The notes beneath the pieces were generated by a model. It saw only the letters and a list, made by a program, of their open reading frames with translations, was not told where the DNA came from and searched no databases. Shown here one piece after another: positions 1 to 47,376 of a stretch of DNA of 47,376 nt (position 1 is its first letter; every line of letters starts with the position of its first letter). Made by a program: the position numbers and the translations under genes. The DNA comes from a virus, in the IMG/VR virus record IMGVR_UViG_3300036863_000153, positions 1 to 47,376 of that record; one strand, 5' to 3'.

Positions 1-1293
1 CCTACCTCCCCCTCCGTCCACCGCCGCTGCCGAGTCTGCGGGTGTGATCTCGTCGAGGTCCTCAACCTGGGCGCCCTACGCCTCAACGCCTTCCCGCAGC
101 ACCTCGCCGAGGTCGAGTCGCGGATGTCCATCCCGCACATCCTGGCCGTGTGCCGCGGGTGTACCCTCTGCCAGCTCGTCCATACCACCCCGCCCGACTG
201 GATGTTCCGGGAATATTGGTACCGCTCCAGTGTGAACGAGGCGATGCAGCGGGAGCTCCAGACCATCGCGACCCAGACCATCGCCGCCCTCGGCAAGGAC
301 CTCTACGAGGGCGATTGGATCCTCGACATCGGGGCCAACGACGGCACCCTGCTCCGGGCCTATGAGACCCTGTACCCCAAGGGGCACGGCGACTACAGCT
401 GCCGGTGGACCCGAGTGGCGGTGGAACCCGCCGACAACCTCCAGCAGGATCTCAAGGACTGTGCGAATGTGATTATCCCGACCTACTTCCCCACCGGGCA
501 GCTCGATGGGCGCAAGCGCGGGTTCAAGATCATCACCGCCATTGCCATGTGCTACGACCTCGAGGACCCCCTGGCCTTCTTCCGGAAGATCACCGAGCTG
601 CTCCATCCCTCGGGGATTTGCATCGTACAGTTCCAGGACCTCCAGCAGCAGATCGCCGCCGCTGCCTTTGATAACATCGTCGCCGAGCACCTGGAGTACT
701 ACACCCTCACCAGCCTGAGCGAGATTGTCACCGCGGCCGGGCTGTACCCCCACGAGGTGCAGCAGACCCCGATCAACGGCGGGAGCCTGCGGGTGACCCT
801 GCGGCGCGGGTACGTCCAACCGAGCGGATGGCCGGCGTCGGTGCAGCAGCAGCTCAACCGTGAGGCCCTGGCCGGCCTGGACCGGGCGACCATCCGGCAT
901 AGCCTGCGGGCGTTTGAGCGGTTCGCCTGGCGGGTGGGTGAGATGAAGCGCCTGGTCCTCAACAGCCTGGCGATCGCCCGGCAGCGGGGCACGGTGAGTG
1001 CGTATGGCGCGAGTACCAAGGGGAACACCTTGCTGCAGGTGCTGCAGCTCGGGCCGGACGAGATTGCGTGTGTCGCGGATCGGACCGAGGCCAAGCATGG
1101 GCGGTTGACGGTCACGGGGATCCCGATTGTGAGTGAGGAGGAGTGGCGGGCGCTGGTGACCCCGGTGACCCTGGTGCCGATCTGGCAGTTCAAGGCGGGG
1201 GTGCTGGAGCGGGAGCGGGCGTATCTCGAGAAGGGTGGGAGCTTCCTGTTCCCGCTGCCGTACAGTACGGTGGTGAACTATGGGCGATCCTGA
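1..1293 (+). CDS. C-methyltransferase-like SAM enzyme, 5'-truncated by window edge
   Basis: The reading frame is open from base 1, so the true start lies to the left; the first ATG inside the window (124) is probably internal. The visible N-terminus carries two CxxC-type pairs (CRVCGC at about 28-45, and CRGCTLC about 40 residues later), as in the zinc-binding N-terminal domain of sugar C-methyltransferases. A Rossmann SAM-binding segment follows (LDIGANDGT, about 328-355), then a C-terminal domain with AYGASTKGNTLL (about 1003-1030), typical of the C-terminal domain of NovU/TylC3-like enzymes. Family members methylate carbon atoms of nucleotide-linked sugars; the substrate here is unknown. 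Its stop overlaps the next start by 14 bp, so it sits in an operon with nucleotide and modification genes. Family assignment is good; biological role is inferred. Confidence 0.85.
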   Translation, partial: PTSPSVHRRCRVCGCDLVEVLNLGALRLNAFPQHLAEVESRMSIPHILAVCRGCTLCQLVHTTPPDWMFREYWYRSSVNEAMQRELQTIATQTIAALGKDLYEGDWILDIGANDGTLLRAYETLYPKGHGDYSCRWTRVAVEPADNLQQDLKDCANVIIPTYFPTGQLDGRKRGFKIITAIAMCYDLEDPLAFFRKITELLHPSGICIVQFQDLQQQIAAAAFDNIVAEHLEYYTLTSLSEIVTAAGLYPHEVQQTPINGGSLRVTLRRGYVQPSGWPASVQQQLNREALAGLDRATIRHSLRAFERFAWRVGEMKRLVLNSLAIARQRGTVSAYGASTKGNTLLQVLQLGPDEIACVADRTEAKHGRLTVTGIPIVSEEEWRALVTPVTLVPIWQFKAGVLERERAYLEKGGSFLFPLPYSTVVNYGRS

Positions 1294-1687
1294 GAACTAT
1301 CAGAAGCACCTCCACCCCTGGATACCCGAGACGGACCCGCTCCGCCTCGCCGCCCTGGGGAAACTCCAGGAGGAGCTGGGCGAGCTGCCCGCTGCGGTGG
1401 GGCGGTGCATCATCCAGGGCATCGAGGGCAAGGAAGAGGAGACCGGGATTCCCAATCGGGAATGGCTCGAGAACGAGATCGCCGACGTCCACGCCACCCT
1501 GCGCCGGGTCATTCGGCGGTTCCAACTGGACGATCGCGTGATGACACACCGCATGATCGGTAAACTGGCCCACTTCCGGGCTTGGGACAGACGCATTGAG
1601 GAGCAGCTGCATGGACGCACAAGCGAAGTCGATCCTCTGGGGCAGCGGGCAGTCCGGCCACCGTACCCCCCCGGAGATGGCACGTAA
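1280..1687 (+). CDS. MazG-like nucleotide pyrophosphohydrolase candidate
   Basis: A 135-residue, mostly helical protein. It has KLQEELGEL near residue 33 and ENEIADVHATL near residue 62, which resemble the ExxE and ExxD metal-binding helices of all-alpha NTP pyrophosphatases (MazG/dUTPase-like). Such phage enzymes hydrolyse nucleoside triphosphates and may shape the dNTP pool. The ATG lies inside the end of the methyltransferase gene (14-bp overlap). Its own 3' end overlaps the next gene by about 77 bp, and the last 25 residues are proline-rich and low complexity, so the tail may be poorly conserved. The match rests on motif pattern only. Confidence 0.6.
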   Translation: MGDPENYQKHLHPWIPETDPLRLAALGKLQEELGELPAAVGRCIIQGIEGKEEETGIPNREWLENEIADVHATLRRVIRRFQLDDRVMTHRMIGKLAHFRAWDRRIEEQLHGRTSEVDPLGQRAVRPPYPPGDGT

Positions 1688-2267
1688 ACTAGTCGCCTTC
1701 TTCGGCTGCACGGTCGACCTGGCCGCGACCCAGGAGACCAACGTGCTTGGGCCGATGAATAGCTACCTCGGGCCCGACCGTGGCGAGGAGGCGCTCCAGG
1801 ATGCCCTGCGGGTGGACTGGCACACGCTCAAGGGGCACCGGGTGGGGTTCCTCAACCCGCCCTTCTCGCTCGAGGAGATCAAGGAGCTGCGGGAGATCGC
1901 CGAGTCCCGCGCAGTCCCTGATCTCGAGGCGCGCATCAACGCCCTGCGGATCGAGCAGTGGGCCTGGAAGGCGTGCGACGAGGCGATGAAGGGGTTCCAG
2001 ACGATCGGGGTGTTCCCGTACTCCCCCCAGACCGAGTGGTTCAAGAACTACGTCCTGGGGTTCGTCGAGGACGAGGAGGGGCGGCCAGCCTTCTGGGGTG
2101 GGGGTGCCTATGAGTACTGGGTCCTCCCCCATCGCGTGAGCTTCCTCGCCCCCGACGGCAGCAAGCAGGGCAACGCGGGCGTCAACACCTGTGTGGTGAA
2201 CTGGAAACCCAACCCGGGGTTCTATGGGAGCTGGGTGCCGCCGATGCGGTATTGGAGCTATCGGTGA
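1611..2267 (+). CDS. Phage Dam-like N6-adenine DNA methyltransferase
   Basis: The product is about 218 residues from the ATG at 1611, chosen because GAGGAG at 1599-1604 is a good ribosome site; an ATG at 1596 lacks one. Around residue 82 the protein has FLNPPF, the NPP[FY] catalytic motif of amino-methyltransferases. It is preceded by CTVDLAAT and NSYLGP, in the order typical of the phage Dam family (PF05869): a D-rich strand, then YxGP/Y-type, then W and NPP. It should methylate adenine N6 in DNA, perhaps protecting phage DNA from host restriction. The gene lies between MazG-like and DUF3310 genes, a common phage neighbourhood. Confidence 0.82.
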   Translation: MDAQAKSILWGSGQSGHRTPPEMARKLVAFFGCTVDLAATQETNVLGPMNSYLGPDRGEEALQDALRVDWHTLKGHRVGFLNPPFSLEEIKELREIAESRAVPDLEARINALRIEQWAWKACDEAMKGFQTIGVFPYSPQTEWFKNYVLGFVEDEEGRPAFWGGGAYEYWVLPHRVSFLAPDGSKQGNAGVNTCVVNWKPNPGFYGSWVPPMRYWSYR

Positions 2268-2725
2268 GGCTGGACGAGCTAGAGGCACACCGCCCAGAGT
2301 GTGCCATTCGAATGGGGCGTACGTGTACCTGCGATCTCGCGACACATGGCAAAGGTCAAGCAACGATGGCGAATGATCGAGACCCGATACCTGAGCCCGG
2401 AGTGGCACCACCTGACACAGACTGGGTGGCTGACCCACTCCGTAAGGGGCGATTCCACCACCGTGATGTGCCGTCCCCTGAGCGCATCGATCATCCCCCT
2501 CACTATGGGGGAGCGGATAACCCCTACGAAGCCATCCGAGTCATCGAGGCCTGGGGGCTCGGGTTCCACCTCGGGAACGCCGTGAAGTACCTCGCGCGGG
2601 TGGCGATGGGCCAGCGGCGGAAGACGTCGAAGGACCTGGAGGATCTCCGCAAGGCCCGCTGGTACCTCGACCGACATATCGAGGTGCTCGCCGCAGCGGT
2701 GAAAGCGTTTGAGGAGCCTCTATGA
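2264..2725 (+). CDS. DUF3310 family protein
   Basis: The C-terminal half contains HPPHYGG, NPYEAIRVIEAWGL, HLGNAVKYLARV and DLRKARWYLDRHI, the conserved core of DUF3310 (SaV-like) proteins, often annotated as phage nucleotide kinase-like though the function is not established. I chose GTG 2264, which overlaps the upstream stop as GTGA and has GGAG at 2254-2257; a TTG at 2252 and an ATG at 2366 are alternatives. The N-terminal 38 residues include a small Cys cluster (PECAIRMGRTCTCD) that is not part of the usual domain and might bind metal. The 3' end overlaps the glycosyltransferase by ATGA. Confidence 0.8.
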   Translation: MRLDELEAHRPECAIRMGRTCTCDLATHGKGQATMANDRDPIPEPGVAPPDTDWVADPLRKGRFHHRDVPSPERIDHPPHYGGADNPYEAIRVIEAWGLGFHLGNAVKYLARVAMGQRRKTSKDLEDLRKARWYLDRHIEVLAAAVKAFEEPL

Positions 2726-3570
2726 ACTGGGTCCTGATGCCCTACGTGGATAACCTGGTCATGACCCAGCAGGCCCTCTTCGACGTGCTGGATCAAGGGG
2801 GCCTCGCGGATCTGCAGGTGCTCGCGGTGGACAACGGCAGCCGCAGCCGGGAGCTCCCGATCCAGGACGACCCCCGCGTGCACTACTGGCACTTCCAGCC
2901 GGCCCTGCTCTCGCTCGCCACGGTCTGGAACACCGCCCTCGACATGGTGTGGGGGACTGGCGCCGATCACGCCCTGGTGGTGAACAACGACGTGCGACTG
3001 CCCTACCGGATCTACGCCGACCTGCTGGAGGTACAGCAGTGTACCGAGGCGTGGTTCGTGTCGGCGTGCAACGTGGGGGAGGCCTGGTACCCCGGGATGC
3101 TGCGCCAGTCCTCCGCGATCACCGAGAGCCTCTTGGCCTCCCGGGGTGGGCCCGACTTCTCCTGCTACCTCATGACCCGCGAGTGCCACACGTGGTTCCG
3201 GTTCGATGAGCAGTTTATCCCGGCGTACCACGAGGACAACGACTACCATCGGCGGTTGCAGCTGGCTGGGTTTGGCGACAAGATCTTCAGCGTGCCCATC
3301 CCCTACCTGCACTTCGGCAGCGGGACCCTGCGGAACGTGGAGCATGTCAACCAGGGGTGGGGGGCGAGGTTTACCGCGTGTCAGGAGTACTATGTGCGGA
3401 AGTGGGGGGGACTGCCGGGGCATGAGACCTACACCACGCCCTTCAACGGGCAGGCCTTCTCGGGCCCAGGACGCGACCCCCGCTGCCTCCTGTTCGCACA
3501 GGGGCGAAACGAGCTGGGGTTGAAGGAGTACGAGGAGATCCGGCTGGAGCTGTATGGCCAAGCTGAGTGA
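2722..3570 (+). CDS. GT2-type glycosyltransferase
   Basis: A 282-residue GT-A fold protein. VDNGS (36-40) matches the nucleotide-binding strand of family 2 glycosyltransferases. VVNND (86-90) occupies the DxD metal-binding position, and HEDNDYHRRLQLAG (170-183) matches the catalytic ED and acceptor segment. The enzyme should transfer a sugar from a nucleotide donor; the acceptor (DNA base, virion protein or host glycan) is unknown. It lies in the same operon as a C-methyltransferase and two DNA methyltransferases, which makes a modification role plausible. ATGA overlap upstream; 17-bp overlap with the next gene. Confidence 0.85.
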   Translation: MNWVLMPYVDNLVMTQQALFDVLDQGGLADLQVLAVDNGSRSRELPIQDDPRVHYWHFQPALLSLATVWNTALDMVWGTGADHALVVNNDVRLPYRIYADLLEVQQCTEAWFVSACNVGEAWYPGMLRQSSAITESLLASRGGPDFSCYLMTRECHTWFRFDEQFIPAYHEDNDYHRRLQLAGFGDKIFSVPIPYLHFGSGTLRNVEHVNQGWGARFTACQEYYVRKWGGLPGHETYTTPFNGQAFSGPGRDPRCLLFAQGRNELGLKEYEEIRLELYGQAE

Positions 3571-3853
3571 CCTCCCCGACGCCGACGCCCCCCTCCCGAC
3601 CGAGGGCCTCAGGAAGCCGGTGGACGCGGGGCGGTTCATCCAACGCTGTAAGGTGATGGAGCTGGACCCGATGTACACCTTTGCCTACGACACCATCGCG
3701 GGGATCCGCTGCATGGTGGAGAGCACTGGGACCGTGACGGTGGGGCAGGAGCGGGCGATTGCCAATATCCAGGCCGGCGCGCAGCGCACCGAGGACGCGC
3801 GGTACGAGGAGCGTAGTCGGAAGCGGTATAAGCGGCGATGGGAGCGAGAGTGA
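3554..3853 (+). CDS. Small phage protein of unknown function
   Basis: A 99-residue protein. The middle (SDLPDADAPLPTEG, then RFIQRCKVMELDPMYTFA) is acidic to mixed, and the C-terminus is strongly basic (RSRKRYKRRWERE), which could contact nucleic acid. I do not recognise the family. It starts within the glycosyltransferase gene and its stop shares one base with the NADAR start (TGATG at 3851-3855), so it is probably translationally coupled to both. Confidence 0.7.
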   Translation: MAKLSDLPDADAPLPTEGLRKPVDAGRFIQRCKVMELDPMYTFAYDTIAGIRCMVESTGTVTVGQERAIANIQAGAQRTEDARYEERSRKRYKRRWERE

Positions 3854-4344
3854 TGCCTGAGATTATCGACCGCTTCACCGGCCCCTACGCCTTCCTGTCC
3901 AATTTCGCCGCTGCCCCGGTGCTGATGGACGGGGAGACCTACCCGACCGTGGAACATGCCTACCAGGCGGCCAAAGTGTGGCCACACGCCTGCGCGACGT
4001 ACCGCGGGTCGGACCTACGCTTCAAACCCTGGCGCACAATCATCCGGGAGGCATCCACCGCCTCTGCGGCTAAGCGCCTCGGCGGGCGGGCCCCACTGCG
4101 AGAGGACTGGGAACACGTCAAGGTAGGGGTGATGCGGGAGCTGCTCGAGCAGAAGTTTGCTCCCAGGACCCACTACCGTGAGCTGCTCCTCGCTACAGGA
4201 GATGCCACCCTGATCGAAGGGAACACCTGGGGCGATATCTACTGGGGCATGTGCCGCGGGAGGGGGACCAACATGCTCGGGAAACTCCTCATGGTCATTC
4301 GAGATGCAGGGAGGGTCGGTGCCAGCCCCAGCCCAGCCCCCTAA
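3853..4344 (+). CDS. NADAR domain (YbiA-like) protein
   Basis: About 163 residues from ATG 3853, which follows a purine-rich ribosome site (GGAGCGAGAG) and overlaps the upstream stop; ATG 3838 is less likely. The start region has FTGPYAFLSNF, then DGETYPTVEHAYQAAK, and the end has NTWGDIYWG and GTNMLGKLLMVIR: the full signature of the NADAR/DUF1768 family. Family members act on ADP-ribosylated or riboflavin-pathway N-glycosides. Some NADAR proteins remove ADP-ribose from guanine in DNA, reversing DarT-type toxins. In a phage, repair of host-inflicted DNA ADP-ribosylation is an attractive reading, but that is inference. It overlaps the 5' end of the polymerase gene by 41 bp. Confidence 0.9.
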   Translation: MPEIIDRFTGPYAFLSNFAAAPVLMDGETYPTVEHAYQAAKVWPHACATYRGSDLRFKPWRTIIREASTASAAKRLGGRAPLREDWEHVKVGVMRELLEQKFAPRTHYRELLLATGDATLIEGNTWGDIYWGMCRGRGTNMLGKLLMVIRDAGRVGASPSPAP

Positions 4345-7300
4345 AGCCGCCGCCCACCGCAAACCTCAGGCCTGTGTGGGGTGCTCCCTCTACGAGCGGG
4401 GACATGGGTTTGTCCCACCCTCCGGCCCAGCCAACGCGCCCCTGCTGTTCATGGGGGAAGCCCCTGGGTACGAGGAGGCCGCGACCGGGATCCCCTTCAT
4501 CGGCGCGGCCGGCTCGATGCTCGATCGGGTCCTGCGGCGAAACCAATTATCTAGGCAGGGGTTCCGGGTGGGGAATGTGCTGTCGTGCGTCCCCCCGGCC
4601 ATGGAGCTACGAGGTGCCAGCTATGAGTTCACCGCGATTGATCACTGTCGAGTACACCGTGACCCCCTCCTGGCCGAGCCTCATCAGGTCGTTATGGCGC
4701 TGGGTGCGACACCGCTCCGCACCCTCCTGGGTCTTCATGGTCACGACCGGATCCGAGTCGAAGAGTTCCACGGCACCGTACATCGGGATCCATCCGATCG
4801 GTTCTGGGTCGTGCCGAGTTTCCATCCGAGTCATCTCCAGCGAGGTGCCCATAACCTTATCGGAACGGTGAGCTACGACCTGCAAGTCGCCCTGGAGGTA
4901 TCGCGTGGCCAGTGGAAACCGCAACCGATCAACCTGGTCATCGACCCCCCGGTGGATTGGGTCGCGCAGTGGGTGGTACAACTCGAATCTGCCGCCTATC
5001 AGGATCCCGCGTCGACCGCGGTCGCGTGTGATATGGAGACCCCCGACAAGGCCGGCGGCAAGCCCGAGAACGAGCTCGGCCCCGATGACGAGAGCTACGA
5101 CATTCAGCGGTGGAACTTCGCCTGTCACCCCGACGAAGGGCTGACCCTCCCCAATCACCCGGCCTATCACCCCTGGATCAAGCGCATCCTGGAGCTGGGC
5201 TGTTACCACTACTGGTGGAACGGGAGCGGGTACGACTGGGACCGCACGCGCGCCGCGGGGTACCAGCCGATCGCGCGGTGGCAGATCGACCTGATGCTGG
5301 CTGCGCACATCCTCCAGAGCGATGTGCCCTTGGGGTTGGGGTTCTGGGCCCCCTTCTACTCCAACTTCGGCGCCTGGAAGCACCGGTCGAGTGCCGAGCC
5401 CGAGGTCTACGCCTGTATCGATGGCCCGCAGACCCTCCGCGTGGGGTACGGGATCATCGGTGACCTCCTGCAGCACGGCATGTGGCGCGCGTTCGAAGAG
5501 GACTGCCACGAGCTGTACCATGCGGTGCTCAAGCCGGCCCAGGATATCGGGATCCTCATTGACAAGGCCGAGCTCACCCAGTTCCATGAGGACCTGGCCG
5601 TCAAGCAGCGCCGGCTGCTGCATGAGATCCAAGGGGTGGTGCCAGAGGTCCTGCGCCCCCTGACCCAGGAGACCAAACGCGCCCCGACCGAGGGGGTGGT
5701 CCACCCGGCGGCGCGGACCCACAACCTCCGTACCGGGGAGGCCCTGAAGGATCAGCCCGACCCCCTGAAGCAGGATCTGTTCGCCCTGGGCGCAGTCCGG
5801 GTGAGCCAGGAGGTGCGGCGGGTGATCAAAGTGTGCGTCGCCTGCGGGAAGGAGGAGGTGCATGTTAAGCACCGCTGCGAGGACAAGACCCTCACCCCCC
5901 AGGTGGAGCTCCAGGAGAAGCTGGTCGTGCGGTGGTTCTGGCAGGAGCCCTTTAACCCCGACAGCGCCCAGCAGGTGCTCGGGTACCTGAAGTACCGCAA
6001 GCACAAGCCGGGCAAGAGTAAGCAGACCCGCGAGGACAGCGCCGATCGGGAGACCCTCCAGCGCCTCTGGCGGACCACCCAGGACCCCCTCTACAAGTAC
6101 CTGCTCGACTACCGAGCCATTAAGAAGGTGGATAGTACCTATGCCGTCCCAACCATGCGGAGAATTGACAAGGAGCTTGCGGCCGGCCGGGAGCCACGCA
6201 TACACCCGATCCCGACCTTCCGCCCCTCCATGCACCGCCTCAGCTACATCAGCCCCAACATCACGAATGTTGTCGCCGACAAGGATAAGAAGCAAACATT
6301 GGCTGCAGGGTTCCGACGGTGTGTGGTGGCCGCTGCGGGCTGTCGACTACTTGAAGTTGACTTCAGCGGCATCGAAGCAGTGGAGACCGGCTGGTATGCC
6401 CGTGACCCGGCCTACATTCGATTGGCGCGCCTCGGGGTACATGCTTACCTGGCCAGCCACCTCCTGGGCCGACCTGCGGATCTACGTTGGTCGGACGCTG
6501 ACCTCATTGCCTACTTCGCGGAGCTGAAGAAGGTCGACGCCTTCACCTACGACAAGGCCAAACGCTGCGTCCACGGCACCAACTACGGCCTCACCCCCAT
6601 GGGGATGGCCATGACCTTCCCCGATCTCTACAAGGACATCGCCGCCGCGGACAAGGTACAGCGGATCTACTTCGAGGTCTGTCCCGCCCTGCCCACCTGG
6701 CATGCGGCTTTGCGCCAGTTCGCCTATGACAAGGGCTGGTTGGGCGGCCCCGGCGCGGTGATCACGGGCGAGGACAACAGCTGCTACACCCAGTACCTCA
6801 AGAACCCCAATGGGTACAGCGGCGCCCCCTGGTGGCCGCACCCCTTCCAATATAAGCATTGGTTCTGGTCGGTGCTGCAGTACACCCGGCTCAACGAGAA
6901 GCAGTACCTGTGGCGGCAGAAGCGGGGGATGCCGACCATGGTCAACAACGAGGGGGTGAAGTTCGGGATCGGCTGGGGCGAGGACTCCAAGCGGGTGATC
7001 GCGCTGTACCCCCAGTCGACCGCCGCGGGCGTGCTGAAGCGATCCGCCCGGCCCCTCTTCGCCCGGCCGGATCACCCCAGCTACATTGGAACGACCTACT
7101 ATGATCGTACGCCTCTTCGGGCCCCTATCCATGATTCATTTCTCCTCGAGGTACCTGAGCGTGCATGGGACCGTGTTGTGGAGGCGGTCGCTCGCGAGAT
7201 GCAGAGGCCCATTGCCGAACAGCCTGTCCCTGCGGGTTGGGCGATGGGTACTCACCTCACAGTGGGGATTGAGGCCAAGGCCGGCCGCAATTGGCTCGAG

Positions 7301-7414
7301 ATGGAGAAGATCGAGGTCCCCAGCTTCCAGGCCAGCGGGGTGATCGAGAGCGACCAGTGGCCGGTGGAGGAGCAGGACGAGGATGATTGGGGGGAGATGG
7401 GGGTGGTGGCATGA
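4304..7414 (+). CDS. Uracil-DNA glycosylase / 3'-5' exonuclease / family A DNA polymerase fusion
   Basis: A 1036-residue multidomain replicase. Residues 24-181 form a family 4-like uracil-DNA glycosylase: C24, C27, C95 and C115 could bind a 4Fe-4S cluster, with GEAPGYEE (51-58), GIPFIG (62-67) and SFHPSHLQRG (172-181). Residues about 240-375 look like a DnaQ-type exonuclease with DxE (D243, E245), NGSGYDWD, and YACID. The polymerase domain has motif A VDFSGIEA (D about 686), motif B KRCVHGTNYG (about 752) and motif C IHDS (about 942-945). The usual Glu of HDE in motif C is Ser. An insert before the palm holds CVACGKEEVHVKHRC, a possible zinc site. A GTG at 4319, with GGGAGGG just upstream at 4309-4315, may be the real start. 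This is almost certainly the phage replicative polymerase. Confidence 0.95.
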   Translation: MQGGSVPAPAQPPKAAAHRKPQACVGCSLYERGHGFVPPSGPANAPLLFMGEAPGYEEAATGIPFIGAAGSMLDRVLRRNQLSRQGFRVGNVLSCVPPAMELRGASYEFTAIDHCRVHRDPLLAEPHQVVMALGATPLRTLLGLHGHDRIRVEEFHGTVHRDPSDRFWVVPSFHPSHLQRGAHNLIGTVSYDLQVALEVSRGQWKPQPINLVIDPPVDWVAQWVVQLESAAYQDPASTAVACDMETPDKAGGKPENELGPDDESYDIQRWNFACHPDEGLTLPNHPAYHPWIKRILELGCYHYWWNGSGYDWDRTRAAGYQPIARWQIDLMLAAHILQSDVPLGLGFWAPFYSNFGAWKHRSSAEPEVYACIDGPQTLRVGYGIIGDLLQHGMWRAFEEDCHELYHAVLKPAQDIGILIDKAELTQFHEDLAVKQRRLLHEIQGVVPEVLRPLTQETKRAPTEGVVHPAARTHNLRTGEALKDQPDPLKQDLFALGAVRVSQEVRRVIKVCVACGKEEVHVKHRCEDKTLTPQVELQEKLVVRWFWQEPFNPDSAQQVLGYLKYRKHKPGKSKQTREDSADRETLQRLWRTTQDPLYKYLLDYRAIKKVDSTYAVPTMRRIDKELAAGREPRIHPIPTFRPSMHRLSYISPNITNVVADKDKKQTLAAGFRRCVVAAAGCRLLEVDFSGIEAVETGWYARDPAYIRLARLGVHAYLASHLLGRPADLRWSDADLIAYFAELKKVDAFTYDKAKRCVHGTNYGLTPMGMAMTFPDLYKDIAAADKVQRIYFEVCPALPTWHAALRQFAYDKGWLGGPGAVITGEDNSCYTQYLKNPNGYSGAPWWPHPFQYKHWFWSVLQYTRLNEKQYLWRQKRGMPTMVNNEGVKFGIGWGEDSKRVIALYPQSTAAGVLKRSARPLFARPDHPSYIGTTYYDRTPLRAPIHDSFLLEVPERAWDRVVEAVAREMQRPIAEQPVPAGWAMGTHLTVGIEAKAGRNWLEMEKIEVPSFQASGVIESDQWPVEEQDEDDWGEMGVVA

Positions 7415-7602
7415 GCGCAGTGCGCGTCAGAGTCTATGAGGATAAATTCGAGGGGCTTCGTGTAGAGGTCGACGGGTGGAGCGTCACCCCCGGGACCACC
7501 ATCCCGGCCACGATCGACAACGTGGACGTGGAAGGGTGGACGCGCGAGATGCTCGCGAACCTATTCCGGGACCTGGATGTGAATGTCGAGGTAACCCGGT
7601 GA
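7411..7602 (+). CDS. Small protein of unknown function
   Basis: A 63-residue protein starting at ATG 7411, which overlaps the polymerase stop (ATGA). The protein has alternating beta-like segments (VRVRVYEDKFEGLRVEVDGW) and a short helix (TREMLANLFRDL). No family is recognised. An ATG at 7387 in the same frame would add only a glycine run read from the polymerase C-terminus, so I reject it. It is coupled downstream to the next gene by GTGA. Confidence 0.65.
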   Translation: MSAVRVRVYEDKFEGLRVEVDGWSVTPGTTIPATIDNVDVEGWTREMLANLFRDLDVNVEVTR

Positions 7603-7883
7603 CGGTACGGGAGTGGTTCCGCATACAGCGGGGGGCGCTCTACCTATCGGACAATGATCTGTTCTGGGGGGTGGTGAAGATCGCGACCAACCTCCATCTC
7701 GCGCACAACCCCTGGGAGGGGCTCGAGTGGATCCGCCTGACCCCCACCATGTACATCATCGCGGACGTGGAGGAGTACACCCGCCGGCAGCGGCTCCTGG
7801 AGGCCGTGCGGGCGGACATGGATCAGGCGATGCGGCGGTTGCTGCGTGTCTCATGTGAACCGGACGGGGAGTGGCAAGGGTAG
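7599..7883 (+). CDS. Small protein of unknown function
   Basis: About 94 residues from GTG 7599, which forms a GTGA overlap with the upstream stop, like other junctions in this genome. The protein reads naturally from this point (TVREWFRIQRGALYLSDND), with aromatic-rich segments and a helical, basic C-terminal part (ADMDQAMRRLLRV). No family is recognised. It is the last gene of a tight block before a 291-bp gap. Confidence 0.65.
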   Translation: MTVREWFRIQRGALYLSDNDLFWGVVKIATNLHLAHNPWEGLEWIRLTPTMYIIADVEEYTRRQRLLEAVRADMDQAMRRLLRVSCEPDGEWQG

Positions 7884-8174
7884 CCCCAGACCATCGGGGG
7901 GAATCCGCCTCGTGACGGTACGTCAGGGCGGTATAAGCCGGACTCAGAGGGGCCACCATCCCAGGACGAGGCAAGCCTGGGGCAGTGTAGGGTTGCGGTC
8001 CAGACGGCGGTGCGCGCTGACAGGCGAGTGAGGTCTAGGGGGGCCCGCGGCTACTCCCGATGTCGGATACCGCTCTCAGGCAAGATCGCCAGCGCCAGGC
8101 ACAGGCCCAAAGGGGTACCACCTGGCCGCCAACGGCTTCCACGTTGGGCCGCGACCTTTTGGTGAGGTGAGCCG
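7884..8174. other. Gap without a convincing gene
   Basis: About 290 bases between two plus-strand genes. The only frames here are arginine-rich and lack ribosome sites; I see no tRNA fold. CTGACAGG and GAGGTCTAGGGGGG-type words occur but give no clear promoter or terminator. A ribosome site (GAGGTGAGC) for the next gene lies at its right end. It may hold an internal promoter or a small RNA, but nothing in the sequence decides this. Confidence 0.4.
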
Positions 8175-8465
8175 ATGCCGATCGATCACGAGGCCGTTCA
8201 TCGCGTGTGGGCCGAGCGGATCCTCAGGGAGGATCCCCTCCCCCCGATCGAGGAGCGCCTCTGCTGGATGGGGGTCCTCCCTGTGGTGGACCTCTACGGG
8301 GATGGGTACTACGATGTGGACCCGGCGCTGGAGGCGGTCTACCACCAGGCATCCTGGTTCGCCCAGGCCCTCCTCCAGGGCCACAGGGATCGGGTGGTGC
8401 GACGGCGAGAGGCCGCCCGGGCCCGTCGCATGCGGTGGGTGAGTGTACGGCCCCGACCATGGTGA
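8175..8465 (+). CDS. Small protein of unknown function
   Basis: A 96-residue protein with a clear ribosome site (GAGGTG, 5 bases before ATG 8175). The N-terminal half is acidic and aromatic (MPIDHEAVHRVWAERIL, VVDLYGDGYYDVDP); the C-terminus is very basic (RRREAARARRMR). No family recognised. Its TGA shares one base with the ATG of the next gene (TGATG at 8463-8467), implying coupled translation with the methyltransferase. Confidence 0.65.
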   Translation: MPIDHEAVHRVWAERILREDPLPPIEERLCWMGVLPVVDLYGDGYYDVDPALEAVYHQASWFAQALLQGHRDRVVRRREAARARRMRWVSVRPRPW

Positions 8466-9058
8466 TGACCTTGCAGGACCGGGTGGAGGCCTACAAAGCC
8501 GCCTTCCCCCAATACCCCGACAGCTGGCCCTGGGTCACCCCCACCGGGCGCTGGCTCAATGCCGTGTGGCTCGGGGGTGAGAACTATAAAGGGTCTGGCT
8601 ACTATGGCGCGTACCCCCCGTGGTACCTTCCGCGGCTCGCAGCCCTCTTCCCCGACATCCCGCAGGAGGAGTGGCTCCACCTCTATGCCGGATCCCTTAC
8701 CGATGCGACTCCAGGATGGAAGCTGGAGCTTAGACCACCAGGTGATGGCGTGGCGCCGGCTCATGTCCGAGCAGACGCGCGGCACCTTCCGTTTCTTCGA
8801 GGATGCTTTCGGTTCACCGCCGCGGACCCCCCGTATACCGAGCTCGACGCCGAACGGTACCACACCCCGGCAGGCCTTAATAAGCCTGCTGTTGTACGGG
8901 ATGTCGCCACTGTCACGCACGCGGGTGGCTTCCTGGCTTGGCTGGACACCACCCTCCCCATCTACCACGGGGAGACGTGGCAGCACTTCGGGATGATCCT
9001 GGTCCAGCGATCGTGCAACCACCGGACCCGGCTCTGCAGCCTCTTTGCGCGCCGATGA
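8465..9058 (+). CDS. Class I methyltransferase with DPPY motif, probable DNA methyltransferase
   Basis: About 197 residues from ATG 8465, chosen because it overlaps the upstream stop. A possible SAM strand HLYAGSLTD (about residue 75) is followed by a strand ending VRADARHLPF, and then the catalytic AADPPYTELDAERY (about residue 120). DPPY is the amino-group catalytic motif of N6-adenine and N4-cytosine methyltransferases. The rest of the fold (GGFLAWLDTTLP, HFGMILVQRS) fits the late strands of a Rossmann methyltransferase. It would be the second DNA-type methyltransferase in this arm. Specificity cannot be read from sequence. It overlaps the next gene by ATGA. Confidence 0.72.
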   Translation: MTLQDRVEAYKAAFPQYPDSWPWVTPTGRWLNAVWLGGENYKGSGYYGAYPPWYLPRLAALFPDIPQEEWLHLYAGSLTDATPGWKLELRPPGDGVAPAHVRADARHLPFLRGCFRFTAADPPYTELDAERYHTPAGLNKPAVVRDVATVTHAGGFLAWLDTTLPIYHGETWQHFGMILVQRSCNHRTRLCSLFARR

Positions 9059-9270
9059 CACGCCCCGCACGCACCCCCGGCGAGGTGTACACCTGTGAGA
9101 ACTGCGGAGGGCGCTTCCGGTTCAACGGGCAGGTCTGCCTGGTCCGCCACTTCCCTGGCGAGTGCTGCCACTACGGGGACACCGACCTCCTCACCGGTCG
9201 GAACGCCCGGGCCTACGATCCCAAGGCGCAGGACGGGGTACGAAAGCCCGGTGAACGGTGGCGAGACTAG
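9055..9270 (+). CDS. Small putative zinc-binding protein
   Basis: A 71-residue protein starting at ATG 9055 (ATGA overlap with the upstream stop). Residues 12-38 hold CENCGG, then CLVRHFPGECCHYGD, which gives two CxxC-like or Cys/His ligand groups about 20 residues apart, like a treble-clef or ribbon. It could bind DNA or RNA or be a regulator; no specific family is recognised. It is the last gene of the plus-strand arm and overlaps the last minus-strand gene by 4 bp, so the two arms converge without a spacer. Confidence 0.65.
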   Translation: MTRPARTPGEVYTCENCGGRFRFNGQVCLVRHFPGECCHYGDTDLLTGRNARAYDPKAQDGVRKPGERWRD

Positions 9271-9458
9271 AAGGGCGCCGGGGGCGGCGGGCCAAACAGC
9301 ACATAGGCCACCGCTCCACACGCGATGCAGATCCGGATCAAGGCCCAGAGGCTTCCCCCGACCGGGAACCCCACCACGTCCAGGAACAGCGGCACAATCA
9401 TCAGGATCATCACGACGAACACCGCCGCGTACACGACCCGCCAGATAAACGCTTTCAT
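9267..9458 (-). CDS. Small membrane protein with two hydrophobic segments, holin candidate
   Basis: A 63-residue protein with strong ribosome site (AGGAGG). It has a first transmembrane helix at about 6-28 (VVYAAVFVVMILMIVPLFL) and a second at about 34-54 (SLWALIRICIACGAVAYVL), and a short proline-rich tail (PPPPAPF). Size and topology fit small class II-type phage holins, but many phage membrane proteins look alike and no endolysin gene was recognised next to it. It is the last gene of the late operon; its ribosome site overlaps the stop of the giant virion protein. Confidence 0.7.
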   Translation of the reverse strand: MKAFIWRVVYAAVFVVMILMIVPLFLDVVGFPVGGSLWALIRICIACGAVAYVLFGPPPPAPF

Positions 9459-9467
9459 GGGGTCCTC

Positions 9468-12400
9468 CTAGAAGTTGGGGGGTGGGCCTGGTGGGGGTGG
9501 CCCAGGCGGCGCGGGTTCGGGCTCCTCAAACGGGGCCGTCTCCACGCGGGGCTCGGCCGCCTCCAGCCGCTCGAGCAGGGCGGCCTGGCGTTTCTTGCGC
9601 CGCAGCTCCTCGCCCGAGGTCTGGGCGGTCTCGACGCGCTCGGTGCCCAGGAGCTCCTTGACCTCGCCCAGGGCCGCGCGCTTGAGCAGGGGGAACACCT
9701 TCTGCAGATAGTCCCGCTGGGCCGCGGGGGTACCCAAGGATCGGTAGTCGGGATCCTCAAGCACCGCCGGCATCTCTGCGCGCAGCACCCGTGCGTAGGT
9801 CTGGGCCAGCAGGGTATCGAGGCCGTAATCGCCGGTCTCCTTGAAATACACGCTCGAGCCCGACAACCCCACCCGCCGCACCTCTTCCTGTACGAAGTCA
9901 GCCTGGGTCCCACCGACCCCGGTGAGCGCCCGCACGCCCGGGTGGATCGATCGCACCGGCTCCCCGGTGGTCTGCGAGTAGGTCGGGGGGATGAGCCGCG
10001 AGGCCCCTGGGACCCGGCCCAGGCCCTCGGCGAGGGGGTAGACGGTACTCGCCGGGTCTTGGGTGGACGGACGCGGCGTGTTGCGGACCTGCGCCTCCTC
10101 CGGGCTGAACTCGCCGATGACATCCTTGACCTGCCCCAGGGGGGTCGCGTACCCCGCCAGGAACTGTCCGATGGTCCCAATGATCGCGTCGGCCGCCTCG
10201 TTGGGGCCCGGCCAGCCGTTGCGGGTCATCAGGTCGGCGATGGTGAGAGAGGTCCCCGCGGCGCGGGAGATACTCAGGAAGGCCTGGGCAAACTCCGCCC
10301 CCAGGAGATCCTTGGTATATTTGCCCTCGTAGTTGTTCCACATCGCGGTGGTCCAGTTGAGGGGGTTCCCACGACCGGTGGGGCCGGCCGCCTCGGCGTC
10401 CTTACCGGCCTGGTCCCAGTTGGTGTGTCGCCAGAAGTCCACCAGGACATCCCCGACCATGAGGTACTGCACAAAGGGGGCCGCGGCCCGGAGATCGAGC
10501 ATGTAGGGGTCCTTCCCCTCTCGGTCCACGCGGTACTGATAGAAGCGGGTGCCCTCCGCGCCGGGCTGACTCCGCACCACAATCGCCGCGCCGAGCAGGC
10601 CAAAGGTCCCGGAGGTCATCCGGGCCATCCAGCTGCTCCAGGTCGGCGCCGAGATCCCGGTGGCGTTCTGCACCTCCTTCCAGAGCTGCTCCTCCTGCGC
10701 GGTGAGATCCTGGATGGTGGTCTTGTGGGTCTTGATCTCCCCCCGGAGCCGATCGCGCCGCCGGCCGAGGATGTCCTGGGCGGTCAGCGCCGCATCGAGG
10801 GCCGATTGGGTCCCGGGGAGACTCTGTTGCGCCCGGGCTTGGAGCCGGGTGATCTGCCGTTGGCGGATGGCCCACTCGCGGGAGGTATTCTGGAGCTCCA
10901 GCAGGGCGCCCCCCAGCTCCCCCTGCGTCCGGGTGATGCCGGCCCGGACCCCGGGGATGACGTCGGTCTGGAACTGCTGCGCTTGGAGGCCACGATAGAG
11001 TCTCCCGCCGCCCAGGTGCTTGCCGGTCGAGGTCCAGCCGGCGTTGTCGAATGGGAGGCGAACGAGGTCCAGCAGGGCCGCGGGGGAGTGGTCCCAGATC
11101 CACCGGGGCGCCGCTGAGAAGTTGAACCGCGGGAACCGCTGCACGAGCTTGGCTGGCCAGTAGGACTGCACGAAGTTCACCAGGGCCGCGGGGACTGAGC
11201 GGTTGGCGAGCTGGCCGGCCCAGGTCATCTCGAGCGCGGCATTACTCGCATAGCGCACCATGTCTTGGACCTCGCGGTCGCCCCCGAACTTCTCCGCCAG
11301 CGCCGTACGGGAGGGGTCCATCAGGGCTTCCACCGGGTCCCGTCCACGGGCGCGGATCTGGGCGCGGAAGTGGGTGTCAAAGGTCAGCCCGCGGCCGGTG
11401 TACTCCTGCGCGCGGTTCCACAGGGTCAACCACCGCTGCACCTTGGGGCTGAGGAGCGTGTCCAGGATGACGGACCCAGACCCCTCAGTGGCGAGCTGTT
11501 CCCCCCCAGCAAACCCGATCATGTGCGCGGCTTCGTCGGGGTACTCGCTAAGGATCTTCAGCGTGCGCCGGGCGTCGGTCTGGCTCATCCCCTCGAGCAT
11601 CCCCGATTGGATGTTGTAGAGCTGCTCGAAGGTCTCGGCCTTGGCGGCGCGCAGGGGGGAGACCGCGAAGCCGGTATGCCGGGATCCCACCCGCTCTCGG
11701 AGGAGGGCCCCGGCGGTACGCCCAGCCCCCGGCTCGCCCAGGCCGGCGGCGTAGGGGATGGTCAAGGCGTGGTCCAGTAGATCCCAGGAGTACCGGCCGA
11801 CGGTGGTGTAGGCGTTTCGGGCGGCCGTGGCAAACCCCGAGGTCAGGAAGCTGTATTGGGAGTCGATCAGCTTGTCCCCAATGGTGCGCTTGGGTGGCTT
11901 CTGGAGCGTGTTCAGGAGGAGGTTTCGGGTGACCTGGGGGGTCGAGGTCTGCTCAGCAATCTGATCGAGGATCTCCGCAGCGGCCTGGCTAGATACCCGA
12001 CCGCGTGCCCCCCGCGGTGCACGACGTCCACTCCCCAGCGTACCAGCGAGGGCAGCCCCCATATCCAGACGATCAGCCACCTCATGGAGCTCATCGGAGA
12101 ATTGTTGCACATAATTCCCGTGCGCGCCCAGGATCCGCCCGGCTTCGCTGAGGGTGTGCATGTACTGCCGACCCACCTCCTCGCGGGTCATGCCCGGGAA
12201 GTCCGCGGGGTCGAATTTGACCTGGCCCTGGACGACGAGATCGGTGACCTGCCGACCGAGCCGCAGCGCCGCGTCCCGGTTGCCCCGCACCAGATGGAGC
12301 AGCTCCGGCGTGTCGGCCAGCTCTTCGACAAAGGTGTCCATGATGTCGCGGTCGAGGGTGGTCGCGCGGGTGGCCCCCTTGGGCCTGAGCGTGGGAGGCC

Positions 12401-15400
12401 CCGGGTGGATCAGGCCCGCCGGCCCCAGCTCCATCCCCTGGCCGGCTTGGCGGGTCGTGAGCTTATAGGAGGGCGGGAGATCGCCGGCCGCGGGCGCCGG
12501 CCGCTTCTGCTGGCCCGCCCGGCCCACCGCCACAATCTGCGCCGGGAGATCCTGCTGGAGCACGGTCCCCTTCACCGCCGCGGCCAGGGCGGCTTCCTCC
12601 TGCGGGGTCTTGGTCGCCGCGTAGGCCTTGGTGTACGCGCGGGAGTACGCCGCCGCCGCGACCTTCCAGGCCTTGTCCCAGTCGCCGTCCTCGATCGCCT
12701 GCTCGACCCGGCTGTACCAGGCCTCGCCCCCGTGGTCGGCTTCTACCTTCTTGAGCCACTTCTTGAGGGCCGAGCGATCTCCAGCTGGTGGGAGGCGCTC
12801 CAGGAACAGGGCCCCGGTCTCGCTCTTGAGGCGCTCGAGCAGCGACTGGCGATCGAACAGGCCTGGCTGGCGTGCGGATGGGCCCGGTGGGGATTCTAGA
12901 TCGAAGGCCGACGGTGGGGCCTGGCCCAGCTCGGGCATGAGCCGCTCCTCCATCCGCACCTTCTCCAGGCCCGGGAGCGGCACATCGCCGGTCTCCTCCT
13001 CCACGGGCAGGAACTCGGGGGGCTTCCGCAGCGGCTCTCGCTGGGTCGAGGGGTGCGGAGGTGGGGGCCCTTCCGATTCCTGCCCAAACAGCGGGACGCC
13101 ATAGTCGGGGGGTGGCCCGAGCGCGCCCTCCTCCCCCAGCTTCGAGGCGATGAGCTTCTGAATGCGATCGGGGGGTGGGGGGCCTTCCTCCTCGGCGGAC
13201 TTGCGGCCGGAGGGACGGGGCGGAGGCATCCCTTCCTCGCCTTCGAAGGCGGTGATCGGGGGGCCACCCTCACCACCCGGGCCGAGCATCCGCAGCTCGA
13301 GCTGCTCGGGGGTGATCAACCCGCGCCGCACCGCCTCCTCGCGCGCGGCCTGGAAGAAGGGCACCGTGTCCGGGTGGATCCCCGTTTCCCCGCCGGCTTC
13401 CTGCCAGATCCGCGTGGCCGTCAGGACCTCTCCGTCGTCCAGTTCGCGGGCGGCCTGCTGGTACCCGTCCAGGGCCTGGCCGCGTTCGGCCCGGTGCCCC
13501 AGCGGGTCCTCCCAGCCAATCAGGGTGTCGCCTTCGTGCCCCCCCTTGGCCAGGATCTTCGACCCGCGCGCGAGCGGACCCGCGCCGCGTTCGGCCAACC
13601 GGGCCCGGGCGACCGCCGCCGCCGCATCGGTGAGCCCGGTGCCACGCCCCTTCAGCACGGCCTCGCGAATCGCCGCGAGCATGTCGGCGCGCGTGACATG
13701 ACGGAACCCGCCCTCGGCCGCCTCGATCACCTGGTGGTACACAGGCGCCCCGGGGATCGCCCCACCCGCGGTCGCCCCGCGTTTGCGCGCTTCGGCAATC
13801 GCTTGTGAGATATCGCCCCCGAGCTCCTGCTGAATCGCCTCGAGCTGATGCGTGGTCGAGCCGCCCGGGATGTTCTCGTGGCGGAACTCGTCCAGCTCCC
13901 AGGCCATGGCAGCCAGCTCGCGGCGCACCGCGGGCGGGTAGGTGGCGGGATCCTCGGCCGGGCGGGCAGAGGGGTACGCCTCATAGCGGGTCTTGCCCTC
14001 GACCTCGACCTGGCGGCGCAGGGTTCGCGGCTGGCCGTGGATCTCGCCCCGGCGGCGCGGGCCGGCGTTGGGCCCTTCGGCGTACACCCGATCCAGCGGG
14101 CGCGGGGTGGTAATCCCCGGCAAGCGCGGTTGGTCGAGTGTGGGTGGGGCGCCGCCTAGCTCAGCTACAGACGGTGCCTCCGTGCGGCCTGGGAATGGGG
14201 TGCGCGGCTGTCGGAACAAGCTGGGCTGGGACGGCGGTGGAGCCAGCTCGGCCGTGCCAGCGGCCTCAGGAGCCTCGAGCGTGAGGGCCTGGTAGGGTTT
14301 CTCCCGCACCAGGCGCGGCGACCCAGGCGGGGCGGCCAGGCTGGCGGCCAGGGCCTCCTCCAGCGGGTCCGGCGGCGGCGAGGAGATCGCAATCCCGGGG
14401 CCAGAACCGACCTGATCCAGCGGCGGTGGCGCCTCGCCCGGCGGATAGGCGACAAAATCCGGTGGAGCGCCAGCCGCGCGCGCGGGCAGCTGCGTGGGTC
14501 CCTCGAGCCCGATCGCCCGGTTGAGATAGGGCGGGATCTCCGGTCCCCAGGCGGTCGGGTCCATCGGCGGGATCGGGACCGGGGCCTGCCGCAGCTGCGC
14601 GATCTGCTCGAGGTAGTCCTTGGCCTGCGAGGCCGTGTGGAAATCCGCGCGCGTCGACCCACTCGCGACCGCCCGCTCGCCAAACATCGCGGTGAGCTCG
14701 CTGGCCAGCCGCTGCTCCTCGGCCTGGTGCTGCGCGGCGGCGGCGCGGGCCATCACCAGCTGATCCAGCGGGGAGGGGGGCGGCCCGAGATCGGTCGGCA
14801 GCGCCCCGGTGGCATCGCCGAAGCTGGGGGCCCTGGCCTCGAGCGCCCGACGCGCCGCGCTGGCCCCTTCGAACCCCGCGTGGGTGGCGGCACCAAACGC
14901 CCCACCGGCCAGGGTCTGGGTGGTGAGCTCCCCCAGGGTCGGGAGGCGGTTCTCCTCGAGATAGGTCCGGGCGGTGCCGCCGATCGCGCCCAGGCCAGCG
15001 CCGTACGCCCCTTGGGCCCCGATCCGGCCGAGGGTGGTGGTGGCCCGGGCGGCGGGGTTGAACGCGCCCAGGATCGTCTCCATGGCGATCGTCGGGACGC
15101 TGTAGTCCTCCCGGGGGCCAAAGGTCTTCTCGTACCACTGGGCGGCCCCTTCGCCGAGGCCCGCGCCGCCCATGCCTCCGAGGTAGGTTCCGTAGCCGGG
15201 CGCGATCAGGGATCCCCCGTACGCCCCCGCAATGGCCGGGACCACCCGCAGCCCCGTGGTCGCCGCGAGATCGAAGGTCGACGGGCTCGGCGGCGGGGGG
15301 ATCAACTGGGGGGCCTTGCGCGGGGCCGGCGTGCGGATCGGCGCGAGGTTCTCCGCCCCAATCAGCTGGGGATCGATCAGCTGGTAGCTGTCAGGATCCT

Positions 15401-15533
15401 CCACCTCGATCGCCCGGACCAGCGCGGCATCATCGATGTCATCGAACTTGCCGGGGTTCTCCTCGCGGTAGTACTTGGCCAACTCAAGCGGCGAGAGAAA
15501 CCCAACCCGGCCGTGGAGTGTGGGGCTGCCCAT
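9468..15533 (-). CDS. Giant virion protein, probable DNA-ejection protein (T7 gp16-like role)
   Basis: A 2021-residue protein, the largest in the window. The N-terminus (LELAKYYREENPGKFDDIDD) is a segment common at the start of large phage internal proteins. Residues about 80-230 are glycine/alanine-rich and mildly hydrophobic (VVPAIAGAYGGSLIAPGYG), suggesting membrane interaction. Residues about 250-900 are proline-rich and probably disordered. The C-terminal half is helical and resembles large polyvalent phage proteins (LPD38-like, a tentative match). The C-terminus ends in a proline run. Position at the end of the structural operon after nozzle, acetyltransferase-like and glycine-rich genes matches T7 gp16. 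No lysozyme or transglycosylase motif was recognised. Start ATG has GGGAGG 6-8 bases upstream. Confidence 0.8.
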   Translation of the reverse strand: MGSPTLHGRVGFLSPLELAKYYREENPGKFDDIDDAALVRAIEVEDPDSYQLIDPQLIGAENLAPIRTPAPRKAPQLIPPPPSPSTFDLAATTGLRVVPAIAGAYGGSLIAPGYGTYLGGMGGAGLGEGAAQWYEKTFGPREDYSVPTIAMETILGAFNPAARATTTLGRIGAQGAYGAGLGAIGGTARTYLEENRLPTLGELTTQTLAGGAFGAATHAGFEGASAARRALEARAPSFGDATGALPTDLGPPPSPLDQLVMARAAAAQHQAEEQRLASELTAMFGERAVASGSTRADFHTASQAKDYLEQIAQLRQAPVPIPPMDPTAWGPEIPPYLNRAIGLEGPTQLPARAAGAPPDFVAYPPGEAPPPLDQVGSGPGIAISSPPPDPLEEALAASLAAPPGSPRLVREKPYQALTLEAPEAAGTAELAPPPSQPSLFRQPRTPFPGRTEAPSVAELGGAPPTLDQPRLPGITTPRPLDRVYAEGPNAGPRRRGEIHGQPRTLRRQVEVEGKTRYEAYPSARPAEDPATYPPAVRRELAAMAWELDEFRHENIPGGSTTHQLEAIQQELGGDISQAIAEARKRGATAGGAIPGAPVYHQVIEAAEGGFRHVTRADMLAAIREAVLKGRGTGLTDAAAAVARARLAERGAGPLARGSKILAKGGHEGDTLIGWEDPLGHRAERGQALDGYQQAARELDDGEVLTATRIWQEAGGETGIHPDTVPFFQAAREEAVRRGLITPEQLELRMLGPGGEGGPPITAFEGEEGMPPPRPSGRKSAEEEGPPPPDRIQKLIASKLGEEGALGPPPDYGVPLFGQESEGPPPPHPSTQREPLRKPPEFLPVEEETGDVPLPGLEKVRMEERLMPELGQAPPSAFDLESPPGPSARQPGLFDRQSLLERLKSETGALFLERLPPAGDRSALKKWLKKVEADHGGEAWYSRVEQAIEDGDWDKAWKVAAAAYSRAYTKAYAATKTPQEEAALAAAVKGTVLQQDLPAQIVAVGRAGQQKRPAPAAGDLPPSYKLTTRQAGQGMELGPAGLIHPGPPTLRPKGATRATTLDRDIMDTFVEELADTPELLHLVRGNRDAALRLGRQVTDLVVQGQVKFDPADFPGMTREEVGRQYMHTLSEAGRILGAHGNYVQQFSDELHEVADRLDMGAALAGTLGSGRRAPRGARGRVSSQAAAEILDQIAEQTSTPQVTRNLLLNTLQKPPKRTIGDKLIDSQYSFLTSGFATAARNAYTTVGRYSWDLLDHALTIPYAAGLGEPGAGRTAGALLRERVGSRHTGFAVSPLRAAKAETFEQLYNIQSGMLEGMSQTDARRTLKILSEYPDEAAHMIGFAGGEQLATEGSGSVILDTLLSPKVQRWLTLWNRAQEYTGRGLTFDTHFRAQIRARGRDPVEALMDPSRTALAEKFGGDREVQDMVRYASNAALEMTWAGQLANRSVPAALVNFVQSYWPAKLVQRFPRFNFSAAPRWIWDHSPAALLDLVRLPFDNAGWTSTGKHLGGGRLYRGLQAQQFQTDVIPGVRAGITRTQGELGGALLELQNTSREWAIRQRQITRLQARAQQSLPGTQSALDAALTAQDILGRRRDRLRGEIKTHKTTIQDLTAQEEQLWKEVQNATGISAPTWSSWMARMTSGTFGLLGAAIVVRSQPGAEGTRFYQYRVDREGKDPYMLDLRAAAPFVQYLMVGDVLVDFWRHTNWDQAGKDAEAAGPTGRGNPLNWTTAMWNNYEGKYTKDLLGAEFAQAFLSISRAAGTSLTIADLMTRNGWPGPNEAADAIIGTIGQFLAGYATPLGQVKDVIGEFSPEEAQVRNTPRPSTQDPASTVYPLAEGLGRVPGASRLIPPTYSQTTGEPVRSIHPGVRALTGVGGTQADFVQEEVRRVGLSGSSVYFKETGDYGLDTLLAQTYARVLRAEMPAVLEDPDYRSLGTPAAQRDYLQKVFPLLKRAALGEVKELLGTERVETAQTSGEELRRKKRQAALLERLEAAEPRVETAPFEEPEPAPPGPPPPGPPPNF

Positions 15534-15536
15534 GAT

Positions 15537-17036
15537 CTACCTCCCAGGCCCAGGACCGACCGCGCGGGCCGAGGGCTTCTGCGGGGCGGGAGCGGGGGGT
15601 GCACCCCCAAGGGGCTTGAGCGCCCGGGCCCGTACGCGGTCCGCCATGCTCATGCCGGCCTGATCCTGGGTCACCTCCTGCCGCGGGGTCACCTTGGGCT
15701 TGACCTTGGCCGCCTGCTGCAGCTCGGCGTACGATTGGTAGGGCAGGCCTTGCGCGACCGCCTGCTCCTTGACCACCGCATCCATCCGGGCAGGCGGCAC
15801 CGCCTTCCGCATCCCTCCGGGGCCGACCTGCTCCTGCAGGAGGATCTTATCCACCGCGGCGAGAAGGCCCTGGGCGGCCTGTTGCACCCGGGCGGGCTCG
15901 GTCGAGGGCTCGTCGCCCAAGGGCACCGGCTTGCCCCCGCCCCGTGGCACTCCTGCGCGTACCGGTACCCCCGTCCCCCCCTCGAGCACCGTCGTGGTGC
16001 CCCCGAAGGCTGGCGGGGGGGTGTACTCACTCGCGACGTACTGGTAGCTCCCATCGGGCAGCTGCTTCACCTTCCAGTACCCACTCGGGGTCACCTCCTC
16101 AGGCCCAATGCCGTACTCGGCCCGGAGCTGTGGCGTGTCGCGGATGGTCGAGGTAAGCCCAGCCCCACCAGCCCCACGGCTCATCTGCACAAACTTGGCC
16201 CCCCGCGGCACCGGAGTCCCATCGGTGAAATAAAACCGCCCGGTGGAGTAGTCAAACGCGACCGGCACGGGGTTCCCATTCACGGGATCCTCCACCGCGA
16301 AGGTCGGCGCGGCGAACTGCCGGTTGGCCTGCGGGGCGCCCAGCACCCCCATGATCGCCCGCTTGGCCTCCTCCTCGGGGAGGTATTTCTTGGCCAGGCC
16401 GATCCGGGTCTCCGTGGGGATCCGCGCCTGGTACTCGGCGATCTCCTCTGCGGTGGGGACCTGGGTCCCACGCTTGTGGAACCCGACCGGACCGGCTGGG
16501 GGCGGTGTGCCCTGCCCGAGAGGCTGGGTCTGTGGTGGACCCTCCGGCGCGGCAGGGATCGGGGTCGGCGCCGTCGGGGCCCCCTGGTGGGGCGGGATCG
16601 GCGTGAGCGCCACCCCACCCCCTACCCGGGGATAACTGGTCTGCTCCTCATAGGCCGGCGGGGTAATCGGGGCCGACCCCGGCTCCACGGGCGCGTTGGT
16701 CGACATGGCCGCGGACGCCGGGGTGCTCTGCGGCGTTGGAGGCTCATCCGGGACCAGCTGGTCGGCGAGCTGCTGAATCTGGGGGAAGGTACTACTCTGC
16801 TGGATCTCCCCCAGGAACCCCCGCCAGCCCTTCTTCCGCTGAGTCGGTTGGGCCCCCTCGTACATCCCCTGCAGGGCCAGGGCGCGGATCTCCGGGTCGC
16901 GGCTGCCCAGGAGGTGGGTAAAGAGCTTCCCCTCCATGTCGCGCCGGGCCAGGTCGTCCTTCACCGCTTGCTGGTAAATCTCGTCGCCCCGCCCACGGAA
17001 CCCCTCGAGCATCCCCGTCCAATATGCGGAAGGCAT
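15537..17036 (-). CDS. Probable internal virion protein (T7 gp15-like position)
   Basis: A 499-residue protein. The first 90 residues are helical (MPSAYWTGMLEGFRGRGDEI, then DDLARRDMEG), followed by a long proline-rich linker, and a structured C-terminal part with repeated charged helices (DAVVKEQAVAQGLPYQSYAE). No family is recognised. Position between the gp14-like and gp16-like genes suggests an inner-core or ejection role, which is inference from gene order. The junction with the next gene is TAG-ATC-ATG, identical in form to the junction on its other side. Confidence 0.7.
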   Translation of the reverse strand: MPSAYWTGMLEGFRGRGDEIYQQAVKDDLARRDMEGKLFTHLLGSRDPEIRALALQGMYEGAQPTQRKKGWRGFLGEIQQSSTFPQIQQLADQLVPDEPPTPQSTPASAAMSTNAPVEPGSAPITPPAYEEQTSYPRVGGGVALTPIPPHQGAPTAPTPIPAAPEGPPQTQPLGQGTPPPAGPVGFHKRGTQVPTAEEIAEYQARIPTETRIGLAKKYLPEEEAKRAIMGVLGAPQANRQFAAPTFAVEDPVNGNPVPVAFDYSTGRFYFTDGTPVPRGAKFVQMSRGAGGAGLTSTIRDTPQLRAEYGIGPEEVTPSGYWKVKQLPDGSYQYVASEYTPPPAFGGTTTVLEGGTGVPVRAGVPRGGGKPVPLGDEPSTEPARVQQAAQGLLAAVDKILLQEQVGPGGMRKAVPPARMDAVVKEQAVAQGLPYQSYAELQQAAKVKPKVTPRQEVTQDQAGMSMADRVRARALKPLGGAPPAPAPQKPSARAVGPGPGR

Positions 17037-17039
17037 GAT

Positions 17040-17774
17040 CTACCCCATCTTCCCCGGGCCGCCCATGAGCAGCCCCGGCGCGTACGACCCAGAGGGCAGG
17101 ATCCCACCACCGCCCCCACCCTTACTCCCCTTCTTCCCGCCGATCCCCCCCTTGAGGATGTCGAAGATGGTTCCACCCCAGCTCCGTCCGCCTGCCTGCT
17201 CCTGGTTCCGCAGGGTCGTCGCGTTGCCAAACTGCTGGGTCCCGATGCGCGCCGAGGTGTCCAGCAGGTTCGCGGCCTGGCCGGTCTGCGCGGTCCCACC
17301 CTGCAGGGCCGTGCCGCCCAGGTTCCCCAGGCCCTCGGCCGCTGATCGCCGCGCCGCCGGGATCATCCCCGCCAGCTGCCCGACCTTCTGCCGATCGAGC
17401 TCGGCGACGGCCTGATCCCGCACCCCGCCCGTGAGGGTGCGCTTGGCCTTGTTGCCCGCGCCCCGGTAGTATTCCAGGGCGGTCGACATCTCAGGTGCGA
17501 GACTCTCCCGGGCCTGCTGCCGACTCCCGAGGATCCCGCTGTAGTACTTCCCGGCCTGGCCCAGGTACTGGGATCCCTGACCGGAGAGCTGCTGCCCTTG
17601 GCCCATCAGCGGGGCGGCGGCGCCCGAGAGCTGCTTCTGGGCGGCCGAGGTCGTGTCCATGGCCTGTTGCTGGGCCTTAGACGGACCGGAGGCCTTCCTC
17701 CCGAACAACGACCCAACCGCGGAGATCGCGTAGGGCGCGACTTTGGTCAATACCGGAACAGCGGCGGCGCCCAT
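17040..17774 (-). CDS. Glycine/alanine-rich putative inner virion protein (T7 gp14-like)
   Basis: A 244-residue protein. It opens with a hydrophobic segment (VPVLTKVAPYAISAVGSLFG, residues 6-25), then a long helical Gln/Ala/Gly stretch (KAQQQAMDTTSAAQKQLSG), and ends in glycine-rich low-complexity sequence. T7 gp14 and its relatives have the same plan: a short N-terminal hydrophobic helix and Ala/Gln-rich helices, and form a pore in the outer membrane on ejection. The assignment rests on composition and order, not on a recognised domain. Confidence 0.65.
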   Translation of the reverse strand: MGAAAVPVLTKVAPYAISAVGSLFGRKASGPSKAQQQAMDTTSAAQKQLSGAAAPLMGQGQQLSGQGSQYLGQAGKYYSGILGSRQQARESLAPEMSTALEYYRGAGNKAKRTLTGGVRDQAVAELDRQKVGQLAGMIPAARRSAAEGLGNLGGTALQGGTAQTGQAANLLDTSARIGTQQFGNATTLRNQEQAGGRSWGGTIFDILKGGIGGKKGSKGGGGGGILPSGSYAPGLLMGGPGKMG

Positions 17775-18230
17775 TTAGGTACCCTCCTCGGGAGTGCGCT
17801 GCAGGACAAAGAGGTCGCCGGGGACACGCGTGAACCCCAGGCGCATGGCGTAGTGACCACTCCCGAGGAGATCCGCGTCCCCGATAATGGCGAAGATCAG
17901 GGGGTCGTGCAGGATCGCCATGGCCTGCTCGACCTGGGCGAGAATCGCGCGGATCACCGCCGGATTGTGCCGTTGGGCCTCAGCGACCCAGAGCGGCTCG
18001 GCGTGGGTCGCCTGCCACACCGGCCAGTAGGCCACGATCTGCCCGTCGACCTCGACCACCGCCAGCAGCGCCGATCGCATGTTGGAGAGATCGGCCTCGG
18101 CCAGGGGGCCCCCGGCTTCCCGCAGGCGCTCGGCCTGGTCCATGGGGAGCATGTAGGCCCGCACCCGCGGCGGGTCACCGGTATGCCCGGCCATCGTCCC
18201 GAGGGTCGGTGGGGTCTCGCTCGTCTCCAT
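17775..18230 (-). CDS. GNAT acetyltransferase-like virion-module protein
   Basis: A 151-residue protein. The core has ALLAVVEVDGQIVAYWPVW (a GNAT beta4-like strand pair), a helix, and GHYAMRLGFTRVPGDLFVL near the C-terminus, matching the end of small phage GNAT-fold proteins that sit just after the tail nozzle gene. The T7 gp13 position is often occupied by such proteins. Whether it acetylates anything is unknown. The stop codon is adjacent to the next start; its own start overlaps the upstream stop by TGATG. Confidence 0.65.
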   Translation of the reverse strand: METSETPPTLGTMAGHTGDPPRVRAYMLPMDQAERLREAGGPLAEADLSNMRSALLAVVEVDGQIVAYWPVWQATHAEPLWVAEAQRHNPAVIRAILAQVEQAMAILHDPLIFAIIGDADLLGSGHYAMRLGFTRVPGDLFVLQRTPEEGT

Positions 18231-18478
18231 CAGAAGGCTCCTTGCGCGGCCACATAGGCCCGCAGCGTCGACAGGTTCACCGCGTCGGTGTCGGCGGTCG
18301 GGGCGGCGACATTGATCACCCGCTGGTTCTTCGCGTCCAGGCTCGCGGTGGTGGTCACCGTGGTTGCCTCCAGGGTCGCGACCCGGGCCGTCAGGGCCTT
18401 GATCTGCCCCAGGGCATCGAGCAGCGCCCGCTGCGTCGCCGGGTCTGGGATCTGCGAGACGTAGCTATGACCAGCCAT
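18230..18478 (-). CDS. Small fiber-like protein with coiled coil
   Basis: An 82-residue protein from ATG 18478, preceded by a strong site (GGAGGGGGC); an upstream in-frame GTG or ATG at 18553 would add only shadow sequence. The first part is a heptad-like coiled coil (LLDALGQIKALTARVATLEA). The end (LDAKNQRVINVAAPTADTDA) matches the N-x-R-I/V-x-NV-A-x-P-x-x-x-x-DA motif found in phage tail-fiber trimer domains. It is likely a small tail-associated trimer. It overlaps the preceding mini-gene by 14 bp. Confidence 0.7.
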   Translation of the reverse strand: MAGHSYVSQIPDPATQRALLDALGQIKALTARVATLEATTVTTTASLDAKNQRVINVAAPTADTDAVNLSTLRAYVAAQGAF

Positions 18479-18578
18479 GCCCCCTCCACCCACCCCGCCA
18501 GCACGCCTCGACCACGAGCAGGGCCAGGACCCCGAGGAAAAACGACCCGACACACGCGCCGATCAGGAGAGGAATCAT
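18465..18578 (-). CDS. 37-residue membrane mini-protein
   Basis: A short frame from ATG 18578 to TAG 18465. It has an ideal ribosome site (GGAGG, 6 bases upstream) and its ATG overlaps the stop of the nozzle gene as TGATG, so it is likely translated. The product starts MIPLLIGACVGSFFLGVLAL and continues hydrophobic to about residue 24, then is basic and glycine/tryptophan-rich, which gives a single membrane helix with the positive end inside. Function is unknown; lysis (holin or spanin component) or superinfection exclusion are possibilities. It overlaps the next gene by 14 bp. Confidence 0.6.
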   Translation of the reverse strand: MIPLLIGACVGSFFLGVLALLVVEACWRGGWRGHGWS

Positions 18579-21500
18579 CACGCACCTCCGGGGGTTGAGG
18601 CCGCTACCACTGCATTGCCCATCGTCCGGGCGGGATCGAGATCATCGTTGGCGAGGAAGAGGGGTACCCACTTGTCGTCCCCACTCTCCCAGTCTTCCAC
18701 TCTCACCTCGGACTCCTCCCGGTACAACCAGAAGGGGCTGGCCGAGGTGAAGAGGTGCGCGAACAGCACACCCTTGGTGGCGTTGAAGTTGACCGATCGC
18801 TTCATCTTCACCCCGCCTGTGGATGGGATCGCATAGGTGGAGGTGTTGAGCGCCGCTCCCGGCTCCCCGTAGGTGATGATCTGCCAATCGACTTGGGCCG
18901 AGGACCGCAGCGTCACAAAGGCCTCGATCGGCTTCTGCCACCGGCCTTCCATCCCGGGGAACGGGCGCTCCTCCGACTCCCAGCGGGTGAGCGCCAGGGG
19001 CTCCTCATCGAAGATCGGCTGCCAGCGGTAGAATTTCCCATAGTTGGCGTCGGTCGCCCGCAGGCGGAACAGCCGCCCCCGCTGCTTGGCGAAGGCAATC
19101 TGCTGAATCCCCCGCCCGTTGAAGGTCAGCGCGTTGCTCTGTACCGCAAGGGCCTGGTCGATGTCAATCACCACGGTTTTGGCGACGTTGAAGGTGTCGG
19201 CTTCGAGCAGGTACCCCTTCAGCCATTTGTCGGCGTAGCTGCCGAAATTTTCCCAATTGGTGTTCCACCCCGGGATCCGCGGCGGTTCGGGGTCGGTCAG
19301 CCACTCGATCTTGTAGCGGATCCAGGGCAGGCAGGCCCCGGTGGGGCGGAGACGGATCTGCTGGGCGAGGACCGCGCCCCAGGAGTAGGCGATCTTCCGC
19401 CGCCCGCTGGCGACCAGGCTCAACGAGGCCGCCGCGGTGACCGATCCATTGTTGGAGGTATATTCCACATCCGCGGTGACGGTGGCGCCTTGGGTGTCGT
19501 AGGTGATCAGACACCCCCAGACATAGCCCTCCCCACCCGGCATCTCTTCCCAGGGGGTGGCCTCGGTGAACACAATGTGGGGCTCGAGATGTCGGGACAC
19601 CCCCGCGAGATTGAGCGCCAGCCCTGCACCGGTCGGGGCGTTCCCGCGCAGCTCGACCGAGACATTCCGGGCCCGCATTGGGGCGGATCCAAACGGCTCG
19701 AAGCTATAGGTCTGGTTGCCTACCACGCCCACGATCGACTGCGCGGCGACTGTGGTGCCCTCGTCGTTGAGGAAGGCCTGGGCGGTGATCGTGGCGGTAC
19801 CGATGTCGCCCGTGACCCGGATCTCCTGCCAGAGCTTTTCCTGGAACGGCTTCCCCCAGTTGTCACACCCGGTCCGGGCGGTCCAGGCGATGGCGGCGCC
19901 GTCGTCGCTGAACCCCGAGTGGGTGTAGACCTGGCCAGTGGCGTTTCCCCCGAGGAGGAGGGTGCCCGCTACCCCTTGCACCGGCTCGCTGTAGCAGGTC
20001 GCGACCGGCTCGGCGAAGAGGTAACTCCGCCAGGTCTTGTCCTTGAAATTGTAGATCAGTTGCCGACGGGTACCCCCGGTGTCCTGGTAGCTCACCCAGA
20101 GCTCGTCATCGTGGTAGGCCAGCTGGTACGCAGTCGGCACGCTGTAGTCGACCGGGTTGAACCCATTGACCGCGACCCCCTTGAAGAGTTTCCCGAGGTT
20201 CTCGTCCGAGAGGGGTTCGGGGGCGGCCCCCTGGGTTAGGCGCACGCCGAAGGGGCTGCCGAAGGCGATCCCGTAGGGGGTCAAGGCCAGCGCCCAGCGG
20301 CTCACGAGCCCCTCATGGCATTGGGTCGGCTCGGTGTCCCAGCTCCCATCGGCGTTGAGCAGGATCGAGTACATCCGGGTACGGCTGAACACAAATCCCG
20401 CCGACCCGATCGAGCCCCCACTCATGAGCTCCTCGGTCGCGGCGCAGACATCCTTGAACTCGGCGGCCGGCCACTGCTCGGGGAATCCCAGCTTGGATCG
20501 GTAGAGGCGCCCGGGCTGGAGGGGGTCCCCCAGCGCAAACACGTACTGCTCCACCATGAAGAAGGTCGTCACCAGCTGGTTGAGCACGGTCGCGCCCGAG
20601 GCATTGACCGAGGTCACCGGCATGTCGTTGTCGATCTCGAGCGCCTCGTCGGTGATGCGGGTATCGTCGGCCACGGTGACATCAATCGTGCCCCCGTCGG
20701 CCGCGTTCTGGCCGGCGAAGAACCAGTCGGTCGTGCCGGTCGCATCACCCCCACGGACATAGGCCTGTTGGCGCAGGGCCGCGGTCCCCGAGGCGGTGGG
20801 GGTGACCCGGATGGTCTGCCGCAAGGGGTTGAGCCAGGCGGTCTCGGCCTGCACCGCCGAGGGGTTCCCCTTACTCCCGTTGACCGGGTGGTAGTTCACC
20901 ACGCGCACATCGTAGGGGCTGGCCCCGACGTCCGAGGCATCCGGGCCGCTGCCGCCGTAGAGGAACCAGCTGTCGAACTGGAACTGGATCGGCTGGTTGG
21001 TGTTGGTCTGGAAGGCGATCACAATCCCAGTGACCGTGTTCCACCCGACCGTGCCCGTGGGGGTGGGGGTGCCCATGCGCTGCCACTCTCCGCGGCGGAG
21101 CGGGACGCCCAGGATCCCAAATTCGCCCCAGATGTTGCGGCCGGCGGCGATCTGCGGGATGTCCTGGCGATTGAGATCGCGGCCCCCGGTGGCGTTGATG
21201 AGCGACAGGCGATCGTCGCCCGGCTGCTCGGTCTTGAACTGCTCGAGCAGGGTACGCAGGCGCAGGTTGTCGCTGGCGTCGAGGCCCGACTGGAGGAACT
21301 CGAAGTAGTTCTGCAGATCGTTGGGGCGGAAGCTCTTGAACCAGGCGTTCCCGTTACCACCGGCCGTCCCCGGGAGGAACCCCGCGATGAACACCGGGTC
21401 CAGCACGAAGTAGATCTTGATCTCCTCGAGGTACTGGGGGTCGCTCACGTTGAACAAAATGTGGGTCTGGTCGTCATCACTGGCCGCGATGGTATTGGCC

Positions 21501-22267
21501 AGGTCGAGGAAATCGAGGTTGAGGGCCGCGATCGGATGGCTGATGAAGCTGGAGTACCCCGTCGCCGCCGCCCCCACCACCGTGGTCGCCTGGACCCCCT
21601 GCGCGGCAAACACGTCGATCACCACCGGGGCGCCGGAGGCGTTGGGTGGGGTCGAGCGGTCCACCCCCGCGTTAGCGACCCAGGTCGCCGCGGCCGAGGA
21701 CCCATTGGGGTCGGCCGCGTCAAAGGTACAGATCTCCTTGCGCGACTGCCCAAGGAGGGCGGTCGAGGTGAGCACCCCCGGCGGGATCCCGTAGACTTCG
21801 ACCGCCCCGGTGCGGCTGATCTTCCGGTTGCGCGAGCGGTCCCCGATGACCACGTAGGGGGTCCCGCTCAGAGGCATGTTCACCCCGCAGAAGCTCAGGG
21901 GGTCACCGCTGTAGCCGCTGTCGACATTGGTGAGGGCGCCCGTCGTGCCCCGGAACAAATTGGCGTTGGAGCCGGCGAACCGCGCGAAGGCCCCAGCCGC
22001 GGGGTCGTTCAGCCGGAAGAGGCTATGCACCCGCTCCCCCCCCGCGGTGGTGGCGAGCGCGGTCTGACCCGTGCGGACCGTGAGGGGTTCGCCGTACTTG
22101 CTCACGACGTTGACCATCCGGGACAGTTCGCCCGGGTCCAGATCGTCGATCGCGTCCTGCACATTCAAGCCACGCCGCCCGATGCGGTACATCGGCATGT
22201 CGTAGGGCTGGGGCGCGTGGCCCGGCCACACGAGGGATTCGGCGGTGGGGCGATCAGGGATGGCCAT
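18578..22267 (-). CDS. Large tail nozzle / stabilisation protein candidate
   Basis: A 1229-residue, beta-rich protein. The N-terminus has DLDPGELSRMVNVVSKYGEP, and around residue 570-650 it has LGDPLQPGRLYRSKLGFPEQ, a segment type seen in podovirus nozzle and P22 gp10-like stabilisation proteins. It is rich in Trp, Gly and short strands throughout. The T7 gp12 nozzle is about 800 residues, so this version is long; the extra C-terminal domains may be lectin-like. Gene order (two adaptor-like genes upstream, acetyltransferase-like and ejection genes downstream) supports a tail-tube role. Confidence 0.7.
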   Translation of the reverse strand: MAIPDRPTAESLVWPGHAPQPYDMPMYRIGRRGLNVQDAIDDLDPGELSRMVNVVSKYGEPLTVRTGQTALATTAGGERVHSLFRLNDPAAGAFARFAGSNANLFRGTTGALTNVDSGYSGDPLSFCGVNMPLSGTPYVVIGDRSRNRKISRTGAVEVYGIPPGVLTSTALLGQSRKEICTFDAADPNGSSAAATWVANAGVDRSTPPNASGAPVVIDVFAAQGVQATTVVGAAATGYSSFISHPIAALNLDFLDLANTIAASDDDQTHILFNVSDPQYLEEIKIYFVLDPVFIAGFLPGTAGGNGNAWFKSFRPNDLQNYFEFLQSGLDASDNLRLRTLLEQFKTEQPGDDRLSLINATGGRDLNRQDIPQIAAGRNIWGEFGILGVPLRRGEWQRMGTPTPTGTVGWNTVTGIVIAFQTNTNQPIQFQFDSWFLYGGSGPDASDVGASPYDVRVVNYHPVNGSKGNPSAVQAETAWLNPLRQTIRVTPTASGTAALRQQAYVRGGDATGTTDWFFAGQNAADGGTIDVTVADDTRITDEALEIDNDMPVTSVNASGATVLNQLVTTFFMVEQYVFALGDPLQPGRLYRSKLGFPEQWPAAEFKDVCAATEELMSGGSIGSAGFVFSRTRMYSILLNADGSWDTEPTQCHEGLVSRWALALTPYGIAFGSPFGVRLTQGAAPEPLSDENLGKLFKGVAVNGFNPVDYSVPTAYQLAYHDDELWVSYQDTGGTRRQLIYNFKDKTWRSYLFAEPVATCYSEPVQGVAGTLLLGGNATGQVYTHSGFSDDGAAIAWTARTGCDNWGKPFQEKLWQEIRVTGDIGTATITAQAFLNDEGTTVAAQSIVGVVGNQTYSFEPFGSAPMRARNVSVELRGNAPTGAGLALNLAGVSRHLEPHIVFTEATPWEEMPGGEGYVWGCLITYDTQGATVTADVEYTSNNGSVTAAASLSLVASGRRKIAYSWGAVLAQQIRLRPTGACLPWIRYKIEWLTDPEPPRIPGWNTNWENFGSYADKWLKGYLLEADTFNVAKTVVIDIDQALAVQSNALTFNGRGIQQIAFAKQRGRLFRLRATDANYGKFYRWQPIFDEEPLALTRWESEERPFPGMEGRWQKPIEAFVTLRSSAQVDWQIITYGEPGAALNTSTYAIPSTGGVKMKRSVNFNATKGVLFAHLFTSASPFWLYREESEVRVEDWESGDDKWVPLFLANDDLDPARTMGNAVVAASTPGGA

Positions 22268-22287
22268 ACTTGTTTATTTCCAAGCGA

Positions 22288-22944
22288 TCACAACACGAAC
22301 CAGGTATCCGGGGCCTGTAATTTGCCCATCTCAACCCCCTCCTGCCACCGCGCCTCGCACAGCTCCACCAGGACCAAGTTCTGCGCGCCGGGCCCGAGCT
22401 TCAGGAACATCTCGGCCAGGCAGCCATACTTGATCGTGGGCACAAACTCATCCGGGACCGAGAAGTTCACACCCGCCGCGGTGAGGGTGGTCCCCAGGGC
22501 GACATAGTACCGCTCGAGCGCCGCCCCGACCTCGGTGGGAATCGGAGCGATGTAGGTGGTGAGGGTGTCGCCGTCGGTTTCGTAGTACCCCCGCGGGGTC
22601 GCACTGCTCGCCCCGGGCCAGCTGGCCACTTCGAGGTCGAGCTCCAAAGCATCCATGCGCGGCAGCTCCCGGTAGAGGCCGGCGGCCGACTTATAGGCCA
22701 GGAGGATCGTCGCGATCCAGTCCGTCGGGGCCGCCTGGTTACTCTGCGCCGCGGTCACCGCGACCTCGGCATGGGTCCAGCGGATCCCGGTCTCGAGCAG
22801 GAAGCGGTTCTGGCGCTGGTTGAGGTAGCTGAGGACCTCGGCCTGCGTCCACATGCCCGAAGGCCAGGTCGCGCCGCCATCCCCGGCATTTTCCAGGGTC
22901 ACGCGTTGGATCTCGCTCAGCACGGTTTGATCGGTGACCGGCAT
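22288..22944 (-). CDS. Head-tail adaptor-like protein
   Basis: A 218-residue protein. The N-terminal helices (MWTQAEVLSYLNQRQNRFLL) followed by beta strands and an ADP-like C-terminal helix (YGCLAEMFLKLGPGAQNLVL) resemble adaptor proteins (gp11/gp4-like) that sit under the portal. TEWTQ-type helix then NQRQNRFL is common in such phage proteins. A similar plan is seen in the next upstream gene, so the pair may derive from a duplication. Assignment is by pattern and position. Confidence 0.6.
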   Translation of the reverse strand: MPVTDQTVLSEIQRVTLENAGDGGATWPSGMWTQAEVLSYLNQRQNRFLLETGIRWTHAEVAVTAAQSNQAAPTDWIATILLAYKSAAGLYRELPRMDALELDLEVASWPGASSATPRGYYETDGDTLTTYIAPIPTEVGAALERYYVALGTTLTAAGVNFSVPDEFVPTIKYGCLAEMFLKLGPGAQNLVLVELCEARWQEGVEMGKLQAPDTWFVL

Positions 22945-23640
22945 CTAGGCCTCCCCGCCCGTCTTCTGTTCGCGCGTCGGGACCAGCCGCTGCTCCTGAT
23001 CGAGCCCCAGGGCATGGCGGAAGTGGCTCGAGGCTCGCAGCTGGTCGTTGCGATCGAGGCAGGCCTGGAGAAAATGCTCGTGCCGCGACTTCATGAGATC
23101 CCGGTCGCTCGGGCGCTTGAAGGTGAGGATCCACATACACTCGTCCAGCAGGACGCCCTGTTCCTCCTCACCGAGATCGACAAAGTTCCCGTCCGCGGTG
23201 AGAATGGGGGTGATCTTCACCGCGTCGAGCGTCAGCTGGAGCCCGCCCGCCGCGTGCGCCGGCCAGATCGCGATCTCGTTCAGACCGACCGGGACCCACT
23301 CCTGTACCGTGGTCGGCACCCCACCCCCTGAGGCGGTGGTCTGGGTCCGCCAATTGCGCCGCTGCCGGTACATCTCGACAATACTTTTTCTCCCCAGGGC
23401 CTTCCCGCTGCGATAAAGCCGGGTCGCCCGGGTCATGGTGTTGGCGACCGCGTAGAACACCGTGTTGGCCGTGGTGTTGATGGTGACGCTCCCGCGCCAG
23501 TACCCGGTGTAGAGGTTGAACCACCGCAGGGCCTCGTTGATCGCGTCATTGGCCTCGGTGTCGGACCAGTAGGGGATCGAGGCGTACCGCTCCTTGAGCT
23601 TGGTGCGGAGCTGCGCGCGGGTCGTGGAGGTGTAGGCCAT
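22945..23640 (-). CDS. Head-tail adaptor-like protein
   Basis: A 231-residue protein from ATG 23640; longer frames to 23988 overlap the lectin-like gene and are rejected. It starts with an adaptor-like helix (LRTKLKERYASIPYWSDTEA, NDAINEALRWFN), then beta strands, and ends with a helical segment rich in Arg/Leu (SDRDLMKSRHEHFLQACLDR). The plan matches the neighbouring gene and short-tailed phage adaptor proteins. Its stop is adjacent to the next start. Confidence 0.65.
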   Translation of the reverse strand: MAYTSTTRAQLRTKLKERYASIPYWSDTEANDAINEALRWFNLYTGYWRGSVTINTTANTVFYAVANTMTRATRLYRSGKALGRKSIVEMYRQRRNWRTQTTASGGGVPTTVQEWVPVGLNEIAIWPAHAAGGLQLTLDAVKITPILTADGNFVDLGEEEQGVLLDECMWILTFKRPSDRDLMKSRHEHFLQACLDRNDQLRASSHFRHALGLDQEQRLVPTREQKTGGEA

Positions 23641-23642
23641 GG

Positions 23643-25823
23643 CTAGACCGCGAGATCGAGACGACAGGGGGCGCCCGCACCGATCGCACTCCCCACGGCC
23701 AGATCGGTACGGCAGGGCAGCCCCGCCCCCGCCGCGGTTCCCACGTCGAGGGTCACGACACAGGACCCTGTGGGAGGAAGGGGGATTGACCCGGGGGCGA
23801 GCGCGATCCAAAACACCGGGGTCCCCGCGGTGGCGAGCAGGGCCCCAATGGTAAAGCCGTCCGCGGTCATCGAGGTGATCCCGGTGGTCGCAAACGTCCC
23901 ACCGTTGGTCCACAGGGAGGAATTGGCCCCGGTGTGAATCAGCGTCGACCGCCAATGCCCAGAGGCGGTGTTGCCCTGCCGCTGACACATCACGAACACA
24001 GGGGTAAAGGGGATCCCGGTGATCGTGGCGGAGCTCCCGCTGGGGGTGAGCGTCCCCACATGCACCATCGAGGTGAGCTCGGTCCCGATCCGCAGAATGA
24101 AGCTCAGATGCACCCGGCTGGTGACGTTCGCCTCAGCCCCGGACCCAACCTGGTACCCACTCGCCGTGAGGGCCTGGATCAGGTTGGTGACCGCGGCCAG
24201 GCCCGACCAGCCAATGGAGAGGTCCCCCGCCATCGCGGAGGTGCGCACGATCGTGGAGGCTGTGGTGGTCTGGTTGATCGCAATGTCCGGGGTGAACGCC
24301 TCCATGAAGTCGACGGCGAAGTTATCAAGCGCCGTACCCATCCGGGAGAGGGTGGAGAGATGGAAGCCGCCGATCCCCGCCCCGCCGTCCTGCATCCCGA
24401 TCGCCAGGTAGGTCGACCCGGCACGGTTCACATCGACATTGGGCCCGAGCAGGAACCCGTCGTCGGTGATCGCCAGGACCGCGTTGGCGTCGAACCCGCC
24501 GGAGGTCGGGTAGACATGGTTGCGGGTTCCCCCACCCCGGACCACCTTGAACCCCCCACGGTCAGCGGTGTTTGAGACCCCCTTGATCAGCAGCACCTGC
24601 GAGGCAAACCCCATCCCGGTGATGGTTTGGTACCCGCCGGCCCCTGTGTAGGCGATCAGGTTCAACTGGAAGGTGCCCGAGACATTCGTGTAGGGGGCCG
24701 GCAGCGACGCCCCGTCGTGTAGAACCTCCAGGTAGCAGTTCCCCAGGCGTAGGGAGGTCCCGCGGACATTCCGCGCGCCGAACTCCCAGCCGTCGTAGGT
24801 CGCAGTAGCCACCGCCCCGTAGAGCACCGTGGTGAGGCCCACCGCGGGGAAGGCCGTGGGGACCGCCACGGTGTAGGCCGTACCCCCGACTAGGAAGGCG
24901 TCATTGCCCGCCGACCCCGCCGACCGCATCTTGCCCCGCATCAGAACCCCGTCGATGTTGCCGATCCCCATGCTGGCGGCGGTGGCCTTGGTGAAGGTGG
25001 TATCGGCACCGACCACCGCATTGACCTGCTCATCGGTGGTGGGCTCGAAGGGGCAGTCGATCACGGTGCGGAAGTCCCCCGTCCAGGCGGCCGAGGATCC
25101 CTGCGCCAGGGGTGGGACGCGGGTGATGCGCCAGGCGGTCGCCGGGAAGGCCAAGGTGGCTTGATCCCCACCATCGGCGGAGCCCCACCAGAAGTCGTCA
25201 AAGTCCATCCGGTAGATCCCGACGAAGTTGACGACCCCGATCTCAATGGTGTCAGGGAGGGCGGGTGTCCCAATCGGGCTGCCGGTTGAGGCGACGGTCA
25301 CCGACTCAATAAGGAGGCCCCCTTCCGTGTAGACGTCGGCGCTGGTGACGGTGGATCCGGTGGTTGCGCTGTCCCGCGTCACCACGTGGGTGAGATCAAG
25401 GCGGTACCAGTTCCCCAGGGCGAGGGCCGTCATGCTATAGGTGCCTTGATGGTTCAGGGAGTAGGTGCAAAAATGCCCGGTCGTATCGAGGAGGATCAGC
25501 CCACCCCAGCCCGGAACCCCGTGGACGCCCACGGCAAACACACTCGCGTCGTTCCGGTCCGGGAAGGTCGACATCCGCATGAACACGCGGGCCTTGGTAG
25601 TCGCCGAGGCCCCGACGGCCAACCCGGTCCCGATGGTCAGGTCCTTGCGGACGTAGCCGACCCAGCTGTTGGTGAGGACCGTATCCGGGTTGATGGTGAG
25701 GCAGTACTGACCCGACCGGGGCGCGACGTCACGGACCCCCGCGACTCCCCCGCGCAGGGAGGCGGTAATGACCGCATCGGTCTCGCCCCCCTCAAATCCG
25801 GTCCAGCCATACTCCACCGCCAC
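23643..25823 (-). CDS. Lectin-like (LamG-fold) virion protein, possible receptor-binding protein
   Basis: A 726-residue protein starting at GTG 25823. The first 230 residues resemble a concanavalin/LamG fold (YGWTGFEGGE, then RVFMRMSTFP, LILLDTTGHFCTYSL, GNWYRLDLTHV, MDFDDFWWG). The rest has repeated beta-rich units ending with internal repeats (LDVGTAAGAGLPCRTDLAV followed by a near copy). It could bind host surface glycans or decorate the capsid. Location between adaptor genes and small structural genes is unusual for a tail fiber. Family assignment is moderate. Confidence 0.6.
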   Translation of the reverse strand: MAVEYGWTGFEGGETDAVITASLRGGVAGVRDVAPRSGQYCLTINPDTVLTNSWVGYVRKDLTIGTGLAVGASATTKARVFMRMSTFPDRNDASVFAVGVHGVPGWGGLILLDTTGHFCTYSLNHQGTYSMTALALGNWYRLDLTHVVTRDSATTGSTVTSADVYTEGGLLIESVTVASTGSPIGTPALPDTIEIGVVNFVGIYRMDFDDFWWGSADGGDQATLAFPATAWRITRVPPLAQGSSAAWTGDFRTVIDCPFEPTTDEQVNAVVGADTTFTKATAASMGIGNIDGVLMRGKMRSAGSAGNDAFLVGGTAYTVAVPTAFPAVGLTTVLYGAVATATYDGWEFGARNVRGTSLRLGNCYLEVLHDGASLPAPYTNVSGTFQLNLIAYTGAGGYQTITGMGFASQVLLIKGVSNTADRGGFKVVRGGGTRNHVYPTSGGFDANAVLAITDDGFLLGPNVDVNRAGSTYLAIGMQDGGAGIGGFHLSTLSRMGTALDNFAVDFMEAFTPDIAINQTTTASTIVRTSAMAGDLSIGWSGLAAVTNLIQALTASGYQVGSGAEANVTSRVHLSFILRIGTELTSMVHVGTLTPSGSSATITGIPFTPVFVMCQRQGNTASGHWRSTLIHTGANSSLWTNGGTFATTGITSMTADGFTIGALLATAGTPVFWIALAPGSIPLPPTGSCVVTLDVGTAAGAGLPCRTDLAVGSAIGAGAPCRLDLAV

Positions 25824-25832
25824 ACGCGCCCC

Positions 25833-26312
25833 TCACTTCACCAGCGTCTCGATCCGATCGAGCCGCGGGAGAATCCCCTGGTTGATCGCCGCGTTGAACT
25901 CGCTCCGGGTGACCGCCCCCCGGATCTGATCCGTAAGCCGCAGCGAGAGGCCCTGGGTCTTCTCGTTCTCGGTCGTGAGGCGGGTGGTCTGGGACTCGAG
26001 CCGGTTGAGTGTGGCGGCCTGCAGCATCAGAGTCTCGTGGGTCTTATCGAGGGTCTCCCGGGAGGCCTTGAGCTGCTCCTCCACCGTCGCCTTGGCCAGT
26101 TTCAAATCCCGCACGTCAGTGGTGAACTGCTGGAACTGTCCCCCGAACTGAAACACCAGGATCGCCAGGATCCCCAGGCGCTCGGGGGTCACCACCCGGA
26201 CCAGGTACTCGGGCCAGGTATCCCCATCCTTGCGAAGGCTGCTCTGTTGTGCCGCGGTGGTCCGGACCACATGCGCGATGTGCTGGTCCTCCTGCCGGCG
26301 ATCTTCTCCCAC
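25833..26312 (-). CDS. Coiled-coil protein with a hydrophobic segment
   Basis: A 159-residue protein, start GTG 26312 after AAGGGG. There is a weak membrane segment (LGILAILVFQFGGQF, about 46-60), and a long coiled coil at about 65-130 (KATVEEQLKASRETLDKTHE and following heptads). The plan, a short membrane or hydrophobic part next to a long coiled coil, is seen in XhlA-like lysis accessory proteins and in spanin-like or structural rods. I cannot decide between them. Confidence 0.6.
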   Translation of the reverse strand: MGEDRRQEDQHIAHVVRTTAAQQSSLRKDGDTWPEYLVRVVTPERLGILAILVFQFGGQFQQFTTDVRDLKLAKATVEEQLKASRETLDKTHETLMLQAATLNRLESQTTRLTTENEKTQGLSLRLTDQIRGAVTRSEFNAAINQGILPRLDRIETLVK

Positions 26313-26324
26313 ACGGTCCCCTTC

Positions 26325-27014
26325 CTACCCTAATTGCATCGTCAGTTCATGCCAACCGATGAAGCCCTGGTAGGTGGACCCGACCACATCCGACAGGACG
26401 TGCATCGCGAAGTACCGGCCCGGGGGGACGATGATGTCTCCCTTGACCGCGTGATACGCGCCGTGCCCAGGGGTCGCGGCGGCCCCAGGGGAGCCAACTG
26501 CGGGCCCCAGGGGGAACCAATTCGCCGCGAGCCCGGTGGTGGCCGGGAGGGCGGTGCCGCCGACCGTGGTCAGGGCACAGGTGTCGCTCGCTGCCCCACC
26601 CATGCCGTTGCGCCGCTTGACCGAGAGGCCGGCCGTGGTGGGGGCGGTCTCCCGGAGCTGGCCAATCAGCCCGAGCAGCTGCTGCTGTCCGGCCGCGGCG
26701 GTTTTGGCCACCCCGCTGGCCGCGACCCAATCGACGACCAGCGAGCGTCCGCCATCGGGATCGTTGTTGAAGAGGGCCAGCATGATCGCGGTGGTGGGGA
26801 TCGCGACCACCCCGGCCACCGCGACAGTCGTGCCGGTCCAAAACGCCCGCCCGGGGCGGACAAATTCCTGATAGGGCGCGGTGGCCTGCGCGATCAGGAG
26901 CTCGAGCTGCTGCGTGAGGGTGACCTCAATAGGCGAGGATCCCTGGGCCTCCTCGTCAATCGCCTCCAGGACCTTGCGGACCCGCCCGTAGATTTGACTG
27001 TCCACCGCACCCAT
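26325..27014 (-). CDS. Structural-module protein of unknown function
   Basis: A 229-residue protein with ribosome site GGAGACTGAC. The N-terminus is helical, followed by a hydrophobic strand-rich region (TTVAVAGVVAIPTTAIMLAL, about residues 61-80), and beta-rich C-terminal sequence ending in GRYFAMHVLSDVVG. It could be a decoration or neck protein. No family recognised. The stop is nearly adjacent to the next start. Confidence 0.55.
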   Translation of the reverse strand: MGAVDSQIYGRVRKVLEAIDEEAQGSSPIEVTLTQQLELLIAQATAPYQEFVRPGRAFWTGTTVAVAGVVAIPTTAIMLALFNNDPDGGRSLVVDWVAASGVAKTAAAGQQQLLGLIGQLRETAPTTAGLSVKRRNGMGGAASDTCALTTVGGTALPATTGLAANWFPLGPAVGSPGAAATPGHGAYHAVKGDIIVPPGRYFAMHVLSDVVGSTYQGFIGWHELTMQLG

Positions 27015-27015
27015 G

Positions 27016-27321
27016 TCAGTCTCCTATGATGCCTGTGCGGAGCTGGGCCTCACGCCGCAGCCCCTTCAACTCCACGAGAATCTCCTGGAGCACACCCAGA
27101 TCCTGCATCGTCACCCGCGCCCGGCCGCTGCGGTCCATCGTCAGGGCACCCAGGGTGTTGTATTGGTAATCGGCCCCCCGGGTCACCAGCGCCCCCATGA
27201 TCGCGGCAATCGCGGTCTCGAAGGTGAGGCCGTCCCCCGACGCCTCCTGGACCAGATCGGCCATCGCATTGGCGAGGGCCACCAGGGCCTCCCGTTGGGT
27301 CTGGGGTGGGGGGACGGCCAT
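27016..27321 (-). CDS. Small structural-module protein of unknown function
   Basis: A 101-residue, largely helical protein. It begins REALVALANAMADLVQEASG and ends VLQEILVELKGLRREAQLR, with a central beta-like segment (DYQYNTLGALTMD, RARVTM). Possibly a small accessory capsid or neck protein. No family recognised. The start is 3-4 bases from the upstream stop. Confidence 0.6.
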   Translation of the reverse strand: MAVPPPQTQREALVALANAMADLVQEASGDGLTFETAIAAIMGALVTRGADYQYNTLGALTMDRSGRARVTMQDLGVLQEILVELKGLRREAQLRTGIIGD

Positions 27322-27324
27322 CGA

Positions 27325-27540
27325 CTAGGCCTTGGCGAAGACGACCTCGACACCCATGATCGCGCCTTGGTAGGCGTTGTTGGGGGCGTCGAGCCACTCC
27401 TGCAGAAGGGCCTGGGCGGCGGCGTACCCCCCATTGTCTTCGTGGAAGATCCCGCCCTTTTTCACATCGAGGTGATCGGCCGAGGTCGGGCGAATCACCA
27501 CTTGCCATGCGTTCCGTGCCGCGGTCGTGACTGGTACCAT
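27325..27540 (-). CDS. Small structural-module protein of unknown function
   Basis: A 71-residue protein (VPVTTAARNAWQVVIRPTSA, then YAAAQALLQEWLD, AIMGVEVVFAKA). Beta-helix-beta pattern. It sits in a run of four genes of 70-105 codons between a coiled-coil protein and an adaptor gene. No family recognised. Confidence 0.6.
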   Translation of the reverse strand: MVPVTTAARNAWQVVIRPTSADHLDVKKGGIFHEDNGGYAAAQALLQEWLDAPNNAYQGAIMGVEVVFAKA

Positions 27541-27555
27541 CTACACACGCCCTTT

Positions 27556-27864
27556 CTAGAGTGGAATCGCGAGAATGTGCAGGGTCCCAGTGCCAAACGC
27601 CCAGAAGTCGGACAGGTGCATCGGGGACCCCGGTTGTGCCGGCTGCAGGGGAAGTGTCGCCGCTGCCGCGATCAGGTTGCCGTACACCGACGCCGAGACG
27701 GTGGCGGCATCCCCGATGGCCAGAGCCCCGGTCTCGGCGTAGAGGTAGATCGCGCGGTAGGACAGGTCCAGGGCGGGGTTGGGGTCCGCCCCGGCCACAC
27801 CCCCGTACACATCCGACACACGCTTGGCCGCCCCGGCAAGCGACAGCTGAAACATCTTCACCAT
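27556..27864 (-). CDS. Small structural-module protein of unknown function
   Basis: A 102-residue, beta-rich protein (DLSYRAIYLYAETGALAIGD, PMHLSDFWAFGTGTLHILAI). Such compact, aromatic and alanine-rich phage proteins are often decoration or tail accessory proteins, but I do not recognise the family. It starts close after the stop of the upstream gene. Confidence 0.6.
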   Translation of the reverse strand: MVKMFQLSLAGAAKRVSDVYGGVAGADPNPALDLSYRAIYLYAETGALAIGDAATVSASVYGNLIAAAATLPLQPAQPGSPMHLSDFWAFGTGTLHILAIPL

Positions 27865-27870
27865 AGCCGC

Positions 27871-28182
27871 CTACTGTCGATCGACCTTGCGGTTGACCGT
27901 GTTGTCGGGGGTGATCCCCGCCTGCCCAGGGTCGAAGCTCGTCCCTGGGGCGATGTTGTCCGAGAGGGTCGAGAAGGTCGGCCCGATCGGCAGATCGGGG
28001 GAGTTCGGGGTGGGCGAGAGCCCAGGGGTCGGACAGATCGGGTCCGTCCAGGGCGACTGCTGGATCCCGTTGGGCCCTGGGTCGCTCTCCAGCCCGCCGC
28101 CGATGCCCTGATCGCCGGACCCGCCCGGCACGGGCACGGGCATGTCGGTCCAGGGGTACTGCTTGATTCCTCCGCCAGGCAT
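27871..28182 (-). CDS. Pro/Gly-rich protein with PWTD repeats
   Basis: A 103-residue protein from ATG 28182 (ribosome site AGGAAGGAG); a longer frame to 28230 overlaps the upstream gene and lacks support. It is dominated by Pro, Gly, Asp, with two copies of a (K/Q)(Q/Y)xPWTD-type unit (IKQYPWTDMP and IQQSPWTDPI) about 35 residues apart. Probably disordered, perhaps a linker or capsid-associated tail. No family recognised. Confidence 0.6.
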   Translation of the reverse strand: MPGGGIKQYPWTDMPVPVPGGSGDQGIGGGLESDPGPNGIQQSPWTDPICPTPGLSPTPNSPDLPIGPTFSTLSDNIAPGTSFDPGQAGITPDNTVNRKVDRQ

Positions 28183-28195
28183 AACAGGCTCCTTC

Positions 28196-29143
28196 CTAGT
28201 AGTAGTCCGCGAGGGTCGCGTCTGATTCACGCATCAAGGTGGTGTCGGCGGCCAGCGCGGCCAGGCCAAATTTCGAGAGGTTGATCTGCTCCAGCATCAT
28301 CAGGTACTGGTCATCGTCCATCACCTGTAGGGTCTGGCGCTCGGCATCGAAGCGATCGGCATGGAGTTTGGCCAGCTGCAGGTTGAAGTAGGGGTTCTTT
28401 TTGTCGGTCGTGCCCGGCCACCGGGCGGCCCAGCTCAGGGCCCCCTCCACCAGCGCATCGGTATAGGTCGAGAGCACCCCTTGGAAGGCGTCGTCATCGG
28501 CCAGGGTATCGGTGCGCTTGAAGTACATCAGCTGGTACTGCCCGACCGAGGTGGCCGGGGGCCAGCCCTCGTAGAGCACGCGTCCCAGGAGCGACGGCAC
28601 CAGGGAGAGCTCATACGAGGCCAGCACGCGCAATTTGTTGTTGCTCGCGATCCGTGCCGGGTCGAACAGGTCGAGCCGGTCGCGCGAGATCCACCAGGCG
28701 ATCGGCCGCTGGAGATCCATGTCGGTGACCGAGTAGATGGAGCGGAAGTCCGCCGGCATCGCGAGGTAGTAGTCCTGAACCCGGGCCGAGGTCGCCGCGT
28801 TGGGCTCGGCAAAGGGAATGGTGAGATCGGCCGCGCTGGGGTTGGTCACCGTGGCGATCGTGTAGATGGTCTGGTTGGGGATGCGGATCTGCCGCCCGAC
28901 ATCGGTCGTGAGGAAGAGGGCGGCGGAGGTGATCGCGGTCGACCCCTGGGTGAAGTTGACCAGGGCGAGGGTGCGTTGGGCCTGCGTGGTCAACACCGTG
29001 GTCGCCCGCAGCCACGCCCAATGGCCGGTCCCCAGGAGGGTGTTATAGGTACTTTGGACCCATTCCTGGCAGAGCGAGGCGGGGGCGCCCGGGACTTGCA
29101 GCGCCACCCGTCTCCACACGTCCCCGAAGGTCTTGGCGGCCAT
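28196..29143 (-). CDS. Neck/adaptor protein candidate (T7 gp11-like position)
   Basis: A 315-residue protein. It starts with helices (FGDVWRRVALQVPGAPASL, WVQSTYNTLLG), then a beta domain (TTDVGRQIRIPNQTIYTIAT), and ends with long helices (YTDALVEGALSWAARWPG, LMMLEQINLSKFG). This helix-beta-helix plan and the position downstream of capsid genes fit head-tail adaptor proteins. The assignment is by pattern. Confidence 0.6.
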   Translation of the reverse strand: MAAKTFGDVWRRVALQVPGAPASLCQEWVQSTYNTLLGTGHWAWLRATTVLTTQAQRTLALVNFTQGSTAITSAALFLTTDVGRQIRIPNQTIYTIATVTNPSAADLTIPFAEPNAATSARVQDYYLAMPADFRSIYSVTDMDLQRPIAWWISRDRLDLFDPARIASNNKLRVLASYELSLVPSLLGRVLYEGWPPATSVGQYQLMYFKRTDTLADDDAFQGVLSTYTDALVEGALSWAARWPGTTDKKNPYFNLQLAKLHADRFDAERQTLQVMDDDQYLMMLEQINLSKFGLAALAADTTLMRESDATLADYY

Positions 29144-29155
29144 CGGCTCCGATCG

Positions 29156-29467
29156 TTAGCCCTTCCCGGTGAAGAGCAAGGTCCCGGTGAAGGCCGAGAG
29201 ATCCCCTGAGGCCTCGGCTCCGGTGTTGGGGACAAAAAACAGCAGCTTCTGGGTCGTGTAGTTCCACCACGCGATGCGAACCGCCGACCCGTTGCTGATC
29301 GTGCCGTAGACCCCGTACACCTCGCCCATGGGGAGGTCGGTGCCGGGGGTATAGAGGTCCCCGCCAGCGGCATAGCTGGCAGGGCCCGTGTACTGCACTT
29401 CCATCACCAGGCGATCGTTCCAACGATCCCGGGCGGGGAAGTTCGGTGCGGTGAGGTTGATGGTCAT
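29156..29467 (-). CDS. Small virion protein candidate (decoration-like)
   Basis: A 103-residue, beta-strand-rich protein (RLVMEVQYTGPASYAAGGDL, VRIAWWNYTTQKLLFFVP). The pattern, size and place two genes below the capsid gene suggest a decoration or head-stabilising protein. No family recognised. Confidence 0.6.
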   Translation of the reverse strand: MTINLTAPNFPARDRWNDRLVMEVQYTGPASYAAGGDLYTPGTDLPMGEVYGVYGTISNGSAVRIAWWNYTTQKLLFFVPNTGAEASGDLSAFTGTLLFTGKG

Positions 29468-29494
29468 AGCGAGTGGCTACCCTTCTCCCCCAGC

Positions 29495-30064
29495 CTAGTA
29501 GACGTCGGGCACGTCCAGGTCCACCAGGGCCTGTGCGTTCGCCGCGTCGTAGGCCCCCGCCGACCGTCCCATGATCGGGTAGGTCGCCGCGGATCCCGCT
29601 GCCAGACAATCCGCCTTGCCGTTGGTGGCCGAGGGGATCACCAGCTTGCCGGTCGCGTCCGGGGCCGAGGTCACCGCGTCAATGAACTTCACCAGGCCGG
29701 GGCCCTTGATCTGGATGCAGCAGAAGTTCCCCGGGGTGACGGCCATCTTGAACACGCCCGCCACACGCCCGCGGCCCAAGGTGGTCACGGTGGTGGTGAC
29801 GCGGTACTGCTGCTGGTTGCTCCACCACGCCACGGCCCCGTCGAAGGGCGCCTGGGCCATGGAGGAATCCGTGCCGACCAGCTGGTACCCCTTCGCGCGG
29901 CCATCCTCCGCCGCGTCGGTCGCGGTCGAGGCCTGCCGGGGTGGGTTGATGATCTCGAGGCGGTTGCCCAGCTGCCCCGGGTAGGGCAGCGAGGGCTCGT
30001 TGAAGGTTTCCGGGTTCCCGCCAGGCAGGAAGACCGGCTGACTGAACCAGCTGTTGGGTGACAT
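29495..30064 (-). CDS. Probable capsid-associated protein
   Basis: A 189-residue protein directly downstream of the capsid gene. It has an N-terminal extended segment (WFSQPVFLPGGNPETFNEP), a beta core (VTTTVTTLGRGRVAGVFKMA, NFCCIQIKGPG) and an Ala-rich end. Position and composition suggest a head decoration protein. There is no recognised domain. Confidence 0.6.
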   Translation of the reverse strand: MSPNSWFSQPVFLPGGNPETFNEPSLPYPGQLGNRLEIINPPRQASTATDAAEDGRAKGYQLVGTDSSMAQAPFDGAVAWWSNQQQYRVTTTVTTLGRGRVAGVFKMAVTPGNFCCIQIKGPGLVKFIDAVTSAPDATGKLVIPSATNGKADCLAAGSAATYPIMGRSAGAYDAANAQALVDLDVPDVY

Positions 30065-30104
30065 CGATCTGTGCTCCTCTCTGTGTCAATCCAAGCTAGT
30101 TCGT

Positions 30105-31292
30105 CTACTTCGCGATGGCGTACAGCCCGCGGCTCAGACGTGGGGCTCGGCAAGTGAAGTTGCCACCGAACAAGATCTGCCCGGCGACCATGTTGTCGTC
30201 GCGGGCGCCCTTGAAGCCGGTGAACCCGAACGCGAACTTGGCCGACTGCGCGATGTAGAGGCGCAGGTAGGCATCGTCGCCCTGGGGGCCCGGGTTCAGC
30301 CACCAGAAGGTCTCCCCCGCCGAGGCGAGGTAGTTCCCCAGGTCCGGATCGTTCACGCCGTCGGCGCCGGGGGCGTACTGGCTCACCACGATGCGGCTTT
30401 GGTTGAACTTCAACCCCGGCCACTTGATCTCGGGGTCGACCACATCCACGATCTGGTGCGGAAGGAAGGTCTCGGAGATGTACCCCAACCCGCGGTTGGT
30501 CGTGACCCCGATCTCCGGGTGCTCCGCCCCGATGCAGGTCGAGAGGTAGGAGTGCTGGAGGCCGCGGAAGCTCATCCCACCCATGGAGGCCGCCACCAGC
30601 CCCACCGGGGAGTTGAGGGCCGGCGAGACATCCACCCGGGTCTGGCCGCCGTAGCTGGGGAAGGTCGCCCCAGTCCAGGTCGCGGTGGTGCCGTCGGTCA
30701 GGGCCTCTTCCAGGCCGTTGATCTCGGCCGAGCGGTCCGCGCCCGCCCCGAGGTTCTGCCCGTTGCGGAAGATGGCGATCTCGAGGATCGCACTCATGGT
30801 GAGGGCCGCTTCCGCCGCATCGGTCTTCACGATCGAGAACACGGCGTTGGGGCCGGTCATCTCCACCTCGATGTCCTCGAGGTACTCGGTGATGTTGACC
30901 TCGTAGTACCGCGGGGTGAAGAGCATGCCCGATCGGGTCTGACGCTTGGTGATGTTGAACGTCGCGCCCTTCTTGTAGGCCCCACCACGCATGGGGGCGT
31001 ACATGTAGTTTTCCTGGATCTGTGGACCGACCCACTTCCGGGTGAACCGCGTGCGCAGGTAGGCGATCACCGGACCGGCTTTGAAGAAGTTGTCCACCAC
31101 CCCCGGCATGATCGTCTTGGTGGTGACGGTGTTGACGTCATCCAGGAGGATCGAGCCCAGGAGCAGGGGCGCGGCATGAGCAGGATGGGACCCGGTGAGC
31201 CAGGTCACCAGGGCCAGCAACAACGTGGTGAAGATCGGGTTGGCGCGGAGGAACTGTAGCCCCACTCGCCAGCCCTGGAGTGCCTGTCGCAT
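30105..31292 (-). CDS. Major capsid protein
   Basis: A 395-residue protein. From residue 50, DDVNTVTTKTIMPGVVDNFF, followed by AYLRTRF, FNITKRQTRSGMLFTPRYYE, and a beta/alpha core with LHSYLSTCIG-like and EINGLEEALTD segments, it reads as an HK97-fold phage capsid protein of the type with N-terminal TTK-I-PGVVDNFF. Residues 1-48 are odd: MRQ...R-rich, then a hydrophobic run (IFTTLLLALVTWL, 20-32) and AHA|A (38-41), which looks like a secretion signal. No better internal start with a ribosome site was found. The gene follows a scaffold-like gene, as in T7 (gene 9 then 10). Confidence 0.88.
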   Translation of the reverse strand: MRQALQGWRVGLQFLRANPIFTTLLLALVTWLTGSHPAHAAPLLLGSILLDDVNTVTTKTIMPGVVDNFFKAGPVIAYLRTRFTRKWVGPQIQENYMYAPMRGGAYKKGATFNITKRQTRSGMLFTPRYYEVNITEYLEDIEVEMTGPNAVFSIVKTDAAEAALTMSAILEIAIFRNGQNLGAGADRSAEINGLEEALTDGTTATWTGATFPSYGGQTRVDVSPALNSPVGLVAASMGGMSFRGLQHSYLSTCIGAEHPEIGVTTNRGLGYISETFLPHQIVDVVDPEIKWPGLKFNQSRIVVSQYAPGADGVNDPDLGNYLASAGETFWWLNPGPQGDDAYLRLYIAQSAKFAFGFTGFKGARDDNMVAGQILFGGNFTCRAPRLSRGLYAIAK

Positions 31293-31324
31293 GATCGTCG
31301 TGCTCCTCGCCGCGCCCTGGATCC

Positions 31325-32155
31325 CTAGGAGGCTGCGGGCCGCCCCTGTTGCAGGCGCTGGTACTCCAGGGCCGCCCGGTCCACCAGACTCCCGGCGGCG
31401 GCGTCGACCTTGGCGTTCAGGCCATCGAGGGGGGATCCGCTCCCCGGCCCGGAGGCCAAGGGGTACGGCAATTGGGTGCTCTGCTCAGCGCGGAATTTGG
31501 CCACCGCCTCGTCCGCGATCTTTTTGTCGTGGGCGTCTTGGGTTTCCTTGGCCTTGGCGTCGAGCGCAGCTTTGTGAACGAGGTTGTAGACCCCAACCAG
31601 CCCGAGATCCTTGATCTGCGGGTGCTTGATCAGGGGGGTCACATCGAGGATCTCCTTGAAGTGGTCGTAGTGCTGGCGCATCAGGAGGTTCTGGTCCGCG
31701 GCAAACCCCAGGACGGACGACTCGAAGCCCCCCAGGGTCGCGCGGAGGGTCTCCTCCGTCACCACGCCCGCTGGGAGGGTGTTCGGGTCCCCGTTCCCGC
31801 GTCCCCCGGTCTGCGGAGGCGGATCGCCCGGTTTCCAGTTCGCCTTCTTCGCTTCCACGCCCAGCTTCACGAGGTCCTCGTTGTCCCCACGCCACTTGGT
31901 CAACCCGTCGTGCCATTTCTGGAGGTCGGCCTCGCGCGTGTCCAAATCGGTCTTCAGTTGGGTCGCCGCGTCGGTCTTGACCTTGAGGTCGTGGAGCTGG
32001 CGATCGATCTCGCTTTGCCCAGCCACCCCATCGTCCAAGTCCGCTACGACCACCGGGTTGGCAAACACCGCCTCCGCCTGGGTCCTGAGCCCCGGATCTG
32101 TGATCTTGCCGAGGACCTGCTGGATAAACGTCTTTGCCCGGTCACCTTTCGCCAT
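31325..32155 (-). CDS. Capsid assembly scaffold-like protein
   Basis: A 276-residue, acidic and helical protein just upstream of the capsid gene. It has coiled-coil character (DLKVKTDAATQLKTDLDTRE), a Pro/Gly linker at about 105-130, then helical sequence rich in Ala/Lys/Asp (NLVHKAALDAKAKETQDA) and a short C-terminal helix. Scaffolding proteins usually have this composition and position. No direct sequence match can be stated. Confidence 0.7.
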   Translation of the reverse strand: MAKGDRAKTFIQQVLGKITDPGLRTQAEAVFANPVVVADLDDGVAGQSEIDRQLHDLKVKTDAATQLKTDLDTREADLQKWHDGLTKWRGDNEDLVKLGVEAKKANWKPGDPPPQTGGRGNGDPNTLPAGVVTEETLRATLGGFESSVLGFAADQNLLMRQHYDHFKEILDVTPLIKHPQIKDLGLVGVYNLVHKAALDAKAKETQDAHDKKIADEAVAKFRAEQSTQLPYPLASGPGSGSPLDGLNAKVDAAAGSLVDRAALEYQRLQQGRPAAS

Positions 32156-32300
32156 ATTCAGTTGTCCTTGCCTGCCCCCAGCCCGGGCTCACCACTATGG
32201 GAACCTTCTGGGGGGTAGCGATATGGGGGGCAGGTCACCAGGTGGTGCGGCGTTGGGCCATGGCTAGTCCCGTGCGGCACCCCACTTCCCTGCCCTCCAA

Positions 32301-32717
32301 CTAGACCCCGCGGTCAAACCCTCCGCCGGGGAAATTGTTGCCGACCGCCGTGGCCGGGGAGGTGCCCCCCTTGACCACGATCTTGGCCGCCACCCGTTGC
32401 TGCAGGTCCTTCAGCATCGCGAAGTCCGCGGCGAGGTCCGGCAGGATGGAGGCGGCCGAGTCCCAGATCCCTTCCACGGCCGACAGGCTCTGCATCACCC
32501 CCATGAGGATCTCGGGGGAGAGCTGCTTGCCCGGCGACCCGGCGGTCATCGGGGCGGCCATGTCCGAGAAACTGGGGAAGGGGGACGCCCCTCCAGGGGT
32601 GGGCATCTGTTGGGGCTGTGTCGGGTTGGGTGGCGGCGCGTCGAGCACCTCACCGATCCCGGAGGTCATGGCGCCGGAGCCTTGGGACTTGCGGGTCGGG
32701 AAACCGGGGGATGCCAC
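32301..32717 (-). CDS. Small phage protein of unknown function
   Basis: About 138 residues from GTG 32717. I chose this start because GGAGGG lies 7 bases upstream, within the end of the previous gene, and the stop-start junction is TAA-G-GTG; the same TAA-G-GTG arrangement occurs at 33251-33255. Other starts (GTG 32753, ATG 32669) are possible. It is Pro-rich at the N-terminus and helical after residue 75 (SPEILMGVMQSLSAVEGIWD, FAMLKDLQQRVAAKI). No family recognised. Confidence 0.6.
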   Translation of the reverse strand: MASPGFPTRKSQGSGAMTSGIGEVLDAPPPNPTQPQQMPTPGGASPFPSFSDMAAPMTAGSPGKQLSPEILMGVMQSLSAVEGIWDSAASILPDLAADFAMLKDLQQRVAAKIVVKGGTSPATAVGNNFPGGGFDRGV

Positions 32718-32718
32718 C

Positions 32719-33038
32719 TTATGCCCTCCGTGTCCGAGCGAGGGATCGCCCACTGCGGGTGTTCATCGATCGCCCGCTGGAGCGGATCCCCTTCATCAGC
32801 TGGTTGCGCTTCCGCACATAGTCGAACCCGCCCTTGGGCTGGTCGAGGGATCGATCCCCCGCGGGCGTGGTGGGCTGGGCCGGAGCCGCCATACGCGCCG
32901 GGGTCGCCGGCTCGGGCGGAGGCAGGACCTTGGCCCGGCATCGCCCAGGGTCTTGATCGGGTAGGGCTTGGAGAGGGTACCGCGGGGAGTGACCGTGGGG
33001 AGGCTCTCGTCGGTGAGGTAGTTGTCCTTGTCCGGCAT
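32719..33038 (-). CDS. Small basic protein interrupted by an apparent frame change
   Basis: ATG 33038 has a strong site (GGGAGGC) and directly follows the upstream TGA; it reads MPDKDNYLTDESLPTVTPRG to about position 32940. From there the same frame turns into Arg/Pro-rich shadow sequence, while the -1 frame becomes protein-like (KVLPPPEPATP, then DYVRKRNQLMKGI, ending in a basic Arg/Ser tail) and stops at TAA 32719-32721, one base before the next GTG. The two parts together make one about 106-residue protein. I see no classic X-XXY-YYZ slippery site. A missing base, a mutation, or unusual recoding could explain it; an independent start at ATG 32892 for the second part is also possible. Confidence 0.55.
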
Positions 33039-33251
33039 TCAGCGCCTCCCGGCCAGTTTGCGCACCGATTTCAGCCCGCGGGTCGCCTCGCCCAGCGCCG
33101 AGCGCACGTCCTCGGGGGAGGCCCCCAGGCGCGGATCCCGGCGCCCCTCCGCGGGCAGGCGGACATCGCCCCGGTACTGGCCGGTCAGGCGCTTGACCCG
33201 CTCGGTGAGGGGGACGTCGGACTCGGGGGTAGTCGGGGGCTGTTTGGGCAC
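33039..33251 (-). CDS. Small protein of unknown function
   Basis: 70 residues from GTG 33251, which follows the upstream TAA by one base (TAA-G-GTG). The sequence is Pro-rich at the start and basic at the end (RSALGEATRGLKSVRKLAGRR without the first residue). A longer frame to ATG 33350 lies entirely inside the DUF6496-like gene in another frame and is less likely. No family recognised. Confidence 0.6.
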   Translation of the reverse strand: MPKQPPTTPESDVPLTERVKRLTGQYRGDVRLPAEGRRDPRLGASPEDVRSALGEATRGLKSVRKLAGRR

Positions 33252-33252
33252 C

Positions 33253-33450
33253 TTAGTACCGCCCCCCGGACATCGGCCGGGACTGGGCTGGCGCCCGCGA
33301 CTTCGAGGCTTTGCGCTTGGCGCGGCGCTCGCTCGAGAGGCCAATCGCAATGGCCTGCTGGCGGCTCTTCACCACCGGGCCCCCCTTGCCGGAGTGGAGG
33401 TCGCCGGCCTTGAACTCATGCATGGCATCGCCGACCGACTTGAGTGGCAT
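33253..33450 (-). CDS. DUF6496-like small basic protein
   Basis: A 65-residue protein. MHEFKAGDLHSGKGGPVVKS followed by RQQAIAIGLSSERRAKRK matches the pattern of DUF6496-type phage proteins (FKxGxLHSGSG, VKSRKQAIAIALSEA). Members are small, basic and frequent in phage structural regions, with no known function; DNA binding is plausible from charge. A 113-bp spacer without a recognisable gene lies upstream. Confidence 0.75.
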   Translation of the reverse strand: MPLKSVGDAMHEFKAGDLHSGKGGPVVKSRQQAIAIGLSSERRAKRKASKSRAPAQSRPMSGGRY

Positions 33451-33563
33451 CTCGAGGCCTCTGTACGCACAAAGGGCCGGACCCCCACCGCGGGCGATCC
33501 GGCCGGTCCACCCCTCAGCGCCCGGAGGGCGGGGGCGATCTGGCTCAACCGTAATATCCGCGA

Positions 33564-33788
33564 TCAGCCTGACCGACCTGTCTTGGCCCTGTCAAGGTAC
33601 CCCTCGACAATGGTCAGGCGGATCGGGGGGCCGAGATCAATCTGCTTGAGGTTCCCACCGGCCCAGTGAGTGGTGATCGCACCGGTAAAGCGAATGTTCT
33701 GCAGGGCTTGCTCGAGGTGCTGCAGGGACCGCGGACCGGCGGGGCCGAGCTCACGCATCAACTGATCGAGCTTGGGTGGGAGGGTCAT
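33564..33788 (-). CDS. Small protein of unknown function
   Basis: A 74-residue protein (MTLPPKLDQLMRELGPAGPR, then QHLEQALQNI, IRLTIVEGYLDRAK). Helical start and beta end. Its start overlaps the stop of the upstream gene (ATGA), so it belongs to the tandem-repeat block above. No family recognised. Confidence 0.6.
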   Translation of the reverse strand: MTLPPKLDQLMRELGPAGPRSLQHLEQALQNIRFTGAITTHWAGGNLKQIDLGPPIRLTIVEGYLDRAKTGRSG

Positions 33789-34003
33789 AGCTCGATCACC
33801 TCCGGGTACCCGTCCGCGCCGGTCTCGTTGAGCTCAGACCCGAGCCGGTAGCGCAGGACGCTGATCGCGCCCATCACCGCCTCCGCCAGGGGCAGCCCCA
33901 CGTAGACCTGACCCGGATCGGTCGATCCTACCACTCGGCCCCCGGCGTGCACGAGCGCCAGCGTCCGCGTCGGGTTTCGCACGATCACCACCTGCTGGCT
34001 CAT
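33785..34003 (-). CDS. Small protein, tandem paralogue of the next upstream gene
   Basis: A 72-residue protein (SQQVVIVRNPTRTLALVHAG, then RYRLGSE and the ending YPEVIEL). It aligns over its whole length with the protein encoded at 34000-34212: V-x-I-x-RN, LALVH or LVLVH, GRV, then a helix with ARYRLGS/ALRHRLGSE, and the shared C-terminus PEVIEL. Function is unknown. The two genes overlap by ATGA and form a tandem duplicate. Confidence 0.7.
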   Translation of the reverse strand: MSQQVVIVRNPTRTLALVHAGGRVVGSTDPGQVYVGLPLAEAVMGAISVLRYRLGSELNETGADGYPEVIEL

Positions 34004-34212
34004 AGCTCGATCACCTCCGGCTCCCCGTTCCGCACGGCAGGGTACCGCTCGCTGCCCAACCGGTGCCGCAGCGCCGTAATCGCCCGGTCACGGGCCTCCT
34101 CGACCAGCAACCCCAGGTACGCCTGGTTATTGGCGGAGATCACACGCCCCTCCCGGTGCACCAGGACCAGCGCAAAGTCCTCGTTGCGGATGATGGTCAC
34201 GCGCGGCTTCAT
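34000..34212 (-). CDS. Small protein, tandem paralogue of the next downstream gene
   Basis: A 70-residue protein (MKPRVTIIRNEDFALVLVHR, then ALRHRLGSERYP, ending GEPEVIEL). A beta-rich N-terminal half (RVTIIRN, LVLVHREGRVI) and a helix make a small alpha/beta fold. It is homologous to its neighbour (see 33785-34003). It starts just after the portal gene stop. Function is unknown. Confidence 0.7.
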   Translation of the reverse strand: MKPRVTIIRNEDFALVLVHREGRVISANNQAYLGLLVEEARDRAITALRHRLGSERYPAVRNGEPEVIEL

Positions 34213-34218
34213 GGGGGC

Positions 34219-36387
34219 TCATTTCGGGCTCTCGGTGATCGTTTGCCGCTCACCGCCGTCCTTACTCTCGGCCTGGGGCGCCTGCTGCCCGGAGGCTTTG
34301 CGCCCCGCCGGGTTCTCGGTCATCCCGATCCCCATCATCTGTTGGGCCTGCAGCCGCTCGGTGATGGTCATCGGGGTGCGGATCTCGAGGATCTCGCCGT
34401 TGGGGCCCAGGGTATATTTCTGGGGCATCGGGGGCAGCCCGTTGGCGACCGCCTGGAGCGCCTGCAGCATCGCCGCCTGGACCTCCTGGGGGTCCGGGGG
34501 CTGCAGCGGGGGCAGGGGGATCGGGGGCGGGGTCCCGACATTGGGGGTCTCCATGATCTCGTGGAAGGTCCAGAAGTCCAGATACCCCATCCGGGTCTCC
34601 TGGAAGGCCATCATCTTCTTCTCCTGGGTGTTCATCGCCAGGATCGAGTTGGGGGCCACCGTGAACACAAACATCTTGGCGAAGGCCTTGGCCCGCTGGG
34701 CCCGCGAGAGTGACTGGTCCAGGGCCGGGACGTAATCGGGGTTGGGGACCTTGGTCGGCATCCCGGTCACGGGGTCGGCCTGATCGGTGTACTTCTCCAT
34801 CGCCGGTACCAGGGTCTCGGGGTCGTAATCGAAGTCTTCGAGGGCCTGGGCCGCGTCGCCGAGGATCACCACCCGCCGCCACTGGTTCTGGAACTGGAAG
34901 ATATTGAACTTGTGCATCTCGGCCACGTCGCGGAGGAACGATTCCACGTTGCGCCCCTCGGAGCGCAGCTCGGGGGTCATGGCCTCGTAGTACTTCTGGA
35001 TCGTATCACCCGAGGGGAGCTGCCGCAGCTGCATCAGCTGTTGCAGGTTGGCCACCCCGGTGAGGTCGTCGTGCAGGGTCTCGAGCTTGCCGAACAATTC
35101 GAAGAGCAGCGAGAGGGCCTGGGGGCTGGGACCGTCGACCTTCTTGTAGGGCTCGCGGATCGCCCCACCCGCGGTCAGGGGACCCACCTCCACCTTCTTC
35201 CCCGGGCGCTGGGGGTCGAAGCTCACCCGGAACGCCCGGGATCCTGCCGTGCGGTCGTACATCGTGTCGGGGTTGATCCACTGCTTCAGCCCCAGGCGGA
35301 GATCCTTCATCACATCGTTGATTGCATCCTGGATCGGGATGGTGTCGTTGAGGAGCGGGAGGCCCAGGAAGCACCAGGGGACCGACCAGAGTTTGAGGCG
35401 CGAGAAGGGGTAGAGGCCGTGCCAATAGGGTTGGGGGCCGTCGTAGAGCAGGAGGTCCTGAGTGCCCACGATCAGCCGCTTCTGGGGGTACATGGGCTGC
35501 CCCGGCTCGACAATATAGCTCCAGTTGGCATGGGGGTCGCCCATCACCAGGGGCTTGCTGGTCATGTTCCGGGACGCGTCCTGGAGATAGGTACGGTAGA
35601 GCACAATGTCGCCGGGGCGCACGGCGCGGGTCTGGGGCACCCCGGCGAGGCCCGAGAGGGTATCGCCCGAGCCCATCGGCGACATGATCCGGGTCACCGC
35701 CCGACGGAATCGGCTCATCACCGTGGTCACGAGGTTGTCGCTGGCGGGTTTGAAGCTGCCGGCGTGGGCGGGGTACTTCTCCCGCATCGCGTTGACCGAG
35801 TGCGCCTCGCGGAACACCACCCCCTGCCAGAGCTGGGGCGAGGGGTCGGTGCCGGGGCGGATCGGCAGGGTGTCGCGGAAGTCCTTGGCGATGATCTTGT
35901 GGTCGCCCAGGCCGTAGGCGGCGCCCGGGTCCCACTCGACCAGGAGATCCGCGGTCCCCCCCGCCAGGCCGTACTTGATCGTGTCCCCCAGCGTGACATC
36001 CATCATGTTGGTGATCCAGGCCGCGATCGTCATCTTGTTGAGGAGATCGGCGTGGAAGCCAAACTTGGGGTTGGTGGCCTTGTAGCCAAACACCGGCTTG
36101 ATATCGGTCAGGGCCGAGACGTGGCTCTGGACCGCCTTGCGGGACTTGTTGATCACCGCGTAGGGGATGTACTGAATATGGGGCTGCGCCTGCTGGCGCT
36201 GCTCCCCGATCACATAGCGCATCCCCTTGTCCGCCGCCTCGAAGGCTGGGTCCTGGCGGTTGAGGAGGTCCCCCTCCTGGATCGCTTCCTGGAGCCACCC
36301 CAGGACGCGGGGGTCGCCCCCGGTGCGGAGGGCATCGGCGGTCAGGGGCGGCAGGCCGTAGATCCCGCTAGGAGAAAAGTCTGGCAC
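34219..36387 (-). CDS. Portal protein
   Basis: About 722 residues from GTG 36387, which follows GGAGCGATCC; GTG 36441 would add 18 low-complexity residues. Segments such as YIPYAVINKSRKAVQSHVSA, TIKYGLAGGTADLLVEWDPG, NDTIPIQDAINDVMKDLRLG and LTGVANLQQLMQLRQLPSG fit the stem, wing and crown of large podovirus portals of 700-plus residues. The C-terminus is Pro/Gln-rich. In packaging it forms the dodecameric head-tail connector. It lies between terminase and scaffold genes, as expected. The start overlaps the small coiled-coil gene by 20 bp. Confidence 0.88.
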   Translation of the reverse strand: MPDFSPSGIYGLPPLTADALRTGGDPRVLGWLQEAIQEGDLLNRQDPAFEAADKGMRYVIGEQRQQAQPHIQYIPYAVINKSRKAVQSHVSALTDIKPVFGYKATNPKFGFHADLLNKMTIAAWITNMMDVTLGDTIKYGLAGGTADLLVEWDPGAAYGLGDHKIIAKDFRDTLPIRPGTDPSPQLWQGVVFREAHSVNAMREKYPAHAGSFKPASDNLVTTVMSRFRRAVTRIMSPMGSGDTLSGLAGVPQTRAVRPGDIVLYRTYLQDASRNMTSKPLVMGDPHANWSYIVEPGQPMYPQKRLIVGTQDLLLYDGPQPYWHGLYPFSRLKLWSVPWCFLGLPLLNDTIPIQDAINDVMKDLRLGLKQWINPDTMYDRTAGSRAFRVSFDPQRPGKKVEVGPLTAGGAIREPYKKVDGPSPQALSLLFELFGKLETLHDDLTGVANLQQLMQLRQLPSGDTIQKYYEAMTPELRSEGRNVESFLRDVAEMHKFNIFQFQNQWRRVVILGDAAQALEDFDYDPETLVPAMEKYTDQADPVTGMPTKVPNPDYVPALDQSLSRAQRAKAFAKMFVFTVAPNSILAMNTQEKKMMAFQETRMGYLDFWTFHEIMETPNVGTPPPIPLPPLQPPDPQEVQAAMLQALQAVANGLPPMPQKYTLGPNGEILEIRTPMTITERLQAQQMMGIGMTENPAGRKASGQQAPQAESKDGGERQTITESPK

Positions 36388-36661
36388 GGATCGCTCCGAT
36401 CCATCGGTTGAGGGTGAGCATCGCCCGCCGCCACCGCCCACGGAGGGTGTGATCGCGGAGGTAGTCTTCGAGGCGCGTACATCGGAGCTCCAGGGCGCGG
36501 ACCCGCTGGAGCAGCTGCTCCCGCTCCTGGACCAAGGTGAGGGGCTCCCCAGTGGGGGCCTTGCTGACCAGGTGGGACCGCGCCTCCAGCTGCCGAACGC
36601 CGAGGGTCTGGGTCGTGTCGGTATAGAGGCCGACCGGGGGGAAGAGTTCAGGGGTACCCAT
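36368..36661 (-). CDS. Small coiled-coil protein
   Basis: A 97-residue protein; heptad-like helices at 42-70 (LVQEREQLLQRVRALELRCT), then a basic, amphipathic tail (LRGRWRRAMLTLNRWIGAIR). The tail could insert at a membrane or bind DNA. It lies immediately upstream of and overlapping the portal gene. No family recognised. Confidence 0.6.
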   Translation of the reverse strand: MGTPELFPPVGLYTDTTQTLGVRQLEARSHLVSKAPTGEPLTLVQEREQLLQRVRALELRCTRLEDYLRDHTLRGRWRRAMLTLNRWIGAIRARLFS

Positions 36662-36674
36662 GTCGCGTGCTCCG

Positions 36675-37043
36675 TCAGGTCACCAGCAGGGTCACCAGGG
36701 CGCCCTCAGCAGCAATATCGGCGTCCAGGTAGAAGGCCGAGAGATCGATCCCCGCGGGGGACATCTGGTTGGCGGCGCCGAACGAGGGGTTGGAGCCGGC
36801 CGAGGGCACCCCCAAGACCGCGGCGACCCCGGCCCCCGTGGTGCGGTTCATCCCCACCTTGCCGATGTAGACCTCATCGCTATTTCCCTTCCAGGCCTGG
36901 AAGAGCACTGCCTGACAGGTGACGAAGGGCACCTGGCTTGCGCCAAAGGCCGCCGCGATGGCCGAGAGGTACTCCGCGGTCGCGGTGAGCTGCACCGGGG
37001 TTCCCGGAGCGGGTACCGACACCTTGCCGAGAATGATCACCAT
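36675..37043 (-). CDS. Small structural-module protein
   Basis: A 122-residue protein from ATG 37043 (site GGAGGAGCC); the longer frame to 37259 is a shadow of the beta-helix gene. Composition is Ala/Val/Gly-rich with alternating strands (VIILGKVSVPAPGTPVQLTA, VYIGKVGMNRTTGAGVAAVL). The pattern resembles head fiber, decoration or minor capsid proteins, but no specific family is recognised. Confidence 0.6.
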   Translation of the reverse strand: MVIILGKVSVPAPGTPVQLTATAEYLSAIAAAFGASQVPFVTCQAVLFQAWKGNSDEVYIGKVGMNRTTGAGVAAVLGVPSAGSNPSFGAANQMSPAGIDLSAFYLDADIAAEGALVTLLVT

Positions 37044-37047
37044 CGTG

Positions 37048-38445
37048 TTAGGCTCCTCCACCCCAGACCTGGCCCACCACCGGGCCACCGACCCCACCAC
37101 TCCCGCCTGACCCACCTCCGCTACTCTGCTGAAGCGCCCCGACGTCCCTGGCACTGAGCTCGCCATCCGGGTAGGTCGCCGGGTAGCTGGTCCCGCGCAG
37201 ATCCGCGCCGGCCAGGGCGACGTTATTGAGGAGGAAATTCCCCGCAGCCGGGTTGACAAACGCGCTCACCGGGGTGGTGATGTTGTTGATCAGCAGGTCC
37301 GGGACCGCCCCCGCTGTGGCCACCGCGTTGCCGAAGGTCGAGCAGCGAATCCGGACGAGACGGGAGGCCCCACTCCCTCCGTTGAACCCGTTGCGGACGT
37401 TGCTCTCGCTGATGCAGTTGACCCAGCGACCGCTCGAGGCGTTGGCCGAGTTGTTGAACCCGTCGCGGCCGTTGGCATAGGCGACACAGTTCGTAAAGGC
37501 CGTCCCGACCCCAACGGTGTCAAAGCCATCCGTGGTCGCGCCCGTATTGTTGTAGGCCAGGCAGGCATTGACCGCGACCCCATCGGTCCCAAACCCGGTG
37601 ACGGTGTTCCCGCTGGCGACGCAGTTGGCGAGCGCCCCACCCCCACCTCCGGTGATGTCGTAGGCCCGCCCGGCGGTGGAGCACCCGGTGACCAGGCAGT
37701 TGAGGATGAGCGATCCCCCCGCGTTGGTCGAGAAGATCCCGGAGTTGGTACAGTTCCGGACGATCGCACCAATCAGGGTCGACCGGGTCGAGTGGCTCAT
37801 GCCCCGGATCCCGGCCAGCCCCGCGCCGTCGATCTCCACATTGAGGCTGAGGGCCTCGTTGCCGGAGTGGGCGAGAATCGTGGCGGTGACAATCCCGGAG
37901 GCCTGGAAGATGGGCCGGGTGCCCAGATCGCCGCGGGTGGCTTGGTACCCCTCGAGGACCCGCGCGTTACTCGCGATACAGCCCCCCGAGATGTTGGTGG
38001 AGGCGGAGGTGATCGGGTAGGTCCCAGCCTGGACCCAGACCTTATTGTTGCCGACGGTGAACTGGAAGGCCCCACCTGGCGAGCCCTTGGCCCCGCCCAT
38101 CGCCCCGGTCGCGGTTTGCCCCGCGGTCCCGGCGGATCGGTCCAGACGCCATTGGGTGCCCGAGGGAATCGCGACGATCTCGTAGGTCCCGGCCGTGGCG
38201 GTCCCCCCGGTGATCTGCACCAGGTTGCCCAGGTGCGCGGCAATCGCCGCCACCCCGGTGAGATCGAGGTCGGTGGTCGTGGCGTTGACCGTCGCGGTGA
38301 TCACCGCCCCATCAATCGTGATAAAGGCCGCGTCCTGTTGGGAGCGATCGACGCCGCCTCCGCCGCGGGCCGGGTTGAACCCCCCGCCGTTGGCGTCGGT
38401 GCCGGTGGTGCGGACCTCCCAGACGGTGGTCGAGACCAGGGCCAT
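37048..38445 (-). CDS. Right-handed beta-helix protein
   Basis: A 465-residue protein. Residues about 180-400 are built of short repeating turns with regular N, G, C and V/A positions (TLIGAIVRNCTNSGIFST, LILNCLVTGCSTAG, GFGTDGVAVNACLAYNN, AFTNCVAYANGRDGFNNSA), typical of parallel beta-helix (pectate lyase-like) proteins, with Asn/Cys ladders. N-terminal residues 1-110 are a different beta domain, and a Gly/Ser linker ends the chain. In phages such folds form tail spikes or depolymerases, which makes its location between portal and terminase genes unusual. No catalytic triad could be identified. Confidence 0.75.
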   Translation of the reverse strand: MALVSTTVWEVRTTGTDANGGGFNPARGGGGVDRSQQDAAFITIDGAVITATVNATTTDLDLTGVAAIAAHLGNLVQITGGTATAGTYEIVAIPSGTQWRLDRSAGTAGQTATGAMGGAKGSPGGAFQFTVGNNKVWVQAGTYPITSASTNISGGCIASNARVLEGYQATRGDLGTRPIFQASGIVTATILAHSGNEALSLNVEIDGAGLAGIRGMSHSTRSTLIGAIVRNCTNSGIFSTNAGGSLILNCLVTGCSTAGRAYDITGGGGGALANCVASGNTVTGFGTDGVAVNACLAYNNTGATTDGFDTVGVGTAFTNCVAYANGRDGFNNSANASSGRWVNCISESNVRNGFNGGSGASRLVRIRCSTFGNAVATAGAVPDLLINNITTPVSAFVNPAAGNFLLNNVALAGADLRGTSYPATYPDGELSARDVGALQQSSGGGSGGSGGVGGPVVGQVWGGGA

Positions 38446-38973
38446 CTACTTGTCCTCGGCCAGGGCCTGGGAGCCCGACATCCCGGGGCCGACCTCGACC
38501 GTGGGTTCGGAGCCATCCGCGGGGGTGATCGCTTTGACCGAGACCCGGCCCGACTTTGTGAGCCTGGCGCTCTCGGGGGTGAAGGGGCCGAAGAGGCCCA
38601 CATCGGTGTTGGTGGGATCCTGGGAGTAGGCCCGGAACGCGAGCTTCTCGCCCTCGCCGTCCCGGAAGCGTTGCTCGCTCTCGCGCTCGATCTGCCGGAG
38701 CTTATGGAGCGAGTCGATGGTCTCCTCGACTTGCACCAGGCCATCGGCGGTGGGGACCTGGCGGTGGACGGTGAATTTCTGGAAGCCCTGGTCGCCCTCG
38801 CCGTCGGTTTTGAGGTCGAAGCGGGCCATGGGGATCCATTCCATCAAGACGGGGGCACCGTTGGGGTGATCGAGGTTGGTGCAGTAGGGCGCCGAGGCAA
38901 CCGCGCCGGCTCGCATGGGGTACTCATGCTCCACAATCGCTCCGCAGGTCGGGCAGCGATAATCCGCCCGCAT
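38446..38973 (-). CDS. Zinc-ribbon N-terminus protein of unknown function
   Basis: About 175 residues from ATG 38973, which overlaps the stop of the preceding mini-gene (TGATG). The start MRADYRCPTCGAIVEHEYPM, then CTNLDHP, has a CxxC and a later Cys/His, resembling FmdB-type zinc ribbons. The middle is charged (IERESEQRFRDGEGEK) and the end is beta-rich. Possible regulator or packaging accessory; no function known. Confidence 0.65.
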   Translation of the reverse strand: MRADYRCPTCGAIVEHEYPMRAGAVASAPYCTNLDHPNGAPVLMEWIPMARFDLKTDGEGDQGFQKFTVHRQVPTADGLVQVEETIDSLHKLRQIERESEQRFRDGEGEKLAFRAYSQDPTNTDVGLFGPFTPESARLTKSGRVSVKAITPADGSEPTVEVGPGMSGSQALAEDK

Positions 38974-39062
38974 CACAGGTCCCCGCAGAGCCACGCCGCG
39001 AGCACGGTCCCGCCGATGAACCCGAGGGTCAGCGCCACCCCGAGCCAGGCACAGAGCGACAT
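38973..39062 (-). CDS. 29-residue membrane mini-protein
   Basis: A short frame from ATG 39062 to TGA 38973, just upstream of and overlapping the zinc-ribbon gene by TGATG. The product MSLCAWLGVALTLGFIGGTV followed by LAAWLCGDL is one hydrophobic helix. AAGGGGGG lies about 7 bases before the start. It is laid out like the 37-residue membrane mini-gene at 18465-18578. Function unknown. Confidence 0.5.
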   Translation of the reverse strand: MSLCAWLGVALTLGFIGGTVLAAWLCGDL

Positions 39063-39145
39063 TACCGACCCCCCTTCGGCGGTGGGGGATGGTTGGGGGG
39101 GATCGGCGGCGGGGCGGGCGGGCAGTCTTTGCAGGCCACTGGAGT

Positions 39146-39553
39146 CTACCGGTGATCGATCAACCCAAAAAATTGCTCGTGGATCCGCGGCGCCATCTGT
39201 TCCACCAGCTGCTCCACCGACTTCCCCTGGCGGCGGGCCTTCTCCTGCAGGTCCTCGAGCTGCCCCGGGGTGAACTGCAGGCGTACGTGGTGGTAGCTGA
39301 TCCCGGCCAGGCGCTTCACCTTCTCGAGCAGGTCCGCCCCATTGAACACGCTCCCCCCGCCGAGGAGGTCTTCCAGGGCCTGGAGGGTGGGCTGGTCGAG
39401 CACGGCGTAGCGCCCCTGGAGCGGCAGCGAGGCCAGCCCGTTGGCCAAGACCATCGCGGCAGCGGTTTCGAGATCCCGATCCAGGGTCTGGGCCGCCCGG
39501 TGGAGGCGGTCCATGAAGGGCGCGGGGAGGGCGACGCGGAGGAGGGTGGCCAT
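39146..39553 (-). CDS. Possible ribbon-helix-helix-type small protein
   Basis: A 135-residue protein with two strand-helix-helix-like segments: LLRVALPAPFMDRLHRAAQT (residues 4-23, continuing through DRDLETAAAMVLANGL) and VRLQFTPGQLEDLQEKARRQ (about 89-108, continuing GKSVEQLVEQM). Each has a hydrophobic strand, a helix with Ala or Leu at the core and a loop. This suggests tandem RHH folds, a DNA-binding plan, but classical RHH residues are not all clear. It may regulate the operon or act in packaging. Start ATG is 3-4 bases after the preceding stop. Confidence 0.55.
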   Translation of the reverse strand: MATLLRVALPAPFMDRLHRAAQTLDRDLETAAAMVLANGLASLPLQGRYAVLDQPTLQALEDLLGGGSVFNGADLLEKVKRLAGISYHHVRLQFTPGQLEDLQEKARRQGKSVEQLVEQMAPRIHEQFFGLIDHR

Positions 39554-39556
39554 GGG

Positions 39557-40021
39557 TTAGGCTCCTGGGAGTCTGGTGGGGCGCGGGATCCACTGGCCGA
39601 TCCCCGTCCCCGGCCCGAGGTGTTCGCAGTAACTCAAGGGCATCAGGCGATCGGGGGGTTGGCCGACGCGGGCTGGGTCGCCATTGGGGGCCCAGCGGGC
39701 GCGGAACAACAGGGCGCTGCGGTCCTCCGGCTCACAAAAGAGCGACCCCGAGACCCGGTAGTCCTGCCGGATGATCGTCGCCGAGAACTGCCCATCGTAG
39801 ACCGCCTGCACCCCTTCGTGGGTGACCAGGAGCGGCCGGCGGATCCCCGGCTCGATGAGCACGAGCACGATGTCCCCGACCGCGACGGCGAGGGGGGCCT
39901 TGGGCACCGGGGCGTAGGGGGCCGCTGGAGCCTGTGCGGGAGCCTGGGCCGCTGGAGCCCCTTTAGTCGTAGAGGGTCCCGCCCCAGCTCCGCCCGGAGG
40001 GGTCGTAGTACCAGTGCTCAT
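39557..40021 (-). CDS. Small protein with Pro/Ala-rich start, unknown function
   Basis: A 154-residue protein from ATG 40021 (GGAGGATGAGG just upstream), overlapping the end of the terminase nuclease gene by 59 bp. Residues 10-45 are low-complexity (PGGAGAGPSTTKGAPAAQAP and onward). The second half is structured (VGDIVLVLIEPGIRRPLLVT, then FSATIIRQDYRVSGSLFCEP), a beta-barrel-like pattern. Two copies of the CCGCTGGAGC repeat lie in its Ala/Pro-rich coding stretch. No family recognised. Confidence 0.6.
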   Translation of the reverse strand: MSTGTTTPPGGAGAGPSTTKGAPAAQAPAQAPAAPYAPVPKAPLAVAVGDIVLVLIEPGIRRPLLVTHEGVQAVYDGQFSATIIRQDYRVSGSLFCEPEDRSALLFRARWAPNGDPARVGQPPDRLMPLSYCEHLGPGTGIGQWIPRPTRLPGA

Positions 40022-40919
40022 CCTCATCCTCCTCGATCCCCAGGGCATCCTGGGGCGTGGCGACTAGCTTCGCGTCGTCCGCGGTGACATCGGTGTTGCG
40101 GTAATCCGGGCGCTTCCCATCCCCATATTTGGCCGCCCGCAGCTTCTCTTCCCGGCGCCGCTTCCGCCGGTCGTCCAGGGGCTCGCGCTCGCCGGCCATC
40201 AACCGGTAGGCGACAAAGTGGGCAATCGCCAGCGCAATGATACAGTCATCGTGGGCGCCGCGTCCCGCCTCGGCTTCCCAGAGCGCGCCTTCGGTTTGGA
40301 AGTCCCGCAGCTCATCGATGGTGAGGGTGGAATTAATGCGGAGGTCGCTGTAGCCGCTGAGGGGGTCGACCCCGACGATGCCGTTATGAAATTGGTCGAG
40401 CAAAATCGGCCGGGTACGCGGGGTCGTCATCCACCCCATCCGCGTGGTGAAGCGTTTCTGCGGGTCGGCCTGGTCGAGGACCTCCCAGATGTAGAAGTGG
40501 CGGTAGCCGAGGTGCAGCTGGAGCGTGTCCTGGACCGAGAGCCCGTGGTTGTTGCACTCGATCGCGGCCATCGCCTCCTGCCCGTCGGGCCATTTGTAGA
40601 GGGTGCCGATCGCTTGAATGATGTAGGCGAAGGCCTTGGGGGTGCAGGTTTCGCTCACAAACTGGGCCACCTGCTCCTCGGGCTCCTCAATGGTGCCCAT
40701 CCGCAGGACGTCGCACACCGAGCGGTCCTGCCCCAGGCCATCCGACACGTCGCACCCCAGGATGTAGCGGTGGCCTTTCCGCGGGCGCTCCCACATCTGG
40801 AGGGTGTCGAAGAGGTTGGGCTGCTCGGCCAGCTCGGGCCCGTTGAGGCGGTGGAAGCCAAAGCCGGGCGGGATGGCGTAGGCCGGGCGGGCCTCGGGGA
40901 GCAGGGCGGCGAGGTTCAT
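39963..40919 (-). CDS. terL: Terminase large subunit, nuclease domain (separate chain)
   Basis: A 318-residue protein with the RNase H-like nuclease plan of phage terminases: LGCDVSDGLGQDRSVCDVL (D57), MAAIECNNHG (E121) and GAHDDCIIALAIAH (D224/D225), in the expected order. It lacks the ATPase, which is encoded separately upstream at 41083-42540. The N-terminal 50 residues (PAYAIPPGFGFHRLNG) lead directly into the nuclease fold. The nuclease would cut concatemeric DNA during packaging. Its ATG overlaps the stop of a zinc mini-gene (ATGA), so the parts are translated together. Confidence 0.88.
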   Translation of the reverse strand: MNLAALLPEARPAYAIPPGFGFHRLNGPELAEQPNLFDTLQMWERPRKGHRYILGCDVSDGLGQDRSVCDVLRMGTIEEPEEQVAQFVSETCTPKAFAYIIQAIGTLYKWPDGQEAMAAIECNNHGLSVQDTLQLHLGYRHFYIWEVLDQADPQKRFTTRMGWMTTPRTRPILLDQFHNGIVGVDPLSGYSDLRINSTLTIDELRDFQTEGALWEAEAGRGAHDDCIIALAIAHFVAYRLMAGEREPLDDRRKRRREEKLRAAKYGDGKRPDYRNTDVTADDAKLVATPQDALGIEEDEDEHWYYDPSGRSWGGTLYD

Positions 40920-41086
40920 TGGGGGACCTCCTCGGGGATCACCTCGACCTGGATCCCCTCGGCCTCGTCGACCCCGTGGTCCTGGAGGAGGTGCCGCACC
41001 AGCTGTTCCATCAGCGCCCGCGGATCGCGGGTCGGGGTGGACCGGAAATCACAGAGGGGGCAGGTCGCCTGCATCTGGCGGATCAT
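40916..41086 (-). CDS. C2H2-like zinc mini-protein between the two terminase genes
   Basis: A 56-residue frame from ATG 41086 to TGA 40916. Both ends overlap the flanking genes by ATGA: its start with the ATPase stop and its stop with the nuclease start, so translational coupling is strong. Cys9, Cys12, His32 and His37 (CPLCDFRS..., LVRHLLQDHG) form a C2H2-like ligand set with a longer-than-usual 19-residue spacing. A polar or acidic tail follows (DEAEGIQVEVIPEEVPQ). It may mediate contact with DNA or join ATPase and nuclease chains; that is inference. Confidence 0.65.
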   Translation of the reverse strand: MIRQMQATCPLCDFRSTPTRDPRALMEQLVRHLLQDHGVDEAEGIQVEVIPEEVPQ

Positions 41087-42540
41087 GCCGGGGTCTCCTC
41101 GACCGCTCGAGCCTCGGCTGGAGCCTCAGGGGGGTCACCCTCAACCAGGTTGGGCGTCTCGACCTGCACCGGGCGGGGCGAGGGGTCGTTGGTGACCAGA
41201 TCCCGCGCCCGCTCCGTGGTTTTCTGGGCCGCCGCCCGCATGGCCGCCTGCTCGGTGCGGAGCTCGGCCTGGAGCGCCTCGTGATCCGCCAGGAGATCTC
41301 CATGGGGGCGTACCGTCAGTAGGTCGATCAAGGGGCGCCGCTGCTGCTCCACCCGATCGATCACCACAATGGGGAAGATCGACCGGCCACTATACTGGAA
41401 GGCCTCCTCGGGCTCGGCGGGGTACTCCTCCAAAAACTTGTAGAGCTCGCCCTTCTCCAAGGCCTCGAGCTTCTTGCGCTCGTACCAATAGAGCTGCTCC
41501 TTGGCGAGCGAGACCCCGCGGCGCATAAATCTGGGGCCGTGCTCCTGCACCCGGCGCGCGAAGGCGAGCGTGTCGGGGAGGGGCACCCACAGGGCGGGCA
41601 CGGGGAGCCAATACTTCGATCGCTCCGCGTACCAGGGGATGAAAATGTTGATCGCGCGCCCCAGGCCCCGGGAGGCCAGCTCCCACTCCCGGTGCCACCA
41701 GTTGTGGCGGCCCTTGGCGGTGGATTCCTTGGCCATGAAGGTCCGGGGCGAGATCGGGATCGCCGGCATCAACCCGTCGTCGATCTGCTCGGGGCGCTCC
41801 CAGGTCGAGAGCTCCGTGAGGTGGGCGAGGGAGTAGGTCTTGCTCCGGCCCAGGTTGCCCTTGGTCCCGCCCTCCTCAGCCAGGCCGCCTTTCATCGATT
41901 TGCCCGACTCGACAATCACGCTGGAGCCGGTCTTAAACACCAGATGCTTGTCTTTGGTGTGGTAGGTCTCGGCGGGCTTGAGCCACCACGGGAGGTTGGC
42001 CACCGCGAGCTCGTACATCCCGAAAATGCCCTGGGAGCCGCTGTTCTCGGGCACGTCCGAGGCAATGAGCGCCTTCACATATCCATGCGTCGTGGTGCGA
42101 TGGGCCAGGCACGATTGGCAGAAGGTCGAGGCCCCCAGCTGCCGCCCTTTGAGCAAATTGAAGAGGAGGCCGTCGGGGTGCTGGGTGCTCCAGCGGGTGT
42201 GTTCCAAGGCCGCGAGCTCCCCGAGAATCAGCTGCTGACTCTCCCAGAGGGGGTACATCGGCTGCAGGCGCTGCCCTTCGGATTGAATCAGGCAGTAGCG
42301 TTGCGCCCAGTAGGGATAGCTCACCTTCACCAGCAGCCGCTCATTGGCGACAAACGCCTCCTCCTCGCGCGAGAAGGGGCGGATCGGCTGGCGCTTGTCG
42401 GGGTCCCAGAGCCGCTGCAGCCGCTGGGCCATGGCGTGACAGGTCTCGACCGGGATCACCTCAAGGCCCTGCGGGAGGGCGTCGCGGAGCCCCCGCTCGA
42501 GCTGGGTCTGCCGGGCGGCGATCACCTCGGGGTGGTACAC
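41083..42540 (-). CDS. terL: Terminase large subunit, ATPase domain (separate chain)
   Basis: A 485-residue protein from GTG 42540. It has a deviant Walker A, LLKGRQLGASTF (129-140, K131), and SLAHLTELSTWE (237-248) in the Walker B position, both typical of terminases (KxRQxGxST; HLTE-W). EEYPAEPEEAFQYSGRS (371-387) is the segment that normally bridges ATPase and nuclease. Here about 95 charged and Pro-rich residues follow instead of a nuclease, ending in a stop. Together with 39963-40919 it makes a two-chain terminase motor. GTG start follows the upstream stop by 2 bases. Confidence 0.85.
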   Translation of the reverse strand: MYHPEVIAARQTQLERGLRDALPQGLEVIPVETCHAMAQRLQRLWDPDKRQPIRPFSREEEAFVANERLLVKVSYPYWAQRYCLIQSEGQRLQPMYPLWESQQLILGELAALEHTRWSTQHPDGLLFNLLKGRQLGASTFCQSCLAHRTTTHGYVKALIASDVPENSGSQGIFGMYELAVANLPWWLKPAETYHTKDKHLVFKTGSSVIVESGKSMKGGLAEEGGTKGNLGRSKTYSLAHLTELSTWERPEQIDDGLMPAIPISPRTFMAKESTAKGRHNWWHREWELASRGLGRAINIFIPWYAERSKYWLPVPALWVPLPDTLAFARRVQEHGPRFMRRGVSLAKEQLYWYERKKLEALEKGELYKFLEEYPAEPEEAFQYSGRSIFPIVVIDRVEQQRRPLIDLLTVRPHGDLLADHEALQAELRTEQAAMRAAAQKTTERARDLVTNDPSPRPVQVETPNLVEGDPPEAPAEARAVEETPA

Positions 42541-42542
42541 CC

Positions 42543-43247
42543 TCAGCCCCCCTCGCCCTCAGGCTCGACCAGTTCCGCCTCGGCCGCTGGAGCGTGGGCT
42601 TCGTCCCCATACAGGAGCTTGTCCGTCAGCTGGGTCAGCTTCTCCAAGGCCCCCACCCCCAGCCCGCCCCCGCCCTGGCCGCTGGAGTTTTGGTTGTTTT
42701 GTTGAATAATCAGGCCTTGGCCCTTGGGGAGCATCCGCCCCATGTCCAGGGCGAGCTCCTGGTGCTCGAGGCGCGGCTGATAGAGCAGCTGCCCGGTGCC
42801 GCGGCAGGTCTCGCAGGGGCCGGGGCCAGGGTTGGGCACCTGGGGTGTGGGGTCAGGGGTGAGCGTGCCCGTCCCCGCGCAGTCACCACAGGCCCCCTCG
42901 TAGGGCGCGGCCTTCTTCATCACATCCGCCACGACCGCCGGGAGCCGCGCCGCCACCACCTGGGCCGAGAGCACCCGCCCGCGCAGGTGCGCCGCCCGCT
43001 CGATCTCCTGCAGCAGCTGCCCGGGGAGGATGTTCCCCTTGGCGCAGATCTCGGCGAGGGTCCAGCGTGCATGGTCGGGGTCGCCCAGCAGCCCGAGGAT
43101 ATAGGCGAGATCGGGCGTGAGCGGGGCGAGGCTGAGGTACCCCACCAGCCGCCGCCGGCCGCCGAGATCGTGCTCGAGGGTGGTGAGCTCCTCCACCACG
43201 GTCGGGGTGAAGACCTTCGTCGGGCGGGTGAGGGCGCCTTTACCCAT
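42543..43247 (-). CDS. Putative small terminase subunit with a CxxCxGTG zinc site
   Basis: A 234-residue protein immediately upstream of the terminase ATPase, the usual place for the small subunit. Helices at about 20-110 (WTLAEICAKGNILPGQLLQE) could form the DNA-binding part. Residues 120-155 carry CGDCAGTGTL and CETCRGTGQL, two DnaJ-type CxxCxGxG zinc motifs, which are unusual in terminase small subunits. The C-terminus is Gln/Asn/Gly-rich (QNNQNSSGQGGGG), then a helix and an acidic tail. DNA recognition for packaging is the likely role, but it rests on position. Confidence 0.6.
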   Translation of the reverse strand: MGKGALTRPTKVFTPTVVEELTTLEHDLGGRRRLVGYLSLAPLTPDLAYILGLLGDPDHARWTLAEICAKGNILPGQLLQEIERAAHLRGRVLSAQVVAARLPAVVADVMKKAAPYEGACGDCAGTGTLTPDPTPQVPNPGPGPCETCRGTGQLLYQPRLEHQELALDMGRMLPKGQGLIIQQNNQNSSGQGGGGLGVGALEKLTQLTDKLLYGDEAHAPAAEAELVEPEGEGG

Positions 43248-43536
43248 GCGCTCCCGCGGTCGAACGGTCCCGCAGGACGGTCAGGACGGGCGGGGTGGTC
43301 AAGAGGTGCGGCTCCAGCCGACCCAGGTACTCCAGGGCGATCCGGTTGAGATCACCGATGGTCAGGGCCCCGATGGTCGAGGGCACCCCGTACATCCCCG
43401 GGTACCTCGCCGGGATGGGCAGCCGCTGGAGCCGATAGGGGGCCAGCCCGGCCAGCGGGACCGCGCCCAGGAGGGTGAGGAACCCTCGCCGGCTGAGCAC
43501 CGCTGGAGCCCTGAGGACCGCTGGAGCCCCGCGCAT
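43240..43536 (-). CDS. Small protein with a twin-arginine-like N-terminus
   Basis: A 98-residue protein from ATG 43536, which overlaps the upstream stop as TGATG and follows GGGAGGGG; a GTG at 43545 is too close to that site. Residues 15-33 read SRRGFLTLLGAVPLAGLAP, which fits a Tat signal (S-R-R-x-F-L, then a hydrophobic run). Before it lie two copies of (G/R)APAVL produced by an 18-bp tandem repeat. The remainder (YGVPSTIGALTIGDLNRIAL) is helical. A chance basic-hydrophobic pattern is possible. The gene overlaps the putative small terminase start by 8 bp. Confidence 0.6.
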   Translation of the reverse strand: MRGAPAVLRAPAVLSRRGFLTLLGAVPLAGLAPYRLQRLPIPARYPGMYGVPSTIGALTIGDLNRIALEYLGRLEPHLLTTPPVLTVLRDRSTAGAHG

Positions 43537-43901
43537 CAGTGCCACCCCTCCCGCTGCCCCTGCTCCAGCCGCGACAGCCGCCGCGGATCATCGGGTTCGG
43601 CGTGCAGGCGCTCGTACTCGGCCAGGATCTGATCCTCGCTGGGCAGCTGCCCCAGGCTCCGGGTGAGGGTGAGTTCGATCTCGGCCATCTCGGCCGCCAG
43701 CTCGGTGTCCACCGTGGTGACCACCAGGCCCGGATCGGCCGCGGTCGCCTCGGTCTGGGTCCAGCCCTGTGCCGCCAGCTCCTGCGCCTTCAAGTCGTTG
43801 GCCCGCTCGAGTGCTGCGGCAATCCGCCCCAGCTGCTTGAGGAGGATCCCCCCCGCCTGCCATTTGCGCAACCCCCGCCGCACCGCACCGCCCCAGCCCA
43901 T
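43536..43901 (-). CDS. Small helical protein of unknown function
   Basis: A 121-residue, charged helical protein (LLKQLGRIAAALERANDLKA, ELAAEMAEIELTLTRSLGQL). It starts with a glycine/tryptophan and basic segment (MGWGGAVRRGLRKWQAGG). Coiled-coil character is likely. It is the second gene of the late operon and could be a regulator or virion assembly factor. No family recognised. Confidence 0.6.
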   Translation of the reverse strand: MGWGGAVRRGLRKWQAGGILLKQLGRIAAALERANDLKAQELAAQGWTQTEATAADPGLVVTTVDTELAAEMAEIELTLTRSLGQLPSEDQILAEYERLHAEPDDPRRLSRLEQGQREGWH

Positions 43902-43904
43902 CCC

Positions 43905-44102
43905 CTACTCCTCCGGTAGCGGTCCGTCTGCCAGGCAGGGACGCCCGACAATCTCCCCGCGTGTCCTCGGGTACCGCGCCGAGGCCCCCTGGCACAGTGG
44001 CGTGTCATCGTCGCAGTGCTGCCAGCCCTTCTGCACCCGTGCGTCTCCGTGCTGATGGACCTCGCGGCGACACTGACTACAGACCACCAACCCCGTGCTC
44101 AC
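43905..44102 (-). CDS. Small zinc-binding protein, first gene of the late operon
   Basis: A 65-residue protein from GTG 44102. VCSQCRREVHQHGDARVQKG followed by WQHCDDDTPLC gives Cys and His ligands in two clusters (CxxC... HxHGD..., HC...C), like a zinc ribbon or degenerate HNH fold. HNH catalysis is not shown. Being nearest to the candidate late promoter (44142-44172) it may be a transcription regulator, which is inference. Confidence 0.6.
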   Translation of the reverse strand: MSTGLVVCSQCRREVHQHGDARVQKGWQHCDDDTPLCQGASARYPRTRGEIVGRPCLADGPLPEE

Positions 44103-44141
44103 CCGCGTGTCCCCCTTGCGCTGCCCGGCCGTGGGCCCTCC

Positions 44142-44172
44142 ATCCTAGGTCACCTGAGCCGCGCCCTGTCAA
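44142..44172 (-). promoter_or_regulatory. Candidate late promoter (minus strand)
   Basis: On the minus strand, TTGACA (44172-44167) is followed after 19 bases by TAGGAT (44147-44142), which fits a TAnnnT-type -10 element. Initiation would be expected some 30-40 bases upstream of the GTG at 44102. The word CTGTCAAG, which includes the -35, recurs near the plus-strand promoter, so it may also be an operator. No start-site evidence is available. Confidence 0.4.
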
Positions 44173-44206
44173 GGGTCCCCGGAGGCGCCAGCGGCCCCCT
44201 GGGCGA

Positions 44207-44222
44207 TGTTTCACGTGAAACC
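44207..44222. promoter_or_regulatory. parS-like partition site
   Basis: TGTTTCACGTGAAACC, with the perfect 14-bp palindrome GTTTCACGTGAAAC at 44208-44221. The canonical ParB binding site of bacterial chromosomes is TGTTTCACGTGAAACA, so 15 of 16 positions agree. The 16-bp A/T-rich palindrome stands out in GC-rich non-coding DNA. It overlaps no credible gene; the frame starting at its ATG gives only about 13 codons. A phage copy could recruit host ParB, or serve a phage partition or replication protein encoded outside this window. Confidence 0.85.
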
Positions 44223-44246
44223 CTCGCGCGCCCCTTCCCCCACCTG

Positions 44247-44355
44247 ACCCCCTCCGCTGGGGCCTCCCGGGGCCTCCTCCGGCCCCCCTGTGGCCCTCCC
44301 CTCCCTCCTCAGCCGCTGGAGCTTGGGTCGCCGAAGTCCTGTCAGCGGAGGGGGT
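44247..44355. repeat. 13-bp perfect inverted repeat with 83-bp centre
   Basis: ACCCCCTCCGCTG (44247-44259) is the exact reverse complement of CAGCGGAGGGGGT (44343-44355). The arms lie 25 bp to the right of the parS-like site and include an 83-bp spacer that contains a CCGCTGGAGC repeat. Arms this far apart could be protein sites or form a stem in single-stranded DNA. Chance in GC-rich sequence is possible but 13 of 13 is notable. Confidence 0.6.
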
Positions 44356-44438
44356 TAGGGGCTCGAGCGGACCCTCGCCAGGGGGCGTGCGGGGGGCCGA
44401 GGGGGCCTCTAGGGGGCGCGCGCGACACACCGACACCC

Positions 44439-44457
44439 ACACACACACACACACACA
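44439..44457. repeat. (AC)9 microsatellite
   Basis: Nine AC units plus A, flanked by looser CA-rich sequence (CACACCGACACCC) from about 44426. Simple dinucleotide tracts are unusual in dense phage DNA. The tract can adopt Z-form or slip, and may mark a replication or regulatory site. Sequencing or assembly length error is possible in such tracts. Confidence 0.8.
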
Positions 44458-44459
44458 AC

Positions 44460-44492
44460 GTTGGGGTAAAAAAGTTGGGGAAAAAGTTGGGG
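44460..44492. repeat. Three GTTGGGG / A-tract repeats
   Basis: GTTGGGG occurs at 44460, 44474 and 44486, separated by TAAAAAA and AAAAA, directly after the AC tract. Period is 14 then 12 bases. Alternating G-runs and A-tracts suggest an iteron-like or bent element; the A-runs are among the most A-rich DNA in the window. A link with origin melting is inference. Confidence 0.75.
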
Positions 44493-44816
44493 TCAGTCCC
44501 AGCGCGCACGGCGACCCCCCGGGGGGGATCCCGCGGACAATGCCCTGGGCGAGCTCGCGCGCGGCCAGGGGCGGAGCAGGCGCCTCGGGTGCGGACGGGT
44601 GGCCAGGGCCTAGCACAGGTTCAGGGTTGCGCGCGTACCAACTTGGGACACGCCCCACATTTTACAATCGCCGTAACCCCTAGATCCTGCACGCGGTTGC
44701 ACATGGCCCGTGGAGGCGATAGGCGCCCCGTACCGCAACGCCGCTCGCGCGCGGCTAGGCCAGCCAGGGCCACCCGGCGATCGGGGCTGTACAGGGAAAT
44801 CCGATCATCAGCAGAC

Positions 44817-44873
44817 TTGACCCGGTTGACAGGGTCGGATACAGGGGGCTTGACAGGTATGAGACGATAGGAT
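44817..44873 (+). promoter_or_regulatory. Candidate early promoter / operator cluster
   Basis: Three -35-like words lie here on the plus strand: TTGACC at 44817, TTGACA at 44826, TTGACA at 44850. Downstream TAGGAT (44868-44873) is a possible -10, but it is 12 bases from the nearest TTGACA, too close for a normal spacer, so the real pairing is unclear. Both TTGACAG words read as CTGTCAAC or CTGTCAAG on the other strand, matching the word in the late promoter, so they could be repressor sites. The ATG of the first early gene is 55 bases further right. Confidence 0.4.
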
Positions 44874-44927
44874 CCAGGGGTCGCGCGCTCACGTCGGCAG
44901 TCCGCACAGCCGCCCCCAGGAGGTAGC

Positions 44928-45143
44928 ATGACCACCCGCCCCGCTCCGCAGACGACAGCAGACCCGGCTCACCCCGCACACCCCCACCCGCCCGCCGACG
45001 ACGCGGCCCACTGCCCCGTGTGCGGCAAGGCCTACCAGCGCCCCAATGTCAACGCCGCCGACTATCGGGTTGATTACCTCGACCAGACCCAGACCGAGGG
45101 GCATATGTGCGCCCACTGTTGGAGGACACGCCCCGTCTGGTAA
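44928..45143 (+). CDS. Small zinc-binding early protein
   Basis: A 71-residue protein with strong ribosome site (CAGGAGGTAGC, 5-7 bases before ATG). The first 28 residues are His/Pro/Ala-rich (TTADPAHPAHPHPPADDA). CPVCGKAYQR and, 28 residues later, CAHCWRTRPVW give two CxxC pairs as in a zinc ribbon. As the first gene after the plus-side TTGACA cluster it is a plausible early regulator. No family recognised. Confidence 0.72.
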   Translation: MTTRPAPQTTADPAHPAHPHPPADDAAHCPVCGKAYQRPNVNAADYRVDYLDQTQTEGHMCAHCWRTRPVW

Positions 45144-45256
45144 GCACCAGCTCCATCGGGCCCAGGGTATTCCGGCAGCCCTGCCCGCCCGCACACAACG
45201 CCGGACCGATGCCCCAGGGAGCGCCAGGCGCCGCCCAGGGCCAGGAGACCGACCAA

Positions 45257-46429
45257 ATGAGCACCCTACTCAACCAGCAAGCCGCCAGCAGCCAGTACGC
45301 CTATCGCCCCAAGGATGAGCGGTTCTCGAGCCTCGCCGCCCTCGTCAGCGCCGCCGAGTACGACCGCGATCACTCAGTGGAGCGGACCTACAACCTCAGG
45401 GATCTGCGCGCGGTCGAAGTCCCGGCCGCCGACCTCGCCCCGAGCGCCCCAGGGACCGCGACCCCCCTTCGAACGACGATCCAGCTCGAATCGCCCAAGG
45501 GCCGCGCCGCCTTTACCCATTGGAGCTTTGGGCAGCTCGCGCGCACCATTGGTGCTCCAGCGGCCTACCTCCGCGACCTCCCGCCCGCCATCGCCGCCGA
45601 CGCCATCAACTACGGCCTACGGGACGCCGACCACACCGCCGGCAAACGGGCGAACCTGTTGGTACGCGCCAACGGCGGCACCCCCATCGTGCGCGCCGCC
45701 ACCTCCGACACCTACGGCCGGGTGTGGGACGCGGAGCTGTACAGCGTGCTGGGGCGGTACTTCGGGGATGGGGCCCGGAGCTCACAGGGCGAGTGGCAGA
45801 GCCCGCCCACCTGGTCAGGCGAGAACGCCGGCCAGTACCGAGGCGATCGGGACAGCTTCGTGATCAGGATCGACGGGGGCAGCATTGTGGGGGATCCGCG
45901 CGGGTTCTCAGGGGGCGGCAATGGACGGCTCAATCGGGGGATCCTCGTGCGCAACTCTGAAGTGGGCCACTGCTCGATCACCCTGGAGTGCATTCTCTTC
46001 GACTTCATCTGTGGCAATCACATCCTCTGGGGGGCCGTGATCGATCGCACCTTCCGCCGCCGCCACGTGGGCACCGAGATCACACAGAAGACCCTCAGCG
46101 AGATCCTGCAGATCGCCCGGAGGTACAACAGCCGGTCCGCCTCCGAGGACGAGGCGATCATCAAGACCCTCACCCAGCATGAAATCGCGCACACCAAGGA
46201 GGCCGTGATCGACGAACTCAAGAAGCTGGGCTACTCGGTCAAGCAGGCCACCGAGGCCTACGACACGTGCGAAGCCAAGGATCCCCAGCTGAACCCCCGT
46301 TCGTTCTGGGGGGTGATGGCCGGGACCACCCGCGCGAGCCAGGAGGCTGGGTACCAGGACGATCGCCTCGCGCTCGATCAGCTCGCGGCCGCGGTGCTCA
46401 AGAAGGGCCGCACGCTGGTGACGGTGTAG
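45257..46429 (+). CDS. DUF932 / phage-plasmid protein
   Basis: About 390 residues from ATG 45257, which follows AGGAGA; an upstream frame to 45107 overlaps the previous gene and is rejected. LESPKGRAAFTHWSFGQLAR, GDRDSFVIRIDGG, NSEVGHCSITLECILFDFIC and GNHILWGAV match the conserved segments of DUF932 (TIGR03299) proteins, common on plasmids and phages and of unknown function. The C-terminus is a long helical region (AHTKEAVIDELKKLGYSVKQ). A 113-base gap before it holds no gene. Confidence 0.85.
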   Translation: MSTLLNQQAASSQYAYRPKDERFSSLAALVSAAEYDRDHSVERTYNLRDLRAVEVPAADLAPSAPGTATPLRTTIQLESPKGRAAFTHWSFGQLARTIGAPAAYLRDLPPAIAADAINYGLRDADHTAGKRANLLVRANGGTPIVRAATSDTYGRVWDAELYSVLGRYFGDGARSSQGEWQSPPTWSGENAGQYRGDRDSFVIRIDGGSIVGDPRGFSGGGNGRLNRGILVRNSEVGHCSITLECILFDFICGNHILWGAVIDRTFRRRHVGTEITQKTLSEILQIARRYNSRSASEDEAIIKTLTQHEIAHTKEAVIDELKKLGYSVKQATEAYDTCEAKDPQLNPRSFWGVMAGTTRASQEAGYQDDRLALDQLAAAVLKKGRTLVTV

Positions 46430-46433
46430 CGCC

Positions 46434-46955
46434 ATGGGGATGGACGTCTACGGCAAAGCCCCAACCGCCCCCACGGGGGAGTACTTCCGGAACAATGTGT
46501 GGTGGTGGCGCCCGCTCGCGGCCTACGTGTGCGAGGGGGCCCCCGACATTACGAGCGCCTGCCAGTACTGGCAGTCCAACGACGGCGACGGCTTGAACGC
46601 CGCCGAGAGCCTCCGATTGGCGGACGCCTTAGAGGCCGAGATCACCAGCGGACGGTGTGCCGAGTACGCCGCCCGGCATGAAACCGCCCTCGCCTGTACA
46701 CCCAAGCCGGTCTGCCGCTGGTGCCAGGGGACGGGGGTACGTCGGGATCGGATCGCCCTCGAAGCCGGTCAGCACCTCCGACCGATCCCCACCGACGACC
46801 CCAGCCACCCCCGCGCCGGTCAAATTGGCTGGTGCAACGGCTGCGACGGCACCGGGCACGAGGAGGCCCCGGAAGCCATGTACCCGTTCAGCGTCGAAAA
46901 TGTGCAGGAGTTTGTTGTGTTCCTTCGCGCATCCGGGGGCTTCGCGATATGGTGA
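46434..46955 (+). CDS. Conserved phage/plasmid protein with two CxxCxGTG motifs
   Basis: A 173-residue protein. The start MGMDVYGKAP, then GEYFRNNVWWWRPLAAYVC, and the end FSVENVQEFVVFLRASGGFA are typical of a conserved hypothetical family in phages and plasmids. Residues about 93-100 (CRWCQGTGV) and about 133-141 (CNGCDGTGH) are DnaJ-like zinc-binding turns. Biochemical function is unknown. GTGA overlap with the next gene. Confidence 0.8.
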   Translation: MGMDVYGKAPTAPTGEYFRNNVWWWRPLAAYVCEGAPDITSACQYWQSNDGDGLNAAESLRLADALEAEITSGRCAEYAARHETALACTPKPVCRWCQGTGVRRDRIALEAGQHLRPIPTDDPSHPRAGQIGWCNGCDGTGHEEAPEAMYPFSVENVQEFVVFLRASGGFAIW

Positions 46956-47376
46956 CCCCGACGCCCCCGCCCACCCTGGACGGATGCGCCACCCTGCCCG
47001 AGTACGCCGCGCGCGTACTCGGGTACGCGCTCCGCTACGGCTGCCACACCCTCGACGGTGAGCAGCTCCGCCACGCCGACAGCGCGGCCCAGCTCGCCGC
47101 CTGCAGCCTGCCGGCGGACCTTGACCCCGATCAGGCCCGGTTCAATGACACCCTCCACACCCTACGACTGGAGATCCAGCGGGAGCAGCTCACACGCGCC
47201 GCACAGCTCGCCCGCCTTGCGGCCCAGCTCGCCGAGATGACCGAGCAGACCGACGACCCCCAGGATCTGGGCCACGATGCGCCCGAGGAGAGCGACACCG
47301 ACCGCGCCGCGAAGCTGCTTCGAGCTGCGCTGCTGCTGATCATGGGGCCGCTCGATCCCGGGACCGGCAACGGTGG
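46952..47376 (+). CDS. Helical protein of unknown function, cut by the right window edge
   Basis: GTG 46952 overlaps the previous stop (GTGA), and the frame is open for 141 codons to the end of the window. The protein begins MTPTPPPTLDGCATLPEYAA (GTG read as Met) and becomes helical and Ala/Leu/Gln-rich (AAQLARLAAQLAEMTEQTDD), then a short hydrophobic part (LLRAALLLIMGPLD). No family recognised. The 3' end is not in the window. Confidence 0.7.
   Translation, partial: MTPTPPPTLDGCATLPEYAARVLGYALRYGCHTLDGEQLRHADSAAQLAACSLPADLDPDQARFNDTLHTLRLEIQREQLTRAAQLARLAAQLAEMTEQTDDPQDLGHDAPEESDTDRAAKLLRAALLLIMGPLDPGTGNG

Follow-up and report, generated by a model that had tools for sequence, protein, structure and literature searches.

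Separate ATPase and nuclease genes for a T4-type terminase in a large clade of uncultivated phages, with changing genes at their junction

Organization of the terminase locus

We analysed a 47-kb IMG/VR virus record over its whole length of 47,376 nucleotides, which is referred to here as the window. The first-pass annotation of this DNA had described an ATPase, a zinc mini-protein and a nuclease as separate open reading frames (ORFs) on the minus strand, joined by ATGA overlaps, and all three were recovered with that arrangement at the following positions.

41083-42540, minus strand: ATPase gene (485 aa, GTG start), encoding the TerL ATPase (motor) as a separate protein
41086-41298, minus strand: C-terminal tail of the ATPase (residues ~415-485), with a predicted helix at 415-448 and then disorder
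41083-41086, minus strand: ATGA overlap of 4 nt between the ATPase stop and the mini-protein start
40916-41086, minus strand: mini-protein gene (56 aa) in the TerL junction, with a C2H2-type set of residues (C9, C12, H32, H37); a probable passenger
40916-40919, minus strand: ATGA overlap of 4 nt between the mini-protein stop and the nuclease start, with AGGAGGT upstream
39963-40919, minus strand: nuclease gene (318 aa), encoding a separate RNase H/RuvC-like TerL nuclease

The four cysteine and histidine residues listed for the mini-protein were confirmed in its translation. Shine-Dalgarno-like sequences lie upstream of the mini-protein start (AGGAG) and of the nuclease start (AGGAGGT), and GC content by codon position is phage-like for all three genes (0.75/0.39/0.89 in the mini-protein versus 0.67/0.45/0.88 in the ATPase), which fits real genes. 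A further claim, that the ATPase ends in an added 95-residue tail, was correct only in part: a tail exists, but it consists of a single predicted helix followed by disorder and is variable in relatives. As its length differs among relatives, and it is shortened or missing in distant members, we rejected it as a special feature.

Elsewhere in the window, we observed a protein of 1036 aa in which a uracil-DNA glycosylase domain is combined with a family A DNA polymerase (4304-7414, plus strand), and two very large proteins of 2021 and 1229 aa (9468-15533 and 18578-22267, both minus strand) that have no PHROGs match, the larger having no Pfam match either.

Identity of the ATPase and nuclease

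The ATPase matched the phrog_2 TerL family weakly in a profile search (3.8e-06), and the best PDB match of its AlphaFold2 model (mean pLDDT 85) in Foldseek was the ATPase domain of T4 gp17 (E=7.8e-14), identifying it as a P-loop ATPase domain with the TerL fold. Its Walker A is a variant, LLKGRQLGAS, of which K131, R133, Q134 and G136 are invariant in an alignment of 30 relatives; E243 of an HLxE motif at the Walker B position and E272-S273 of an ESTA motif at 272-275 are likewise invariant. Unlike T4-type TerL, in which the Walker A lysine occupies the classical GK[S/T] position, the protein has its invariant lysine (K131) at the start of the loop, six residues ahead of the usual place. The variant is lineage-wide, and so is not in itself an indication of inactivity. 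In two relatives (L007 and L020), the Walker A loop holds an insert of ~250 residues after ATPase residue 137, which begins with Cys and ends with His-Asn in the manner of an intein, and the L020 insert contains a LAGLIDADG-like GGLLDGEGS motif; Walker A loop inserts of similar length in five further relatives (L030, L034, L060, L118 and L156) are suggested by a gap in the HMM match.

The nuclease matched the PDB entry for the RB49 gp17 nuclease by sequence (9.6e-11), and the best PDB fold match of its AlphaFold2 model (mean pLDDT 80) was T4 gp17 (4e-10). Its D-E-D triad is intact, with D57, E121 and D224/D225 invariant in 32 relatives. Comparison of the window with its nearest relatives gave dN/dS values of 0.23-0.27 (ATPase) and 0.11-0.16 (nuclease), indicating that both halves are under purifying selection.

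As judged from sequence comparison and modelled folds, the outer two ORFs are the halves of a T4-type TerL (gp17; PHROG 2, Pfam Terminase_6N/Terminase_6C), with the same ATPase and RNase H-like folds and the same D-E-D triad. They differ from it in being two genes with two predicted polypeptides, between which unrelated genes are allowed; membership of the TerL family therefore applies to the domains and not to the architecture, which in that family is a single polypeptide. Their packaging function is presumed, because most of the relatives are metagenome contigs.

Distribution of the split state

Searches with both halves and their alignments as queries yielded 147 loci containing both domains, 86 of them non-redundant, with fused phage isolates included. 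The ATPase and nuclease lie on separate ORFs in 56 of the 86 non-redundant relatives and on a single ORF in 30, a ratio that reflects sampling by similarity to the window and is not a frequency among phages generally. The proposal of two separate chains was thus borne out. All close relatives of the window are split, including the nearest two, L001 and L002, whose ATPases and nucleases are 70-83% identical to those of the window. A short linker connects the two modules in fused relatives, as in T4-type TerL. Among the split loci, the two genes adjoin directly or share a few bases in 29, are separated by inserts of 0.14-0.8 kb in 24, and by ~3.5-3.7 kb in the other three.

On the tree, the split or fused label requires six changes, of which at least four are forced by strong branches. 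Several fused rows (L060/L133, L064, L097, and a clade of eleven comprising L122-L145 and relatives) are nested within the split group, suggesting re-fusion. Secondary re-fusions have probably occurred, as far as can be read from a sequence tree whose root, and hence the direction of single changes, is uncertain. Within this large clade of uncultivated phages, the split is ancient and has been inherited.

Against genome contigs, the ATPase query recovered five loci (one split, L096, in an Acidobacteria bin, and four fused) and the nuclease query recovered no matches. All five derive from metagenome-assembled genomes, and so no host can be assigned securely.

Variable contents of the junction

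Three different junctions occur in the window, L001 and L002, which are mutually closest: these contain the zinc mini-protein, a Tad2-like gene and nothing, respectively. The occupants identified in relatives are as follows.

L001, 1923-2144: Tad2-like (anti-Thoeris) protein, PF11195, 1e-24
L003, 4466-4750: Tad2-like protein, matching solved anti-Thoeris Tad2 structures by sequence, 5e-18
L016, L017 and L096: a common TAT-signal-like protein
L030, L067, L071, L152 and L154: CxxC mini-proteins (DnaJ-type proteins are among the CxxC cargo of the junction)
L076: a CxxC mini-protein that looks HNH-like by eye, for which Pfam gave no confirmation
L056/L061: a subtilase cluster, with subtilisin-like proteases (L056, 2500-3723; L061, 1884-3152) in 3.6-kb inserts
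L019: a radical-SAM cluster

Unrelated cargo of this kind spans 0.14-3.7 kb in the relatives, and the presence of cargo requires 17 changes among the split rows of the tree. By sequence, the occupants of L001 and L003 belong to the Tad2-like anti-Thoeris family, to which the occupant of the window is unrelated. The junction repeatedly holds a CxxC mini-protein (window, L030, L067, L071/L152/L154 and L076), and most of them look unrelated to one another in sequence.

In three close pairs of filled and empty loci (L029/L030, L116/L117 and L066/L067), the cargo lies between the ATPase stop and the nuclease start, indicating that the extra gene enters at the seam. In the L029/L030 pair, the ATG within the ATGA of the empty junction serves as the start codon of the added gene, and the nuclease begins with GTG instead of ATG at the same codon.

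Two genes upstream of the ATPase in the window resemble junction cargo of other loci. Directly upstream is a 234-aa protein with a DnaJ-like CxxCxGxG region (42543-43247, minus strand), and comparable zinc motifs are present at the L071, L152 and L154 junctions. A 101-aa protein with a TAT-like start (43240-43545, minus strand) also lies upstream of the ATPase rather than in the junction, and bears a weak similarity to the L016/L017/L096 junction protein (30% identity to the L096 version).

For the mini-protein itself, we found no homologs in viral contigs or phage records. It bears a weak resemblance to DUF1059 (PF06348), scoring 16.1 bits, below the Pfam cut-off of 21.1. We considered and rejected an HNH endonuclease identity, as there was no match to an HNH family, and the 56-aa sequence has C9, C12, H32 and H37 and no asparagine.

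Alternative explanations for the split

The first-pass annotation had suggested a three-component motor, in which the zinc mini-protein would be a dedicated adaptor tethering the nuclease to the ATPase or sensing DNA. The position of the gene between the two halves, its tight ATGA coupling to both and a plausible C2H2 site agree with this, as do the other CxxC mini-proteins at the junctions of L030, L067, L071, L152 and L154. A conserved zinc component was, however, rejected on the homolog search of viral contigs and phage records together with the differing junction contents of the relatives: the protein is missing from L001 and L002 despite the close similarity of their ATPases and nucleases, 29 of the 56 split loci carry no gene between the halves, and Tad2-like, subtilase and radical-SAM proteins are among the occupants elsewhere. 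When the same three-gene order was sought in relatives, as had been recommended, its two-gene part was found and the third component was absent. We consequently consider the three-component motor improbable. We infer that the zinc mini-protein is a passenger, although it is conceivable that it binds the motor as an accessory particular to this lineage.

Programmed frameshifting, by which the frames would be fused into a single TerL polypeptide, might be expected from the overlap of a few nucleotides in most of the abutting loci, and is very unlikely given that several inserts hold whole genes and stop codons over up to 3.7 kb, that in the window the reading frame would have to shift twice in succession, through the mini-protein, and that canonical -1 slippery heptamers were found in only three of the 56 split loci. 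Ribosome-binding sites are moreover enriched at the nuclease start, a Shine-Dalgarno sequence of at least 4 nt preceding 64% of nuclease starts compared with 21% of internal start codons. We give equally little credence to an intron or intein remnant, in which a group I intron or homing endonuclease would have made the split and RNA or protein splicing would still join the halves. There are precedents for such an event: split terL transcripts are reported to be spliced in Jug phages (PMC12363816), the TerL of Serratia phage 92A1 is in pieces around a weakly GIY-YIG-like ORF, and the L007 and L020 inserts place inteins at the Walker A of this very family. Those inteins, however, sit within the ATPase and not at the junction, where no intein sequence was found; an Rfam search detected no intron in the window or in ten loci; 4-nt overlaps leave no room for an intron at many junctions; and the ORFs all have starts and ribosome-binding sites of their own. 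The earlier argument against an intron therefore held, and a frameshift origin was rejected as well. Sequencing error or gene decay is the least credible explanation; frameshift errors are possible in single metagenome contigs, but dozens of independent contigs, which come from many metagenomes, are broken at this same domain boundary, genes intervene there, and dN/dS is low in both halves, so that this reading is refuted for practical purposes.

A probable two-polypeptide TerL with a cargo site

We conclude with good confidence that TerL is here genuinely made up of two polypeptides, that its junction is a site of changing cargo and that the zinc protein is a passenger. A T4-type TerL would be made as two proteins, each translated independently: a packaging ATPase, and an RNase H-like nuclease for headful or concatemer cutting. 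The break falls in the inter-domain linker, leaving each catalytic module whole. The two proteins may associate non-covalently at the portal, perhaps by contact of the ATPase C-terminal helix with the N-terminal segment of the nuclease; the motor ring would translocate DNA, with the nuclease recruited for cutting. The junction accepts small genes with both halves left unbroken, and its unrelated occupants turn over, the 56-aa zinc protein being the present occupant, probably translated by stop-start coupling, and not a conserved part of the motor.

Comparison with known systems distinguishes this arrangement from other divided phage genes. In Jug phages, terL is present as several ORFs, the fragments of which are rejoined by mRNA splicing (PMC12363816), whereas in the loci studied here no intron was found and the pieces are complete domains. 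The nearest isolate precedent that we found is the T4-like Serratia phage 92A1 (L164; Straboviridae; OR088902.1, 100654-103616), which has separate ATPase and nuclease-bearing ORFs with another ORF, of 236 aa, between them; the three are annotated as a terminase and two hypothetical proteins, and the ATPase piece matches the PHROG family phrog_5989. It differs in that TerL is interrupted within the ATPase region, with the end of the ATPase kept on the second piece, in that the intervening ORF is weakly GIY-YIG-like, and in belonging to a different lineage. The genes-in-pieces ribonucleotide reductase of phage Aeh1 is a case of a phage enzyme that is made as two functional proteins after an insertion, although the enzyme is a different one and the inserted gene is a homing endonuclease.

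According to a 2021 review, the nuclease domain of TerL is universal among tailed phages; the review presents TerL as a single protein that contains the two domains (PMC7824862). Within the open-licence literature that we searched, we found no report of a conserved two-gene TerL, which does not prove priority. A natural two-protein terminase would allow the motor to be assayed with or without the nuclease, and at any ratio, with no engineered truncations. The role of the nuclease domain in translocation is a long-standing question.

The variable junction is a place in which to seek small phage genes, for example those for anti-defence proteins, and annotation pipelines that expect a single long TerL may miss such phages. 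More broadly, we see an even chance that these loci represent a lineage of tailed phages in which the motor and nuclease are separate and possibly exchangeable, in which covalent coupling would not be needed for translocation or cutting, and in which the seam between the two genes serves as a standing slot for cargo, including anti-defence genes.
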